A stretch of DNA of 64,000 nt, from contig NZ_OBQI01000001.1 of the NCBI RefSeq assembly GCF_900221005.1, positions 806,001 to 870,000 of the forward strand. The letters run 5' to 3'. Made by a program: the position numbers and the translations under genes. The notes beneath the pieces were generated by a model. The model was not told the origin of the DNA, ran no database searches, and was given only the letters and a program-made list of their open reading frames with translations. The DNA is from Blastococcus aggregatus (lineage in GTDB: Bacteria > Actinomycetota > Actinomycetes > Mycobacteriales > Geodermatophilaceae). Shown piece by piece: positions 1 through 64,000 of this stretch (position 1 is the stretch's first letter; every line of letters begins with the position of its first letter).

Positions 1-470
1 TCGGCTCGCTGGCGCTGCGCACCGCGGCGCCGGAGCGGGCGATGGTCCTCGGCGCGCTGGTGGTGGCGGCCGGGGTCACCGGCACCCTCGGCGCGCTCCT
101 CGCCACCTCCGCCCCGCTGCTGTTCGCCTCAGCGGTGGTCACCGGGTTCGGCTTCGGCGCCGCGTTCCTCGGCGCGGTCGCCACGATCACGCTCGGCGTC
201 GACTCCGGGCACCGGGCCGGCCTGCTGGCCGCCGTCTTCGTCGTCGGGTACCTGGCGTTCAGCCTGCCGGCGATCGCGGCCGGCATCTCCGCCAACGGGG
301 TCGGCCTGACGCGCACCACCGAGGTCTACGGCGTCACCGTCGTCGTCCTCGCGCTACTGGCCGTCGTCGCCATGCTTCGGGCCCGGCGCACGGCCGGGTC
401 GATCGCCGCCGTCCCGGCTCCGGTGGACGAGACCGCCGACCGGCTCGCCCCGGCTCAGCTGCCCGGGTAG
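1..470 (+). CDS. MFS transporter, C-terminal part (truncated by the window edge)
   Basis: The open frame enters from before base 1 (reading from base 3) and ends at 470, so only about the last 155 residues are visible. They form four or so hydrophobic helices rich in Ala, Val, Leu and Gly, with basic loops (for example a GHRAG turn), and then a polar Pro/Ala-rich tail of about 30 residues. This fits the last helices of a major facilitator superfamily exporter in the cytoplasmic membrane. The substrate cannot be inferred. Its last 16 bases overlap the 3' end of the convergent flavodoxin-like gene. Another polytopic transporter family cannot be excluded because the N-terminal motifs lie outside the window. 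Confidence 0.7.
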   Translation, partial: GSLALRTAAPERAMVLGALVVAAGVTGTLGALLATSAPLLFASAVVTGFGFGAAFLGAVATITLGVDSGHRAGLLAAVFVVGYLAFSLPAIAAGISANGVGLTRTTEVYGVTVVVLALLAVVAMLRARRTAGSIAAVPAPVDETADRLAPAQLPG

Positions 471-1084
471 GGGTTCGCCTTCAGCACGCGGGCCAGGTGC
501 GCGGCGTTCTCCGCCAGCGTGGCCGTGGTCGACGCGACCGCCTCCGGCGTCTCGTCGAGGTCCAGGTAGTCCCGGCTGCCCATGGCCTCGTCGTTCCAGT
601 AGGTCCCGCCCTGCGAGGGGATGGTGAAGCCGATGTCGTCGAGGCCCTGGAAGAGGTCGGCGGTGATCTTGTGGGCGCCGTCCTCGTTGCCGACGACGGC
701 GGTGACCGCCACCTTGCCGGCGACCAGCGGGCGGCCGGAGTCGTCGGTCTCGGACAGCTCGCCGTCCAGGCGCTCCAGCACCCGCTGGGCGACGCTGCTC
801 ATGTGCCCGACCCAGGTGGGCGTCGAGACGATCAGGATGTCGGCGGCCATCAGCTGCTCGCGGATCCCCGGCCAGGCGTCGCCCTCGCCCAGGTCGATCT
901 CGACGCCGGGCTTCACGTCGTGGTCGACGACGCGGACGACGTCGCCGGTCACCCCGTGCTTCCCCAGCTGCTCGAGGATCTGGCGGGCCATGAGGTCACT
1001 GCTGGAGGGCGCCGGCGAGGGCTTGAGGCTGCACACCAGGGCGAGGGCGCGGAGGGGCTGGGCGGAGGAGGCGGTGTCGGTCAT
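455..1084 (-). CDS. Flavodoxin-like NAD(P)H-dependent oxidoreductase
   Basis: This 209-residue protein has a flavodoxin fold. The N-terminal strand (RALALVCSLKPS) is followed by a Ser-rich phosphate-binding loop near residues 24-30. A second strand and loop, ILIVSTPTWVGHMSS near residue 90, is the typical flavin-contacting segment of the NADPH-dependent FMN reductase / flavodoxin-like family. A cytosolic quinone or FMN reductase role is therefore likely; the physiological substrate is unknown. The ATG at 1084 lies 38 bp downstream of the FBP-domain gene on the same strand, so the two may be cotranscribed. Its end overlaps the convergent MFS gene by 16 bp. Confidence 0.8.
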   Translation of the reverse strand: MTDTASSAQPLRALALVCSLKPSPAPSSSDLMARQILEQLGKHGVTGDVVRVVDHDVKPGVEIDLGEGDAWPGIREQLMAADILIVSTPTWVGHMSSVAQRVLERLDGELSETDDSGRPLVAGKVAVTAVVGNEDGAHKITADLFQGLDDIGFTIPSQGGTYWNDEAMGSRDYLDLDETPEAVASTTATLAENAAHLARVLKANPYPGS

Positions 1085-1122
1085 GCACGGTCAGATGCCC
1101 CGCGACCCACCGCCGTCACACC

Positions 1123-1614
1123 TCAGCGGCGGACTGCGTCGACGAAGCCCCGCACCCGTTCCCGCAGCTCCGCGGCGCGCTCGGCGACGACCTCCGCGGG
1201 GTTCCGATCCTGCAGCCACGGCGGGATGTCGGTCCTGACGCGTTCCGCACACCCGAGATCGGCGCAGATGTACGTACCCAGGGTGTTGCCGTTGCGCCCG
1301 GCCGCACCCGTCCGCCTCGCCGTGAACAGCGAGACGGCGTCCGCGCTCCGGGCCGTCTGGCACAGCAGGCACATCGCCGTCGTCTGCGGCGACATCCGCG
1401 ACTCGGCGGCACGGACGGCGAGGCCGACGGCTCCGTCGGCGGTCTCGACGACGAGGTAGCCGCGCAGCGGCGCCTTCGGGTCCCGCCAGCCGAGCAGTTC
1501 GAGACCGGCCCAGTCGAGGTCGGCGAAGTCCTTCGGCAGCGCCAGCCCCTTGGCCTCACCCTGCGAGCAGTTGACGAACGAGCGGCGGACCTGCTGCTCG
1601 GTGAGGGCGTGCAC
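1123..1614 (-). CDS. FBP-domain zinc-finger protein (EF-G-binding protein family)
   Basis: The product has 163 residues. The N-terminal half matches the FBP (fibronectin/EF-G-binding) fold seen in FusB-like proteins. The C-terminal half carries a treble-clef-type zinc site, CLLC near residue 105 and a second C-x4-C pair in ICADLGCAERV. FusB relatives bind elongation factor G on the ribosome; whether this one does is an inference from the family. A longer ATG-initiated frame exists, but the GTG at 1614 is preferred because AAGGAG (1623-1628 on the complement) lies 8 bases upstream and the conserved region begins immediately (ALTEQQVRRSFVNCS). It probably forms a two-gene unit with the downstream reductase. 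Confidence 0.8.
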   Translation of the reverse strand: MHALTEQQVRRSFVNCSQGEAKGLALPKDFADLDWAGLELLGWRDPKAPLRGYLVVETADGAVGLAVRAAESRMSPQTTAMCLLCQTARSADAVSLFTARRTGAAGRNGNTLGTYICADLGCAERVRTDIPPWLQDRNPAEVVAERAAELRERVRGFVDAVRR

Positions 1615-1690
1615 GGATCGATCTCCTTGCGTGGGGGGAACGGCCATCGTGCCGCACGACGGCGCCGAACTCACCCGGTTTTCGCCGTCC

Positions 1691-2248
1691 TCAGGCGGGC
1701 AGGTCGCCGCCCGGGCCGGCCGCCTCGGCGAGCAGCCGCTCGCGGTGCTCCTCGGGCAGCAGGTCGACGTACACCGTGCCGTTCAGGTGGTCGACCTCGT
1801 GCTGGAGGCAGCGCGCGGCCATGCCGGTCGCCTCGATCCGCACCGGGCCGCCGTGCACGTCGACGCCGTCGACCCGGGCGCGGAAGGCACGCGGCAGCTC
1901 GGCGTAGGGGCCGGGCACCGACAGGCAGCCCTCCTCGGTGACCTCCTCGGCGGGCTCGCCGTCGGCGGGGTCGAGGATCGTCAGCGTCGGGTTGACGACG
2001 TAGCCGACCACGTCCTCGCCCTCGGCGTCCGGGCAGTCGATGACGAAGATCCGCGCGTCGACGCCGATCTGGTTGGCCGCCAGCCCCACGCCGTCGGCCG
2101 CCTCCATGGAGGCGAACATGTCCAGCACCAGGTGGCGCAGCTCCCGGTCGAACTCGGTCACCGGGGCGCAGGAGCGGTGCAGGACCGGGTTGCTGCCGTA
2201 GGTGACGATGGGGCGGGCGACGCCGTCGTAACGGCCGGGCAGGCGCAT
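1691..2248 (-). CDS. def: Peptide deformylase
   Basis: This enzyme removes the N-formyl group from nascent proteins in the cytosol. All three deformylase motifs are present in the 185-residue product: GVGLAANQIG, EEGCLSVPG with the metal-binding Cys, and QHEVDHLNG with two metal-binding His and the catalytic Glu. The length is normal for the family. The frame is open 39 codons further upstream, but that extension is Arg/Gly-rich and unlike the family, so the ATG at 2248 was chosen; a weak AGGA lies about 10 bases before it. The gene diverges from plsC across a 167-bp gap. Confidence 0.95.
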   Translation of the reverse strand: MRLPGRYDGVARPIVTYGSNPVLHRSCAPVTEFDRELRHLVLDMFASMEAADGVGLAANQIGVDARIFVIDCPDAEGEDVVGYVVNPTLTILDPADGEPAEEVTEEGCLSVPGPYAELPRAFRARVDGVDVHGGPVRIEATGMAARCLQHEVDHLNGTVYVDLLPEEHRERLLAEAAGPGGDLPA

Positions 2249-2415
2249 GACGACGAATCCTAGGGACGTCGGCCCGCTGTACCGACACCCTCCGGTGCCC
2301 GCGCTCCGCGCAGGGGTGCCTCCGCAGCGGAGTCGACGGCGTCGGGGAGGATGCGGACGCCGCACGAGCCGCCGGTCCCTGCCGTCGGCCGGGCGGGCCG
2401 AGGAGGGAGCACCCG

Positions 2416-3084
2416 GTGTTCTACGTCATCGCCCGGTTCGTCATCCGCCCGCTGCTGTGGGTGCTGCTGCGGCCCCGCGTGACCGGCAGGGAGAACGTGC
2501 CGCTCACCGGGCCGGTGATCCTGGCCAGCAACCACCTGTCCTTCATCGACAGCATCGTGATCCCGATCGTGGCGCCACGCAGGGTCGCGTTGCTGGCCAA
2601 GGCCGAGTACTTCACCGGCAGCGGGATCTCCGGCTGGTTCACCCGGGCGCTGTTCACCGCCCTGGGTGCGCACCCCGTCGAGCGGGAGACCCACCGGGCC
2701 GCGCAGGCCGCGCTCGACACGGCGCTGGGCGTGCTGCAGAGCGGGCTGGCGTTCGGCCTCTACCCCGAGGGCACCCGCTCGCGGGACGGCCGGCTGGCCC
2801 GCGGCAAGACCGGCGTGGCCTGGCTGGCGCTGACCGCCGACTGCCCGGTCGTCCCCGTCGCCGTCTCCGGCACCGACCGCGTGCAGCCCGTCGGCGCCCG
2901 CTGGCCGCGGCCGCGCCGGGTGTCGGTGACCTTCGGGGAGCCGCTCACCTTCCCCGAGCACCGGGGACTGGCCGGGAAGGGCAAGGCCCGGCGGGAGGTC
3001 ACCGACGTGATCATGGAGCGGATCGCCGCGCTGTCCGGCCAGGAGAAGGACGGCTGGGGCACTCCTCCGGGAGCGGCCGCCTGA
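2416..3084 (+). CDS. 1-acyl-sn-glycerol-3-phosphate acyltransferase (PlsC family)
   Basis: This 222-residue protein transfers an acyl chain to lysophosphatidic acid or a similar acceptor at the inner face of the membrane, in phospholipid synthesis. The catalytic H-x4-D box is present as NHLSFIDS near residue 39, and the acceptor-binding motif as YPEGTRSRDG near residue 116. An amphipathic hydrophobic N-terminus (residues 1-20) probably docks it on the membrane. The GTG at 2416 is preceded by GGAGGGAG. Its stop codon lies inside a short hairpin shared with the convergent thioesterase gene. The exact acyl acceptor is not shown by the sequence. Confidence 0.9.
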   Translation: MFYVIARFVIRPLLWVLLRPRVTGRENVPLTGPVILASNHLSFIDSIVIPIVAPRRVALLAKAEYFTGSGISGWFTRALFTALGAHPVERETHRAAQAALDTALGVLQSGLAFGLYPEGTRSRDGRLARGKTGVAWLALTADCPVVPVAVSGTDRVQPVGARWPRPRRVSVTFGEPLTFPEHRGLAGKGKARREVTDVIMERIAALSGQEKDGWGTPPGAAA

Positions 3085-3099
3085 CCGGCGCGGTCAGGC
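3079..3099. terminator. Hairpin shared by convergent plsC and thioesterase ends
   Basis: Arms of 8 bp, GCCTGACC and GGTCAGGC, flank a 5-nt loop. The hairpin covers both stop codons (3082-3084 and 3094-3096). It has no T-tract, as is usual for actinobacterial terminators. It is probably bidirectional. Confidence 0.55.
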
Positions 3100-3474
3100 C
3101 GCCAGGCGCGCCCGGAGGTCGTCGGGCCACGCCGTCGACGCGCCGTCGCTGAGGCAGACGTAGGTCGTGCGCACGGTGCAGCACAGCCGCTCGCCGACGC
3201 GGATCTCGAACCGCACGGTCAGGCTGGTCCGGCCGAGCTTCTCCAGCGCGGCGTCGACGGTCACGGTGTCGCCGTGCCGCGCCGAGGAGCGCCACTCCAG
3301 GGTGCTCGCGACGACGACGTACTGATGGCCGCGGTAGGCCGACCAGTCGATGCCCTGCTCGACCCACCACGGGGTCAGCGCCTCGTCGGCCCAGACCAGG
3401 TAGTGGGCGTTGAAGACGATGCCCTGCATGTCGCACTCGGCGAACCGGACGGGGGCACTCCACACCTGGGACAC
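3094..3474 (-). CDS. Hot-dog fold acyl-CoA thioesterase (4HBT family)
   Basis: This 126-residue protein carries the 4-hydroxybenzoyl-CoA thioesterase signature: a family-type segment FAECDMQGIVFNAHYLVWAD with the conserved Asp and Asn, followed by a hot-dog core. It likely hydrolyses an acyl-CoA thioester in the cytosol; chain-length preference is not evident. The GTG at 3474 is chosen because an ACGCTA (TAGCGT on its strand) box at 3483-3488 lies 8 bases upstream, typical of a leaderless transcript, and the conserved fold begins at once. It diverges from the PPOX gene with both promoters in a 40-bp gap. Confidence 0.85.
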   Translation of the reverse strand: MSQVWSAPVRFAECDMQGIVFNAHYLVWADEALTPWWVEQGIDWSAYRGHQYVVVASTLEWRSSARHGDTVTVDAALEKLGRTSLTVRFEIRVGERLCCTVRTTYVCLSDGASTAWPDDLRARLAA

Positions 3475-3482
3475 GAGGCGCC

Positions 3483-3508
3483 ACGCTAACGGGGCCGACC
3501 GATACCGT
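3483..3508. promoter_or_regulatory. Divergent pair of leaderless -10 boxes
   Basis: TAGCGT on the minus strand (3483-3488) sits 8 bp before the thioesterase GTG. TACCGT on the plus strand (3503-3508) sits 6 bp before the PPOX GTG at 3515. Both fit actinobacterial TAnnnT -10 boxes whose transcript would begin at the start codon. Confidence 0.6.
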
Positions 3509-3514
3509 CCTCGC

Positions 3515-4150
3515 GTGGATCCTGTCGCCGCACCTGCCGCCCCGCCCGCCGAGCCCGCTGATCGTGCGGTGCTCGCCGGGTACCGCACCCCGGGCGGGCT
3601 CGTGCTGGACAAGGTGATCGACCACCTCGATCCGCACTGCCGCGAGTTCATCGCGCACTCGCCCTTCGCCACGCTGGCCACCGCGGATCCGGAGGGCTGG
3701 CCGGAGATCTCCCCCCGCGGCGGCGACCGGGGCTTCGTGCACGTGCTCGACGAGCACCGCCTCGCGCTGCCCGACCGTCCCGGCAACAACCGCGTGGACA
3801 GCCTGCGCAACCTCACGGTGAACCCGAGGGCGGCGTTGATGTTCTTCGTCCCCGGTGTCGACCAGACGCTGCGCGTCTACGGGACGACGGCGCTGCTCCG
3901 GCCCGAGGAGCTCGACGTCGACCTCACCGAGTTCGACCGGGCGCCGCTGTCGGTACTGGTGATGACCGTGCGCCGCGCCTTCTTCCAGTGCCCCAAGTCG
4001 GTCATGCGCTCGGGGCTGTGGGATCCCGAGCAGCGGGTGGCGCCCACGACGCTGACCCCGTTCGGCCGGGTGATCAAGGACCACTGCGCGCTCGAGGCGG
4101 ACCTCCCCGACGACGCGACCATCTGGGCGGACCTGGCGCAGGAGCTGTAG
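3515..4150 (+). CDS. FMN-dependent PPOX-type flavoprotein (MSMEG_1061-like)
   Basis: The 211-residue product has the split-barrel pyridoxamine 5'-phosphate oxidase-like fold. The FMN-binding segment runs from FATLATADPEGWPEISPRGG (about residues 50-70) through ALPDRPGNNRVDSLRNL. A C-terminal RRAFFQCPKSVMRSGLWDP stretch is typical of the MSMEG_1061 subfamily. Members of the wider family reduce or oxidise small molecules with FMN or F420; the true substrate here is unknown. GTG at 3515 with TACCGT 6 bases upstream gives a leaderless start; an ATG at 3410 would overlap the divergent gene and was rejected. Confidence 0.85.
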   Translation: MDPVAAPAAPPAEPADRAVLAGYRTPGGLVLDKVIDHLDPHCREFIAHSPFATLATADPEGWPEISPRGGDRGFVHVLDEHRLALPDRPGNNRVDSLRNLTVNPRAALMFFVPGVDQTLRVYGTTALLRPEELDVDLTEFDRAPLSVLVMTVRRAFFQCPKSVMRSGLWDPEQRVAPTTLTPFGRVIKDHCALEADLPDDATIWADLAQEL

Positions 4151-4203
4151 GACGGCCCTGGAACGGCAGGAGGACGGCCGCCGATGTCGTCGGTGGGGTG
4201 TCC

Positions 4204-4209
4204 TAGCGT
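4204..4209 (+). promoter_or_regulatory. -10 box TAGCGT, leaderless
   Basis: TAGCGT ends 6 bases before the ATG at 4216, so transcription probably begins at the start codon. Confidence 0.6.
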
Positions 4210-4215
4210 CCCCGC

Positions 4216-4641
4216 ATGACATTCGATCTCCAGGTCGTCGTCGATTCGAACGCTCCGCACGAGCTCGCCGACTGGTGGGCCGAGGCGCTGGGGTGGCAGG
4301 TGGAACCCCAGGACGAGGCGTTCATCACCCGCATGGTGCAGGCCGGCGCCGCGAGCGAGGCCGACACGATGCGCCACCGCGGTGCGCTGGTCTGGGCGCT
4401 GGGCGCGGCCATCACCTCACCGGACCCGGGGCGGCCGCGGGTGCTCTTCCAGCGGGTCCCGGAGCCGAAGACGGTCAAGAACCGGGTGCACCTCGACGTG
4501 CGCGTGGGGCCCGGGCGGCGGGAGGCCGAGATCGCCCGGCTGGTCGCGCTCGGCGCGACGGAGCTCTGGCGGGAGTCGCAGGGGCCGATGGAGTGGGCGA
4601 CGCTGGCCGATCCCCAGGGCAACGAGTTCTGCGTCGCCTGA
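4216..4641 (+). CDS. VOC-family (glyoxalase-like) protein
   Basis: This 141-residue protein has the vicinal-oxygen-chelate arrangement: an N-terminal beta strand (FDLQVVVDS), a helix over ELADWWAEALGW, then a second repeat with HLDVRVGPGR and the terminal ADPQGNEFCVA segment that usually supplies the metal-ligand Glu. It could be a dioxygenase-, lyase- or resistance-type enzyme, and the sequence does not say which. The start is fixed by a leaderless -10 box. It converges with a small hypothetical gene 4 bp beyond its stop. Confidence 0.8.
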   Translation: MTFDLQVVVDSNAPHELADWWAEALGWQVEPQDEAFITRMVQAGAASEADTMRHRGALVWALGAAITSPDPGRPRVLFQRVPEPKTVKNRVHLDVRVGPGRREAEIARLVALGATELWRESQGPMEWATLADPQGNEFCVA

Positions 4642-4645
4642 CGGT

Positions 4646-4843
4646 TCAGTGCTCGGGCAGGTCGCGCTGCAGCCGGCGGTCGGCCACCGCCCGCTCCGCG
4701 AGCACGCGGGCGCGCTGGACCCGGCGTCTGCGACCGCCGTCCCGGTGGCGCGCGTCCTCGACGAGCTGGAGGGCGGCGAGCACGCTCGCCTGCACCTCTC
4801 CTGCGCGGGGGACGGCGGGCCGAGCCGGCTCTGCCGACGTCAT
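4646..4843 (-). CDS. Small hypothetical Arg-rich protein
   Basis: The 65-residue product is not recognised. It has an Ala/Glu-rich helical region (EVQASVLAALQLVEDARH) followed by a strongly basic Arg-rich second half (RDGGRRRRVQRARVLAERAV). It has no signal peptide or cysteine. ATG at 4843 is chosen over an upstream in-frame start because GGAGAAGAGGGA precedes it by about 5 bases. The basic tail could bind nucleic acid, but that is speculation. It may instead be a fortuitous frame. Confidence 0.45.
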   Translation of the reverse strand: MTSAEPARPAVPRAGEVQASVLAALQLVEDARHRDGGRRRRVQRARVLAERAVADRRLQRDLPEH

Positions 4844-5004
4844 GGGGATCCCTCTTCTCCCGGGACCCCGGCCACGAACGCACGCCACGACCGACCCCGT
4901 GTGGTGCCTGATTCCCACCGATCGAGTTCCCTAACCACTCGGTGACCAGATGGTGCCCATGAGTCACACGGGACACCTGGGGCGGCCGCGCGGCCGGGTG
5001 CCCG

Positions 5005-5010
5005 TAGCGT
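5005..5010 (+). promoter_or_regulatory. -10 box TAGCGT, leaderless
   Basis: TAGCGT lies 6 bases upstream of the ATG at 5017. There is no room for a ribosome-binding site in the resulting transcript. Confidence 0.6.
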
Positions 5011-5016
5011 GCGGGC

Positions 5017-5499
5017 ATGGCAGCGCAGCGGGGGTTCCGGTCGGCGGCCCGGTCGGTCCTGGCCCTCCTCCGGCGTCCCGCCCCACCGGCCGCTGGCCGT
5101 CCGGCTCCGCGGTCGGGGCCGGACGTCGAGTACCGGCCACGGGACGACGACGCCGCCGATCCCGGCGAGATCGTGTGGGCGTGGGTGCCCTACGACGAGG
5201 GCGACGGCCGCGGTAAGGACCGTCCGGTGCTGGTCATCGGGCGCCGCGGCGAGCGCCTGCTCGGGCTGATCCTCAGCAGTCAGGACCACGACCGCGACGC
5301 CACCGACGAGGCGCGCTTCGGGCGGATCTGGACCGACCTCGGCACCGGCGCCTGGGACGAGCGCGGGCGGCCCAGCGAGGTCCGCCTGGACCGGCTGCTG
5401 GAGCTCCCGCCGGACGCGGTGCGACGCGAGGGCGCGGCCCTCGACCGGGCGCGCTTCGACCGCGTCGTCGCCGACGCCCGCCGCGTGCAGGGCTGGTGA
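5017..5499 (+). CDS. PemK/MazF-like toxin-family protein, orphan
   Basis: Residues about 50-160 match the PemK/MazF fold: GEIVWAWVPYDEGDG, then KDRPVLVIGRRG in the first barrel strands and LILSSQDHDRD in the place of the usual conserved Ser/Thr strand. MazF-type proteins cut RNA, but chromosomal actinobacterial members are often solitary and may not be toxic. A basic, Pro-rich N-terminal extension of about 45 residues precedes the fold. No antitoxin-like small gene lies upstream or downstream, and the start is leaderless. It is called family-level only. Confidence 0.75.
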   Translation: MAAQRGFRSAARSVLALLRRPAPPAAGRPAPRSGPDVEYRPRDDDAADPGEIVWAWVPYDEGDGRGKDRPVLVIGRRGERLLGLILSSQDHDRDATDEARFGRIWTDLGTGAWDERGRPSEVRLDRLLELPPDAVRREGAALDRARFDRVVADARRVQGW

Positions 5500-5509
5500 G
5501 CGGCGCCGT

Positions 5510-5773
5510 TCAGTCGGGGACGGCGTCGTCGGGCACGGGGTGCTGCGCGCGCGGGCGCACGGTGTAGACCCCGGCTCCGTCCGCGAGCGTCTGCAGGTCG
5601 TAGCGGTGCACGACCTTCGGCCCGCCGTGCAGGTGCACGTGCGTCACCGTGGGCAGGGGCTCGCCGTGGCAGGCCCTGCGGATCTCGACGCGGCCGTCCA
5701 ACGGGCCGCCGACGAACAACAGCACGGCGTCGTCGTCGGCCGGCTCGGCCCCGGTTCCAGCGTCCTCGGACAG
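5510..5773 (-). CDS. Hypothetical protein with probable CTG start
   Basis: This is a small acidic protein of unknown function. The recognisable part begins with VLLFVGGPLDGRVEIRRA and ends with KVVHRYDLQTLADGAGVYTV, a segment resembling short GGPLDG proteins found in actinobacteria and phages. The frame has no ATG, GTG or TTG at a good site. A CTG at 5773 lies 7 bases after GAGGGAG (5781-5787 on the complement) and gives 87 residues. The first conventional start is the GTG at 5725, which has no visible ribosome-binding site and gives 71 residues. It converges with the PemK-like gene and diverges from cobT. Confidence 0.6.
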   Translation of the reverse strand: MSEDAGTGAEPADDDAVLLFVGGPLDGRVEIRRACHGEPLPTVTHVHLHGGPKVVHRYDLQTLADGAGVYTVRPRAQHPVPDDAVPD

Positions 5774-5918
5774 TTCGGCACTCCCTCGCTCGTTCCGCGA
5801 CCAGCCAGGGTAGGCGCGGACCGCGCCGGGCGGCCAGCGTGCGCCCGACGCGCGGCCCGAGGCGGCCGGGCGGCGGTCTGCGATCCTTGACGCCGTTCCC
5901 GCGTCCCGAGGAGTTCCG

Positions 5919-7013
5919 CTGAGCACCGCATCCGCCCCTTTCGCCGGCACCCTCCTCGGCGACACCATCGCCGCCGTCCACCCCCGGGACGCGGCGGCCG
6001 AACGGGCCGCGCGCGAGCGGCTGGACCGGATGACCAAGCCGCCGGGCTCGCTCGGCGTGCTCGAGGACGTCGCCGCCCAGCTGGCCGGCATCGCCGGGAC
6101 CTGCCCGCCACCGCTGCCCGAACCCGCCACCGTGGCGGTCTTCGCCGGGGACCACGGGGTGCACGCCCAGGGTGTGACGCCGTGGCCGCAGGAGGTCACC
6201 GCGCAGATGGTGGCCAACTTCCTGGCCGGCGGAGCCGTGGTGAACGCGTTCGCCGCCGGCCTCGGGGCACGGGTCGTCGTGGTGGACGTCGGGGTTGCGG
6301 CCACGCTGGAGGCCACGCCGGCGCTGCTCGACCGCAAGGTGCGGCGCGGTACCGCCGACCTCGCCGTCGGTCCGGCGATGACCCTCGACGAGGCGTGCCG
6401 GGCGGTCGAGTCCGGCATCGAGGTGGCGACGGCGCTGGCCGCCGACGGCAGCGGCTGCCTGGTCACCGGGGACATGGGCATCGCCAACACCACGGCCTCG
6501 GCCGCCCTGGTCTGCGCCTTCACCGGCGCCACCCCGGCATCCGCGACCGGGCGCGGCACCGGCATCGACGACCCGACCCTGGCCCGCAAGGTCGAGGTGG
6601 TCAGCCGGGCGGTGGCCCGCGTCCCGTCGCGCCCGACGACCCCCGCGGCGGCGCTGGCGGTGCTCGCCGAGGTCGGTGGCCTGGAGCACGCCGGTCTCGC
6701 CGGGTTCGTGCTCGGTGCGGCGGCCGCCCGGGTGCCGGTGCTCCTGGACGGCGCGATCGCCGGCTCCGCCGCGCTCGTGGCCGCGGTGCTCTGCCCGACC
6801 GCGATGGAGTACGCGCTGGCCGGGCACACCTCGGTCGAGCCGGGGCACGCGGTCGCCCTGGAGGCGCTCGGGCTGCGCCCGCTGCTCGGCCTGGACCTGC
6901 GGCTCGGGGAGGGCACCGGCGCCCTGCTGGCGCTCCCGCTGGTCCAGAGCGCCGCCCGCGCGCTGCGCGACGTCGCGACGTTCGACTCTGCCGGCGTGAC
7001 CGAGAAGAACTGA
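5919..7013 (+). CDS. cobT: Nicotinate-nucleotide--dimethylbenzimidazole phosphoribosyltransferase
   Basis: CobT makes alpha-ribazole 5'-phosphate for the lower ligand of cobalamin. The 364-residue frame contains MTKPPGSLGVLEDVA, the GDHGVHAQGVTPWPQEVT substrate-site region, and GDMGIANTTASAAL plus the C-terminal GEGTGALLALPLV segment expected in the family. The family N-terminus (GDTIAAVHPRDAAAERAA) begins well before the first ATG at 6030. The best start is therefore a CTG at 5919, 5 bases after AGGAG; no ATG, GTG or TTG is available there. It overlaps the next gene by one base (TGATG). No cobalamin riboswitch is visible upstream. Confidence 0.88.
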   Translation: MSTASAPFAGTLLGDTIAAVHPRDAAAERAARERLDRMTKPPGSLGVLEDVAAQLAGIAGTCPPPLPEPATVAVFAGDHGVHAQGVTPWPQEVTAQMVANFLAGGAVVNAFAAGLGARVVVVDVGVAATLEATPALLDRKVRRGTADLAVGPAMTLDEACRAVESGIEVATALAADGSGCLVTGDMGIANTTASAALVCAFTGATPASATGRGTGIDDPTLARKVEVVSRAVARVPSRPTTPAAALAVLAEVGGLEHAGLAGFVLGAAAARVPVLLDGAIAGSAALVAAVLCPTAMEYALAGHTSVEPGHAVALEALGLRPLLGLDLRLGEGTGALLALPLVQSAARALRDVATFDSAGVTEKN

Positions 7014-8266
7014 TGGCCTCCCCCGTCCACCCGGTGACCGGCGTCGTGTACCCCGTCGGCCTGCGCCTGCGGGACCGGCGGGTGGTGGTCGTGGGTGGCG
7101 GGCAGGTCGCGCACCGCCGGGTGGCCGGGCTGCTGGAGGCGCAGGCGCGGGTGACGGTGGTCAGCCCCGAGGTGACCGCGGCCCTCGAGGCGCTGGTCGC
7201 GCCGGGCACGCTCACCTGGGTGCAGCGGGCCTACCAGCCCGGCGACCTCGACGGCGCCTGGTACGCGGTGGCGGCGACCGACGACCCCGCCGTCAACGGT
7301 GCCGTCGCGGCCGAGGCCGAGGCCGCCCGGATCTTCTGCGCGCGCGCCGACGACCGCGCCGCCTCCAGTGTCTGGACGCCCGCCACCGGGCGGCACGGCG
7401 ACCTGGTCGTCGGCGTCCACGGCGGCGGCGACCCGCAGCGGGCGATCGCCGTGCGCGACGCGGTGCTCGCCGGGCTGACCGACGGCACGGTCGCCGACCG
7501 GACCTCGCGTGCGGTCGCGGCCGGGCGGGCCGGGAGCGTCGTGCTGGTGGGCGGTGGGCCGGGCGATCCCGCCCTGATCACCGTGCGCGGGCGGCAGGCC
7601 GTGGCACAGGCCGACGTCGTCGTCGCCGACCACCTCGCGCCGCTGTCCCTGCTGGCATCCCTGCCCCCGGACGTCGAGGTGATCGACGCCTCGAAGCTGC
7701 CGCGCGGGCGCTCGATGGCGCAGGAGCAGATCAACGAGCTGCTCGTCGACCGGGCGCTGGCCGGCAAGCGGGTGGTGCGGCTCAAGGGTGGCGACCCGTT
7801 CGTGTTCGGCCGCGGCATGGAGGAGGTCGAGGCGTGCGTGGCGGCGGGGGTGCCCGTCGAGGTGGTCCCCGGCGTCACCAGCGCGATCGCCGTGCCCGCC
7901 CTGGCCGGCATCCCGGTCACCCACCGGGGGCTGACCCACGAGTTCGTCGTCGTCTCCGGCCACCTGCCACCCGGCCATCCCAGCTCGCTGGTCGACTGGT
8001 CGGCGATCGCCCGGCTGCGCGGCACCGTGGTCGTGCTCATGGGCGTGGACACCGCGCCGGCCATCGCCGCGGCTCTGGTCGAGCACGGCCGGGACCCCGC
8101 GACGCCGGTGGCCGTCGTCAGCGACGGCTCGATGCCCACGCAGCGCACGGTGCGCACGACGCTGGCCGGGCTGCCCGGCATCCTCGCGACGGCCGACATC
8201 CGGCCGCCGTCGGTCTGGGTCGTGGGCCCGGTCGTCTCGCTGGCACCCGACGTCACCCCCGCCTGA
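7013..8266 (+). CDS. cobA: Uroporphyrinogen-III C-methyltransferase with sirohaem-synthase N-terminal domain (CysG-like)
   Basis: This is a two-domain protein of 417 residues. Residues about 15-160 form a Rossmann domain (RVVVVGGGQVAHRRVAGLLE) like the precorrin-2 dehydrogenase/ferrochelatase half of CysG. Residues about 170-410 form the SAM-dependent methyltransferase: VLVGGGPGDPALITVRG, VVRLKGGDPFVFGRG, and VPGVTSAIAVPALAGIPVTHRG. It would methylate uroporphyrinogen III to precorrin-2 and possibly oxidise it toward sirohaem. Its start codon overlaps the cobT stop (TGATG), implying coupled translation and a joint role in tetrapyrrole/corrinoid synthesis. It converges with the DUF222 gene. 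Confidence 0.92.
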   Translation: MASPVHPVTGVVYPVGLRLRDRRVVVVGGGQVAHRRVAGLLEAQARVTVVSPEVTAALEALVAPGTLTWVQRAYQPGDLDGAWYAVAATDDPAVNGAVAAEAEAARIFCARADDRAASSVWTPATGRHGDLVVGVHGGGDPQRAIAVRDAVLAGLTDGTVADRTSRAVAAGRAGSVVLVGGGPGDPALITVRGRQAVAQADVVVADHLAPLSLLASLPPDVEVIDASKLPRGRSMAQEQINELLVDRALAGKRVVRLKGGDPFVFGRGMEEVEACVAAGVPVEVVPGVTSAIAVPALAGIPVTHRGLTHEFVVVSGHLPPGHPSSLVDWSAIARLRGTVVVLMGVDTAPAIAAALVEHGRDPATPVAVVSDGSMPTQRTVRTTLAGLPGILATADIRPPSVWVVGPVVSLAPDVTPA

Positions 8267-8294
8267 CCTGCCTCGCCGCCCCTCGGACGGCGCC

Positions 8295-9785
8295 TCAGAA
8301 CGGCGGTGGGTCGTCGTCGACCGGGCTCGGTCGCGGTGGCGGTAGCGCCCGCTGATCGCGGAGCCCCGGTGGTCGGGTGCTCCTGGTGATGCCCGACGGG
8401 GTCGTCACGTGCAGGGTGCCGTCGGGGTCCATGCGGAAGCGCCAGCCGCGGGCGAAGGTCTTGAGCCGGTGGTGGCTGCGGCACAGGCAGCAGAGGTTGT
8501 CGCAGCTGGTTCGTCCGCCGCAGTCGTAGGCCACGACGTGGTCGGCGTCGGTGCGGGCGGCGGGCTGGCCGCAGCCGGGGTGGCGGCAGGTGCGGTCGCG
8601 GAGCCGGAGGAAGCGTTCCTGGGCTGCGGTGTGGCTGTAGCCGGGCACTTCGGGTGGTGGGCCGAGGACGGGGCAGTCGCAGTCGCAGTCGGCGGCCTTC
8701 CCGTGCTCTGCGCAGCCGCGGGCGACGAGCCGGGTGAGTTCGGCGAGGCTCGCGGTGGCCAGCAGGGCGCCGTCGTCGTCGGTGAGCGCCAGCGCGAGGC
8801 TGCCGCCGGGCGGTGCCTGCACACCGAGAGCGCCCAGCTGGGTCAGTAGTTCGCGCAGGTGGGCAGCGGTGACCGGGGCGCCGGCCACGGTCGGCATCCA
8901 TGCAGCGTCGACCGGCTCGCACTGTCCCCCCAGGGTTGCCAGAGGCGCGGTGATCGTCAGGTGGCCGGTGATCGCCGGTCGGTCGTCGTCCCGCGTGCCC
9001 AGCACCAGCGCCGCGTGCGCCTCGGCGCGCAGGACTCCGATGGGCCGGTCATCCCCGGCGGTCTTCGCCAGCTGGGCGGCCTGGTCGATGACCGACCACA
9101 TCGCCGCCGCCACGGCCGAGGGTGCCTCGGTCGTGAGCGCCGACATGCCGTCCGCCGTCGGGTACAGCCGGACCGCGGCGCGGCGTTCGGCCTCGATCCG
9201 GCGCCGCTCGGCGAACTCCTCGTCCGCCGCGATTGCGGCGGCGATCAGCTTCTTCCGCAGCTTCCCCGACGAGATCGAGGCCGCGACCGGTAGCACCGCG
9301 GGCACCACCACCGCGATGACCTCGTCCGAGGCGGTGCCGAGGACGTCGGCGAAGATCCGCGCCCGGTAGTCGTCCAGCCGACCGGCCGCCCGCGCCGCGT
9401 GCACGGCCGGCATCCGCTCCACCAGCTGGTAGGCGTCGGACAGCCTCCCGGTCGCGTAGGGGCCACCGCAGTTGAGCACCATCGCCAGCTCGTCGGGCAG
9501 GAACTCCGACGTCCCCGGCACCGGCGACCCCGCACCCCGCCGCCGAGCACCGGGGTGTCCCGGCGGCGGGTCGTCGGTATCCGGCCGGGCGGCGGCCAGC
9601 GCCATCACCAGCTCCGCCTCGTAGGCCGCCTGCATCGCCTTCTGGGCCTGCACCCGCTGCAGCTCGACGACCACCTCCTCGGACGTCAGCAGCTCGATCG
9701 GGAAGCGGTCGACCGACGGCGGCTGGTGCAGCCACCACTCGACCAGCCCACCTTCCGGCGGGCTCGTCGAGTCGGTCACCGTCAT
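8295..9785 (-). CDS. DUF222 (13E12 repeat family) HNH endonuclease-like protein
   Basis: The 496-residue protein carries the DUF222 domain over roughly its first 330 residues and a C-terminal HNH nuclease motif: CRHPGCGQPAARTDADHVVA, then a conserved Asn and CCLCRSHHRLKT. Together these supply the treble-clef zinc ligands and the catalytic His. The family is abundant and often multicopy in actinobacteria; its biological role is unsettled. ATG at 9785 is followed upstream by a near-perfect LexA box (9789-9804), pointing to DNA-damage induction. A tail rich in Pro and Asp ends the protein. The sortase gene ends 41 bp upstream on the same strand. Confidence 0.9.
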   Translation of the reverse strand: MTVTDSTSPPEGGLVEWWLHQPPSVDRFPIELLTSEEVVVELQRVQAQKAMQAAYEAELVMALAAARPDTDDPPPGHPGARRRGAGSPVPGTSEFLPDELAMVLNCGGPYATGRLSDAYQLVERMPAVHAARAAGRLDDYRARIFADVLGTASDEVIAVVVPAVLPVAASISSGKLRKKLIAAAIAADEEFAERRRIEAERRAAVRLYPTADGMSALTTEAPSAVAAAMWSVIDQAAQLAKTAGDDRPIGVLRAEAHAALVLGTRDDDRPAITGHLTITAPLATLGGQCEPVDAAWMPTVAGAPVTAAHLRELLTQLGALGVQAPPGGSLALALTDDDGALLATASLAELTRLVARGCAEHGKAADCDCDCPVLGPPPEVPGYSHTAAQERFLRLRDRTCRHPGCGQPAARTDADHVVAYDCGGRTSCDNLCCLCRSHHRLKTFARGWRFRMDPDGTLHVTTPSGITRSTRPPGLRDQRALPPPRPSPVDDDPPPF

Positions 9786-9788
9786 GCA

Positions 9789-9804
9789 TCGAACATACGT
9801 TCGG
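9789..9804 (-). promoter_or_regulatory. LexA/SOS box
   Basis: The sequence TCGAAC-ATAC-GTTCGG matches the actinobacterial SOS consensus TCGAAC-N4-GTTCGA at 11 of 12 defined positions. It begins 4 bases upstream of the DUF222-HNH start codon, where LexA would block transcription or initiation. Confidence 0.75.
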
Positions 9805-9826
9805 GGTCCGACAGTTTCGGCTGGGC

Positions 9827-10471
9827 TCAGCCCTCGATGACCGTCGCGAACACCACCGTGTTGTCCGTGCTGGTCCCGGCGTCCTCCACGAACTCCCCGC
9901 CGCAGGTCACGAGCGCGACGTCGGCGTCCGCCGGATGCCCGTTGAGCGTGTCCGACAGCGCGGACGTGGCCTTGTCCAGGCCCGTCACCGGCTCGCCCAG
10001 CACCTGCAGCCGCAGCACGGCGCCGGTGCCGTCGCGGAGGGTGACCTCGTCCCCGGGGCTCAGCGTGTGCAGCCGGTCGAAGACCGCCCCTCCGCCGGCC
10101 TGCTGATGGCCGAGGATGACCGCCATCTGGCCGGAGCCGGGCAGCGGGCCGTCCGACCACCACGACGTGGTCGCCATCGACTCGGGCACCCCGTAGCCGT
10201 CGACCATCTGACCGGTGAACGGGTTCTCGTAGCGCACGGTCCCGCGGGACTCCACGGGGGTGTCCACCCCGATCGCCGGAATGCTCAGCGCCGCCGGCTG
10301 GATGGGCCCGACGGGTCCCCCGTCGAGCGGTGCCGACGCTCCGGGGGCCGGCTGCGGGGTCGCACCCGCATCCGGCCGCCCGGCGACGAGCAGCAGCATG
10401 CCGATTCCTACCGCCAGCACCACCAGGAAGGCGCCGACGGTACGGACATCAATCCCCCGTACGAACCGCAC
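9827..10471 (-). CDS. Class F-like sortase
   Basis: This membrane-anchored transpeptidase is about 214 residues long. An N-terminal transmembrane helix (TVGAFLVVLAVGIGMLLLVAG) is followed by a Pro/Ala linker and a sortase barrel with the catalytic His in AVILGHQQAGGGAVFDRL and the catalytic Cys in VALVTCGGEF. The position after the Cys where class F enzymes usually show an Arg before Asp-Asn reads TSTDNTVVFA, so the third catalytic residue is not obvious. Two GTG codons (10498 and 10471) could start it, neither with a strong ribosome-binding site. Both make it overlap the 3' end of the secreted-protein gene, a likely substrate. Confidence 0.82.
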   Translation of the reverse strand: MRFVRGIDVRTVGAFLVVLAVGIGMLLLVAGRPDAGATPQPAPGASAPLDGGPVGPIQPAALSIPAIGVDTPVESRGTVRYENPFTGQMVDGYGVPESMATTSWWSDGPLPGSGQMAVILGHQQAGGGAVFDRLHTLSPGDEVTLRDGTGAVLRLQVLGEPVTGLDKATSALSDTLNGHPADADVALVTCGGEFVEDAGTSTDNTVVFATVIEG

Positions 10472-11369
10472 GGCCCCGCATCCAGTGTCCGGCCGCACCC
10501 GCGCCCGCCAGGAGCACCAGCCCGCCTGCGACGGCGGTCAGCGGCACCGAGGTGTCGTCGGCCCGGGCCGAGTCGGCGCCGGTCGGGGCGTAGCCTAGGT
10601 AGGCGACCGGCTGCGCCGCCGGCGCGGGGGTGTGCGGCGCCGGGGTGGCCGCCGGCGGCTGCTGAGTGGGGGCGGAGACCGGCGGGGTGGTCGGCTTCGG
10701 CGTCTCGGCCGGGGCGGCGGCCGCCGGGACGCACGCCTGGAGCGCCGCGCCGAGCGCGAGCAGGCCGTCGATCAGCGTCGGGAGCTCAGGGCTCTCGCCG
10801 CCCGGGATCTCCTCGTCGGGCAGCTCCTCGCCGGGCTGCTCCTCGGGGGTCTCGGCACCGGGAACGGGGATCGGCAGGTCCAGGGCGGACGCGTCGTCCG
10901 CGGCCACCGGAGCGGCGGCGGGCGGCGCGTCCGTCAGGCCGCCGAGCAGTTCCTCGAGCAGCTCCTGCAGCGCCGCCAGGTCACCGGGCAACGGCGCCCC
11001 GCCGCCGCCGAGGAGGGCCAGCAGGTCGGCGAGCACGTCGGCGAGCTCCAGCGGCAGCGCGATCAGGCCGTTCAGGATCAGCTCGATGGCGTCCGCGACA
11101 CCGTCCACGCAGTTCTCCGGCAGCATCGCGGCGTCCGCCAGCTGCTGGAAGGCGGCCCGGATCGCCGGGGGCACCTCGAAGGCGGGCACCCCGGGGGCCG
11201 TCTGGGCCGACGGCGCCTCGGCCGCCAGCCCGTCCAGGAAGCCGGTCACGGTGTCGACCGGGTCGGCCGCAGCGGCCGTACCAGCGGGAACGGCGACCAA
11301 CGCCGCGGCGAGGCCGGTCGCCACGAGGGCGCGTCGCCCGGGTGACGAGGAGGAACGGCGCAGAGACAA
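10449..11369 (-). CDS. Secreted Ala/Pro-rich protein with sortase-signal-like C-terminus
   Basis: This is a 306-residue protein of unknown function. It has a signal peptide (residues 1-35; basic start, ALVATGLAAALVAVPAGTAAAA), a helical Leu-rich region around residues 40-150 with one Cys, an acidic Glu/Pro stretch, a second Cys, and a Thr/Pro/Gln-rich linker. The C-terminus has YAPTG, then about 10 polar residues, a hydrophobic segment (PLTAVAGGLVLLAGAGAAGH) and a basic tail (RGRAVR). That order is the layout of a cell-wall sorting signal, with YAPTG in place of LPxTG or LAxTG. It overlaps the downstream sortase gene, which suggests a dedicated enzyme-substrate pair. The start is a TTG at 11369. 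Confidence 0.75.
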   Translation of the reverse strand: MSLRRSSSSPGRRALVATGLAAALVAVPAGTAAAADPVDTVTGFLDGLAAEAPSAQTAPGVPAFEVPPAIRAAFQQLADAAMLPENCVDGVADAIELILNGLIALPLELADVLADLLALLGGGGAPLPGDLAALQELLEELLGGLTDAPPAAAPVAADDASALDLPIPVPGAETPEEQPGEELPDEEIPGGESPELPTLIDGLLALGAALQACVPAAAAPAETPKPTTPPVSAPTQQPPAATPAPHTPAPAAQPVAYLGYAPTGADSARADDTSVPLTAVAGGLVLLAGAGAAGHWMRGRAVRTGD

Positions 11370-11541
11370 GTGTGACCCCCGGTTACGAACAAGTGAGTGA
11401 GCGCCCTCACTGTCCGGAGGGGTCCACGGGCCCGCCAGCCGACGGCCTGGGATTTACCTGTGACGCACGTGTGCCGTTACTCCACGCGATCAGAACGGGA
11501 CGGACCGTTCCCACCCCCCGGGCGCGCCGGAGCCGCCGACC

Positions 11542-12696
11542 TCAGGAGATGGCCCGGCGCACCGCGATCGCAGCCCCGAACAGCTGGATGCCGCGCGCCG
11601 AGCGGGGGTCCACGCCGGTCAGCTCGCCGATGCGCTCCAGCCGGTTGTCCACCGTGTTGGCGTGCACGCCCAGGTCCTGAGCGGCGCCGCGCCGGTTCAG
11701 GTCGGCGCCGAGGAAGGCGACCAGGGTGGGCAGCAGGTCGGGGTGCCCGGCCAGCGGCTCCAGGACCGCGGCCACCTCCGCGGCGCTGTCGAGCGGTCCG
11801 GTGAGGTGGTACTCGAGGAGCACGTCGGAGAGCCGGTGGATCCCCGGCCGTCCCGCCACGGCGGCGATCCGGTCGGCCCGCGCCGCGGCCGCGGGGACGT
11901 CCGCCGGCGCGGCGGCCGGCGCGACCCCCACGACGGGAACCGCGTCGCCGGACGAGGCGGGCCGCGTGAGCTCCTCGACCGGGAACGACGGGGGCAGCAG
12001 CACGAAGCCGCCGAGGTCGTCGCGCAGGCTCAGCGCCCGGCCGCCGGCGCGGGGCGCCGTCCGCGCGAGCACCCAGCGCAGCGCGGCGCGGGCGGCCTGC
12101 CGGTCACCGCCGTGCGCAGCCCGCACGCGGAGGACCAGGTAGCCGTTCTCCAGCGGCAGCCCGTAGCGGGCGGCGACGTCCTCCGGCCGCTCCCCCCGGA
12201 CGAGCGCCCAGGTGAGCTCGCGGACGGCGACGTGCTGGTCGGCGGCGCCGGCCAGGTAGGCCTCGGCCACCCGGGTGACGGCCAGGCCCACGGCGCGCAG
12301 CTGCTCGCGGGTCAGGTGCAGCACCGCGGCCGCGTCGTCCGGCCCGGCCGCCGCGGCGAGCGCATCCACGACCACCTCGGCGCCCAGGAGGTAGGTCTGC
12401 ACCAGCGCCGCCAGCGGGATGCCCTCCTCCGCCCGCTGCACGGCCCGCTCCTCAGACAGCCCCGTCCTGGAGCCCGGGAGGCCCTGGGCGTGCTGGAGGA
12501 AGGCCCGGATCGCCGAGCGCGCCGTCGCGGCCACCTCCAGGTCCTGCACCTCGCCGGGCAGCGACTCGAAGCCGGGCACCTCGGCGCGGATCCGGTCGAC
12601 CACCCGCCGGGCGAGCGCGGGTACCTGCGGCACGAGCCGGGCGGCGAGCGCGGCGGCCCGCGCCTCGACACCGTCGTCGCTCCTCGGCTGTGACAT
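11542..12696 (-). CDS. PucR-family transcriptional regulator
   Basis: The 384-residue protein has a central GGDEF-like/CdaR-type region and a C-terminal PucR helix-turn-helix: LVAFLGADLNRRGAAQDLG followed by VHANTVDNRLERIGELTG, the hallmark of the family. The N-terminal third is helical and probably senses a ligand. PucR-type proteins control use of purines, sugars acids and other compounds. It diverges from the MBL-fold hydrolase across 75 bp, so that hydrolase is the likely target. ATG at 12696 is supported by TATCGT 6 bases upstream. Confidence 0.88.
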   Translation of the reverse strand: MSQPRSDDGVEARAAALAARLVPQVPALARRVVDRIRAEVPGFESLPGEVQDLEVAATARSAIRAFLQHAQGLPGSRTGLSEERAVQRAEEGIPLAALVQTYLLGAEVVVDALAAAAGPDDAAAVLHLTREQLRAVGLAVTRVAEAYLAGAADQHVAVRELTWALVRGERPEDVAARYGLPLENGYLVLRVRAAHGGDRQAARAALRWVLARTAPRAGGRALSLRDDLGGFVLLPPSFPVEELTRPASSGDAVPVVGVAPAAAPADVPAAAARADRIAAVAGRPGIHRLSDVLLEYHLTGPLDSAAEVAAVLEPLAGHPDLLPTLVAFLGADLNRRGAAQDLGVHANTVDNRLERIGELTGVDPRSARGIQLFGAAIAVRRAIS

Positions 12697-12702
12697 CTCA
12701 CA

Positions 12703-12708
12703 ACGATA
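12703..12708 (-). promoter_or_regulatory. -10 box TATCGT, leaderless
   Basis: On the complement, TATCGT lies 6 bases before the pucR-like ATG at 12696. It sits within the divergent control region shared with the MBL-fold gene. Confidence 0.55.
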
Positions 12709-12771
12709 GGCCGACCGACCTGGCGCCACGGCCTGTTGCCCGGCCGGTCGCCAGCCGCCACGGTGGACGCC

Positions 12772-14073
12772 ATGACGCGCTCCCTCACGGACTACGCCGA
12801 CGACGTCTGGAACGGCGCGGCCGACGACAACATCGCGCAGAGCGGCTCGGGCGGGTCGGGCGTGCTCGAGGTCGCCGACGGCGTGGGCTTCCACCCCGGC
12901 TTCGGCAACGTGATCACCTTCCGCGCGAACGGGGAGCTGATCCTCTTCGACAGCGGCAACCCCATGGGCGCGCAGGCCCTGCACGGCGCGGTCCGGCAGT
13001 GGAGCCCCGACCCGGTGAGCACCGTCGTCTTCTCGCACGGGCACATCGACCACGTCTTCGGCGTGGGGCCGTTCGACGCGGAGAGCTCCCCCCGGCCGAT
13101 CGTCGTCGCCCAGGAGCTGATCGGCGACCGGTTCGACCGCTACGTCCTCACCAACGGCTACAACGCCGTCATCAACCAGCGGCAGTTCCAGGCGCCGCAG
13201 CTCACCTGGCCCACCGAGTACCGCCGTCCCGACGTCACCTACCGGGACGGCATGACGCTGACCCGCGGCGGGCTGACGATGGAGCTGTTCCACGTCCAGG
13301 GCGAGACCGACGACGCCACCGTGGCCTGGCTGCCCGAACAGCGGATCCTCTGCCCCGGCGACATGTTCATCTGGGTCACGCCCAACTGCGGCAACCCGCA
13401 GAAGGTGCAGCGCTATCCGCGCGAGTGGGCCATCGCCATGCGCCGGATGGCGGCGCTGGGCGCGGAGATCATGCTGCCCTCGCACGGCGCCCCGATCTTC
13501 GGCGCCGACCGCATCCGGCAGGCGCTCACCGAGACCGCCGAGTGGCTGGAGAGCCTGGTCGAGCAGACGCTGGACGGGATGAACTCCGGCGCCCGGCTCG
13601 ACGAGCTGGTGCACGCGATCACTCCCCCGGCGCACCTCGCCGACCGGCCCTACCTCCGGGCGCGCTACGACGAGCCGGAGTTCATCGTCCGCAACCTCTG
13701 GCGGCGCTACGCCGGCTGGTACGACGGCAACCCGGCCAACCTCAAGCCGGCGCCCGACGCGCAGCTCGCCGCCGCCGTGGCGGAGCTGGCCGGCGGCTCG
13801 ACGGCGCTGGCCGACGTCGCCCGCCGCTACGCCGACGCCGGGGAGCTGCGCCTGGCCGCACACTTCGCCGAGCTGGCCGTGCAGGCCGACGCCGGCGACG
13901 CGACCGCGCACGCCGCCCGCGCCGAGGTCTACGGCGCCCGGGCCAAGGAGGAGGAGTCGCTCATGGCGCGCGGGATCTTCACCTGGGCGGCGGCCGAGTC
14001 GCGCAAGGTCATCGACGGGACCGGTCCGCAGGCGGGGCCGTCGGCGCGGCTCCTGGCGCCGAAGCAGGACTAG
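12772..14073 (+). CDS. MBL-fold hydrolase, alkyl-sulfatase-like
   Basis: The 433-residue protein has a metallo-beta-lactamase core: the metal site SHGHIDHVFG near residue 90, FHVQGETDDATVAWLP, a CPGDMFIW strand and PSHGAPIFG supplying the last His. The second half has the helical dimerisation-type region seen in SDS hydrolase (SdsA1-like) alkyl sulfatases, but no clear SCP2 sterol-carrier domain is present at the end. A sulfate-ester or related hydrolase is the best guess. ATG at 12772 was chosen over the in-frame upstream start at 12736 for spacing from the divergent promoter. It overlaps the DUF202 gene by one codon fragment (TAGTG). Confidence 0.82.
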   Translation: MTRSLTDYADDVWNGAADDNIAQSGSGGSGVLEVADGVGFHPGFGNVITFRANGELILFDSGNPMGAQALHGAVRQWSPDPVSTVVFSHGHIDHVFGVGPFDAESSPRPIVVAQELIGDRFDRYVLTNGYNAVINQRQFQAPQLTWPTEYRRPDVTYRDGMTLTRGGLTMELFHVQGETDDATVAWLPEQRILCPGDMFIWVTPNCGNPQKVQRYPREWAIAMRRMAALGAEIMLPSHGAPIFGADRIRQALTETAEWLESLVEQTLDGMNSGARLDELVHAITPPAHLADRPYLRARYDEPEFIVRNLWRRYAGWYDGNPANLKPAPDAQLAAAVAELAGGSTALADVARRYADAGELRLAAHFAELAVQADAGDATAHAARAEVYGARAKEEESLMARGIFTWAAAESRKVIDGTGPQAGPSARLLAPKQD

Positions 14074-14432
14074 TGGGGCGCTGGCCGGCACGGGTCTACG
14101 GGGAGGGCGCCGAACCGGACCCGCGGTTCACCTTCGCCAACGAGCGCACCTTCCTGGCCTGGCTGCGGACGGCGCTGGCGCTGGTGGTCGCCGGCGTCGC
14201 CGTCGACGTCCTGGCCGAGTCGGGGGACGCCGAGGCCGACGGGTACCGGCCGCTCGCGGCGGCCCTCATCGTCCTGGGCATGGCAGCCAGCGCGGCGGCC
14301 TTCGCCCGGTGGATGGCCAACGAGCGCGCGATGCGACGGCAGGAGCCGCTGCCCGGCCTGGGCCTCGGGACGGTGCTGGCCGCGGGCATCGCGGTGGTGG
14401 CTCTCGGCCTGGTGCTCCTCATCCTGCTCTGA
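14073..14432 (+). CDS. DUF202 / YidH-like membrane protein
   Basis: The 119-residue protein has the DUF202 signature, RFTFANERTFLAWLRTALAL, followed by three hydrophobic helices. YidH-type proteins are small inner-membrane proteins of unknown function. GTG at 14073 overlaps the stop of the MBL-fold gene (TAGTG), so translation is probably coupled. The next gene is a second DUF202 protein that overlaps in turn, a common tandem pairing. Confidence 0.82.
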   Translation: MGRWPARVYGEGAEPDPRFTFANERTFLAWLRTALALVVAGVAVDVLAESGDAEADGYRPLAAALIVLGMAASAAAFARWMANERAMRRQEPLPGLGLGTVLAAGIAVVALGLVLLILL

Positions 14433-14818
14433 TGGCACGTCTCGCCGGCCGCGTCCGTCCCCGGCTCCTGCGCCGTTCCCCGGCCACCCCGTCGGGGCCC
14501 GCCCCCTGGGATCCGGGACTGCAGCTCGAGCGGACGACGCTGGCCTGGCGCCGGACGGTGCTCTCCGGCTACGGCGCCTCCCTGCTGATCGGCCGCCTGC
14601 TCCTGGACCGCTCCCCGGTCGCGGCCGTGGCGCTGGCCGCCTGCACGACTGTGCTCGTCGCGGTCATCGGGGCCCGTGCGGCGCTGCGCCACCACACCGC
14701 CGACGCGCGGCTGCGCCGGGAGGAGTCGCTGCCCGACGCCCGCCTCTTCGCGGCGGTGACGGCGCTGATCCTCCTGGTCGGCGTGATGGCGCTGGCCACG
14801 GTCGTGCTGCGACCCTGA
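14432..14818 (+). CDS. Second DUF202 membrane protein
   Basis: This 128-residue protein has the variant DUF202 motif DPGLQLERTTLAWRRTVLSG followed by three predicted helices, after a basic N-terminus that probably faces the cytosol. ATG at 14432 overlaps the preceding stop (TGATG). The two DUF202 proteins may form a hetero-oligomer in the membrane; this is inference from the tandem arrangement. Confidence 0.82.
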   Translation: MARLAGRVRPRLLRRSPATPSGPAPWDPGLQLERTTLAWRRTVLSGYGASLLIGRLLLDRSPVAAVALAACTTVLVAVIGARAALRHHTADARLRREESLPDARLFAAVTALILLVGVMALATVVLRP

Positions 14819-14822
14819 CCCG

Positions 14823-15986
14823 ATGAGCAGCGACGACGAGGTCCGCACCGAGGTCCGCGCCTGGCTGGCGGCGCACTGGGATCCGGCGGCGGACCGGACC
14901 GCGTGGGCGGCCGCCGTCGTGGACGCCGGGTACGCCGTGCCGCGCTGGCCCGCCGCGGCGTTCGGCCGGGAGCTCGCCGAGGACCAGGCCCGCATCGTGG
15001 AGGCCGAGTTCGCGCGGGCAGGCGCGCCGGGCAGCGGGCAGGACCGCACGAACCTGTGGGCCAACACCCTGCTCACCTACGGCACGGCCGGGCTGCGGGG
15101 GCGGCTGCTGCGCCCGCTCCTGGAGAACCGGGTGCGGATGTGCCTGCTCTACAGCGAGCCGAGCGCCGGGTCCGACCTCGCCGGCGTGCGCACCACCGCG
15201 GTGCTCGACGGCGACGAGTACGTCGTCGACGGGCAGAAGGTCTGGACGTCGAACGCGGCCGGCGCGGACTACGGGATGCTGCTGGCCCGCACCGACGCGG
15301 GCGTCCCCAAGCACCGGGGCCTGGGCTTCTTCTTCCTCCCCATGGCCCAGCCCGGGGTGGAGGTCCGGCCGCTGCGGCAGATCACCGGGGAGGCGCACTT
15401 CAACGAGGTGTTCCTGACCGGCGCCCGGGTGCCGGCGGAGAACCTCCTGGGCGCACCGGGAGAGGGCTGGCGGGTGCTGCAGACCGCGCTGGCCTACGAG
15501 CGGGTCGCCCTCGGCCAGGCCAACCTCGGCGCCAGCACCCGCGCGAACGGGCGGGGCGAGACCGACCTGGTCGAGCTCGCCCGCCGGCACGGCCGCGCGG
15601 ACGACGTGCTGCTGCGCCGCGACATCGCCCGCGTGCACGCGCTGCGCGCGGTCAACCGCTGGACCAACCAGCGGGCGCAGGCGCAGCTCGAGCAGGGCAG
15701 CTCCTCCCCGCTCGCCTCGCTGGGCAAGCTGGCGATGTCGCGCATCGTGCACGAGACCGGCCGCGTGCAGTCCGCGATCGTCGGCGCCGAGGCGCTGCTG
15801 GAGGGGCCCGCACACCCCGACGGCGACGACGCGAACTTCGCCTCGATGAACGCCTACTTCACCTCGATCGGCGGCGGCACCGACCAGATCCAGCGGAACA
15901 TCATCGGCGAGCGGCTGCTCGGCCTGCCCCGCGAACCCGAGGTGGACCGCGACGTGCCGTTCCGGGACGTGCGGCACTCCCCCTGA
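14823..15986 (+). CDS. Acyl-CoA dehydrogenase family protein
   Basis: The 387-residue flavoprotein has the usual order: a helical N-terminal domain, an FAD/substrate beta domain with CLLYSEPSAGSDLAGVRTTA and DGQKVWTSNA, and a C-terminal helical domain ending in SIGGGTDQIQRNIIGERLLG, which contacts the FAD of the partner subunit. It would oxidise an acyl-CoA (alpha-beta desaturation) and pass electrons to ETF; the substrate is not evident and no other beta-oxidation gene is adjacent. It starts 4 bp after the DUF202 gene and converges with the FhuF-like gene. Confidence 0.9.
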   Translation: MSSDDEVRTEVRAWLAAHWDPAADRTAWAAAVVDAGYAVPRWPAAAFGRELAEDQARIVEAEFARAGAPGSGQDRTNLWANTLLTYGTAGLRGRLLRPLLENRVRMCLLYSEPSAGSDLAGVRTTAVLDGDEYVVDGQKVWTSNAAGADYGMLLARTDAGVPKHRGLGFFFLPMAQPGVEVRPLRQITGEAHFNEVFLTGARVPAENLLGAPGEGWRVLQTALAYERVALGQANLGASTRANGRGETDLVELARRHGRADDVLLRRDIARVHALRAVNRWTNQRAQAQLEQGSSSPLASLGKLAMSRIVHETGRVQSAIVGAEALLEGPAHPDGDDANFASMNAYFTSIGGGTDQIQRNIIGERLLGLPREPEVDRDVPFRDVRHSP

Positions 15987-15990
15987 GCGC

Positions 15991-16695
15991 TCACCAGCGG
16001 CGGGCGACGTCCTCCAGCAGGGCGTGCCGCTCGGCCGGCGGGCGGCGGGGGCACGACGTGCACAGCGACCCGGCCGGCATGCGGTACAGCAGGCAGCAGG
16101 ACGCCCGGCGGGTGAAGCGGGCCCGGCCGACGTCCTCGTAGCGCGGCAGCGGCAGCGGCGTCCCGATCGCCTCGGCCAGCGGCCGGGCGAGGGCGGTCAC
16201 CTCGGGCACCCGGCCGGTGGCCCGCCCCAGCGTGAGCAGCGCGTTGGCCAGGGCATCGGTGGCGATCGCCCACAGCGGGCGCTCCCGCACCCCGCCCGCC
16301 TCGGCGACGGCGGCGACGACCGCGGCCAGCGTCCCGCGCAGGTCCGCCGCCGGGTCGGCCGCGCCGGTCGGAGCCACCGCCGCGATCGGGGTGGGACCGG
16401 GCAGCAGGGCCACGGTCAGGTCGGCGAGCCGGGCCGACAGCGGGATCCCGGCGACCAGCCCGGCCAGGGACGGGGTCACCAGCACCGTCGAGGCCGAGTA
16501 CCACCACACCGTCGCGACCGTTCCCCGCTCGACCGGCCCCCGCCGCGGGGTGCGGGCATCGAGCACCTGCGCCGTCCACGCGGGGTCGGCGAACCGGACG
16601 CCGGGCACCAGGGCCGTGCCCGGCGGGACGACCAGCCCGAGCGACGCGGCTCCGCGCAGCCGGCCGGCCACGGCGTCCTGCTCCGGCGTCCGCAC
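15991..16695 (-). CDS. FhuF-like (2Fe-2S) ferric-reductase protein
   Basis: This 234-residue protein ends with [20 protein letters not shown], the C-C-x10-C-x2-C pattern that binds the [2Fe-2S] cluster in FhuF and related siderophore-iron reductases. The rest is Ala/Leu-rich with no signal peptide, as expected of a cytosolic protein that releases iron from siderophores. No siderophore transport gene is adjacent and no iron box is evident. It diverges from acs. Confidence 0.82.
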
Positions 16696-16832
16696 CCCGC
16701 CAGTCTGACCGGCCGCCGCACGGAACCGCCCGCCCGCCGTCCCGGGGCAGACGGGCAGGCACGAGAGGCCATACGGTGATCCGAGCCACGCTGCGTCGCC
16801 GGTTCCGTGCGACGCCGGACACGGAGGTAGGC

Positions 16833-18782
<1,950 letters not shown>

Positions 18783-18793
18783 AGCGGCCGCCT

Positions 18794-18815
18794 CCGCGTC
18801 CCTTCCGGGACGCGG
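18794..18815 (+). terminator. acs terminator hairpin
   Basis: A perfect 9-bp stem (CCGCGTCCC / GGGACGCGG) with a TTCC loop lies 12 bp after the acs stop, followed by a G-rich run and no T-tract. Confidence 0.7.
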
Positions 18816-18886
18816 GGGCGCGCGTCCCGCCGTCGTGCGGCACGATTCCTACTTGACCAGCTGAACCGATCGAAGGAGGAGCCCCC

Positions 18887-19387
18887 GTGGCCCACAGTGT
18901 GTCGCCGGCCCCCCGGGACGCGACGGCCGGAGCCGAGGAGCCCTCTGTCGGGACCCTCGTGCAGAGCGCCATGGCGGACATGTCCACGCTGGTCCGCGCC
19001 GAGATCGAGCTGGCCAAGGCGGAGATCGGGCGGTCGGCCAAGAAGGGCGCCATCGGTGGCGGCCTGTTCGGCGCCGCGGGCGTGGTCGCCGCCTTCTCGA
19101 TGTTCTTCCTGTTCATCACCATCGCCGAGGCACTGACCGCGCTCGGCCTGCCGCGCTGGGTGTCCTACCTGATCGTGTGGGTGTTCCTGCTGCTCGTGGC
19201 CGGCGTCTGCGCGCTGATCGGCAAGCGGATGATCTCCAAGATCGAGAAGCCCGAGCGCACGATGGAGACCCTCTCCGATCTGCCCGAGGTCCTGCACCGC
19301 GAGGCCCCGGGTCAGCGGCACCGGGCCGTGCCCGAGGTCAGCAACGGCAAGGTCGTGCTCCGCGGCAACGAGTCGTACAAGGTCTGA
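18887..19387 (+). CDS. Phage-holin-family (Holin-X) membrane protein, Rv3669-like
   Basis: The 166-residue protein has an N-terminal polar region, an amphipathic helix (TLVRAEIELAKAEIGRSAKKG) and two long transmembrane helices, then a basic soluble tail. This is the actinobacterial holin-like PF07332-type layout. These proteins are not tied to phage; their role in the envelope is unknown. GTG at 18887 follows AAGGAGGAG. Position between acs and an epoxide hydrolase matches Rv3669 in M. tuberculosis. The next gene starts 7 bp later, probably as one transcript. Confidence 0.85.
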   Translation: MAHSVSPAPRDATAGAEEPSVGTLVQSAMADMSTLVRAEIELAKAEIGRSAKKGAIGGGLFGAAGVVAAFSMFFLFITIAEALTALGLPRWVSYLIVWVFLLLVAGVCALIGKRMISKIEKPERTMETLSDLPEVLHREAPGQRHRAVPEVSNGKVVLRGNESYKV

Positions 19388-19394
19388 GCCGCCG

Positions 19395-20324
19395 GTGACC
19401 GTCCCTCCGGACGGGCAGCCGGACGCCACCAGCGTCCTGCTGCCCGGGCCGTGGACCCATCGCGACATCTCGGCCAACGGGATCTCGCTGCACGCCGCCG
19501 AAGCCGGCGAAGGCCCGCTGGTGCTGCTGCTGCACGGCTTTCCGCAGTTCTGGTGGACCTGGCGCGCCCAGCTCACCGCCCTGGCCGAGGCGGGCTTCCG
19601 CGTGGTCGCGCCCGACCTGCGTGGCTACGGGGCGAGTGACAAGCCGCCCCGCGGCTACGACCTGCCCACCGCGTCGTCGGACGTCGCCGCGCTCGTGCGC
19701 GCCCTGGGCGAGCGCGACGCCGTCGTCGTCGGGCACGACTGGGGGGCGCTGGTCGCCTGGACGATGGCCGCGCTGCACCCGCGCACCGTGCGGCGCCTCG
19801 CCGTCCTCTCGATGGCCCATCCGCGACGGCTGCGCGCGGGGATGGCCGACGCGGCGCAGCGACGGGCCTTCCGCTACTTCCTGGGCGCGCAGCTCCCGCG
19901 GCTGCCCGAGCGCCGGCTCACCCGGGACGACGACGACCCGGTGGCCGACCTGCTCCGCACCTGGTCGGGCCCCGACTGGGCGCACACCGCGGACTTCGCC
20001 GAGTCCGTCGACCGGTACCGGGCCGCCGCCCGCATCCCCCAGGCCGCCTACAGCTCGATGGAGTACTTCCGCTGGGCCGGCCGGTCGCAGCTGCGGCCCG
20101 ACGGGCTGCGCTACGCCCGCCGGATGGCCGCGCCGATCACCGCCCCGACGCTGCAGCTGCACGGTGCGCTGGACCCCTGCGTGCTGCCCGACACCGCTCG
20201 CGGCTCGGGCCGGTACGTGGCCGGCGCCTACGAGTGGCGCGAGCTCCCGGGCCTGGGCCACTTCCTGCCGGAGGAGGCCCCCGACACCGTCAGCGCGGCG
20301 ATCGCCGACTGGGCGCGGGGCTGA
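19395..20324 (+). CDS. Alpha/beta hydrolase, epoxide-hydrolase-like (EphE-like)
   Basis: The 309-residue protein has the oxyanion-hole motif LLLHGFPQFWWTW and the nucleophile elbow VVGHDWGALVAWTMA with a catalytic Asp, the pattern of epoxide hydrolases (also haloalkane dehalogenases). The expected Asp and His lie in HGALDPCVLPD and LPGLGHFLPEEAPD. A lid with Tyr residues between them would polarise an epoxide. The synteny matches ephE (Rv3670) next to marP. GTG at 19395 is 7 bp after the preceding stop. It converges with marP. Confidence 0.88.
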   Translation: MTVPPDGQPDATSVLLPGPWTHRDISANGISLHAAEAGEGPLVLLLHGFPQFWWTWRAQLTALAEAGFRVVAPDLRGYGASDKPPRGYDLPTASSDVAALVRALGERDAVVVGHDWGALVAWTMAALHPRTVRRLAVLSMAHPRRLRAGMADAAQRRAFRYFLGAQLPRLPERRLTRDDDDPVADLLRTWSGPDWAHTADFAESVDRYRAAARIPQAAYSSMEYFRWAGRSQLRPDGLRYARRMAAPITAPTLQLHGALDPCVLPDTARGSGRYVAGAYEWRELPGLGHFLPEEAPDTVSAAIADWARG

Positions 20325-20331
20325 GCGCCCC

Positions 20332-21513
20332 TCACTCGCAGGGGCCGGTGCCCACGGCTGCCCGGGTGGCACTGCCCGCGGTCGCCGCCTCGGCGACCTC
20401 CGGGCCGGTCAGCGCGTACCCGGTGTTCGGGTCGTCGATGGCCGAGGCGAAGACCACGCCGAGCACGCTGCCGTCGGGCGCGAGCAGCGGCCCGCCGGAG
20501 TTACCCGCCCGCACGCTCCCGAACAGCGCGTAGACGTCGCGGGCGACCGTGCCGCTGTTGCGGAAGTCCGGGCCACTGATCTCGCCCTCGTCGCGGATCC
20601 GGGCGGCGCCGACGAAGAAGTCGCCGCCGCCCGGGAAGCCCATGATGATCGCGTCGTCGCCGGCCTGGGCCAGGGCCGGCGTGAAGGTCAGCGGCACCTG
20701 CGGCAGCCCGGGCACGTAGAGGACCGCGACGTCGACCGACTCGTCGACGAACACCGGCGTCGCCTCGTACTCCTCGCCCTCCGCCTCGACGGTGGGCTCG
20801 GTGACGCCGGCCAGCACGTGCGCGTTGGTCATGACCCGTTCCGCCGCGTAGACGAAGCCGGAGCCGTCGATCTGCCGCGAGCAGGACGGCGCGATGCCGG
20901 TGATCTTCACGACCGAGCCGCGCACCGAGGCGACCACGGGGCTGCCCTCGAGCGCAGGGTCCGGCGCGGGCACGTCGCGGACCTCGGTCGGGGTGAGCGG
21001 GTCGAGCACGTCGGGCAGCCCGCGCCGGTCGATGGCCTCCCGGAGGCTGTCGTAGACCGACCGCACCCCGGCCGGGACGGCGCTGTCGACGGCCTGCACC
21101 AGCGCCGACTGGCGCACCTGCCCCGCGACCTGCGGGAACGGCGAGGTGGCCAGGGGCGAGGCGACCATCCAGGCGACCAGCAGCACGGCGGCGGCGGACA
21201 CGACCGCGCCGGCCACCGAGTCCAGCATCTTCGCCGGCTCCCAGGTCACCGTGCGGCGCACCGCCCGGCCGATGGCGGCGGCCAGGATCTGGCCGAGCAG
21301 GGCGCCGGCCAGGACGACGACGAGGGCGGCGAACACCCGGGTGACGCTGGAGCCGTCGATGCGCTCGGCCACCGGCCCGGCCAGCTGGGCCCCGAGCACG
21401 GCGCCGCCCAGGAAGCCGGCGATCGAGGTGGCCGAGACGAGCAGGCCCTGCCGGAAGCCCGAGAGGGCGAAGGCGAGCGCCAGCACGATGAGCACCACGT
21501 CCACGAGCGACAC
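20332..21513 (-). CDS. marP: MarP-family membrane serine protease
   Basis: The 393-residue protein starts with four transmembrane helices of the CvpA/colicin-V-production type (LVDVVLIVLALAFALSGFRQ and following). A periplasmic trypsin-like domain follows: catalytic His in TNAHVLAG, Asp in ESVDVAVLYV and Ser in RAGNSGGPLL. A cysteine pair (CSRQ and the terminal GPCE) could form the redox-sensitive disulfide described in MarP. In mycobacteria MarP resists acid and oxidative stress by activating a cell-wall hydrolase. GTG at 21513 follows GGGGAG by 7 bases and lies 2 bases after the cupredoxin stop, which suggests coupling. Confidence 0.92.
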   Translation of the reverse strand: MSLVDVVLIVLALAFALSGFRQGLLVSATSIAGFLGGAVLGAQLAGPVAERIDGSSVTRVFAALVVVLAGALLGQILAAAIGRAVRRTVTWEPAKMLDSVAGAVVSAAAVLLVAWMVASPLATSPFPQVAGQVRQSALVQAVDSAVPAGVRSVYDSLREAIDRRGLPDVLDPLTPTEVRDVPAPDPALEGSPVVASVRGSVVKITGIAPSCSRQIDGSGFVYAAERVMTNAHVLAGVTEPTVEAEGEEYEATPVFVDESVDVAVLYVPGLPQVPLTFTPALAQAGDDAIIMGFPGGGDFFVGAARIRDEGEISGPDFRNSGTVARDVYALFGSVRAGNSGGPLLAPDGSVLGVVFASAIDDPNTGYALTGPEVAEAATAGSATRAAVGTGPCE

Positions 21514-21515
21514 GG

Positions 21516-21974
21516 TCAGCTCCCCTGGCTCACCGTCATCGTGCCCACCTGGTTGAGCTGGGCGTGGAAGGTGCAGGTGAAGGGGTGGTCGCCCGGCGCG
21601 GAGACCTCGAAGTCGATGGTCATCTCCTGCCCGGGCGCCAGGAAGTCGATGCCGGCGCCGATCGGCTCGGGGCCCTCGCCGTCGTCGAACTTCAGGTTGT
21701 GCGTCATCTCGTCGGCGACGTTGACCACGGTCAGCCGCACCTTCCCCGGTGCCACGGTGAAGGTGTCCGGGGTGAAGACGTAGTCGTCCTGGGTCTGCAG
21801 CGTCACCTCCTGGACGCCGTCCTCGGCGACGGTCACCGTGCCGAGGCCCTCGGTCGACGGGCCGGAGGCCCCGCCGGAGGAGCCCTCGTCGCTGCCGCAC
21901 CCGGCCAGCACGCCCGCGGCGATTCCCGCCGCGACGCACAGCGCCGCCGTCCCCCGCCTCGCCCTGGTCCTCAT
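21516..21974 (-). CDS. Cupredoxin-domain lipoprotein
   Basis: The 152-residue protein has a lipoprotein signal (ALCVAAGIAAGVLAGC, with Cys about residue 26) and then a small Ser/Gly linker. The rest is a plastocyanin/azurin-like barrel with likely type-1 copper ligands: His in MTHNLKF, Cys and His in PFTCTFHAQL, and Met in VGTMTV. It would be anchored on the outer face of the membrane and could carry electrons or store copper. It is inserted between the CoA-Nudix gene and marP, where M. tuberculosis has none. It overlaps the Nudix gene by 4 bp. Confidence 0.88.
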   Translation of the reverse strand: MRTRARRGTAALCVAAGIAAGVLAGCGSDEGSSGGASGPSTEGLGTVTVAEDGVQEVTLQTQDDYVFTPDTFTVAPGKVRLTVVNVADEMTHNLKFDDGEGPEPIGAGIDFLAPGQEMTIDFEVSAPGDHPFTCTFHAQLNQVGTMTVSQGS

Positions 21975-22738
21975 CGGGGCGGAACCGTACGCGTCGGCGG
22001 GCCGTCGGGCGCGGGAGTGGCGACCGTCGGCGCGGCGGTGTCGCCGGCCGGGTCGTCGTCCCCGGAGCCGGGCAGGGTGTACGGGCTGAGTCGGGGCGCA
22101 CCCATCGGCCGCACGTCGGTGTGGTCCCACGGGCGGGTCAGCCCGGCCGCCTCGAGGATCGCGTCGACCAGCCCGGCGGTGAAGCCCCAGATCACCATGT
22201 CGGCGACGGCGAAGGCCGGGCCGATGAACCCCATCGGGTGGCGCACCCGATAGCGGTTGGCCGGGTCGACGAGGTCGGCGAGGGGCACCCGGGCCACGCG
22301 GGCCACCTCGTGCGGATCGCCGACGGTGACGTCGCGCGGGTCGTCCCACCAGCCGACGACCGGCACGACCAGCCGGTCCGACGGCGGCAGGTACAGCTCC
22401 TGCAGGGTGGCCAGCACGCGGACGCTCTCCGGGTGGATCCCGGCCTCCTCGTGCGCCTCGCGCAGCGCCGTGCCGACGGGGAAGTCGTCGGCGGCCTCCA
22501 CGCCCCCACCGGGGAAGGCCGGCTGGCCGGCGTGGCTGCGCAGGTGCGCCGACTTCTCGATGAACAGCAGGTCGGGGCCGGCCGGGCCCTCGCCGAAGAG
22601 GATCAGCACCGCCGACCGCCGGGCGGTGGCCGTCACCTCCGGCATCCGGTGGGCCAGCGGCAGGTCGTGCGCCCCGTCGAGCAGGCGGCGCAGGTACTCG
22701 GGCAGGCCGTCGGTGCGGACGTGGTCGGCCGCGCTCAC
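21971..22738 (-). CDS. Nudix CoA pyrophosphatase-like protein (Rv3672c-like)
   Basis: The 255-residue protein combines a CoA-pyrophosphatase signature (LRSHAGQPAFPGGG) with a Nudix box ending in LREAHEEAGI. The first Glu of the box is replaced by Asp (GGVEAADD), a mild deviation. It would hydrolyse CoA or acyl-CoA to phosphopantetheine and 3',5'-ADP. The C-terminal 40 residues are Pro/Thr-rich. GTG at 22738 overlaps the tlpA-like stop by 4 bp, so the genes are coupled. Confidence 0.88.
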   Translation of the reverse strand: MSAADHVRTDGLPEYLRRLLDGAHDLPLAHRMPEVTATARRSAVLILFGEGPAGPDLLFIEKSAHLRSHAGQPAFPGGGVEAADDFPVGTALREAHEEAGIHPESVRVLATLQELYLPPSDRLVVPVVGWWDDPRDVTVGDPHEVARVARVPLADLVDPANRYRVRHPMGFIGPAFAVADMVIWGFTAGLVDAILEAAGLTRPWDHTDVRPMGAPRLSPYTLPGSGDDDPAGDTAAPTVATPAPDGPPTRTVPPR

Positions 22739-23304
22739 AGCTGCACCCCGAGGTGCTCGGCGACCAGGGCCCGCAGCTCCTCGACCGACGAGACGTCGCC
22801 GATCTCGGTGTGCACCAGCGCGCCGTCGGCGTCGAGGAAGTAGGTGTACGGCAACGCGTTGATGCCGAGCTGGGCCATGAGCTCCCCCTCCCCGTCGAAG
22901 GCGCCGGGAAACGTGATCCCCGCGTCGTCGGCGAGGGACTCGGCCTGCGGCGCGCCGTCCTTGCTGATCACGCCCAGGACCTGCACCCGGTTCCCGGCCA
23001 GCGTCGCGAGCTCCTGCAGCAGCGGCAGCTCGGCTCGGCAGGGCGCGCACCAGCTCCCCCAGAGGTTGACCAGCGTCGGGACGCCGGGTGCCCGACCGAG
23101 GTCGAGCGTCCCGCCGCCGAGGCAGTCGAAGGACAGCGGCGGCAGCGTCCGCGCGCCGGCCGCGGGCTGCTCCGGCTGCTCCGGGCACGGGGTGAGGGCG
23201 GATTCCTCCGCGATCGCCGACGACGGTGCGGCGTCCTCCGTCGCGTCACCGGTGCAGGCCGACAGCAGGGCGAGGGCCGCGACCGCGAGCGCCCAGCGGC
23301 GCAT
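22735..23304 (-). CDS. TlpA-family thiol-disulfide lipoprotein (Rv3673c-like)
   Basis: The 189-residue protein has a lipobox (ALALLSAC, Cys about residue 17), a linker with two further Cys, and a thioredoxin fold whose active site is WCAPC in LVNLWGSWCAPCRAEL. A cis-Pro follows in NALPYTYFLD. It would reduce or exchange disulfides outside the membrane, for cytochrome c maturation or for clients such as MarP. ATG at 23304 overlaps the nth stop (ATGA). Confidence 0.92.
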   Translation of the reverse strand: MRRWALAVAALALLSACTGDATEDAAPSSAIAEESALTPCPEQPEQPAAGARTLPPLSFDCLGGGTLDLGRAPGVPTLVNLWGSWCAPCRAELPLLQELATLAGNRVQVLGVISKDGAPQAESLADDAGITFPGAFDGEGELMAQLGINALPYTYFLDADGALVHTEIGDVSSVEELRALVAEHLGVQL

Positions 23305-24104
23305 CACTCGGTGTCCGATGCGGCGGGGGTCTTCACCAGCTTCGCTGCCGCCTCGGGCTCGACCGGGCCGATGCCGTACGAGGGGCACCACTGCGCCAGC
23401 CCGCACGCCCCGCAGGCGGCCTTCTTGGCGTGGCACACCCGGCGACCGTGGAAGATCACGCGGTGGGAGAAGTCGGTCCACTCCTTCTTCGGGACCAGCT
23501 CGGCGATCTGCGCCTCGACCTTGACCGGGTCCTCCTCCTCGGTCCAGCCGAAGCGGCGCACCAGCCGGCCGAAGTGGGTGTCGACGGTCAGGCCCGGCAC
23601 GCCGAACGCGTTGCCGAGGACGACGTTCGCCGTCTTGCGGCCCACGCCGGGCAGGGTGACCAGGTCCGCCATCCGGCCGGGCACCTCGCCGTCGAACCGC
23701 TCGACCAGCGCCTGCGCCAGTCCGAGCGCGGAGTTCGCCTTCGCCCGGAAGAAGCCGGTGGGCTTGAGGATCTCCTCGAGGTCGGCCCGCTCGGCACCGG
23801 CCAGCGCCACGGCGTCGGGGTAGCGCGCGAACAGCGTGGGGGTGACCTTGTTGACCGTCTTGTCCGTCGTCTGCGCGGACAACACCGTGGCCACCAGCAG
23901 CTCGAAGGCGTTGGTGAAGTCCAGCTCGCAGTGCGCGTCGGGGTGGATGACGGCCAGCTCGCGGGCCATGCGGCGGGCCCGTCGGGTGCGGCTCAGCGGC
24001 GTCTCGCCCGGGTCGTAGGGGGAGGCCCCCGTGCGGGCGGCCACGGTGGGCCGGCGGACCTTGACCGGACGCACGTAGGCCGGCGAGGGAGCGGGGGCGG
24101 ACAC
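23304..24104 (-). CDS. nth: Endonuclease III (DNA glycosylase/AP lyase)
   Basis: This base-excision repair enzyme removes oxidised pyrimidines. The 266-residue protein has the helix-hairpin-helix [14 protein letters not shown] with the catalytic Lys, the catalytic Asp in [11 protein letters not shown], and the [4Fe-4S] ligands C-x6-C-x2-C-x5-C ([17 protein letters not shown]) near the end. GTG at 24104 is preferred over an ATG at 24134: TACGCT on the complement (24112-24117) lies 7 bases upstream, giving a leaderless start. It heads the minus-strand operon nth-tlpA-nudix-cupredoxin-marP. Confidence 0.95.
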
Positions 24105-24111
24105 GCGACCG

Positions 24112-24117
24112 AGCGTA
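24112..24117 (-). promoter_or_regulatory. -10 box TACGCT of the nth operon
   Basis: It lies 7 bases upstream of the nth GTG on the minus strand. It probably drives the five-gene unit down to marP as a leaderless transcript. Confidence 0.6.
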
Positions 24118-24219
24118 GGCGGCCCCGCTGACAACGCCCGTCCGTGCCATCATCGGGGGTGACTGCCCCCGCCCGGGGGTGCCGTCGTCGCGTCGCAGCA
24201 CAGCTCCGGAGGAGGTCCC

Positions 24220-24459
24220 GTGGTCGCGCTGAGCGTCATCCTCTTCCCGCCGCTGCTGATCGCCTTCCTGCTCGTCATGGAGCGGGTCGAGGAGCCGTTG
24301 CGCCGCCCCGCCTCGCCGCGCGAGGTCGGCGAGTTCCTCGACACCGCCAACGCCGCGGAGGTCGACACGCTGGCCCAGTCCGGCCTCCGGCGGGCGCTGT
24401 TCCGCTGGCGCCGGCGCCGCAAGGGCGTCGCCGGCACCACCAATCCCCCGCTGGTCTGA
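24220..24459 (+). CDS. Small membrane protein, Rv3675-position
   Basis: The 79-residue protein has one N-terminal transmembrane helix (VALSVILFPPLLIAFLLVME), an acidic/helical middle and a basic C-terminal cluster (RWRRRRKG). Its function is unknown. GTG at 24220 follows GGAGGAGG. Its location between nth and crp matches the small membrane protein Rv3675 in M. tuberculosis, which supports a real gene. Confidence 0.75.
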   Translation: MVALSVILFPPLLIAFLLVMERVEEPLRRPASPREVGEFLDTANAAEVDTLAQSGLRRALFRWRRRRKGVAGTTNPPLV

Positions 24460-24549
24460 GCCGCGCGCCGGCGGCGCCTGTGAGCCGGCGCACTCGCTCG
24501 CAGGGGGGACGTCGGTGCCACCGAACGGGTGACGCCGCGCACAGCCCCC

Positions 24550-24555
24550 TAGACT
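24550..24555 (+). promoter_or_regulatory. -10 box TAGACT upstream of crp
   Basis: TAGACT sits about 55 bases before the crp start, so this transcript has a leader, unlike most neighbours. A possible -35 (GTGACG) lies about 15 bases upstream. Confidence 0.5.
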
Positions 24556-24610
24556 CGCTGCGGACACGGGAGCTTTGCGCCCGTCGAGCAGCAGTGGGAA
24601 AGGACGTGCA

Positions 24611-25285
24611 GTGGACGAGGTGCTGGCCCAGTCGGGGCTCTTCCAGGGGCTCTCGGAGGACGCGGTGGACCCCGTCCTCAGCCGCCTCGAGATCGTCACG
24701 CTCCCCCGCGGCCGTGTCGTCTTCAACGAGGGCGAGGCCGGCGACAGCCTGTACATCGTGATGACCGGCAAGATCAAGCTGTCGCGCCGCGCTCCCGACG
24801 GCCGTGAGAACGTGCTGGCCGTCATGGGCCCCTCCGACCAGTTCGGCGAGCTGTCGGTCTTCGACCCCGGCCCGCGGACGGCGACGGCGACCGCGGTCAC
24901 CGACGTCCGGCTCGCACGCATGCCGCAGTCGCTGCTCCGCCCGTGGATCGAGGCGCACCCGGAGATCGGCGAGCAGCTGCTCCGCGTGCTGGCCCGCCGC
25001 CTGCGCCGCACGAACGACTCCGTCGCCGACCTGATCTTCACCGACGTCCCCGGCCGCGTGGCCAAGGCGCTGCTGCAGATGGCCGACCGCTTCGGCAACC
25101 GCGAGACCGACGGCCTGCGGGTGAAGCACGACCTCACGCAGGAGGAGCTCGCCCAGCTTGTCGGGGCCTCCCGCGAGACGGTGAACAAGGCGCTGGCCGA
25201 CTTCGTGCACCGCGGCTGGATCCAGCTGCAGGGCAAGTCGGTCGTCGTCCTCGACGAGGACCGCCTCCGCCGCCGCGCGCGATGA
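24611..25285 (+). CDS. crp: Crp/Fnr-family cAMP receptor regulator (GlxR/Rv3676-like)
   Basis: The 224-residue protein has an N-terminal cyclic-nucleotide barrel with the phosphate-binding cassette [19 protein letters not shown] (Glu and Arg-Thr) and a C-terminal winged helix: [21 protein letters not shown]. It would be the global cAMP-responsive regulator of carbon and energy metabolism; acs is a plausible nearby target because acs orthologues are CRP-controlled in mycobacteria. GTG at 24611 follows GGAAAGGA by about 5 bases. It ends in a long hairpin shared with the convergent Nudix gene. Confidence 0.93.
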
Positions 25286-25293
25286 CGAAGCGT

Positions 25294-25342
25294 TGAACGC
25301 CAGAGGCCCAGAACCGATCCGGTTCTGGGCCTCTCGCGTTCA
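25294..25342. terminator. Long bidirectional terminator between crp and Nudix gene
   Basis: A perfect 15-bp stem (25302-25316 with 25320-25334) around an ATC loop is extended by a further 7 pairs after one mismatch. It overlaps the Nudix stop codon at 25340-25342. Its length and perfection indicate a very stable hairpin working for both convergent genes. Confidence 0.75.
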
Positions 25343-26131
25343 CTGCCTCGTCGGTGCCACAAGCGGTATGCGATCCCCGTTCGGCAGGACGGCGAAGCGG
25401 CCCTCGGGCGTCTGCTCGAACTCGGGCAGGATCGGCACGATCGGGTCCGGCGGGGAGCCGGCCAGCGCGGCGGCGACCCCGGCGAACCGGCCCAGCTGCG
25501 ACAGCGTGTGCGACGTCGGCGGCAGCATCGGCCGCCCACCCGCGTGGTGCTCCGCCAGCGCGGCGGCCGGGGAGAGCCACGCCGCCTCGTCGGCCTCGCC
25601 GGAGACGTCGCGCGCCTCCTGCCCGGCCGGCAGCGCCGCGACGAAGAACTTGGTGTCGTAGCGGCGGGACTCCATCGGCGGGGTGATCCAGTGCGCGAAG
25701 GGCCGCAGCAGGTCCGACCGCAGCACCAGCCCGCGGCCGGCGAGCAGCTCGGTCAGCGACAGGTCGCGGCTGAGCAGCGCCTGGCGCTGCTCCTCCCAGT
25801 CGTCCCCGGACACGTCCGGCACGACGACGCCCTCGGCGGGCCCGGCCAGCAGGACGCCGGCCTCCTCGAAGGTCTCCCGCACCGCGGCGCAGACCAGCTC
25901 GCGGGCCAGCCGCTCGTCGCAGCCGAAGGCCTCGGCCCACTCCGCCGGCGTCGGCCCGGCCCAGCCGATCTCGGTGTCGGCGTCCCGCTCGTCGACGCCG
26001 CCGCCCGGATAGGCGGTCATCCCGCCGGCGAACGGCATGCCCTTGGTGCGCCGCAGCAGGTACACCTCGAGGCCGGGGTCGCCGTCGCGGACGATCAGCA
26101 CGGTGGCGGCGTGGCGGATCGCGTCGCTCAT
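25340..26131 (-). CDS. Nudix hydrolase with split Nudix box (NUDT19-like)
   Basis: The 263-residue protein has the first half of a Nudix box (YPGGGVDERD) separated by about 40 residues from the second half (AAVRETFEEAGVLL). This inserted architecture is known in NUDT19-type CoA diphosphatases. A substrate among CoA, ADP-sugars or other nucleotides is likely but not shown. In M. tuberculosis the equivalent place between crp and the RidA gene holds an MBL-fold protein (Rv3677c). ATG at 26131 overlaps the RidA stop by 4 bp. Confidence 0.85.
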   Translation of the reverse strand: MSDAIRHAATVLIVRDGDPGLEVYLLRRTKGMPFAGGMTAYPGGGVDERDADTEIGWAGPTPAEWAEAFGCDERLARELVCAAVRETFEEAGVLLAGPAEGVVVPDVSGDDWEEQRQALLSRDLSLTELLAGRGLVLRSDLLRPFAHWITPPMESRRYDTKFFVAALPAGQEARDVSGEADEAAWLSPAAALAEHHAGGRPMLPPTSHTLSQLGRFAGVAAALAGSPPDPIVPILPEFEQTPEGRFAVLPNGDRIPLVAPTRQ

Positions 26132-26598
26132 CGCAGCTCGACCGTGAGCTCGAGCTCGACGGGCGCACCGAGCGGCAGCTCCGCGACACCGATGGCACTG
26201 CGGGCGTGCCGGCCGGCCTCGCCGAAGATCTTGGCCAGCAGCTCGCTGGCCCCGTTGACCACCCGCGGCTGGCCGGTGAAGCCCTCGGCGCTGGCGACGT
26301 ACCCGACGACGCGCACGATGCGGGCGACCTCGTCCAGGCCGACCAGGTCGTCGATCGCGGCCAGGCCGTTGAGGGCGCAGACCTTCGCGTCGGCCGCGGC
26401 CGCCTCGGCGTCCACCGAGCCCCCGACCTTGCCGGTGCGGCGCAGGCCGCCGTCGACGAACGGGAGCTGGCCCGAGGTGAACACCAGCGAGCCGGAGCGC
26501 ACCGCGGGCACGTAGGCGGCGACCGGCGCGGCCACGGGCGGCAGCCGGATGCCCAGTTCGGCGAGCCGGGCGTGCCAGCCGCCCGTGGGCGCGGTCAC
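26128..26598 (-). CDS. RidA-family enamine/imine deaminase (Rv3678c-like)
   Basis: The 156-residue protein has the YjgF/YER057c/UK114 fold: VFTSGQLPFVDG near residue 45, and the C-terminal ARSAIGVAELPLGAPVELEL with the Arg expected in the active site. It would hydrolyse reactive 2-aminoacrylate-type enamines released by PLP enzymes. GTG at 26598 overlaps the DUF4177 stop by 4 bp (GTGA). Confidence 0.9.
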   Translation of the reverse strand: MTAPTGGWHARLAELGIRLPPVAAPVAAYVPAVRSGSLVFTSGQLPFVDGGLRRTGKVGGSVDAEAAAADAKVCALNGLAAIDDLVGLDEVARIVRVVGYVASAEGFTGQPRVVNGASELLAKIFGEAGRHARSAIGVAELPLGAPVELELTVELR

Positions 26599-26765
26599 GC
26601 CGGGCGCTTGAGGTACGCGACGAGCTGGTCCGAGCCGCTGGGACCCGGGAGGACGGTCACCAACTCCCACCCGTCCACGCCCCACGAGTCGAGGATCGCC
26701 TTGGTGTTGTGGATGAGCAGCGGGATGGTGGCGTACTCCCAGCGCTGGCGTGCCGATTCGGTCAT
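26595..26765 (-). CDS. DUF4177-like small protein (Rv3678A-position)
   Basis: The 56-residue product reads from MTESARQRWEYATIPLLIHN to an AYLKRPA end and contains the core W-GVDGWELVTVLPG expected of DUF4177 proteins. Its function is unknown. It is too short for many gene finders but is flanked on both sides by convincing signals: TAGCGT at 26773-26778 (complement) 7 bases upstream, and a GTGA overlap with the RidA gene. It starts the DUF4177-ridA-nudix operon. Confidence 0.85.
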   Translation of the reverse strand: MTESARQRWEYATIPLLIHNTKAILDSWGVDGWELVTVLPGPSGSDQLVAYLKRPA

Positions 26766-26772
26766 GCGCGCG

Positions 26773-26778
26773 ACGCTA
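26773..26778 (-). promoter_or_regulatory. -10 box TAGCGT of DUF4177-ridA-nudix
   Basis: Seven bases upstream of the ATG at 26765 on the minus strand, leaderless. Confidence 0.6.
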
Positions 26779-26845
26779 GCGCAGCGCGCGACCGTCCCGG
26801 ACCGTGCATCCCCGGCTGCGCCGGGCCGGGCGGCCGACGTGCTCC

Positions 26846-26851
26846 TACGCT
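26846..26851 (+). promoter_or_regulatory. -10 box TACGCT of the ArsA pair
   Basis: Six bases upstream of the GTG at 26858, leaderless. Confidence 0.6.
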
Positions 26852-26857
26852 GGAACC

Positions 26858-27853
26858 GTGAGCCCCTCCCCCTCGTCCGCGCGCCTGCACGTCGTCACCG
26901 GCAAGGGCGGGACGGGGAAGACCACCGTCGCGGCGGCGCTCGCGCTCGCGCTGGCGGCCGACGGGCGCACGGTGCTCCTCGTCGAGACCGAGGGCCGGCA
27001 GGGCATCGCCCAGCTGTTCGACACCGCGCCGCTGCCCTACGAGGAGCGCCGCGTGGCGGTGGCCCGCGGCGGCGGTGAGGTCAAGGCGCTCGCCATCGAC
27101 GTCGAGGAGGCGCTGCTGGAGTACCTCGACATGTTCTACAACCTCCGTCGCGCCGGCCGGGCGCTGCGCAAGATGGGTGCCATCGACTTCGCCACGGCCA
27201 TCGCGCCGGGCCTCCGTGACGTGCTGATCACCGGCAAGATCAAGGAGGCGGTGACCCGCCGCCAGGACGGCCGCCCCGTCTACGACGCCGTCGTCGTCGA
27301 CGCACCGCCCACCGGCCGGATCACCCGCTTCCTCGGCGTCACCGGCGAGATGTCCCAGCTCGCGCGCTCGGGCCCCATCAAGACCCAGAGCGACGGCGTC
27401 ATGGCGGTGCTGAAGTCCCCGCAGACCGCCGTCCACCTGGTCACGATCCTCGAGGACATGCCCGTACAGGAGACCGCCGACGCGATCGACGAGCTGCACA
27501 AGGCCGGGCTGCCGATCGGCTCGGTGATCGTGAACCTGGTCACCGAGCCGGTGCTGCCCCCCGACGGCCTCGCCCGCGCCGCGGGCGACGGGCTCACCGG
27601 GGCCGACCTCGCACCCGCGCTGGCCGCGGCGCACCTGCCCGCCGACGGCGGGATCGCCGACGCCCTGGCCGCCCAGACCGTCGAGCACGCCCGCCGCTGG
27701 ATGGCACAGGACGCGCTGCGCCATGACGTCGAGGCCCTCGGCCGGCCGACGGTCGAGCTGCCGCTGCTGACCGGCCCGATGGACCTCGGCTCGCTGTTCG
27801 AGCTCGCCGGGCGGCTCGAGGAGCACCTGCTCGCCGCGGACGTGGCCGCGTGA
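26858..27853 (+). CDS. ArsA/GET3-like ATPase, first of a pair (Rv3679-like)
   Basis: The 331-residue ATPase has a deviant Walker A ([18 protein letters not shown]), a switch region [15 protein letters not shown] and the SIMIBI fold of ArsA/Get3 proteins. The Cys residues that bind arsenite in ArsA are absent, so arsenic efflux is unlikely. The M. tuberculosis equivalents Rv3679-Rv3680 form a two-subunit complex with a role in envelope stress or metabolite tolerance. GTG at 26858 is leaderless. It overlaps the second ATPase gene by 4 bp. Confidence 0.9.
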
Positions 27854-29052
27854 CCGCGCCCGCAGGCCGGCCCCGGCCGCAGGCGCCCGCGCTCGACCTC
27901 GGCGCGCTGATCGAGGACCGGGAGACCCGGATCGTCGTGTGCTGCGGCGCCGGCGGCGTCGGCAAGACGACGACGTCCGCGGCGCTCGCCCTGGCCGCCG
28001 CGGAGGCCGGCCGCTCCGTCGTCGTCCTCACCATCGACCCGGCCCGGCGGCTGGCGCAGTCGCTCGGCCTGACCGAGCTGGACAACGAGCCGCGGCGGGT
28101 CGACGTACCCGGGGCCGCGGGCGAGCTGCACGCGATGATGCTGGACATGAAGCGGACGTTCGACGACATCGTCGCCGCTCACTCGACGCCCGAGCGGGCC
28201 CAGGCGATCCTGGACAACCCCTTCTACCAGACCCTGAGCTCGTCGTTCTCCGGGACGCAGGAGTACATGGCGATGGAGAAGCTGGGCCAGCTGCGGGCCA
28301 GCGACCAGTGGGACCTGATCATCGTCGACACCCCGCCGTCGCGGTCGGCGCTGGACTTCCTCGACGCCCCGAACCGGATGAGCCGGTTCCTCGACGGCAC
28401 GATGATCCGGCTGCTGATGGCCCCGAGCCGGGCGGGGTTCAAGTTCGCCAGCGCGGGCTTCCTGCTGTTCAGCCGGATCGTGTCGAAGATCCTCGGCGGC
28501 CAGCTGCTGCGCGACATCTCCGCCTTCGTCGCCGCGCTGGACACCATGTTCGGCGGCTTCCGCGAGCGGGCCACCGCCACCTACGAGCTGCTGCGCCGGC
28601 CGGGCACCTCGTTCGTCGTCGTGGCCTCGCCCGAGCCCGACGCGCTGCGCGAGGCCTCCTACTTCGTCGACCGGCTCTCCGCCGACGAGATGCCGCTGGC
28701 CGGGCTGGTCGTGAACCGGACCCACCCGCCGGCGACCGCCGCGCTCTCGGCGACCCGAGCGGCGGCCGCGGCCGAGGAGGTGCTCGAGGCCGGCGGTCCC
28801 GACGCCCCGCTGGCGGCGGCCGCGCTGCGGGTGCACGCCGAGCGGATGACGCTCGCCGCGCGCGAGCAGCACCTGGCCGACCGCTTCACCAGCGCCCATC
28901 CGGAGGTCGCCGTCCGCACGGTGCCGGCCGCCGCCGGCGACGTGCACGACCTCGACGGGCTGCGCACGATGGCCGCCGCGCTGACCGGCGCCGACGCGGA
29001 CACGCCGACCGGCACGCCGCGCACACGGATCCTCCCCGCGCGCCGCAGCTGA
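27850..29052 (+). CDS. ArsA/GET3-like ATPase, second of a pair (Rv3680-like)
   Basis: The 400-residue protein has Walker [19 protein letters not shown], a second nucleotide motif [16 protein letters not shown] and the [15 protein letters not shown] switch. Hydrophobic residues around 190-215 ([18 protein letters not shown]) could form the client-binding or membrane-facing groove of the Get3 type. It probably forms a heterodimer with the preceding protein. The C-terminal tail is Asp/Thr/Arg-rich. It is followed after 40 bp by the penicillin-binding protein gene; in mycobacteria whiB4 sits between them, but not here. Confidence 0.9.
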
Positions 29053-29079
29053 CCCCGGCCGACGCGGGGCCGCGCGCCG

Positions 29080-29085
29080 TACATT
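29080..29085 (+). promoter_or_regulatory. -10 box TACATT of the PBP gene
   Basis: Seven bases before the ATG at 29093. It gives the PBP gene its own leaderless promoter despite the tight spacing from the ArsA gene. Confidence 0.6.
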
Positions 29086-29092
29086 GACGGGG

Positions 29093-31474
29093 ATGTCCGA
29101 GAACGCCCGCCTCCGGTCCCGCGTGCTCGCCAAGCTGGCCCTGACGATCGTCGTCGCCGGGGTCCTGCTGGCGGGCCTCCTGCTGCCGTGGGTGGGCGGT
29201 GGCGGGCTGGTCGCGCGCAACTCCGCCGACCTGCTGGACGCCCTGCCGGTGGAGCTCACCGACGCGACACCGGCCGGGATGACCCGGGTGCTGGCGGCCG
29301 ACGGCCAGCTGATCACCCACCTGTACGACAAGAACCGGACGCCGGTGGGCTCGGACCAGATCGCCGAGGTGATGAAGCAGGCGCTGGTCGACATCGAGGA
29401 CTCGCGCTTCTACGACCACAACGGCCTGGACGTGCAGGGCACGATGCGCGCGCTGGTGAAGAACCTGGCGGCGGGCTCGGTCCAGGAGGGCGGCTCCACG
29501 CTCACCCAGCAGCTGGTCAAGCAGACGCTGCTGCAGACGGCGGACTCCTCCGAGGGCCGGGACGCGGCGACCGAGCAGACGCCGGCCCGCAAGCTGCGCG
29601 AGGCCCGGCTGGCGCTCGCGCTGGAGGAGACCTACGACAAGGACGAGATCCTCACCCGGTACCTGAACATCGTGTACTTCGGGAAGGGCGCCTACGGCAT
29701 CCAGGCCGCGGCCCAGCGCTACTTCAGCGTCAACGCCATCGACCTGACCCTCCCGCAGGCGGCGATGCTGGCCGGCCTGGTGCAGAGCCCGTTCTACGAC
29801 GACCCGATCGACAACCCGGAGAACGCCCAGACGCGGCGCAACCAGGTGCTGCAGCGGATGTTCGACCTCGGGCACATCACCGAGGCCGAGCTGACCGAGA
29901 TCGCGCCCACCCCGGTGGCGGTCGCGCCCGGGATCGCCCCGGCCAACGGCTGCGTCGACGCCACGGTCGGTGGGTTCTTCTGCGCCTACGCCGTCGACTA
30001 CCTGGTCCAGAAGCTCGGCCTCACCGACGCGCAGCTGCGCACCGGCGGGCTGACCATCCAGACCACGCTGCGACCGGACATGCAGGTCCTGGGCGACCAG
30101 GCGGTGCTCAACACCCTCCCCATGGGCGACCCGCTCGCCGGCATGTACACCGCCCTGGAGCCGGCGACGGGGAACCTGCTGGCGATGAGCGTCAACCGCC
30201 GCTTCGGCTGCGAGGGCCTCGAGTGCGAGTCGGTCATCCTCAACGCCCGCGCCAGCCAGGGCGCGGGCTCGACGTACAAGGTCTTCACCGCCGCCGCCGC
30301 GCTCGCCGAGGGCTTCCCCGCGAGCCACACGATCACGACGCCGAACACCTACACCTCCAGCGTGTTCAAGAAGAACGGCGGGACGCGCGGCGCCCCGTAC
30401 ACGATCTCGAACGTCGGCAACTACCCGAACACCCTCGACATGCGCGGGGCGCTGGTGCGCTCGTCGAACACCTACTTCGTGGCCCTGCTGGACCAGCTCG
30501 GCAGCGTCGAGAAGCCGGTGCGCATGGCGCAGGCCATGGGGCTGCGGTCCCTCGACCCGGTCGCCGACCAGATCATCGCCGAGCGCCGGGGTTCCTTCAC
30601 GCTGGGGCCGGAAGCCACCAGCCCGCTCGACCTGGCCAGCGCCTACGGCACCATGGCGGCCAACGGCACCGCCTGCCCGCCCACGCCGATCACCGGGGTC
30701 CTCGACCGCAACGGGCAGCCGCTCGAGAAGGAGGACGGCACCCCGGTGTGGACGGGCAACGTCTGCACGCCCGAGGCCATCCCGTCGGGCGTGGCCAGCA
30801 CGCTGAACGACATCCTCAAGGGCGACGTCATGAGCCCGGAGGGCACCGGCACCCGGGCCGCAGTGCCGGGCATCGACATCGCGGGCAAGACCGGCACGAT
30901 CCAGGACAACCACTCGGCCACGTTCGTCGGCTACACCCCCCAGTACGTGGCCAGCGTGATGGTGCTCAACCCCAAGACGAACCAGGACGTCGGCGGCTTC
31001 GGCGGCAACAAGCCGGCGACGATCTGGCACGACGCCCTGGCGCCGATCCTGAGCGCCCAGCCGAACGTGCCGTTCGCGCCGCCGGACCCGCAGGTGCTCA
31101 ACGGCCGCAGCGTGCCCGTGCCGAGCTGCACCTCGCAGGCCGAGTGCGAGCAGGCGCTCGCCGCCGCCGGCCTCCAGGTGCAGGTCGCGCGGGTCGAGAG
31201 CGACGCCCCGGTCGGCACCTTCCTCGGCACCAGCCCGGCCGTCGGGCAGCAGGCCTTCGTCCGGGAGCCGGTCTCCATCCTGCTCAGCGGCGGGCGTCCC
31301 GAGCCGGAGCCCCAGCCGGTGCCCCAGCCGGAGCCCCAGCCCCAGCCGGAGACCCAGCCGGCTCCGCCCCCGGCGCAGCCGGCGCCGGTCGTCCCCCCGC
31401 CGAGCGGCCCCCGGCCGCCGCAGGGCGGCCAGCCCGAGTTCGAGCCGGGCTTCCCCTTCGAAGACGAGGGCTGA
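29093..31474 (+). CDS. ponA2: Bifunctional penicillin-binding protein with PASTA domain (PonA2-like)
   Basis: This class A PBP of 793 residues has one N-terminal transmembrane helix. The glycosyltransferase GT51 domain has EDSRFYDHNGLD and GGSTLTQQLVKQTLL. The transpeptidase has the catalytic SxxK in GAGSTYKVF, SSN in LVRSSNTYF, and KTGT in AGKTGTIQDN. One C-terminal PASTA domain (about residues 675-740; VGTFLGTSPAVGQQ) and a Pro/Gln/Glu-repeat tail follow. It polymerises and cross-links peptidoglycan outside the membrane. A TTG 9 bases upstream is in frame, but the ATG fits the -10 box better. It converges with the YqeY gene. Confidence 0.94.
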   Translation: MSENARLRSRVLAKLALTIVVAGVLLAGLLLPWVGGGGLVARNSADLLDALPVELTDATPAGMTRVLAADGQLITHLYDKNRTPVGSDQIAEVMKQALVDIEDSRFYDHNGLDVQGTMRALVKNLAAGSVQEGGSTLTQQLVKQTLLQTADSSEGRDAATEQTPARKLREARLALALEETYDKDEILTRYLNIVYFGKGAYGIQAAAQRYFSVNAIDLTLPQAAMLAGLVQSPFYDDPIDNPENAQTRRNQVLQRMFDLGHITEAELTEIAPTPVAVAPGIAPANGCVDATVGGFFCAYAVDYLVQKLGLTDAQLRTGGLTIQTTLRPDMQVLGDQAVLNTLPMGDPLAGMYTALEPATGNLLAMSVNRRFGCEGLECESVILNARASQGAGSTYKVFTAAAALAEGFPASHTITTPNTYTSSVFKKNGGTRGAPYTISNVGNYPNTLDMRGALVRSSNTYFVALLDQLGSVEKPVRMAQAMGLRSLDPVADQIIAERRGSFTLGPEATSPLDLASAYGTMAANGTACPPTPITGVLDRNGQPLEKEDGTPVWTGNVCTPEAIPSGVASTLNDILKGDVMSPEGTGTRAAVPGIDIAGKTGTIQDNHSATFVGYTPQYVASVMVLNPKTNQDVGGFGGNKPATIWHDALAPILSAQPNVPFAPPDPQVLNGRSVPVPSCTSQAECEQALAAAGLQVQVARVESDAPVGTFLGTSPAVGQQAFVREPVSILLSGGRPEPEPQPVPQPEPQPQPETQPAPPPAQPAPVVPPPSGPRPPQGGQPEFEPGFPFEDEG

Positions 31475-31487
31475 CGACCGGTCCCGC

Positions 31488-31940
31488 TCAGGCGAGCTGG
31501 CGGCGCACCTCCGCGGCGACGCGCCCGCCGTCGGCCCGGCCGGCCACGACGCCGTTCGCCGCGCCCATGACCTTGCCCATGTCCTTCATCCCGCTGGCTC
31601 CGGTCCGGGTGATCACATCGGCGACGATCGCGGTCAGGTCGGCGTCCTCGAGCTGGGCCGGCAGGTAGGCGGCGAGCACCTCGCCCTCGGCCCGCTCCCG
31701 CTCGGCCTGCTCGACGCGGCCGGCGCCCCCGAACGCCTCGGCGGCCTCCTTGCGCTTCTTCGCCTCGCGGCGCAGCACCGCCTGCACCTCGTCGTCGTCG
31801 AGCTCGCGGGCCTCCTTGCCGGAGACCTCCTCGGCGCTCACCGCGGTCAGGACCATGCGCAGCGTCGCGGTGCGCAGTTCGTCACGGGCCTTCATGGCGG
31901 TGGTCAGGTCGGCGCGCAGCTGGTTCTTGAGGTCGGACAC
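31488..31940 (-). CDS. GatB/YqeY-domain protein
   Basis: The 150-residue protein is the stand-alone YqeY domain related to the tail of GatB: a helical bundle with LRMVLTAVSAEEV, ELDDDEVQAVLRREAKKRKEA and a C-terminal GMKDMGKVMGAANGVVAGRA segment. It may interact with tRNA or the amidotransferase, but its role is unknown. GTG at 31940 is chosen because homologues begin here (SDLKNQLRADLTTAM); the ORF is open further upstream. It diverges from the metallophosphoesterase gene. Confidence 0.9.
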   Translation of the reverse strand: MSDLKNQLRADLTTAMKARDELRTATLRMVLTAVSAEEVSGKEARELDDDEVQAVLRREAKKRKEAAEAFGGAGRVEQAERERAEGEVLAAYLPAQLEDADLTAIVADVITRTGASGMKDMGKVMGAANGVVAGRADGGRVAAEVRRQLA

Positions 31941-31980
31941 GGGGACCAGCCTGGCACGTCGTCCGGCGAGCCCGCGCCCG

Positions 31981-31986
31981 TAGGCT
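31981..31986 (+). promoter_or_regulatory. -10 box TAGGCT, leaderless
   Basis: Seven bases upstream of the GTG at 31994. Confidence 0.55.
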
Positions 31987-31993
31987 TCCCGGT

Positions 31994-32902
31994 GTGCGCT
32001 GGTACACCGTCCCTGCAGCCCTCGCCGCGACCGGCGCCGGCACGCTCGCCTACGCGGGCCTCTACGAGCGCACCCGCTGGACGCTGCGCCGCTTCGACGT
32101 CCCGGTCCTGGCGCCGGGCTCGGCACCCCTGACCGTCCTGCACATCTCGGACCTGCACATGACCGCGGGCCAGCGGTCGAAGCAGGAGTGGGTCGCAGGG
32201 CTTGCCGCGCTGGAGCCGGACCTGGTCATCAACACCGGCGACAACCTGGCCGGCTTCGACGCCGTCCCCGGGACGCTGCGGGCACTGGACCCGCTGATGG
32301 ACCGGCCCGGCGCCTTCGTGCTGGCCAGCAACGACTACTACGCGCCGCGGCCGAAGAACCCGTTCAAGTACTTCTTCCCCGGCCACAAGCGGGTGCACGG
32401 CACCGAGCTGCCGTGGCGGGACCTGCGCGACGGGATGCGCGACCGCGGCTGGCTCGACCTCACCAACGGCGCCGGCGAGCTCGTCGTCGACGGACGGCGG
32501 ATCGTGTTCGCCGGCGTCGACGACTCGCACCTCAAGCGCGACCGCTACGACGTCGTCGCCGGGGCGGCGGACCCCACCGCCGATCTGCGCCTGGGCCTGG
32601 CCCACTCCCCCGAACCGCGGGTCCTCGACCGGTTCGCCGACGACGGCTACGACCTGCTCCTGTGCGGCCACACCCACGGCGGGCAGCTGCGGGTCCCGTT
32701 CTACGGCGCGCTGGTCACCAACTGCGGCATCGACCGCGCCCGGGTGCGCTGGCTGCACCGCTGGGCGCAGCCCTCGGCGGACCGGCCGAACGGCACCTGG
32801 CTGCACGTGTCGGCGGGCCTCGGCACGAGCCCGTACGCCCCGGTCCGGTTCGCCTGCCCGCCCGAGGCCACCCTGCTCACGCTCACCGCGCGCGACGCCT
32901 GA
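31994..32902 (+). CDS. Calcineurin-like metallophosphoesterase (Rv3683-like)
   Basis: The 302-residue protein begins with a hydrophobic segment that may anchor it in the membrane, then shows the full dinuclear-metal set: HISDLHM, NTGDNLAG, LASNDYY and CGHTHGGQLRVP. It resembles YkuE/LpxH-like phosphoesterases acting on phospholipid or nucleotide substrates. It is the right end of the acs-to-Rv3683 conserved block. GTG at 31994 is leaderless. It is followed by a strong hairpin before the tRNA promoter. Confidence 0.92.
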   Translation: MRWYTVPAALAATGAGTLAYAGLYERTRWTLRRFDVPVLAPGSAPLTVLHISDLHMTAGQRSKQEWVAGLAALEPDLVINTGDNLAGFDAVPGTLRALDPLMDRPGAFVLASNDYYAPRPKNPFKYFFPGHKRVHGTELPWRDLRDGMRDRGWLDLTNGAGELVVDGRRIVFAGVDDSHLKRDRYDVVAGAADPTADLRLGLAHSPEPRVLDRFADDGYDLLLCGHTHGGQLRVPFYGALVTNCGIDRARVRWLHRWAQPSADRPNGTWLHVSAGLGTSPYAPVRFACPPEATLLTLTARDA

Positions 32903-32910
32903 GCGGGCGT

Positions 32911-32941
32911 CTCCCCCGCCCGGAGATCGCCGGGCGGGGAG
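32911..32941 (+). terminator. Terminator hairpin after metallophosphoesterase
   Basis: Arms CTCCCCCGCCCGG and CCGGGCGGGGAG pair over 12 bp with a single bulged C and a 6-nt loop. It lies 8 bp after the stop and just before the tRNA promoter. Confidence 0.65.
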
Positions 32942-32944
32942 CGC

Positions 32945-32950
32945 TAGACT
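32945..32950 (+). promoter_or_regulatory. -10 box TAGACT of tRNA-Pro
   Basis: A TAnnnT hexamer lies 14 bases before the 5' end of the tRNA gene. No clear -35 is visible because the terminator hairpin occupies that space. Confidence 0.5.
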
Positions 32951-32964
32951 CGACCAGCGCACCT

Positions 32965-33041
32965 CGGGGTGTGGCGCAGCTTGGTAGCGCGCGTCGTTCG
33001 GGACGACGAGGCCGCAGGTTCAAATCCTGTCACCCCGACCA
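32965..33041 (+). tRNA. tRNA-Pro (anticodon CGG)
   Basis: The 77-nt cloverleaf has a 7-bp acceptor stem (CGGGGTG with CACCCCG), a D arm with GCGC ends and TTGGTAG loop, a 5-bp anticodon stem (CGTCG/CGACG) around TTCGGGA with anticodon CGG, and a T arm with loop TTCAAAT. The 3' CCA is encoded. It is flanked by its own promoter and a strong terminator, so it is a single-gene unit. Confidence 0.95.
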
Positions 33042-33043
33042 GC

Positions 33044-33074
33044 ACTCAGGGGCCGCCGATGGCGGCCCCTGAGT
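33044..33074 (+). terminator. tRNA-Pro terminator
   Basis: A perfect 14-bp stem (ACTCAGGGGCCGCC with GGCGGCCCCTGAGT) around a GAT loop begins 2 bp after the tRNA CCA and is followed by CGTTCC. Confidence 0.8.
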
Positions 33075-33102
33075 CGTTCCCGGGGGCTGGGAGGATGGGT
33101 CG

Positions 33103-34911
33103 GTGACTGCCGAGCCCACCGCCCCCGCCCTCTCCCCCGAGGTCACCGCCCGCTGGCAGGCGCGGTTCCGCGCGCCGCGGGTCTCGCTGCCCGACTGGGC
33201 GTTCGACGCCCCGCACCGCAACCTGTACGCCTCCGACCTCAGCGGCGTCATCGAGCAGTACGCGTGGGACCGCTCGACCGGCACCCACCGGCAGGTCACC
33301 GACCGGCCCAACGGGACGCTCATCGGCACGCTCAGCCCTGACGGCGAGACCATCTGGTGGTTCGCCGACACCGACGGCGACGAGTTCGGCGTCTGGATGA
33401 CCCAGCCTTTCGCCGGCGGCGAGGACACCGTCGCCGTCCCCGAGGTCGAGGCGGCCTACCCGGCGGGCCTGGAGATCGGCGACGACGTCGTCGCCATCGG
33501 GCGGTCCACCGACGACGGCAGCGAGCTGTGGCTGTGCCCGCGCGGCGCGGCGCCCCGCGTGGTCTACCGGCACGCCGACCCGGCCTCGGTCGACGCCCTG
33601 ACCCACGACGGCGACCTGCTGGTCGTCTCGCACTCCGAGCACGGCGACCCGCGCTACCCGGCGCTGCGCGTGCTGCGCACGGCCGACACCACCGAGGACG
33701 CGCCGGCCGTCGTCGCGGAGAAGTGGGACGGCGAGGGCCGCGGGCTGCACGCCTCGGAGTTCGCCCCGCTGAGCGGTGACACCCGGCTGCTGGTCGGCCA
33801 CGAGCGGCGCGGCCGCGAGGAGCTGCTGATCTGGGACGTCGCCGCCGACACCGAGACCGAGATCGTGCTCGACCTGCCCGGCGACGTCTCGGCCGGCTGG
33901 TACCCCGACGGCACCGCGCTGCTGGTCGGGCACGACCACGCGGCCCGCACCGAGCTCTACCGCTACGACCTCGCCAGCGGCGCGCTGGAGAAGCTGGACA
34001 CTCCGACCGGCGTCGTCCGCGGGGCCACCGCGCGCCCGGACGGCACCGTGGAGCTGGCCTGGTCCAACGCCGAGCTGCCGCCGGTGATCCGCCGCGCGGA
34101 CGGCCCCGTCGTCCTGTCGGTGAGCGACGAGGAGCCGCCGGCGGCCTATCCGGTCGAGGACCGCTGGGTGGCCGGCCCCGGAGGCGACGTGCACGCGCTG
34201 CTGGTGCGCCCGGCCGGTGAGGGCCCGTACGCGACCGCGTTCCTGGTGCACGGCGGGCCGGAGGCGGCCGACGACGACTCCTACCGCGCGCGCCGGGCGG
34301 CCTACGTGGACGCCGGGTACGCCGTCGTCCACGTGAACTACCGGGGCTCCACCGGCTACGGCTCCACCTGGCGCGACGCCCTCACCGGCCGGCCGGGCCT
34401 CACCGAGCTGGAGGACATCGGCGCGGTCTACGACGCGCTGGTCACCGAGGGGATCGTCGACCCGGCCCGGGCGCTGATCACCGGCGGCTCGTGGGGCGGC
34501 TTCCTCACCCTGCTCGGCCTCGGCACCCAGCCCGAGCGCTGGGCGGCCGGCATCGCCGAGGTACCGGTGGCCGACTACCTGGCCGCCTACGAGGACGAGA
34601 TGGAGGGCCTGCGGGCCTACGACCGCGCGCTGTTCGGCGGGTCACCCGACGAGGTGCGCGACGTCTACGTGCGCTCCTCGCCGATCACCTACGTCGACGC
34701 GGTGACCGCGCCGGTGCTGGTGGTCGCGGGCGCCAACGACCCGCGCTGCCCGATCCGGCAGATCGACAACTACCTGGGTGAGCTGGAGCGGCTCGGCAAG
34801 GACCACGAGGTCTACCGGTTCGACGCCGGCCATGGCTCGCTGGTCATCGAGGAGACCATCCGCCAGGTCGAGGTCGCCTTGGCCTTCGCCCTGGCGCACG
34901 TCAAGCCGTGA
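33103..34911 (+). CDS. S9-family serine peptidase (prolyl oligopeptidase / acylaminoacyl-peptidase type)
   Basis: This is a 602-residue cytosolic peptidase. Residues about 30-340 form a beta-propeller of WD-like blades, many containing PDG turns. The alpha/beta-hydrolase domain follows with the oxyanion region AFLVHGGPEAADDD, the nucleophile in ITGGSWGGFLTLLG, the Asp in VAGANDPRCPI and the His in DAGHGSLVIE. It would cleave short peptides or remove acylated N-terminal residues. GTG at 33103 is the first family-consistent start. It converges with asd and ends 4 bp before a perfect inverted repeat. Confidence 0.9.
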   Translation: MTAEPTAPALSPEVTARWQARFRAPRVSLPDWAFDAPHRNLYASDLSGVIEQYAWDRSTGTHRQVTDRPNGTLIGTLSPDGETIWWFADTDGDEFGVWMTQPFAGGEDTVAVPEVEAAYPAGLEIGDDVVAIGRSTDDGSELWLCPRGAAPRVVYRHADPASVDALTHDGDLLVVSHSEHGDPRYPALRVLRTADTTEDAPAVVAEKWDGEGRGLHASEFAPLSGDTRLLVGHERRGREELLIWDVAADTETEIVLDLPGDVSAGWYPDGTALLVGHDHAARTELYRYDLASGALEKLDTPTGVVRGATARPDGTVELAWSNAELPPVIRRADGPVVLSVSDEEPPAAYPVEDRWVAGPGGDVHALLVRPAGEGPYATAFLVHGGPEAADDDSYRARRAAYVDAGYAVVHVNYRGSTGYGSTWRDALTGRPGLTELEDIGAVYDALVTEGIVDPARALITGGSWGGFLTLLGLGTQPERWAAGIAEVPVADYLAAYEDEMEGLRAYDRALFGGSPDEVRDVYVRSSPITYVDAVTAPVLVVAGANDPRCPIRQIDNYLGELERLGKDHEVYRFDAGHGSLVIEETIRQVEVALAFALAHVKP

Positions 34912-34915
34912 CGAG

Positions 34916-34972
34916 CGGACTTTCTGCACCGAAAGTCCGTCGCCGGGGCGGACTTTCGGTGCAGAAAGTCCG
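34916..34972. repeat. Perfect 24-bp inverted repeat built of nested palindromes
   Basis: Arms 34916-34939 and 34949-34972 are perfect reverse complements separated by 9 bp. Each arm is itself an inverted repeat: CGGACTTTC, six bases, GAAAGTCCG. The DNA can therefore form one 24-bp hairpin or two 9-bp hairpins in tandem. It fills the gap between the convergent S9 peptidase and asd stop codons and probably acts as a bidirectional terminator. It is the only AT-rich-looking motif of its kind here. Confidence 0.85.
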
Positions 34973-37336
<2,364 letters not shown>

Positions 37337-37343
37337 TCAACCG

Positions 37344-38939
37344 GTGGACGACCCCGGCGAGTGGCTGCTGACCTCGGAAGAGCGCGACAACCCCGCAGGT
37401 GGGCTCCCGGCGTGGACGGAGGGGAACCTGGTCCGCCCACTGGTGCACGGAGTCACCTATTTCGACCGGCTGGTCGAGGAGGTCGAGAAGCTGGGCCAGG
37501 GCGACCGCGTGTGGTTCACCGATTGGCGGGGCGATCCCGACGAGCGGCTGCGCCCCGACGGCCCCACGGTGAACGCCCTCTTCAGCGCCGCCTCGCACCG
37601 CGGGGTGGACGTGCGCGGCCTCGTCTGGCGCTCGCACACCGACGCCATGTCCTTCAGCGCCGAGGAGAACCGATCCCTGGACGTGGAGATCGAGGAGGAC
37701 GGCGGCAAGGTCATCCTCGACCAGCGGGTGCGCCGGGTGGGCAGCCACCACCAGAAGATCGTGGTCATCCGCTGCCCGGCGGACCCGTCCCGTGACGTCG
37801 CCTTCGCCGGCGGGATCGATCTGTGCCACAGCCGCCGGGACGACGCCGAGCACGGCGGCGACCCGCAGGCGATCGCCATGTCGGACGCCTATGGCCCCAC
37901 CCCGCCCTGGCACGACGTCCAGGCGGAGATCCGCGGGCCGGCCGTCGCCGTCCTGGAGACCGTGTTCCGCCAGCGGTGGGCCGACCCCACGAACCCGGAC
38001 AGCGGGAATCCCATCTCCTACGTGCTCGACCGCTTGCGGCACGCGCGGCTCGACGCCGATCCGCTGCCGCCGGAGCTGCCGCCGCCGCCTCCCTGCGGCC
38101 CGCACCTGGTGCAGACGCTGCGCAGCTATCCCAAGATCCGGCCGCCGTACGACTTCGCCCCTGACGGCGAGCGCTCGATCGCCCGGGGCTATTCGAAGGC
38201 GGTCGAGCGGGCCCGCAGGCTGATCTACCTGGAGGACCAGTACCTGTGGTCGGCCGAGGTGGCGCAACTCTTCGCGGACGCCCTCGAAGCCAGCCCCGAG
38301 CTGCACCTGGTCGTCGTGGTGCCCCGGCTGCCCGACCAGAGCGGGTCGTTCAACGCGACGCCGCAGTACGTCGGCCGCCGGCAGGCGATCGACCTGTGCA
38401 TCCGCGCCGGCGGGGAGGACCGCGTGCACGTGTTCGACGTGGAGAACCACGAGGGCACGCCCGTCTACGTGCACGCCAAGGTGTGCGCGGTGGACGACGT
38501 GTGGGCGAGCATCGGCAGCGACAACTTCAACCGCCGCTCCTGGACGCACGACAGCGAGCTCTCCACCGCCGTGCTGGACACCACGCGGGACCCGCGCGAG
38601 CCCACCGATCCCGGAGGCGCCGGGGACGGCGCGCGCACCTTCGCGCGGGACCTGCGTCTGGAACTGGCCCGCGAGCACCTGGACCTCGCCCCCGACGGCA
38701 GCGAGGACCACCTGGCGATCGACCCGGAGCGCTTCGTGGCGACGCTCGAGTCGCGCGCGGCGGCCCTGGCGGCATGGCACGACGGCGGCCGGCGCGGCCC
38801 CCGCCCGCCGGGCCGGCTGCGACCGCACCGGCCCGAGAAGCTGTCCCGGCTGACCCGGCTGTGGGCCACCCCGGTCTACCGGCTGCTGGTCGACCCGGAC
38901 GGCCGCCCGCTGCGCCTGCGCCTCAAGAAGCAGTTCTGA
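37344..38939 (+). CDS. Phospholipase D-family protein
   Basis: The 531-residue protein has both HKD catalytic motifs: [13 protein letters not shown] near residue 135 and [20 protein letters not shown] near residue 375. These halves together form one PLD active site that hydrolyses phosphodiesters. There is no signal peptide, so a cytosolic or membrane-surface role is likely; the substrate may be a phospholipid or nucleic acid. The C-terminal 80 residues are rich in Arg and Pro. GTG at 37344 gives the shortest family-consistent start. It is followed by tandem hairpin repeats. Confidence 0.85.
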
Positions 38940-38988
38940 GACTGCTCCCCGCACCTGCCCCGAGTCCTCCAGGACTTGTCCCCAGCAC

Positions 38989-39155
38989 AGTCGGGCTCTG
39001 CCCCGCCGTGGTGGGCAGAGCCCTAGCGCCGGGCAAGCGACCTTTCGCGAACAGTCGGCCTCTGCCCCGCCGTGGTGGGCAGAGCCCTAGCGCCGGGCAA
39101 GCGACCTTTCGCGAATAGTCGGCCTCTGCCCCGCGCCTGTGGGCAGAGGCCGACT
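38989..39155. repeat. 64-bp tandem repeat carrying stem-loops (2.6 copies)
   Basis: Copies at 38989-39052 and 39053-39116 differ at only 2 of 64 bases; a partial third begins at 39117. Each contains a hairpin in which CTGCCC pairs with GGGCAG: 11 bp in copy 1 (38993-39003 with 39013-39023), the same with one mismatch in copy 2, and a perfect 15-bp stem in copy 3 (39117-39131 with 39141-39155). Between hairpins runs a fixed spacer, TAGCGCCGGGCAAGCGACC. The unit sits between the PLD-like gene and an XRE regulator, in the largest gene-free gap here. It could terminate transcription, but the repeated spacer is not needed for that. Confidence 0.85.
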
Positions 39156-39212
39156 GTCCACAGAACTGTTCTGCGACCACTCCCGACCCGGTTCCAGCGG
39201 CAGGCTCGGAGC

Positions 39213-39866
39213 GTGCCCGGGGACCAGCGCAACGTCAGTGTCGACGTGACGGGTCTCGTGCGCCGGATCCGACGGATCGCCGACCTCTCGCAGCGTGAGC
39301 TGGCTGCCCGGCTGCAGCTGTCGAAGTCGACCGTCGCGGCGATCGAGGCGGGCACGCGCAGCGTCGACGTACGCCTGCTCGCCGAGGCCGCCGCCCTGGC
39401 CGGGCTCCGCCTGGCTCTGCTCGACGCGCACGGCGTCGAGGTGCAGGGCATGCACCCCGGCGCCGTGCGCGACCGCGGTGGGCGGCGGTTCCCGGCGCAC
39501 CTGGACACCGTGCTGAGCGAGGAGCGCTCGTCCCGCTGGGAGCACCGTCCGCGCCTCCGCCAGCCCAGCTACACGTTCGACCGGCGCTCGCCATGGGACG
39601 ACGCCGACGGGCGGGCCGCGGACCGGCCCGACGACCACCTGCTCCCGCAGCCGGGCGACGCCCCGGAGGAGCGGCGGGCGGCCCGCCGGGCCGAGGCACG
39701 GCAGCGTCGGCTGGAGGAGTGGGAGCGGCGGCGCGCGGCCGGCGATCTACCGGCACCTGAGAACACCTTCAGCTGCGCCTGCCCGCCGGCCTGCGACGAG
39801 CTCGACGACTGGTCCGGCCGGCCCGTCCACGTGGAGGACTGCCCGTGTTCCTGCGACCTGGGCTGA
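39213..39866 (+). CDS. XRE-family regulator with C-terminal Cys cluster
   Basis: The 217-residue protein has an N-terminal helix-turn-helix (LSQRELAARLQLSKSTVAAI near residues 25-45), a charged Arg/Glu-rich middle likely to form a coiled coil (RRAARRAEARQRRLEEWERR), and a C-terminal segment with six Cys in CACPPAC and CPCSC that could bind zinc or sense redox. The target is unknown. The start is taken as GTG at 39213, although the nearest ribosome-binding site (CGGAG) is very close to it; a GTG further in is possible. It ends 20 bp before the leuA leader. Confidence 0.8.
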   Translation: MPGDQRNVSVDVTGLVRRIRRIADLSQRELAARLQLSKSTVAAIEAGTRSVDVRLLAEAAALAGLRLALLDAHGVEVQGMHPGAVRDRGGRRFPAHLDTVLSEERSSRWEHRPRLRQPSYTFDRRSPWDDADGRAADRPDDHLLPQPGDAPEERRAARRAEARQRRLEEWERRRAAGDLPAPENTFSCACPPACDELDDWSGRPVHVEDCPCSCDLG

Positions 39867-39874
39867 GGCGCTGC

Positions 39875-39880
39875 TACCGT
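39875..39880 (+). promoter_or_regulatory. -10 box TACCGT of the leuA transcript
   Basis: Six bases upstream of the leader-peptide GTG at 39887, so the leader is translated from the transcript's first codon. Confidence 0.65.
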
Positions 39881-39886
39881 GGACCC

Positions 39887-39934
39887 GTGCGCGGCAGCCT
39901 CCTGCTTACCCGCCGCGGCGAGGCCCTCTCCTAG
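39887..39934 (+). CDS. leuL: leuA leader peptide
   Basis: The 15-residue peptide VRGSLLLTRRGEALS contains three consecutive Leu codons (CTC CTG CTT) plus a fourth (CTC), ending in TAG. It begins at the presumed transcript start and lies 104 bp upstream of leuA. Ribosome stalling at the Leu codons when leucyl-tRNA is scarce would change folding of the following hairpin, as in known actinobacterial leuA attenuation. Confidence 0.85.
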   Translation: MRGSLLLTRRGEALS

Positions 39935-39953
39935 GTCGGCCCCCTCGCCGCGG
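39913..39953 (+). promoter_or_regulatory. Attenuator hairpin in the leuA leader
   Basis: Arms CCGCGGCGAGG (39913-39923) and CCTCGCCGCGG (39943-39953) pair perfectly over 11 bp with a 19-nt loop that contains the leader stop codon. The 5' arm overlaps the last codons of the leader peptide, so ribosome position would decide whether it forms. No T-tract follows. Confidence 0.7.
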
Positions 39954-39966
39954 TGTCCAGCCGTGA

Positions 39967-41772
<1,806 letters not shown>

Positions 41773-41778
41773 GAACGC

Positions 41779-41819
41779 CGAGGGGCGCTCCCGCTCACGA
41801 CGACGGGAGCGTCCCCTCG
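41779..41819. terminator. Bidirectional terminator between leuA and the Mrp operon
   Basis: Arms of 15 and 16 bases (41779-41793 and 41804-41819) pair over 15 bp with one bulge. The MnhG stop codon (41795-41797) lies in the loop. Confidence 0.7.
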
Positions 41820-42244
41820 TCGCGACGGTTCTCCAGCAGCGCCGTCGCCGGCTCCTCCGGAGGCGCGTCGGCCGGCTCGTCCCCGCGGTAGAGCCGGTCG
41901 GCCGCCTCCCCGGTGCGCAGCTCGTCGACCAGCAGGCGGTCGCGGCGCACGTGCCGGCGGCGGTAGGCGACGCGGCTGATCATGTGCGCGCTCACCGGCG
42001 CGGTCAGCATCTGGAAGACCGCGACCAGCAGCAGCATCCAGGTCGCCGACCAGCCCTGCAGCCGGAACGCCGCCCCGATCATGATCAGCAGGACACCGAG
42101 CACCTGCGGCTTGGTGCCGGCGTGCATCCGGGTCAGGACGTCGGGGAAGCGCACCAGCCCCAGCCCCGCGGTGAGGCACAGGAACGCCCCCAGGAGCAGC
42201 AGCACGACGGCGACGACGTCGGTCACGGACTGCACGTCGCTCAC
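41795..42244 (-). CDS. mnhG: Na+/H+ antiporter subunit G
   Basis: The 149-residue membrane protein has three transmembrane helices with the MnhG/PhaG signature GLVRFPDVLTRMHAGTKPQV. It is the last gene of the Mrp operon. The C-terminal 40 residues are polar and Glu-rich, longer than usual. GTG at 42244 overlaps the mnhF stop by 4 bp. Confidence 0.92.
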   Translation of the reverse strand: MSDVQSVTDVVAVVLLLLGAFLCLTAGLGLVRFPDVLTRMHAGTKPQVLGVLLIMIGAAFRLQGWSATWMLLLVAVFQMLTAPVSAHMISRVAYRRRHVRRDRLLVDELRTGEAADRLYRGDEPADAPPEEPATALLENRRDEGTLPSS

Positions 42245-42582
42245 CGGTCCACCTCCAGGCTCCGGGCGGTGCGCTCCTCGGCCGCTTCGGGCAGGCCGAC
42301 GTCCTGGCCGTCACCCGTCGACGCGATCAGCATGCCGCCGATGTACCGGGCCACCGACACCGAGCCGACGAACGCGAGCAACGAGACCACCACGAGCACG
42401 GGGACCACCGTCGGGTCCCGCTGCAGCCCGGCGTGGACCGCGAGCCCGGCCGCGATGATCACCAGCAGCGTGTCCGTGGCCACCACCCGGTCGAGCAGGG
42501 ACGGCCCCAGCCCGAGGCGGACCAGCGCGAGGAGCGCACCGGTGCCGAGCAGGCCGTAGGCCAGCCAGGAGACGACCGTCAT
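42241..42582 (-). CDS. mnhF: Na+/H+ antiporter subunit F
   Basis: The 113-residue protein has three helices with GPSLLDRVVATDTLLVIIAA, the MnhF/PhaF core motif with the conserved Asp and Arg. It forms part of the Mrp complex that exchanges sodium for protons. Its start overlaps the mnhE stop by 4 bp. Confidence 0.92.
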   Translation of the reverse strand: MTVVSWLAYGLLGTGALLALVRLGLGPSLLDRVVATDTLLVIIAAGLAVHAGLQRDPTVVPVLVVVSLLAFVGSVSVARYIGGMLIASTGDGQDVGLPEAAEERTARSLEVDR

Positions 42583-43181
42583 GGCGTCCTCCTCCCCTCG
42601 CCTGCGATCTCGGTCCCGGGCGGGGTCCCGAGCGCGGCGATCTCGTCCGGCGAACCGAAGGCACGCACCACGCGCTCCTCCTCGGCCAGCACCGCGTCGC
42701 GCTGCTGCTCCACGTCGGCCTGGTCCCGCACGTGCAGGATGTGCAGCGCGATCGTGCGGCGCTCGCGATCCAGGTCGATGACCATCGACCCGGGCACGAG
42801 CGTCAGCGACTCGGACAGGATCGTCAGCAGCAGGTCCGAGTCGGTGCGCAGCTGCACGGTGATGATCGCGCTGCGGTCGATGCCGGCCGGGCGCACGGTC
42901 TGCCAGGCCACCAGGGCGCCGGAGCTGATCAGGTCGACCACGAAGTGCCCCAGGAAGCGCAGCAGGGCCACCGGCCGCAGGCGGGCACCGCCGACGACGG
43001 GCGGCAGGGGCAGCAGCAGCGTGACGCCGAGGGCGACGGCGACACCACTGAGCAGGTTGGCCCACGACCACGTGCCCCAGAGCAGGTTCCAGACCAGCAC
43101 GAGCCACAGCAGCAACGGCATCTGGTGCCGCAACCGGTGGGCGGTGCTCGGACCCACCTCGGCGATGACCCCGGCGCTCAC
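42579..43181 (-). CDS. mnhE: Na+/H+ antiporter subunit E
   Basis: The 200-residue protein has two or three helices and the MnhE cytosolic domain with RPAGIDRSAIITVQL and SLTLVPGSMVIDLD. The last 30 residues are a polar extension. GTG at 43181 overlaps the mnhD stop by 4 bp. Confidence 0.92.
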   Translation of the reverse strand: MSAGVIAEVGPSTAHRLRHQMPLLLWLVLVWNLLWGTWSWANLLSGVAVALGVTLLLPLPPVVGGARLRPVALLRFLGHFVVDLISSGALVAWQTVRPAGIDRSAIITVQLRTDSDLLLTILSESLTLVPGSMVIDLDRERRTIALHILHVRDQADVEQQRDAVLAEEERVVRAFGSPDEIAALGTPPGTEIAGEGRRTP

Positions 43182-44965
43182 TGCGGGTCCTCCGTGCCGA
43201 AGACCGCGGAGATGTAGGGCGCGCGGTCGAGCAGGTCCCCGGCCGCACGGTCCGCCACGGCGTAGAGCGGACCGGCCACGACGGTGAGCCCCACGGTCAC
43301 GACGACCATCGCCGCCGTCGCCCCGACCATCACCCGGGGCAGCGGTTCCAGCGGCCGATCGCGACCCTGGTCCTGCTCGTCGCCGAGACCGTCCGTGGCG
43401 GGGGTGGACGCGGTGGCCACGGCGGTGTGCCGCTTCCAGGCGGCCCGCCGGGCGGCCTGCCGCCCACCGGAGGTCGGCGTCGACGAGGCCCCGACCAGGT
43501 CGTCGGCGTCCTCGTCGGCACCGGGCTCGGCGACGTCGTCGGTGTCCGCCGCACCCGGCGCGTCGGCGGCCACCTCCGCCGGCGTGATCTCGGGACCGGC
43601 GTCCTCCGCGGCGGCGTCCGAGGTGTCGCCCTCGGGGGCCTGCGCCGGCGGCCGCCAGAACGCGCGGTTCCACACCCGGGAGATGGCCAGCAGGGTGAGC
43701 AGGCTCGTCACGGCCCCGCCCGCCACCAGCACGACCGGCAGCCATCCGCCGTCGGCCACCCCGGCCTGCATCAGCCCGAGCTTGCCGATGAACCCGGAGA
43801 ACGGCGGGATGCCCGCGAGGTTCATGGCCGGGACGAAGTAGAGGATCGCCAGCACCGGTGAGGCCATGGCCAGCCCACCGAGCCGGTCGACCGACGTCGA
43901 GCCCCCCTGGCGTTCCACCAGGCCGGCGACGAGGAAGAGCGTCGTCTGGATGGCGATGTGGTGGACGACGTAGAAGATCGCCCCGGCCAGGCCCGCCTGC
44001 GAGGCGAGTGAGATCCCGAAGATCATGTAGCCGATGTGGCTGACCAGGGTGAACGAGAGGATCCGCCGGATGTCGGTCTGCGCGACCGCGCCGAGGATGC
44101 CGACGACCATCGTCGCCAGCGCCGCCCACATGAGCACGTGGTCCAGCGCGCCCCCGGGGAACAGCAGGGTCTGGGTGCGGATGACCGCGTAGACGCCGAC
44201 CTTGGTGAGCAGCCCGGCGAACACCGCGGTGACCGGGGCCGGCGCGGTCGGGTAGCTGTCGGGCAGCCAGGCCGACAGCGGGAACACCGCCGCCTTGATG
44301 CAGAACGCGATGAGCAGCATCGACTGCAGCAGCAGCTGGGTGCCGTCCGGCAGGTCCTGGAGCCGGACCGCCAGCTGGGCCAGGTTCACCGTGCCGGTCG
44401 CCCCGTACACCAGCGCGATCGCGGCCAGGAAGAGCAGCGAGCTGAGCAGGCTCACGATGATGTAGGTGATGCCCGCGCGGATCCGGGGTGCGGATCCGCC
44501 CAGGGTCAGCAGCACGTAGCTCGCGGTCAGCAGGATCTCGAAGCCGACGTAGAGGTTGAACAGGTCCCCGGCCAGGAACGCGTTGGCCACGCCGGCGATG
44601 AGCACGAGAAACGTCGGGTGGAAGATCGACAGCGGTGTCTCCTCGTCCCCGTCGGCGGCACCCTGGCCGACCGCGAAGACGAGCACGCCCAGCGCCACCG
44701 TCGCGGCGACGACGAGCATGAGCGCCGACAACCGGTCGACGACGAGCACGATGCCCAGCGGGACCGGCCACCCGCCCACCGAGACCGACGCGGCCCCGTC
44801 GCTGTCGGCGAGCACGAGCAGCGCGACCGACACCGCGAGCACCGCGGCCAGCACCAGGATGCTGAGCGTGCGCTGCGTCCCGGGATGACGGCCGCCGATC
44901 AGCAGTGCCGCAGCGGCGCCGAGCAGCGGCAGCAGCACCGGCAGCGGGGTGAGGACGCTGATCAC
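43178..44965 (-). CDS. mnhD: Na+/H+ antiporter subunit D with acidic insertion
   Basis: This 595-residue polytopic subunit belongs to the NuoN/MrpD family. The proton-channel residues are present: Glu in YVGFEILLTASYVLL and Lys in AFCIKAAVFPLSAWLPD and LLTKVGVYAVIR. It is about 100 residues longer than a typical MrpD, mainly because of a cytosolic loop at about residues 430-535 that is rich in Asp, Glu and Ala and then in Arg/Lys. GTG at 44965 overlaps the mnhC stop by 4 bp. Confidence 0.94.
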   Translation of the reverse strand: MISVLTPLPVLLPLLGAAAALLIGGRHPGTQRTLSILVLAAVLAVSVALLVLADSDGAASVSVGGWPVPLGIVLVVDRLSALMLVVAATVALGVLVFAVGQGAADGDEETPLSIFHPTFLVLIAGVANAFLAGDLFNLYVGFEILLTASYVLLTLGGSAPRIRAGITYIIVSLLSSLLFLAAIALVYGATGTVNLAQLAVRLQDLPDGTQLLLQSMLLIAFCIKAAVFPLSAWLPDSYPTAPAPVTAVFAGLLTKVGVYAVIRTQTLLFPGGALDHVLMWAALATMVVGILGAVAQTDIRRILSFTLVSHIGYMIFGISLASQAGLAGAIFYVVHHIAIQTTLFLVAGLVERQGGSTSVDRLGGLAMASPVLAILYFVPAMNLAGIPPFSGFIGKLGLMQAGVADGGWLPVVLVAGGAVTSLLTLLAISRVWNRAFWRPPAQAPEGDTSDAAAEDAGPEITPAEVAADAPGAADTDDVAEPGADEDADDLVGASSTPTSGGRQAARRAAWKRHTAVATASTPATDGLGDEQDQGRDRPLEPLPRVMVGATAAMVVVTVGLTVVAGPLYAVADRAAGDLLDRAPYISAVFGTEDPQ

Positions 44966-45486
44966 CGGTCGCTCCGCCGCGTCGGGGGGAGGTCGACGTC
45001 GTCGGAGGGGATGTCCGCGTAGTCCCGCGCCAGAGCACGCTCCACTTCCTCGTCCGACAGGGTGTCGGCGTGCATGGCGGGCCGGTCCTCCGGCGCCAGG
45101 TCGTCCGGGTCGATCTCGTCGGCGTCGGTGGCGGACCGGCGCGCGATGCGGCGGTCCTCCTCGTCCACGCCGACGACCTCCTGCCGCACCAGCCGCCAGG
45201 ACCGGTAGATGAGCGCCAGCAGGAAGGCGGCGATCCCGAACGTGATCACGATGGCCGTGAGGATCAGCGCCTGCGGCAGGGGGTCGCTCATCTCCTCCGG
45301 CTCGGCGTATCCCAGGATCGGGGCGAGCCCCGCCGGTCCGCCCGAGGACAGCAGGAGCAGGTTGGTCGCGTTGCCCAGCAGCAGGAAGCCGAGGAGCACG
45401 CGGGTGAGGCTGCGGTCGAGCAGCAGGTAGACCCCGGCCGCGTACAGGCCGCCGATGATCACGGGCAGGACCACGGTGGGGGTCAT
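44962..45486 (-). CDS. mnhC: Na+/H+ antiporter subunit C with acidic tail
   Basis: This NuoK-like subunit has 174 residues. The first 100 form three helices with the conserved GNATNLLLLSSGG and DPLPQALILTAIVITFG. The remaining 75 are a charged cytosolic tail rich in Asp and Glu that is absent from typical 110-120 residue MrpC proteins. ATG at 45486 overlaps the mnhA stop by 4 bp. Confidence 0.94.
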   Translation of the reverse strand: MTPTVVLPVIIGGLYAAGVYLLLDRSLTRVLLGFLLLGNATNLLLLSSGGPAGLAPILGYAEPEEMSDPLPQALILTAIVITFGIAAFLLALIYRSWRLVRQEVVGVDEEDRRIARRSATDADEIDPDDLAPEDRPAMHADTLSDEEVERALARDYADIPSDDVDLPPTRRSDR

Positions 45487-48359
45487 CGGACGATCACCTC
45501 TCCCGGGCTGACGTCGATGGGGTCGTCCTCGTCGGCCTGGCGGTCGAGCTCGGCGCCGAGGCTGCGGAGGATGTCGAGCACCAGGCCCACGACGATCAGG
45601 TAGACGCCCATGTCGAAGAACAGCGAGGTCACCAGCTTCACGTCGCCGAGGACCGGGAACGTGCCCTCCAGGATCGCCGTCTGCAGCACCTCCGCACCCA
45701 CCGCCAGCCCGACGGCACCGGTGCCGCCCGCGAACAGCAGGCCGACGCCCAGCAGCAGCCCGGGGTCGACGGGGGCTGCCTCCCCCAGCTCGTAGCGGCC
45801 GCCCGCCAGGTAGCGCAGCACCAGCGCCAACCCGGCGACCAGGCCGCCGGCGAAGCCACCGCCCGGCTCGTTGTGCCCGCTGAACAGCAGGAAGAGCGAG
45901 AACACCAGGATCGTGTGGAAGAGGACCCGGGTGATCACCTCGAGGATCACCGACCGGCGCTCGGGGGCCAGGGCGGCCGTGGCGGCGAGCCACTGCCCGC
46001 GCGGTGCCCGGCGGCCGGAGCGGCCCTGGCGGGCCAGCTGCACCGGGTCCAGGCGGTCGACCGCTCCGGTCCGCTTGCGCAGGAAGACCAGGCTCGCCAC
46101 CCCGGTGGCGGCGACGACGACCAGCGAGATCTCCCCGAGGGTGTCCCACGCACGGATGTCGACCAGCGTCACGTTCACGATGTTCTGGCCGCCACCGAAG
46201 CGGTACGCCTCGTCCGGGTAGGCCACCGACACCGGTGTCGCGGTCCGCACGCTCATCGCCACCGCGCCCGCCGCCGCCATCAGCGCACCGACCGCGACCG
46301 CGATCAGCCCGCGGCCCGCCCGCTCCCGGGGCCGGTGCCGGTCGGTGATGTCCTTGGGCAGCTTGCGCAGGACCAGCACGAAGACGACCAGGGTGAGCGT
46401 CTCGACGAGGAACTGGGTGAGCGCGAGGTCGGGGGCGCCCTGCAGCGCGAACAGCACGGCGAGCCCGTAGCCGGTCACGCCGACCACCAGGACGGCGGAC
46501 AGCCGCTGCCGGATCCGGAGCGCGAGCACCGCGGCCACCAGGACCACGGCCCCGACGAGCGCCTGGATCGGGCTGTCCCAGGCCCGCCATTCGTCCGGCC
46601 ACGGGGCGCGGAAGATCAGGATCGAGCCGGGCAGCGCGAGGACGACCACGAGGATGGTGCCGAGGTAGGCTGGCAGCGAGCCGCGCTGCGTCGTGCCGGT
46701 GACCAGCACGGCGACGCGGTCGAGGCCCTGCAGGACGTTCCAGTAGCCCTCGTCCGCGGAGGCGTGCACGGCCACCCGCCGCTGGAACCGGTTGATCGGT
46801 GCGCGGAGGGCGAAGACCGCCCAGCCACCGAGCAGGGTCACCGCCGACAGCGCGAGCGCCGGCTGCAGGCCGTGCCAGATCGCCAGCTTCTCCGCCTCCG
46901 GGGCGATCAGCGGGAGGTCCTCGGCGTAACCGGCGGCCAGCGGCTCGAGCAGCGGGCTGGCGGGACCGAGGACGAGGCTCAGCAGCGCCAGCAGCGCCGG
47001 GGCGGCCAGGAAGAGCGGGGTCGGCGGGTGCACCAGCTCGGTGTCGGCGCAGCCGGGCTTGCGGGCGAAGGCGCCCCACAGGAACCGGAACGTGTAGGCG
47101 GCGGTGATCACCGAACCCAGCACCAGCCCGGCCAGCTCGAGGAGTGCGGCGGTGCGGTCGGGCAGTCCGCCGTCGAGCAGTGCGGTGAACGCCGCCTCCT
47201 TGCCGACGAACCCGAGCAGCGGCGGCACGCCGGCCATCGAGGCGCCGGCCAGACCCGCGATCACGGCGAGCACCGGCAGCCGGCGGCCGAGCCCGGAGAG
47301 GACGCGCAGGTCGCGGGTGCCGGTCGCGTGGTCGATCACGCCGACGCTGAGGAACAGGGTGGACTTGAACAGGGCGTGCGCGACGACCATCGCCAGCCCG
47401 GCGGCGGCCATCTCGCGGCTGCCGGCGCCGACCAGCACCATGAGGAAGCCCAGCTGGCTGACGGTGCCGAAGGCCAGCAGCAGCTTGAGGTCGTTCTGCC
47501 GGATCGCCCGGTAGCCGCCGACGAGCATGGTCGCCAGGCCCAGCCCGAGCACGATCGGCCGCCACCCGGGCACATCGGCGAAGCCGGGGGCCAGCCGGGC
47601 CACGAGGTAGATGCCGGCCTTCACCATCGCGGCCGCGTGCAGGTAGGCGCTGACCGGCGTCGGCGCCTCCATGGCCGCGGGCAGCCAGAAGTGGAACGGG
47701 ATCATCGCGGACTTGGTGATCGCCCCGACCAGCACCAGCACCGTGCCGGCGATGAGGAACGGCCCGTCGCCGGGGTTCGCGACCACCTCCGACAGCAGGT
47801 AGCTGCCGCTGGTCTCGCCGATCATGATCAGCCCGACCAGCATCGCCAGGCCGCCGGCCGTGGTCAGCACCAGCGCCTGGCTCGCCGCCCGCCGGGCGGC
47901 CAGGCGGGCGCCGGAGCCACCGATCAGCAGGTAGGAGAAGACGGTGGTGAGCTCCCAGAACACGTAGAGCAGGAGCAGGTCGTCGGCGAGGACCAGCCCG
48001 AGCATGGAGCCCGCGAAGGCGGTGAGGGTGCCGGCGAAGCGGCCCATGCCCTCGTCGTCGGGCTCGAAGTAGCGCGCGCAGTAGAGCAGGACGAGCGCAC
48101 CGACCCCGGTGACGAGCGCGGCCAGCGTCAGGGAGAGCGCGTCCAGGCGCAGCGCGATCTCGAGGTCCAGCGCCGGCACCCACGGCGTCGTCTCCCGGAC
48201 CTCGCCGCCGTCGGTGACCGTGCCGAGCTGCGCCATGGTCCAGGCGAAGCCCGCGGCCGGGACGAGGGCCAGGGCCAGGAACGCCTGCCGGCCCCACCAG
48301 CGCACGAGCAACGGCGCAACCGTCGCGGCGACCAGGTGGAGGAGCAGCAGTGCGAGCAC
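45483..48359 (-). CDS. mnhA: Na+/H+ antiporter subunit A fused with subunit B domain
   Basis: The 958-residue subunit starts with the NuoL-like region: Glu in YVFWELTTVFSYLL and Lys in GAITKSAMIPFHFWLP and AAMVKAGIYLVARL. Additional MrpA C-terminal helices with a Gly-Gly-Gly-Gln-Asn region follow. It ends in a complete MnhB-like domain (FSGHNEPGGGFAGGLVAGLA), so no separate mnhB gene is needed. The start is taken as GTG at 48359, preceded by CCGGAG; a GTG at 48395 has no such site. It heads the six-gene operon. Confidence 0.94.
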   Translation of the reverse strand: MLALLLLHLVAATVAPLLVRWWGRQAFLALALVPAAGFAWTMAQLGTVTDGGEVRETTPWVPALDLEIALRLDALSLTLAALVTGVGALVLLYCARYFEPDDEGMGRFAGTLTAFAGSMLGLVLADDLLLLYVFWELTTVFSYLLIGGSGARLAARRAASQALVLTTAGGLAMLVGLIMIGETSGSYLLSEVVANPGDGPFLIAGTVLVLVGAITKSAMIPFHFWLPAAMEAPTPVSAYLHAAAMVKAGIYLVARLAPGFADVPGWRPIVLGLGLATMLVGGYRAIRQNDLKLLLAFGTVSQLGFLMVLVGAGSREMAAAGLAMVVAHALFKSTLFLSVGVIDHATGTRDLRVLSGLGRRLPVLAVIAGLAGASMAGVPPLLGFVGKEAAFTALLDGGLPDRTAALLELAGLVLGSVITAAYTFRFLWGAFARKPGCADTELVHPPTPLFLAAPALLALLSLVLGPASPLLEPLAAGYAEDLPLIAPEAEKLAIWHGLQPALALSAVTLLGGWAVFALRAPINRFQRRVAVHASADEGYWNVLQGLDRVAVLVTGTTQRGSLPAYLGTILVVVLALPGSILIFRAPWPDEWRAWDSPIQALVGAVVLVAAVLALRIRQRLSAVLVVGVTGYGLAVLFALQGAPDLALTQFLVETLTLVVFVLVLRKLPKDITDRHRPRERAGRGLIAVAVGALMAAAGAVAMSVRTATPVSVAYPDEAYRFGGGQNIVNVTLVDIRAWDTLGEISLVVVAATGVASLVFLRKRTGAVDRLDPVQLARQGRSGRRAPRGQWLAATAALAPERRSVILEVITRVLFHTILVFSLFLLFSGHNEPGGGFAGGLVAGLALVLRYLAGGRYELGEAAPVDPGLLLGVGLLFAGGTGAVGLAVGAEVLQTAILEGTFPVLGDVKLVTSLFFDMGVYLIVVGLVLDILRSLGAELDRQADEDDPIDVSPGEVIVR

Positions 48360-48442
48360 GGGTCTCCGGGAGTCTCGAGGGGCTCGGGGGACCACAGACG
48401 TCGGGGGACACCGGCGGTAGATGTCAGGTTACCGGCTCGCGC

Positions 48443-49105
48443 TCAGCGACCGCCCGGCGTGACCAGTCCGCTCTCATAGGCGAAGGCGACGGCCTGCACG
48501 CGGTCGCGCAGCCCGAGCTTGAGCAGGATCCGGCTCACATGGGTCTTGACCGTCGCCTCGCCCAGGTAGAGGCGGGCAGCGATCTCTGCGTTGGAGTGCC
48601 CGGCGGCGACGAGCGACAGGACGTCGGTCTCCCGCTCGGTGAGCCCCGCGAGCGCTGCGGCCCGGGCCGGATCGGCCGCCGGAGCCGCGGCGTAGCGCTC
48701 GATGACCCGCAGGGTCACCGCCGGGTCCAGCAGCCCCTGGCCCGCGGCGACCGTGCGGACGGCGCCCACCAGGTCCTCGGGCGGCGCCACCTTGAGCAGG
48801 AAGCCGCTCACCCCCGCGCGGAGGGCTGCGGCGACGTACTCGTCCTCGTCGAAGGTGGTGAGCACGATGGCGCGCGTCGGCAGCTCGGCCGCGAGGATCT
48901 GCCGGGCGGCCTCCAGCCCGTCGGTGCCGGGCATGCGCACGTCCAGCAGGACGACGTCGGGCCGCAGTTCGGTGACCACGCGGACGCCGGCTGCACCGTC
49001 GGCGGCCTCTCCCACGACCTCGATGTCGCCCTCCGCGGCCAGCACCATGCGCAGGCCGGTGCGGACCATCGCCTGGTCGTCGACGAGGACGACGCGGATC
49101 GTCAT
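48443..49105 (-). CDS. NarL/LuxR-type response regulator
   Basis: The 220-residue protein has a receiver domain with the acidic pair in VVLVDDQAMVRTG, phospho-acceptor Asp in DVVLLDVRMPGTDG and Lys in GFLLKVAPPEDL. A LuxR helix-turn-helix follows with LTERETDVLSLVAAGHSNAE and ATVKTHVSRILLKLGLRDR. ATG at 49105 overlaps the kinase stop by 4 bp. The divergent membrane-protein gene is its most likely target; the Mrp operon begins 84 bp downstream. Confidence 0.94.
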   Translation of the reverse strand: MTIRVVLVDDQAMVRTGLRMVLAAEGDIEVVGEAADGAAGVRVVTELRPDVVLLDVRMPGTDGLEAARQILAAELPTRAIVLTTFDEDEYVAAALRAGVSGFLLKVAPPEDLVGAVRTVAAGQGLLDPAVTLRVIERYAAAPAADPARAAALAGLTERETDVLSLVAAGHSNAEIAARLYLGEATVKTHVSRILLKLGLRDRVQAVAFAYESGLVTPGGR

Positions 49106-50289
49106 GCGCTGACCGTCGTCGCGGTCCGCGGCACGGTCGCGGGCACCGGGAACGACGCCCGCACCCGGTAGCCGCCGCCGCGGACCGGTCCGACCTCCAG
49201 CGCGCCCCCGGCCACGGCGACCCGCTCACGCATGTGCAGCTGGCCGTGCCCGCCCACGGCCGGGTCCTCGTCCTCGGGCGGCGGCAGCCGGCGCCGTCCG
49301 TCGTCGGTGACCGTGACGGTGACCCGTTCGGGGGTGTACCGCAGCTCCACGGCGGTGGCCGCTCCCCCGGCGTGCCGCAGGACGTTGGACAGCGCCTCCT
49401 GCACCACGCGGACGGCGGAGACGTCGACCAGCGGGGGGAGCTCCCGTGGTGTCCCGGTGACGGACAGCTCGACCGGCAGCCCGCCGGCGCGGAGTTCGTC
49501 GAGGACGGCGTCGAGCCGGGACAGCGAGGGCTGCGGCGCCGGGGCGGCGCCGTGTCCCCGGCCGTCCCCGTCGCGCAGGATGCCGACCACCCGGCGCATC
49601 TCGTCGACCGCCTCCCGGCCCAGCCGCTCCAGCCCGAGCAGCACCTCCTGAGCCTGCGGCTGGTCCGGGAGCAGTCGCCGCAGGCCACCCATCTGCAGCA
49701 CCATGACGCTCACCGAGTGGGCGACCGAGTCGTGCACCTCGCGGGCGATCCGGGAGCGCTCCGCGACGACGGCGGCCGCGGCGACCGCCTCCTGCTGGGC
49801 CGCCAGCCGGGCCGCGAGCACCTGCAGCTCGGCGGCCCGGCGCCGGGACTGCGCCACGAGCGCGCCGACCGCGGACGCGGCACCGAGCACCAGCACGTAG
49901 AAGATCGACTCCCACGGGTTCGGCGCGAGGACCGAGCCGAGCACGGTGGCCACGACGACGGCCGCCCCGGCGGCGCCCGAGGCGCGGCGCCGCGGGAGGA
50001 CGGCCACGGCGTGGCCGACGAGCAGCCCCATGCCGACGAACTGGGCGCCACCCGGGCCGGGCGCACCCCCGAGCAGGTTCACCAGGACGCTGCTCGCGCC
50101 GAGGACGGCCGTCGCGGCCGGCCACCGCGGACAGACCGCGAGCAGCGCGGCCACCAGCACTCCGGGAGCGGCCAGCGCGAGACTGTTCTCCAGGCCCTCG
50201 ATCAGCCACTCCGCCAGCGACAGCACACCCAGCAGCGCGCCCACGGCGGGCCAGCGCAGCCGGCGGGCGGAGTCGGACCAGCGGGGCAT
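49102..50289 (-). CDS. Sensor histidine kinase (HisKA_3, NarL-system type)
   Basis: The 395-residue protein has about five or six N-terminal transmembrane helices with short loops, no large external domain, the phospho-His in RIAREVHDSVAHSVSVMVLQ, and a HATPase with VQEALSNVLRHAGG and VTVTDDGRR. It probably senses a signal within or at the membrane. ATG at 50289 is preferred because TAGCGT (50297-50302 on the complement) lies 7 bases upstream. Confidence 0.92.
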   Translation of the reverse strand: MPRWSDSARRLRWPAVGALLGVLSLAEWLIEGLENSLALAAPGVLVAALLAVCPRWPAATAVLGASSVLVNLLGGAPGPGGAQFVGMGLLVGHAVAVLPRRRASGAAGAAVVVATVLGSVLAPNPWESIFYVLVLGAASAVGALVAQSRRRAAELQVLAARLAAQQEAVAAAAVVAERSRIAREVHDSVAHSVSVMVLQMGGLRRLLPDQPQAQEVLLGLERLGREAVDEMRRVVGILRDGDGRGHGAAPAPQPSLSRLDAVLDELRAGGLPVELSVTGTPRELPPLVDVSAVRVVQEALSNVLRHAGGAATAVELRYTPERVTVTVTDDGRRRLPPPEDEDPAVGGHGQLHMRERVAVAGGALEVGPVRGGGYRVRASFPVPATVPRTATTVSA

Positions 50290-50296
50290 GACCGGC

Positions 50297-50302
50297 ACGC
50301 TA
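50297..50302 (-). promoter_or_regulatory. -10 box TAGCGT of the two-component operon
   Basis: Seven bases before the kinase ATG on the minus strand, leaderless. Confidence 0.6.
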
Positions 50303-50421
50303 TTGGCCTTCCGGACCCGCGCACATCCCTCTCGCGGCCGAACCGGCGGCCGGTCCGTTCCCCCGTGCGGCGGACCCAGGTCGGTGCGTTGCGGCGGACG
50401 CCCGGCATCCCCCGCCGTCCC

Positions 50422-50427
50422 TAGCTT
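50422..50427 (+). promoter_or_regulatory. -10 box TAGCTT of the divergent membrane gene
   Basis: Eight bases upstream of the ATG at 50436. The 120 bp between this and the kinase promoter is where a response-regulator site would be expected; I see no clear repeat there. Confidence 0.5.
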
Positions 50428-50435
50428 TCTCGGCC

Positions 50436-51146
50436 ATGACGACCTCGCTCACCACCCCGACCACCACCACCGCCGACGCCGCCGACGGGCGGCCCGCCCG
50501 CTCCGCCGGTTCCCGCCTGTTGCCGATCGCCGGCGGCGCGCTGATCGTGGGCTCGCTGCTCTACGTCACCGGCATGGCCACCTCGCCTCCGCAGGACTCG
50601 ATGGACAACGCGGACTACATCGCCGCGCTCGGCCGGGACGAGAGCCGCACCGCGCTCTCGGCGATGCTCCTGCACTACGGGAACATGGCGCTGGCCCTGG
50701 CCTGGCTGGCGGCGCCGGCGCTGGTCCGCGGCCGGCGCGGCGGCACCACGACGATCGTCGGTGCGCTGCTGTCCGCGATCGGTCTGGTCAGCGTGACCGG
50801 CATGGTCATGTACGACTACTGGACCGGCGCCATCGGCCGCATGCTCGACCCGGGCACCGCCCTGAGCCTGTTCGAGGACGTGTCCGGCTCCCCGGCGGTC
50901 GCCGTCGCCGGCACGCTGACGCTGTTCGGCCTGCTCGGGCCCCTGGTGGTCTACGCCGGTCTGGCGCGGGCCGGCGTCACCAGCTGGTGGCTGTTCGCCC
51001 CCGCCGTGGCAGCGCTCGGCGCCTCGATGTCGATGGCCTTCTCGCCCCTGCCGTTCGCGGCCTTCGCCGTCGTCGGCGCCGTCCCGACGGTGGTCATCGG
51101 CCTGCGGATGATCCAGCGCTCCCGCGCCGAGGCCACCACCGCCTGA
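50436..51146 (+). CDS. Polytopic membrane protein, unknown function
   Basis: The 236-residue protein has a Thr-rich N-terminus, then about six transmembrane helices. The segment between helices 1 and 2 (PPQDSMDNADYIAALGRDES) is extracytoplasmic and acidic. No known transport motif is visible. It diverges from the two-component system and is the best candidate for its regulated output. It ends at a strong bidirectional terminator. Confidence 0.8.
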   Translation: MTTSLTTPTTTTADAADGRPARSAGSRLLPIAGGALIVGSLLYVTGMATSPPQDSMDNADYIAALGRDESRTALSAMLLHYGNMALALAWLAAPALVRGRRGGTTTIVGALLSAIGLVSVTGMVMYDYWTGAIGRMLDPGTALSLFEDVSGSPAVAVAGTLTLFGLLGPLVVYAGLARAGVTSWWLFAPAVAALGASMSMAFSPLPFAAFAVVGAVPTVVIGLRMIQRSRAEATTA

Positions 51147-51177
51147 CCTTCCGCCACGATCAGGTTCCCTGATCATC

Positions 51178-51217
51178 GAGCGTCCTCCCTCACGGTGCAC
51201 GGTGAGGGAGGACGCTC
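51178..51217. terminator. Bidirectional terminator
   Basis: A perfect 16-bp stem (GAGCGTCCTCCCTCAC with its complement at 51202-51217) with an 8-nt loop lies between the convergent membrane protein and ABC-F genes. Confidence 0.75.
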
Positions 51218-51241
51218 TGCGGTGCGGGAGGACGCGTCCGG

Positions 51242-53062
51242 TCAGCCGTCGGCGAGCTCGGAGGCGGCCAGCCAGGCCTCCTCGACCTCGGTCTTCTCCG
51301 CCTGCAGCTCCTGCAGCTTCGCGTTCAGCTCGGCGGCCTTCGCGTAGTCGGTCGCGGCGGCGGCGAGCTGCTCGTGCAGCTTCTTCTCGTCGGCGTCCAG
51401 CTTGAGCATCCGCCGCTCCAGCCGTCCGACCTCCTTCTTCGCCGCCCGGGCGTCGGCGGCGGAGACCGCCGGACCCGCGGTGGACGGCGACCCGACCGGA
51501 CGGGCGCCCGCGCTCCCGGCCGCGGTCGTCAGGGGGGCACCACCGGCGGCGCGGCGGCGCAGGTACTCGTCCACCCCGCCGGGCAGCTCGGCCAGCGAGC
51601 CGTCGCCCAGCAGCGCGACCACCTTGTCGCAGACCCGGTCCACGAAGTACCGGTCGTGGCTGACCACCAGCACCGTGCCGGGGAAGCTGTCGAGCAGGTC
51701 CTCCAGCGCGGTCAGGGTGTCGATGTCGAGGTCGTTGGTCGGCTCGTCGAGCACCAGGACGTTCGGCTCGGCCATCAGCAGCCGCAGCAGCTGCAGCCGG
51801 CGGCGCTCACCACCGGAGAGGTCACCGACCGGCGTCCACTGCCGGTTGGCCGCGAAACCGAACCGCTCGGCCAGCGTCGAGGCGGAGATCTCCTGGTTGC
51901 CGATCCGCGCGATCCGGGCGACGTCCTGGACGGCCTCCAGCACCCGGGCCTTCGGGGGCAGCTCGGTGACGTGCTGCGACAGGTACGCCGGTGCCACGGT
52001 CTGGCCGACGACGATCGAGCCGGCGTCCGGCTTGTTCTCCCCGACGAGCAGCTTGAGCAGCGAGGTCTTGCCGGCGCCGTTGACGCCGACGATGCCGATC
52101 CGGTCGCCGGGGCCGACGTTCCAGGTCAGGTCGCGGAACAGCGTCCGCGGCCCGTCGTCGGTGGGGACGGCGTAGTCGACGTGCTCCAGGTCGTAGACCG
52201 TCTTGCCCAGCCGTCGGGCGGCGAAGCCCTTGAGCGCCATGGTGTCGCGCGCCGGCGGCTCGTCGGCGATCAGCGCCTGCGCGGCCTCGATGCGGAACTT
52301 CGGCTTGCTGGTGCGCGCCGGCGGGCCGCGGCGCAGCCAGGCCAGCTCCTTGCGCACCAGGTTCTGCCGGCGCTCCTCGGTGACCGAGGAGATCCGCGCC
52401 CGCTCGGCGCGGGCCAGCGTGTACGCCGAGTAGCCGCCGTCGTAGGCGTGCACGGCGCCGTCGGCGACCTCCCACGTCGTGGTGCAGACCTCGTCGAGGA
52501 ACCACCGGTCGTGGGTGACGACCACCAGCCCGCCGGCGCGCTGGTTGACGTACTCGGCCAGCCAGGCGACCCCCTCGACGTCGAGGTGGTTGGTCGGCTC
52601 GTCGAGCACCAGCAGGTCCAGCGGACGGATCAGCTGGGCGGCCAGCGCGACCCGGCGCCGCTCGCCGCCGGACATCGGGGCCACCGGCGCATCCAGGCCC
52701 ATCCGGTCCAGCTCGAGCCCGGCCAGCACGCTGCGGACGGCGGGGTCGGCGGCCCACTCGTGCTCGCTGGCGAACATGCTGGTGGGCAGCACGACGTTGC
52801 GGACCGTCGTCCCGTCCGGGAGGGTGCCCAGCTGGTCGAGGACGCCCATGGCGAGATCGCCGCGGCGGGTGACCCGCCCGGAGTCCGGCTCGTCGGTGCC
52901 GGTCAGCAGCGACAGCAGCGTCGACTTGCCGCCGCCGTTGCGGCCCACGACGCCGATCCGCTCGCCCGCGGCGACGCCCAGGGAGACGTCGTCGAGGATC
53001 ACGGTGGTGCCGTGCGCCTTGTGCACCCGCTCAAGGTTGACCAGGTTCAGGGGTGCGCTCAT
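51242..53062 (-). CDS. ABC-F family ATPase
   Basis: The 606-residue protein has two ABC modules and no transmembrane segment, the layout of ribosome-binding ABC-F proteins. Walker A motifs are GVVGRNGGGKSTLLSLL and GIVGVNGAGKTSLLKLL. Signatures are MSGGERRRVALAA and LSGGERRRLQLLR, with DEPTNHLD and DEPTNDLD Walker B. Between the modules is the basic linker typical of the family, and a C-terminal coiled coil (about residues 540-600) is present as in Uup. It probably acts in translation or ribosome rescue. ATG at 53062 has GATACT 7 bases upstream. Confidence 0.94.
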   Translation of the reverse strand: MSAPLNLVNLERVHKAHGTTVILDDVSLGVAAGERIGVVGRNGGGKSTLLSLLTGTDEPDSGRVTRRGDLAMGVLDQLGTLPDGTTVRNVVLPTSMFASEHEWAADPAVRSVLAGLELDRMGLDAPVAPMSGGERRRVALAAQLIRPLDLLVLDEPTNHLDVEGVAWLAEYVNQRAGGLVVVTHDRWFLDEVCTTTWEVADGAVHAYDGGYSAYTLARAERARISSVTEERRQNLVRKELAWLRRGPPARTSKPKFRIEAAQALIADEPPARDTMALKGFAARRLGKTVYDLEHVDYAVPTDDGPRTLFRDLTWNVGPGDRIGIVGVNGAGKTSLLKLLVGENKPDAGSIVVGQTVAPAYLSQHVTELPPKARVLEAVQDVARIARIGNQEISASTLAERFGFAANRQWTPVGDLSGGERRRLQLLRLLMAEPNVLVLDEPTNDLDIDTLTALEDLLDSFPGTVLVVSHDRYFVDRVCDKVVALLGDGSLAELPGGVDEYLRRRAAGGAPLTTAAGSAGARPVGSPSTAGPAVSAADARAAKKEVGRLERRMLKLDADEKKLHEQLAAAATDYAKAAELNAKLQELQAEKTEVEEAWLAASELADG

Positions 53063-53069
53063 CGCCACC

Positions 53070-53075
53070 AGTATC
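53070..53075 (-). promoter_or_regulatory. -10 box GATACT, leaderless
   Basis: Seven bases before the ABC-F ATG on the minus strand. Confidence 0.55.
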
Positions 53076-53113
53076 CCCGTGCGCGCGCGGCGGGCTCGGT
53101 CAGGGGACCGGAC

Positions 53114-55018
53114 TCAGGGAACCAGCACCTCCGCGGTCACCGAGTCGCTGTTGCCACCGAAGTCGGTGACGGTCAGCTGGGCGAGCAGCGGGGTGCCGCT
53201 CGCCAGCGTCTCGAAGTCGTACTGCAGGTTCGGCAGGTCGGCGTACAGGCCGACGTCGCTGGCCGGTTCCCAGGACTGCGTGCCGTCGGCGGCGACCACC
53301 AGCAGCTTCGGCACGATGATCCCCTCCGGGTCGGCGGTCAGCTCGCCGTAGGTGCCTGCCTCCGTGTAGCCGTAGTAGGTCTCGTTCAGCACGTCCCCGG
53401 ACTCCGGGTCGAACGTGATGGTGAGCGTGACGTCCCGGTACTCCTCGTCCTCGCCCGGCTCGTAGTAGGCCAGCGGGACGTCGATCGTCGCGATCTCGGC
53501 CTCGTCGTCGTAGGCCAGGGTGAGGTAGGCGTAGGAGGTGTCGAGGCCGTCGCTGATCGTCATGACCGTGAGGTCGAAGATGCCCAGCACGTCACCGGAG
53601 CCGTCCTCGGCGACCTCGGCCTCCTCTTCGCCGAAGAACGTGGTCGAACCGTCCTCCCCCAGCTCGCCGTAGCTGATCGAGGACCACACGACGTTGTCGG
53701 CCGCGGCGGCCTCGAAGCTGGCGAAGAAGTTCAGCCCGTCCTCGTCGAAGAACACCTGCGCGCTGCCGTCGCCGGCGAAGACCGGCTGCTGGTCGGCGGG
53801 GATCGCCGAGCCCGCCTCGAAGTAGCTGGCCAGGAACCCGCCCCAGGCCTCGGCGCTCTCCACCGAGGCGTAGTCGGCGTTGAGCAGTTCCTCGGTCGGC
53901 GGGAAGTAGATCGACAGCCCGCTGGCGCCCAGCGCCGCCGGGCCGGCCACCTCGTAGGTGACGGCGTCGCCGAGGGCCCGGATCAGCGCGTCGGCCTGAT
54001 CGGAGACGTCCAGGGCCTCCACGCCGATCTCCGCGGCCAGCAGGCCGAGATCGGCCATGTGGGTGTCGACCTCCGGGTCGGGGTCGCGGCCGAAGGAGAG
54101 CACGTCGGCGCGCTCCCGGCCGACGACGGGCGCGACGTCGGCGGCCCGCTCGCTGAGGGCCTCGCTGAACTCGGTCAGGGCGTCGTCGACGGCGGCCATC
54201 CGGTTCAGGTCGATCATCGACAGCGTGATGTCCGCGCCGGTGCCCTCGGCCTCGGCCTGGGCGGCGAACCCGTCGACGATCGCGGTGCCCAGCGTGTCGA
54301 CGTCGACGTCCGGGTCGTCGGCCGCCACCTGGAAGGCGCGGTAGTCCCAGCCGTGCCCGGGCTCGAGCTCCTGGCTGGCGATCATCCGGTCGGCCAGCGG
54401 CGCCATCGTGCTGGCCGTCTCGTAGGTGGCCATCAGGCAGGCGTCGAAGCCGAGCAGGTCCAGCTTGTCGAGCCCGGCCTCCTCCAGGCCGTCGGCGATG
54501 CCGCCGCGGATCTCGTCCAGGGTCAGGCTGCTGTAGTCCGAGCCCTCGTCCCCGCCGACGCCGGGCCACGAGGCGCCGTGGTCGCTGATGACCAGCGCGT
54601 AGTGCTCGGCGGGGTGGTCGGCGATGCCCTGGGCGACGAACTCGGCCAGCTGCGCCGGGTCGCCGGTGTCGACGTCCCCGAGGTCGTCGAGCTCCTCGGC
54701 GCTGCCCTGGCCGATGGAGACGTACTTGGCGCCCACCCAGTCCTCGAGGTCGAGCAGGGGATCGCTGCTGTAGTCCGCCGCCCGGTCGACCATGGCGGCG
54801 ACCTGCAGGAACTCCTGCGACCCGACCTCGGCGAACTCGGCGAGGTCGGCGAGCAGGTAGGGCTCGAGGTCGGTGTCGGCGATCGAGTAGACGAGCACCG
54901 TCCAGCCCTCGCCGTCGGCCGCGGGCTCACCGCCGGCCTCCTCGGACCCGCTCGTGCACCCCGCCGCCACCAGCACGCATGCGGCTGCACCCAGGACCGA
55001 CCACCGACGACGACGCAT
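53114..55018 (-). CDS. Clostripain-like (C11) cysteine peptidase lipoprotein
   Basis: The 634-residue protein has a lipoprotein signal (SVLGAAACVLVAAGC, Cys about 21) and a C11 peptidase domain with the catalytic His in LVISDHGASWPGVGGDEG and the catalytic Cys in LLGFDACLMATYETAS. The second half is an acidic beta-rich region of about 250 residues. It would act on the cell surface, cutting after basic residues as clostripain does. The substrate is unknown, and no partner gene is adjacent. The high Asp/Glu content is unusual for this genome's cytosolic proteins. Confidence 0.88.
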   Translation of the reverse strand: MRRRRWSVLGAAACVLVAAGCTSGSEEAGGEPAADGEGWTVLVYSIADTDLEPYLLADLAEFAEVGSQEFLQVAAMVDRAADYSSDPLLDLEDWVGAKYVSIGQGSAEELDDLGDVDTGDPAQLAEFVAQGIADHPAEHYALVISDHGASWPGVGGDEGSDYSSLTLDEIRGGIADGLEEAGLDKLDLLGFDACLMATYETASTMAPLADRMIASQELEPGHGWDYRAFQVAADDPDVDVDTLGTAIVDGFAAQAEAEGTGADITLSMIDLNRMAAVDDALTEFSEALSERAADVAPVVGRERADVLSFGRDPDPEVDTHMADLGLLAAEIGVEALDVSDQADALIRALGDAVTYEVAGPAALGASGLSIYFPPTEELLNADYASVESAEAWGGFLASYFEAGSAIPADQQPVFAGDGSAQVFFDEDGLNFFASFEAAAADNVVWSSISYGELGEDGSTTFFGEEEAEVAEDGSGDVLGIFDLTVMTISDGLDTSYAYLTLAYDDEAEIATIDVPLAYYEPGEDEEYRDVTLTITFDPESGDVLNETYYGYTEAGTYGELTADPEGIIVPKLLVVAADGTQSWEPASDVGLYADLPNLQYDFETLASGTPLLAQLTVTDFGGNSDSVTAEVLVP

Positions 55019-55121
55019 GGACCCTCATCCACTCCGCCCACGCCTGACCGGCCGGGGCACCCGCGGCATCCTGGCAGGTCACGCCGCTGTAGTGGCTCCA
55101 CCGGGCCCGGAGTGTCGCGGG

Positions 55122-56021
55122 TCACGCCAGGCGGGTGACCTCCACCGTGACCGCGTGCCCCTCGCTGCTCGGGCCCGAGAACAGCCCCTTGAACGGCGGG
55201 ACGTCGCCGTAGTCCCGGCCGCGGCCGAGGGTGACGTGCCGGTTGCCGATCGGCACCGAGTTCGTGGGGTCGAAGCCGTTCCAGCCGCCGTCCCACCACT
55301 CGACCCAGGCGTGGCTCTCGCCGGTGACCGTGTCGCCGATCTCGCCGTCGGGCCGCGGGTGCAGGTAGCCGGAGACGTAGCGGGCCGGCAGCCCCAGCGC
55401 GCGCAGGATGCCCACGGCGACGTGCGTGATGTCCTGGCACACGCCCAGGCCCCGGGTCCAGGCCTGCATGGCGTTGGTCTTCACGTTCGTGGAGCCGGAC
55501 AGGTACTCCATGTGGTCGTGCACGAAGGCGCACACCAGCGGGCCGGCGTCGTGCGGGATCGCGTCGCCGACGGCCTCCCGCGCCGCGGCGACGACGTCGT
55601 CGTCGATGGCCGTGAGCGCCGTGGGGCCGAGGAGCTCGCCGAACTGCTCGCGCACCTCCCGGCCGGCCAGCGCCGACCAGCCCAGCCGGTCGTGCGCAGC
55701 CAGGTCGGGGCCGGCCTCGACGGTCGAGGTGCCGGTGACCACCAGCTCGGCGTGCGGTGTGTGCAGGTCGAAAGCGGTGACCGTCGAGCCCCAGTAGTCG
55801 CGGTAGGCGTAGGCGGTCGCCGCAGGCTCGATCTCGACGCGGGACCGCAGCGTCGTCTGCCGCGGGCTGTTCTCCGGCGTCAGCCGCGCCTCGTTGTAGG
55901 AGGAGCGGACCGGCCCGCTGTAGGAGAAGCGCGTGCGGTGCACGATCTGCAGCCGCCAGCGCGAACCGGGCGTGCGCGCCGCGGGCGTCTGGGTCTGGGT
56001 CTGGGTCTGGGTCTGGGTCAC
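55122..56021 (-). CDS. Transglutaminase-like cysteine protease (Rv2409c-like)
   Basis: The 299-residue protein has an N-terminal beta-strand region (IVHRTRFSYSGPVRSSYNEA) and a transglutaminase core with the catalytic Cys in TRGLGVCQDITHVAVG, His in GESHAWVEWWDGG and Asp in GFDPTN. It is the third member of the ATP-grasp / alpha-E / transglutaminase module found in many bacteria. GTG at 56021 is followed by five Thr-Gln repeats encoded by a hexanucleotide. It overlaps the alpha-E stop by 4 bp. Confidence 0.92.
   Translation of the reverse strand: MTQTQTQTQTQTPAARTPGSRWRLQIVHRTRFSYSGPVRSSYNEARLTPENSPRQTTLRSRVEIEPAATAYAYRDYWGSTVTAFDLHTPHAELVVTGTSTVEAGPDLAAHDRLGWSALAGREVREQFGELLGPTALTAIDDDVVAAAREAVGDAIPHDAGPLVCAFVHDHMEYLSGSTNVKTNAMQAWTRGLGVCQDITHVAVGILRALGLPARYVSGYLHPRPDGEIGDTVTGESHAWVEWWDGGWNGFDPTNSVPIGNRHVTLGRGRDYGDVPPFKGLFSGPSSEGHAVTVEVTRLA
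55989..56018 (-). repeat. Hexanucleotide tandem repeat (ACCCAG)5
   Basis: Five perfect copies follow the transglutaminase start codon and encode five Thr-Gln pairs. Slippage would add or remove whole pairs without changing the frame. Confidence 0.85.
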
Positions 56022-56968
56022 CCTGCCTCCTCCGGCACCCACACCTGCGGGGCCTGCTCGGTGAAGAAGCGATGGGTGACCGCGGCGCTCGCCGCGGAGC
56101 AGGTGCGCTGCAGCTCCTCGAGCCGCGCGGGCAGCTGCGCGAGCAGGTCGGGGGTGCTCATGAACTCCAGCATCGTGCGTGCCCGGCCGACGATGCGGTG
56201 CGCCTCCCCGGCCACGCCGATCCGCGTGGCGTCGCGGACGGTCGCCCGCTCCAGCTCGGCCAGGCACGCCTCGGCCTGCTCGAGGGAGGCGAACACCGAG
56301 CGCGGGAACAGCCGGTCGAGCAGCAGGAACTCCGCGGCCCGGCTGGAGTCGACGACGCCGCGGTAGGTGCGCAGATAGGGCTCGTACGCGCCGGTGGAGC
56401 GCAGCACCAGGGTCCAGGACGGCGCCGCGTCCCCGGCCAGCACGCGGGTGGAGAGCATCCGCGAGGTCATGTCCACGCGCTCCAGCGAGCGGCCCAGGAT
56501 GAGGAACAGCCAGCTCTCGTCGCGGCTCATCGTGGCGTCGGCGAGGCCGAAGACCATCGCCGAGCGCTCGCGGACGAAGCGGAACAGCGAGTGCGGGCCG
56601 TACCGGCGGGCCATCGTGCGCTGCTGCGGGAGCGCGTTGTGCGTGACGTTCAGCGACTCCCAGATCTCGGCGCTGAGCACCTCGCGGGCGCCGCGGGCGT
56701 TCTCGCGGGCGGCCGAGAGCGCGCCCACGATCGAGCTCGGGCTGGACCGGTCGAAGGCCAGGGCCGCCAGCACCCGCTCGGTGTCGGCCTCCTGCTCCGA
56801 CACCGGCGTGCCCATGAGCGCGAGCAGGTTGGCGCAGGCCCGCCGCTCGTCGATCCACGGGTCCTCGACCAGCCGCTGGGTGTGCACGTCGAGGATCCGG
56901 GCGGTGTCGTCGGCCCGCTCCACGTACCGCCCGATCCAGAACAGCGACTCGGCGATCCGGCTCAGCAC
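56018..56968 (-). CDS. Alpha-E domain protein (Rv2410c-like)
   Basis: The 316-residue all-helical protein starts with [20 protein letters not shown], the characteristic alpha-E opening, and has RYGPHSLFRFVRERSAMVFG and SRDESWLFLILGRSLERVDM further on. Its biochemical role is unknown; it is always linked to the ATP-grasp and transglutaminase partners. It overlaps both neighbours (7 and 4 bp), implying a coupled three-gene operon. Confidence 0.92.
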   Translation of the reverse strand: MLSRIAESLFWIGRYVERADDTARILDVHTQRLVEDPWIDERRACANLLALMGTPVSEQEADTERVLAALAFDRSSPSSIVGALSAARENARGAREVLSAEIWESLNVTHNALPQQRTMARRYGPHSLFRFVRERSAMVFGLADATMSRDESWLFLILGRSLERVDMTSRMLSTRVLAGDAAPSWTLVLRSTGAYEPYLRTYRGVVDSSRAAEFLLLDRLFPRSVFASLEQAEACLAELERATVRDATRIGVAGEAHRIVGRARTMLEFMSTPDLLAQLPARLEELQRTCSAASAAVTHRFFTEQAPQVWVPEEAG

Positions 56969-58590
56969 GGCGCCCCCTCCCCGAGGGCGGAGATGGCCAT
57001 CTCTGCCCCTTGCTGCTGCTGCTGGGACTGGGCCAGCGCGTTGTCGTTGGGCGGGCCCGGATCCTGCGTCGGAGGGTCCTCGGGCAGGTCGGCGGCGGTG
57101 AACTCGATCGTCGTGAGGTCGCGCGCCGGGTCCGCGTCGTCGGCGCCCCCGAGCGGCCGCGGGCGGCTGAGCACCCAGGTGTCCTTCGACCCGCCGCCCT
57201 GGCTGGAGTTGACGACCAGCTCTCCCTCCGGCAGCGCGACGCGGGTCAGCCCCCCGGGCAGCACCCACACCTTGCCGCCGTCGTTGACCGCGAACGGCCG
57301 CAGGTCCACGTGCCGCGGCGCGATCCGGCCGCCCACCAGCGTCGGGCAGGTGGACAGGCCGATCGGCTTCTGGGCGATCCAGTCCCGCGGGGTGGCCCGC
57401 ACCTTGACCGCCAGCTCCTCGAGCGTCTTCTGGTCGGCGCGCGGGCCGATGACGATGCCCTTGCCTCCGGAGCCGTCGACCGGCTTGAGCACCAGCTGGT
57501 CCAGCGACTCCAGCACCCACTCGACGGTGTCGCGGTCGTCGAGGCGGTAGGTCTCGGCGTTCTGCAGCACCGGCTCCTCCCCCAGGTAGTACCGGACGAG
57601 GTCGGGCACCCAGGTGAACAGCAGCTTGTCGTCGGCGACGCCGTTGCCGACCGCGTTGGCGATCGTCACCCGGCCCGCGCGCGCGGCGTTGAGGACGCCG
57701 GCGCAGCCGATCACCGAGTCAGGCCGGAAGTGCACCGGGTCGAGGAACTCGTCGTCGATCCGGCGGTAGATCACGTCGACGCGGCGCTGGCCGTCCGTCG
57801 TCCGCATGCTCACCTGGTTGCCGGCGCAGACCAGGTCGCGGCCCTCGACCAGCTCGACGCCCATCTGCCGGGCCAGCAGCGCGTGCTCGAAGTAGGCGGA
57901 GTTGTAGACGCCCGGCGTGAGGACGACGACCGTCGGGTCGGCGACGTTCGAGGGCGCGCTCGCCTTCAGCGCGGCCAGCAACCGGGTCGGGTAGTCGTCG
58001 ACCGGCTGGATCCGGTGGTCGGCGAACAGCTCGGGCAGCACCTGGCTCATCGCCGCCCGGTTCGTGATGACGTAGCTCACGCCCGACGGCGAGCGCAGGT
58101 TGTCCTCGAGCACCCGGAAGTCGCCGGCCTCGTCACGGACCAGGTCGATGCCGCTGACGTGCACGCGGACGCCGTTGGGCGGGACCAGCCCGTGCGCCTG
58201 GCGGTGGAAGTGCGCGCTGGTCGTGACCACGCTGCGCGGCACCACCCGGTCGGCGAAGACCTGGCCGGCGCCGTAGACGTCGGCGAGGAAGGCCTCCAGC
58301 GCCAGCACCCGCTGGGCGACGCCGCGCTCGATGACGTCCCACTCGTCGGCGCCGATGACCCGCGGCACGATGTCGAGCGGGAACGGCTGCTCCTCGCCGG
58401 CGTGGGCGAAGGTCACGCCCGCGTCGCGGTAGGTCTGGCTGAGCAGGTCGGCCCGGGCGGCCAGCTCCTCGCCGTCGATCGGCTGCAGCGAGGAGAAGAG
58501 CCCGGCGTACGCCGGCCGGGGACTGCCGACGGCGCCGAACATCTCGTCCCACTGCTGCCCCAGGAGGTAGCCGTCGAAGAGGTCCGCCAT
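56962..58590 (-). CDS. Circularly permuted type-2 ATP-grasp protein (Rv2411c-like)
   Basis: The 542-residue protein is a circularly permuted ATP-grasp enzyme thought to form peptide or amide bonds. Visible segments are [52 protein letters not shown] with the ATP-binding Lys, and [19 protein letters not shown]. The C-terminal 50 residues are disordered, with a run of Gln. ATG at 58590 has TAGGTT (58598-58603, complement) 7 bases upstream. It heads the three-gene module. Confidence 0.93.
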
Positions 58591-58597
58591 GGCTGCG

Positions 58598-58603
58598 AAC
58601 CTA
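58598..58603 (-). promoter_or_regulatory. -10 box TAGGTT of the ATP-grasp operon
   Basis: Seven bases before the ATG at 58590 on the minus strand, leaderless. Confidence 0.55.
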
Positions 58604-58658
58604 GTTCGGGGATGTGTCCCGCGCGTTTCGGCGCGTGAGTACGGAACCGGCGCGCCCA

Positions 58659-58677
58659 CCCACATCGGCGATGTGGG
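58659..58677. terminator. Hairpin upstream of the ATP-grasp operon
   Basis: A perfect 8-bp stem (CCCACATC with GATGTGGG) around GGC lies between the methyltransferase stop and the ATP-grasp promoter. It probably ends the methyltransferase transcript. Confidence 0.5.
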
Positions 58678-58728
58678 GCCATCAGCGCCCGGGATGCACC
58701 CGGATCGCCGATCTGGATCGCCTCGGGG

Positions 58729-59493
58729 TCAGCAGGCGGTGGCGACGGCGAGCCAGGGGCGCAGCGCGCCGTCGGAGAGCAGCCGGCCGACCCGGCCGGA
58801 GTTCTCCTCCGCCTGCCGGAACGCCGGGTCCTCGCCGTGCCGCCGGGCCACCTCGGCGTCGACGGCGTCCGCGGCCCGGGTCCACTCGGGCGGACTGTCG
58901 GAGAGGTCGGCCTCGGCCGACCCGGCGACCTCGAAGCCGGCGGCCGCGAGCAGGTCGCGCGTCTCCGCCTCCGACGGGAACTCGTTGCCCTCCGGCGCCG
59001 CCGAGGGGAGCGGGCCGTCGGCGACGAAGACCAGCAGGCCCAGCCGGGCTCCGTGGGTGAGCACCCGGCGCAGCTCGGCGAGCGCGCCGGCCTTGTCCGG
59101 GGTGGTGTCCAGGACGCCGAGGCAGACCGCGGCGTCGAAGGAGGCGTCGGCCAACGGCAGCTGCTGACCCATCGCGACCACCGAGCGCAGGCCGAACAGC
59201 CGCCGGGAGGCCCGTACCGCCGCGACCATCGGCTCCGCGCAGACCGGCCGGATGCCCCGCTCGGCGGCCAGCCAGGCCGCGGGCCCGCCCACACCGGCGC
59301 CCGCGTCGAGCACGCGGCTGCCCGGGCGGAGCTCCAGCCGGTCGGCCAGCCAGCGCAGCGCGCCCTCGCTGCCGCTGCCCCGGCACCCGGCCGGGACGGC
59401 GTGGTCCGGCCCGAGCGCGCGCACGGCCTCCTCGGTCCAGCCGGCGACGGTGTCGAACTCCGCCTCCATCGCCTCGCTCGCGAGCTCGCTCAT
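58729..59493 (-). CDS. SAM-dependent methyltransferase
   Basis: This class I methyltransferase has 254 residues: SAM motif SRVLDAGAGVGGPAAWLA near residue 58, an acidic second strand at CAEPM, and DAAVCLGVLDTTPD for motif post-I. The substrate is unknown. ATG at 59493 overlaps the stop of the MetV/MetF-like gene by 4 bp, which ties it to one-carbon metabolism or to a methyl donor made by that protein. Confidence 0.88.
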   Translation of the reverse strand: MSELASEAMEAEFDTVAGWTEEAVRALGPDHAVPAGCRGSGSEGALRWLADRLELRPGSRVLDAGAGVGGPAAWLAAERGIRPVCAEPMVAAVRASRRLFGLRSVVAMGQQLPLADASFDAAVCLGVLDTTPDKAGALAELRRVLTHGARLGLLVFVADGPLPSAAPEGNEFPSEAETRDLLAAAGFEVAGSAEADLSDSPPEWTRAADAVDAEVARRHGEDPAFRQAEENSGRVGRLLSDGALRPWLAVATAC

Positions 59494-60506
59494 GCACGTC
59501 CTCTCAGTTCCGTCGCGACGGCGGCCTTGACCCGCGCGCCGTCGTCCTCGCCCCGCCCCGAGCCCATCCCGGAGAGGTTCACCCCGACCACGCCGTCGAC
59601 GGCGAGCAGCGCCCGCGCCTCCTCGACGGCCGCGGCGATGCCGGCCGCCCGGGGGTCGGCCGAGGCCAGCACCTGCTCGACCCGGTCGTCGTCCAGGTGC
59701 AGCCCGGGGAAGCGCTGCAGCACCCGCGCCGAGCGCTCGTCGGTGTAGACGGCGACCCCGGCGACGAACGGCAGCGTCGCGCCGGCCGCCCGGGCGGCGG
59801 CGACGAACCCGGCGACCCGCGCCGGACTGCTCGCGTGGTTGAGCACGCAGAGCTGCGCGCCGGCCCGCTGCTTCTCCGCGACGCGGGCGGGCCGGGCGGC
59901 CACCGGCGGCGCCTCGGGCGACTCGGGCACGGCGACCGGCAGCCCCATCCCCGCGGCGAGCGCGGCCAGCCGCGGACCGTCGAGGTCGAACACCTGGGTC
60001 GCGGCCGCCGCGACACTCGGACCGCGGGCGTCGCCGGTCACGCAGAGGACGCCGTCCACGCCCAGCGCGGACAGCCCGGCGAGCTCCTGCTCGAGCACCA
60101 CCCGGTTGCGGTCCCGGCACGCGAGCGTCGTCCAGAGCCGGCCGCCGGCGTCGTGCACAAGGGCGGCCAGCATCGTCGGCGGGAAGTCCGGCCGATTGGC
60201 GTGCTCACCGGCGAGCAGCGCGTCCGAGACCGGTGCGAGCACCTCCACGACGCGGCGGACCGAATCGGCGTCGAAGGGCGCCGTCGTGAGGTCGGTGAGG
60301 ACGACGGGACCGGTGGCCGCCGCGGTCAGCAGTCGGCTGGTCCCGGCCGCGGCGACGGGCGGCTCCGGCCAGGCCGGGAGGGGACCGTCGAGGAAGACGC
60401 ACGCGTGCTCGGCCACCTCGCAGCGCGCGTCGGGGCGGACCCCGCCGCACGGGCCGAAGACCATGCGCTTCGGGCAACCGAGCCGGGGAGGCAGCAGGTC
60501 CGGCAC
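59490..60506 (-). CDS. MTHFR-like protein with N-terminal MetV-type Cys domain
   Basis: The 338-residue protein begins with the Cys-rich motif GCPKRMVFGPCGG plus CEV and a further Cys, the signature of the methylene-tetrahydrofolate reductase C-terminal (MetV-like) family that binds zinc or an Fe-S centre. After it comes a TIM-barrel-like region with LWTTLACRDRNRVVLEQEL and GVLCVTGDARGP, matching the substrate end of MetF. The order is reversed relative to stand-alone pairs (small domain first). GTG at 60506 is used so that the CPK Cys is included; an ATG at 60464 would cut it off. It diverges from the pirin gene. Confidence 0.8.
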   Translation of the reverse strand: MPDLLPPRLGCPKRMVFGPCGGVRPDARCEVAEHACVFLDGPLPAWPEPPVAAAGTSRLLTAAATGPVVLTDLTTAPFDADSVRRVVEVLAPVSDALLAGEHANRPDFPPTMLAALVHDAGGRLWTTLACRDRNRVVLEQELAGLSALGVDGVLCVTGDARGPSVAAAATQVFDLDGPRLAALAAGMGLPVAVPESPEAPPVAARPARVAEKQRAGAQLCVLNHASSPARVAGFVAAARAAGATLPFVAGVAVYTDERSARVLQRFPGLHLDDDRVEQVLASADPRAAGIAAAVEEARALLAVDGVVGVNLSGMGSGRGEDDGARVKAAVATELRGRA

Positions 60507-60581
60507 CGTCGGACGGTGTCCCGTCCGGGAGCAGCCGAAACCAGGCGCGCTCCGTGGGAAGACAGTTCGCCCGCCCGCGGT

Positions 60582-60608
60582 TACGGTGGCACTAGTTGAA
60601 CACTCAAC
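60582..60608 (+). promoter_or_regulatory. Pirin promoter with palindromic operator
   Basis: TACGGT (60582-60587) is followed by the inverted repeat GTTGA-ACAC-TCAAC (60595-60608), which covers the expected transcription start. The layout suits a MarR-type repressor. The pirin start is 14 bases further on after GAGGAGG. No regulator gene is adjacent. Confidence 0.6.
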
Positions 60609-60621
60609 CGAGGAGGCCGGC

Positions 60622-61623
60622 ATGCCTGCCGTGACCGTCGAGGACACCACCACCCTGCCGCGGATCCCGCTGCCCGAGCCGCGCACCGTCCGCCGCCGGA
60701 CCCGCTCGGTCACCACGGCGCCGTCCGGGTTCGAGGGCGAGGGCTTCCCGGTGCGCCGCGCGTTCGCCGGGGTCGACCTCCGTGACCTGGACCCGTTCAT
60801 CCACATGGACCAGATGGGCGAGGTCGAGTACGCCCCCGGGGAGCCGAAGGGCACCTCCTGGCACCCGCACCGCGGGTTCGAGACCGTCACCTACATCATC
60901 GACGGCACGTTCGAGCACGCCGACTCCCACGGCGGTGGCGGCCCGATCACCGACGGGGACACCCAGTGGATGACCGCGGGCGGCGGCGTCCTGCACATCG
61001 AGCGCCCGCCGGAGCAGCTGGTCCTGAGCGGCGGGCTGTTCCACGGCCTGCAGCTGTGGGTGAACCTGCCGCGCGCGCAGAAGTGGGTGGAGCCGCGGTA
61101 CCAGGACCTCCGGGCGCAGGAGTCCGTCCTGCTGGCCAGCGCGGATGCCGGGGCGCTGCTCCGCGTCATCGCCGGGGACGTCGCGGGGCACACCGGCCCC
61201 GGCTCGACCTACACGCCGATGGCGATGGTGCACGCCACGGTGGCACCGGGCGCGCGGCTGGACCTGCCGTGGCGGCCGGACTTCAACGCGCTGGTGTACG
61301 TGCTCTCCGGCGCGGGCTCCGTCGGGATCGACGGGGCGCCGGTGCGCACCGGCCAGCTCGCCGTGCTCGGCCCCGGGGACACCGTGTCGATCACCGGCGC
61401 GGTGGCCCAGGAGTCGCGCACCCCGGCGCTGGACGTCGTCGTCCTCGGGGGCGCGCCCATCCGCGAGCCCATCGCCATGGCCGGCCCCTTCGTCATGAAC
61501 TCCCGGCAGGAGGTCCTCGACGCCTTCGAGGACTTCCAGAAGGGCCGACTGGGCTCCATCCCGGCCGCGTACGGGCGCCGCGACCGGCTGCCGCACGGTG
61601 CCGTGCACGGCGAGTCCCGGTAG
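60622..61623 (+). CDS. Pirin-family protein
   Basis: The 333-residue bicupin protein has the metal-binding His-x-His and His/Glu set in SWHPHRGFETVTYIIDGTFE and GGGVLHIERPPEQ, and a second cupin with FNALVYVLSGAGSVGID. The metal-binding set is the canonical pirin type. Bacterial pirins have quercetinase or redox-sensor roles. ATG at 60622 follows GAGGAGG by 6 bases. It converges with the VOC gene at a strong hairpin. Confidence 0.93.
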   Translation: MPAVTVEDTTTLPRIPLPEPRTVRRRTRSVTTAPSGFEGEGFPVRRAFAGVDLRDLDPFIHMDQMGEVEYAPGEPKGTSWHPHRGFETVTYIIDGTFEHADSHGGGGPITDGDTQWMTAGGGVLHIERPPEQLVLSGGLFHGLQLWVNLPRAQKWVEPRYQDLRAQESVLLASADAGALLRVIAGDVAGHTGPGSTYTPMAMVHATVAPGARLDLPWRPDFNALVYVLSGAGSVGIDGAPVRTGQLAVLGPGDTVSITGAVAQESRTPALDVVVLGGAPIREPIAMAGPFVMNSRQEVLDAFEDFQKGRLGSIPAAYGRRDRLPHGAVHGESR

Positions 61624-61644
61624 CCGACCACCGGCACCGGTCGC

Positions 61645-61684
61645 CCTCGCCCCCTCCGGACCCGCGGGCCCGGACGGGGCGAGG
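61645..61684. terminator. Bidirectional terminator
   Basis: CCTCGCCCC pairs with GGGGCGAGG over 9 bp, with a further inner CCGG pairing, between the convergent pirin and VOC genes. Confidence 0.65.
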
Positions 61685-61695
61685 CCGCACGGCAC

Positions 61696-62454
61696 TCACT
61701 CCTCGGGAGCGCCCTGCATGACCGAGAACGCGGCGCCCCAGCGGTCCTCGAGCACCGCGAACCGGCCGAACTGGCTGTCCTCCGCCGGGTGCAGCACCTT
61801 GCCGCCGCCGGCCTCGACCGCGGAGACGGCGCCGTCGGCCGAGGCGACCGCGAAGCACACCGACCACCCCTTCGGGAGCCCCGGCTGGACCGCACCCAGG
61901 CCACCCAGCGGCCGGTCCCCGGTCCGGAAGGTGGCGTAGTCCATGCCCTCCATCGGGTCCCACTCGAACCCGAAGACCGCGGTGTAGAAGTCCTGGGCAC
62001 CGGCGCGGTCCTCGACGGCCGCTTCGTTCCAGACCAGCGAGCCCGGCTCGTTGAACCGCTGGACGCCGGTGTGCTCCCCGGCCTGCCACAGCCCGAAGGC
62101 GTTCCCCTGCGGGTCGAGGGCGATGACCATCGTGCCCACGGGCCCGATCTCCATCGGCTCCACGACGACGGTGCCGCCGGCCGCGCGGATGCGCTGCGCC
62201 GTGGCCGCGGCGTCGTCCGTGGCGAAGTACGTCGTCCACGAGGGCGGGTCACCCTCGGTCATCAGCGGGCCGAGGCCCGCCACCTGCCGGCCGTCCTTCG
62301 CCGCATTCAGGTAGCCGCCGTACTCCGGGTCGCCACCGGACCAGGTCCAGCCCAGCAGCTCGCCGTAGAAAGCCTTCGCGCCGTCGACGTCCGCGGCGCC
62401 GTAGTCGATCCAGCACGGGCTGCCGGCGGGCCAGGCGGTGTCTCGAGTGGACAT
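61696..62454 (-). CDS. Two-domain VOC-family protein (Cfp30B/27-kDa antigen-like)
   Basis: The 252-residue protein has two tandem glyoxalase/VOC domains: AKAFYGELLGWTWSGGDPEYGG and, after a linker, AQDFYTAVFGFEWDPMEGMD. Their closing segments are VIALDPQGNAFGLWQ and AVLEDRWGAAFSVMQ. The family includes the mycobacterial Cfp30B antigen and hydroxylase-like proteins; no activity is assigned. ATG at 62454 follows GAGGAGGAGG by 6 bases. Confidence 0.9.
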   Translation of the reverse strand: MSTRDTAWPAGSPCWIDYGAADVDGAKAFYGELLGWTWSGGDPEYGGYLNAAKDGRQVAGLGPLMTEGDPPSWTTYFATDDAAATAQRIRAAGGTVVVEPMEIGPVGTMVIALDPQGNAFGLWQAGEHTGVQRFNEPGSLVWNEAAVEDRAGAQDFYTAVFGFEWDPMEGMDYATFRTGDRPLGGLGAVQPGLPKGWSVCFAVASADGAVSAVEAGGGKVLHPAEDSQFGRFAVLEDRWGAAFSVMQGAPEE

Positions 62455-62532
62455 CTCGTTCCTCCTCCTCGGATGTGAGGGAGGTCACGATGCCACCGGG
62501 GTCCGACAGGATGCGGCCCCGCCGCCGTCAGA

Positions 62533-64000
62533 TCAGAAGCGGCCGCCGCCCGACCCGCCGCCGCCGAAGCCGCCACCACCGCCGCCGCCGCCGCCGAAGC
62601 CGCCTCCCCCACCGAAGCCGCCACCGCCGCCGCCGAGCCCGCCGGCGAGGATCCCGCCGAGCACCAGGCTGCCGAGGTCGACGCCGCCGCGGCGGTACCC
62701 GCCGCGGTAGCCGCCCCCGAAGCCGCCCGGGCCGCCGCCGTAGCCGCCACCCCAGCCCTGCACGTCGTCCTGCGCCCGCTCCAGCGCCGACCGCGCCAGC
62801 GAGGTGGCCTGGTGGGCCTCCTGCAGCGCCGCCACCGGCTCGTCGCGGCCCCGGTCCGTCGCGGCGTCGAGGTGCCGCTGCGCCTCGGCCAGGCGGGTGC
62901 GCGCCTCGGCGCCCACCGCACCCCGGCGGGTGGCGATGAAGTCGCGAGCCGAGGCGATCTCCGACCGTGCGGTCATCACCGCCTGGTCCAGGGCGGCCGC
63001 TGCCCGGCGCACCTGGGTCTGCTGGTCGCGGGCCACGGCGAGCGCCTGCTCCAGGGCGATGTCGGCCTCCTCGAGCTGCCGCAGCGCGCCCAGCGGGTCC
63101 GGCCGCTCGCCGCCGAGCAGGCCGTCGGCGGTGGTCAGCGCCGCCTCCGCACGGGAGATCTGCGGGCGCAGGCCGCTCCGGTCACCCGACGCCGTCAGCG
63201 CCCGCGCCTCCGCGAGGTCCTTCTCGGTCTCGGCCCGCACCGCGGCGACCCGGCCGCCGGCCGCCGCCAGGTCGTCCCCCAGCCGGCCGACGGCGTCGAG
63301 CAGCGTCGCGGTCTGCGCCACCGCGTCCTCGGCCGCGCGGATGTCGCCCACGGCGGTGCCGGGCTCGGGCGAGGCCAGCGCGGTCCGCGCCTCCTGCACC
63401 TCCTGCTCGGCCGCGGCCAGCCGCGCGCGGGCCTCGGTCACGTTGTCGGCGACCGGGGCGACCGCCGAGGCCGCGAACCGCTGCTGCAGCTGGGCCAGCC
63501 GCTGCTCCTCCTGCGGGATGCGGGCGTGCAGCTCGGCGATCCGCGGCGCGAGCGCGTCCAGCACCTGCGGCGCGGTGTGCTCGAGGTCGCGCAGCTGGGC
63601 GAACGCCGTGGCCTGCTCGTCCAGCCGGGCCGCGGCGGCCTTCGTCAGCGCCAGCATCTCGCCGAGCATCTGGCGGGTCGTCGGCTCGTCCTCCGGCACG
63701 TCGTCGTCCAGCTGCTGGCGCAGCGTGAACGCGCGGGAGAGCTCGTCGCGCGAGGCGGCCAGCGCCTTGTCGAAGCCGGCCACCGCCTGGTCGCCGTACT
63801 GCGAGCGGGCGTAGTCGAGGTCCAGCTGCGAGGTCTTCATCGCCTCGTCCAGCTCCAGCAGCGCGCTGCTCGCCCGGAACTGCAGCTTCTCCGTCGTCTC
63901 GCCCTCGAACGGGTCGACCTTCTCGATCCGCGCCACCGGGGGCAGCGCCGCGCGCTGCTTCTTCCGGCGGTTGCGCATGACCAGGTATCCGCCACCGCCG
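62533..64000 (-). CDS. TPM-type membrane-linked coiled-coil protein, C-terminal part (truncated)
   Basis: The frame runs out of the window at its 5' end, so the N-terminal TPM-like domain cannot be seen. What remains begins with GGGGYLVMRNRRKKQR, the cytosolic side of a probable transmembrane helix. About 300 residues of Ala/Glu/Arg-rich coiled coil and a Gly/Phe-rich low-complexity tail (GGGFGGGGGFGGGG) follow. This order (TPM, helix, coiled coil, Gly-rich end) is that of YgcG-like proteins of unknown function. The Gly-rich DNA is prone to length change. Confidence 0.75.
   Translation of the reverse strand, partial: GGGGYLVMRNRRKKQRAALPPVARIEKVDPFEGETTEKLQFRASSALLELDEAMKTSQLDLDYARSQYGDQAVAGFDKALAASRDELSRAFTLRQQLDDDVPEDEPTTRQMLGEMLALTKAAAARLDEQATAFAQLRDLEHTAPQVLDALAPRIAELHARIPQEEQRLAQLQQRFAASAVAPVADNVTEARARLAAAEQEVQEARTALASPEPGTAVGDIRAAEDAVAQTATLLDAVGRLGDDLAAAGGRVAAVRAETEKDLAEARALTASGDRSGLRPQISRAEAALTTADGLLGGERPDPLGALRQLEEADIALEQALAVARDQQTQVRRAAAALDQAVMTARSEIASARDFIATRRGAVGAEARTRLAEAQRHLDAATDRGRDEPVAALQEAHQATSLARSALERAQDDVQGWGGGYGGGPGGFGGGYRGGYRRGGVDLGSLVLGGILAGGLGGGGGGFGGGGGFGGGGGGGGGFGGGGSGGGRF

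Follow-up and report, generated by a model that had tools for sequence, protein, structure and literature searches.

A class F-related sortase and its candidate substrate with a putative YxGYAPT sorting signal form a gene pair in the Geodermatophilaceae

The first report of class F sortases came from Cutibacterium acnes, with LPXTG, according to a source that also credits all sortases with His-Cys-Arg (PMC13257024), a generalization that does not hold for the enzyme described here. In the class F enzymes of Actinobacteria, Asn has been reported to replace the Arg (PMC6998099). A 2026 study still calls the physiological roles of class F unknown and reports that Actinoplanes missouriensis showed no phenotype when its four class F genes had all been deleted (PMC13251363). 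Its substrate lists relied on LPXTG-like and LAXTG motifs alone, and a signal of the YAPTG kind would therefore be missed. In a further source, actinobacterial substrates are listed by LPXTG and LAETG annotation (PMC10924467). For class E, one study describes recognition of LAXTG, gives the motifs of classes A to E and shows that the active-site Arg is kept, as R329 in SrtE1 (PMC5148588). We found no open-licence PMC paper that combined YAPTG with sortase and none that combined any two of GVDTG, GVETG and sortase.

The window that we analyzed is a stretch of 64,000 nucleotides from the genome of the soil actinobacterium Blastococcus aggregatus, which measures 4.62 Mb and has nine sortase genes. 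On its minus strand lie two overlapping genes that very probably constitute a cassette in which a single wall protein is paired with a sortase of its own, with anchoring directed by a YxGYAPT signal. The upstream gene, encoding the secreted candidate substrate, is an open reading frame of 306 codons with a TTG start (10449..11369, minus strand). By eye, we assigned its first 34 residues (11268..11369, minus strand), which hold an RR pair, to a signal peptide region; a helical body with two cysteines and a Pro-rich linker follow, and the protein ends in what has the appearance of a sorting signal. This consists of the motif YLGYAPTG (residues 257-264; 10578..10601, minus strand, of which YAPTG alone occupies 10578-10592), the polar spacer ADSARADDTS, a hydrophobic helix (residues 275-297; 10479..10547, minus strand) and the basic tail RGRAVRTGD (residues 298-306; 10452..10478, minus strand). 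Judged by eye, this series of elements, from signal peptide to basic tail, has the architecture of a sortase substrate. A low-confidence structure model (pLDDT 61) depicted the protein as small and mostly helical and also contained the C-terminal helix. No Pfam or NCBIfam model matched the window's substrate at E values up to 1.

The downstream gene (9827..10498, minus strand) encodes a class F-related sortase of 223 amino acids if translation starts at the first GTG. A GTG at 10471 seems to us the likelier start and would give 214 amino acids; the coding overlap with the substrate gene is 50 bp in the first case and 23 bp in the second. The protein has an N-terminal membrane helix (residues 18-39) and a catalytic domain (residues about 67-223) with the sortase beta-barrel fold, and it scored 52.9 bits with the Pfam Sortase profile (PF04203; cut-off, 26.6), which places it in the sortase superfamily. 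A sequence search of the PDB with the single protein found no relative at a useful E value (best, 0.5), and a search with an alignment of its orthologs gave weak sortase matches only (best E, 0.01).

The sortase is related to class F but is not filed as a member of the class F model NF033748, which it matched with 78.7 bits (E 3.5e-22) against a cut-off of 166. Both profile comparison and a sortase tree that holds one class E row grouped it with class F rather than with class E. In hhalign, the orthologs matched 23 class F sequences, all of which match NF033748 at E <= 1e-10, with an E value of 1.6e-31, whereas the match to the four class E sortases from the window's genome, whose class identity was confirmed separately, was far weaker (9.3e-5). 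One sequence (L096) was left out of the tree and the counts, its sortase domain being identical to that of L093 over the last 90 residues. The nearest relatives by score were class F-like sortases of the Mycobacteriales (L091, L092, L093 and L137-L139), which form the probable sister group in the tree (support, 88/71). The fold, the His and Cys, the Asn at the Arg position and a conserved Lys (K176) are features that the enzyme has in common with actinobacterial class F (NF033748), whose genes, like this one, are often directly preceded by a gene for a secreted candidate substrate. The enzyme differs in the residues around the catalytic Cys, which read [VL]ALVTC here and mostly L[RH]L[VI]TC in class F, and in the signal of its partner, which is YxGYAPT[G/A] here and of the GVDTG type there.

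To see how widely the pair occurs, we searched 112 Geodermatophilaceae genomes with the sortase protein and recovered 28 orthologs, 59-87% identical to the window's own, which is excluded from that range. The set was sharply set apart, the next sortases reaching at most 41% identity among the matches listed. Relatives of the pair were named in Blastococcus, Geodermatophilus, Klenkia and Modestobacter, the closest being from Blastococcus (91%), and the YxGYAPT motif reached across six genera. At every ortholog locus with readable DNA (27 of 27), the protein encoded upstream ended in Y[LP]GYAPT[GA] followed by a hydrophobic stretch and a basic tail; the 28th ortholog, that of Klenkia terrae (G083), has an unread gap at the upstream position. 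Ala takes the place of Gly after the Thr in three of these 27 substrates (G004, G018 and G019). The initial annotation had proposed a dedicated enzyme-substrate pair with a motif YAPTG. Its coordinates and layout proved right, and the motif is real and novel, but it is longer than five residues and is better written Y-x-G-Y-A-P-T-[G/A].

A degenerate DNA pattern for this motif matched exactly once in each of 27 of the 112 family genomes, all of which carry an ortholog, and each match lay just upstream of the YAPTG sortase, although these co-occurrences do not count as independent events, because the genomes of one family are related. There was no match in the 84 family genomes that lack a YAPTG sortase ortholog, in 80 of which other sortases were matched (E <= 0.001), and a reversed control pattern matched none of the 112. 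In a class-level sample of 394 genomes, the motif pattern occurred in three (that of the window, G571 and G126) and the control pattern once, in one genome. We discarded the matches in G571 and G126, where the protein continues past the motif and the 3 kb compared contain no sortase. Since the motif occurs once per genome, and in the family searched only together with the sortase, the pair looks like a dedicated lock and key. It also stays together across the 28 loci while the flanking genes change: in 16 of them it adjoins the same recognizable gene, which we take to be cobT, and elsewhere the neighborhood is different. One locus counts against the pair reading, namely G031:C1:2704589-2705390 (L046, L154), where the substrate matches fall in two reading frames and the sortase is intact.

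The active site of the sortase had been singled out in the initial annotation for lacking an obvious Arg at the TSTDN sequence, where class F enzymes were said to have one. The putative catalytic residues His131 (in LGH; 10106..10108, minus strand) and Cys199 (in VTC-GG; 9902..9904, minus strand) are invariant in the 28 orthologs, and the slot that holds the catalytic Arg in canonical sortases (PF04203) is occupied by Asn213 (9860..9862, minus strand) in all 28. By hhalign, Asn213 aligns with the class F Asn, and Asn fills the same slot in eight of eight mycobacterial-type sortases. Of 44 other class F-type rows, which are no random sample of class F because they were chosen for their similarity to the 28 orthologs, 43 have it as well, and one has Asp. 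Asn213 does not exclude the enzyme from class F, since Asn has been reported there for actinobacterial class F (PMC6998099), and a loss of Arg special to the YAPTG sortase can be ruled out. An active-site Arg is indeed missing, as had been noticed, but its absence is the class F norm. The position of T211 within TSTDN (YRDN in some class F sequences) holds Arg in just 16 of the 44 rows, the remainder having Thr, Glu, Leu and others, and there is therefore no fixed catalytic residue at that position; the idea that class F has its Arg there held only in part. The hhalign comparison with the four class E sortases ended before the last strand, so the equivalence of this Asn with the Arg rests on the statement in PMC6998099, on the class F alignment and on a by-eye register that sets QRLIIHA of class E against DNTVVFA of the YAPTG sortase. 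The loop ahead of Asn213 (residues 201-210) was poorly predicted in the sortase model (mean pLDDT, 52).

We then asked which other residue might do the work of the Arg. No Arg column was conserved across the class F rows compared. Arg85 (10244..10246, minus strand), which we weighed as the missing catalytic Arg, is the sole invariant Arg of the YAPTG clade (28/28) but is not class-wide, since 42 of the 44 other rows have Leu, Ile or Val at its position. Apart from the His, the only basic residue common to the class F rows was Lys176 (9971..9973, minus strand), found in 28/28 orthologs, 8/8 mycobacterial-type rows and 41/44 other rows, counts that come from three adjacent alignment columns. We hypothesize that Lys176 assists Asn213 in the job of the Arg, which makes it a candidate stand-in. 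The YAPTG clade also has peculiarities of its own relative to class F: Ser replaces the class F Tyr (SYxDN) three residues before Asn213, the Asp two residues after the catalytic His is lost, and there is an extra stretch (the YENPFTG region) in the first part of the sortase domain.

Some of these features would fit a pseudo-sortase in which catalysis went with the Arg and whose one remaining task is to bind or escort its partner, leaving the YAPTG protein to be processed by another sortase or by none. The canonical slot is without Arg, the one Arg conserved in the clade is Arg85, and both the SYxDN Tyr and the Asp near the His have gone. Against this, His131 and Cys199 have been kept without exception in the 28 orthologs, and 43 of the 44 other rows likewise have Asn at the Arg position, as PMC6998099 reports for the class F of Actinobacteria. 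We therefore consider a pseudo-sortase unlikely and an active enzyme paired with its own substrate the better account of the locus.

The candidate substrates gave a second view of the pair. We aligned 25 of the 28 substrate frames found; apart from two close kin, they were 29-52% identical to the window's protein. There were 14 invariant columns, six of which are Y257, G259, Y260, A261, P262 and T263, and two more are the two cysteines, which probably form a disulfide. The motif is thus the one invariant block in the alignment, while the body of the protein drifts. None of the 25 substrates matched any NCBIfam model, including that for GVDTG, at E values up to 0.01. With the secreted protein as query, 26 of the 112 genomes had matches, and 24 of these were pair genomes; weak matches in G012 and G026 were spurious. 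The two observations that would have spoken against the proposed pairing were thus not made: no substrate homologue without a YAPTG-hydrophobic-basic end was seen in this protein search of 112 genomes, and the sortase lay beside such a gene wherever the DNA could be read. Because the substrate body drifts fast, 4 of the 28 pair genomes escaped this search, and so might a homologue without the motif. Taken together, the exclusive co-occurrence and the invariant motif block argue for a single enzyme tied to a single substrate by a sorting dialect of their own.

Poor conservation of the substrate body, and its want of a family assignment, are also what one might see if the C-terminal helix were an ordinary, permanent membrane anchor, the motif served some purpose other than sorting and the pair were simply an old operon. 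It is hard to reconcile that explanation, which we regard as very unlikely, with an invariant stretch placed exactly where a sorting motif would be, with a motif that exists in the family only alongside the YAPTG sortase or with a pair that has been kept while its flanking genes change. Equally improbable is that a class E sortase anchors the YAPTG protein as a relaxed LAXTG substrate, with Tyr for Leu, and that the neighboring sortase is redundant: both motifs have Ala at P3 followed by TG, and the genome has four class E sortases, one by an LPNTG protein and two by LASTG proteins, but the Tyr is invariant rather than swapped with Leu, and the motif is absent from all 84 genomes that lack the YAPTG sortase. 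The class E/LAXTG system, known from chaplin anchoring in Streptomyces, does share its actinobacterial setting with the YAPTG pair, which differs from it in the Tyr at P4 and in the upstream YxG.

For the dedicated pair, a working scheme can be modelled on the general sortase mechanism. The substrate would be exported and then kept in the membrane by its C-terminal helix. Cys199 would cut between the Thr and the Gly or Ala of Y-x-G-Y-A-P-T-[G/A], and the resulting thioester would hand the substrate to a peptidoglycan amine of a wall precursor, so that a helical two-cysteine protein would stand at the cell surface on a Pro-rich stalk. The chemistry would fall to His131 and Cys199, while Asn213 in place of Arg, possibly helped by Lys176, would steady the oxyanion and the substrate, presumably as in other class F enzymes. 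The unusual motif could shield the substrate from the other eight sortases of the cell and the YAPTG sortase from their substrates. On the evidence of sequence, cleavage after YAPT, before Gly or Ala, and covalent display of a single two-cysteine wall protein is the most likely outcome.

The Mycobacteriales relatives offered a comparison one step further out. The gene upstream encodes a motif [YF]P[VTL]Q[AS]xTG in six of the eight mycobacterial-type sortases, with an aromatic residue, [AS] and TG at the same spacing as in the YAPTG proteins, but with Gln at P4 where YAPTG has Tyr. Some of the partner proteins there are very large, in frames of over 1200 amino acids. Several loci count against the pair reading in this group. 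In L092 (Gordonia spumicola, about 4294-4777) and L151 (G262), the upstream frame stops at or soon after the motif (YPLQAATG, YPVQAPTG), with no in-frame hydrophobic stretch of the kind expected of a sorting signal, which may reflect a frameshift, an assembly error or a real oddity; the Nocardia copies L094 and L095 showed no such signal upstream. The presence of a motif of their own in six of eight relatives suggests that enzyme and motif change together. On balance, we lean towards a class F-derived lineage with one-enzyme, one-substrate orthogonality, in which an eight-residue signal, Y-x-G-Y-A-P-T-[G/A], is cut before its last residue by an Arg-less active site (His-Cys plus Asn213 and Lys176) and in which enzyme and motif have diverged together, giving YxGYAPT[G/A] in the Geodermatophilaceae and [YF]PxQ[AS]xTG in other Mycobacteriales.

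What is already known of this system is the change from Arg to Asn in actinobacterial class F (PMC6998099). What appears to be new is a private pairing of sortase and substrate, with a new sorting dialect, on a side branch of class F. With one enzyme, one substrate and one motif named, class F specificity and Arg-less catalysis become testable by peptide assay. If the reading is true, it would supply a defined substrate dialect for a sortase class that is described as having no known natural role, along with a reaction orthogonal to those on LPXTG, LAXTG and GVDTG; should the pair work, it could serve as an additional sortase tag, orthogonal to those in use.

The layout of a sortase gene behind its candidate substrate is not unique to the YAPTG pair. 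The genome of the window has four other class F sortases (L147-L150). Directly upstream of L148 lies a candidate substrate that matches the NCBIfam model GVDTG_CTERM (NF058571), and directly upstream of L149 lies one judged by eye; no same-strand candidate was seen upstream of L147. GVDTG_CTERM proteins share with the YAPTG substrates the order of C-terminal motif, hydrophobic helix and basic end, and they, too, are often encoded directly upstream of a class F sortase. Among the first 40 non-YAPTG sortase rows, at least 19 had a GVDTG domain no more than 600 nt upstream, and GVDTG_CTERM matched three of the six upstream proteins tested (those at L175, L181 and L152 gave no match). Whereas YAPTG occurs once per genome, GVDTG was found in 100 of the 112 genomes, with up to nine in one, and is therefore a shared signal, unlike YAPTG.

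Upstream proteins of other class F sortases in the family, where tested, belonged to DUF4397 (three) or DUF4331 (one), the latter being that of L175 (G003), which resembles Streptomyces-type ones. At 17 of 19 Streptomyces-type loci (L097-L115, the exceptions being L113 and L115), the closest protein encoded upstream terminates in a sequence of the GGVxAGxGG or GGIGAGxGG type followed by a hydrophobic stretch and RRR, which makes these GGVGAGxGGTA-like secreted proteins (L097-L112 and L114) candidate class F substrates. In two cases, L150:3329-4420 on contig C8 of the window's own genome and L179:2212-3480 in G002, a DUF4397 domain is followed in one frame by a class F sortase, with a GAVEAGG or GGVAAGG stretch between the two domains. 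These appear to be natural fusions of a substrate-type domain with a sortase.

Several sortases of the window's genome adjoin a candidate substrate, and the dialects differ. The class E locus L143 lies beside an LPNTG protein, and L145 and L146 lie beside LASTG proteins. Finally, the gene directly downstream of the YAPTG sortase (8295-9785), presumably of the HNH/DUF222 type, was matched at L074 and L075 and at none of the other 26 loci, and for that reason it looks like a movable insertion.
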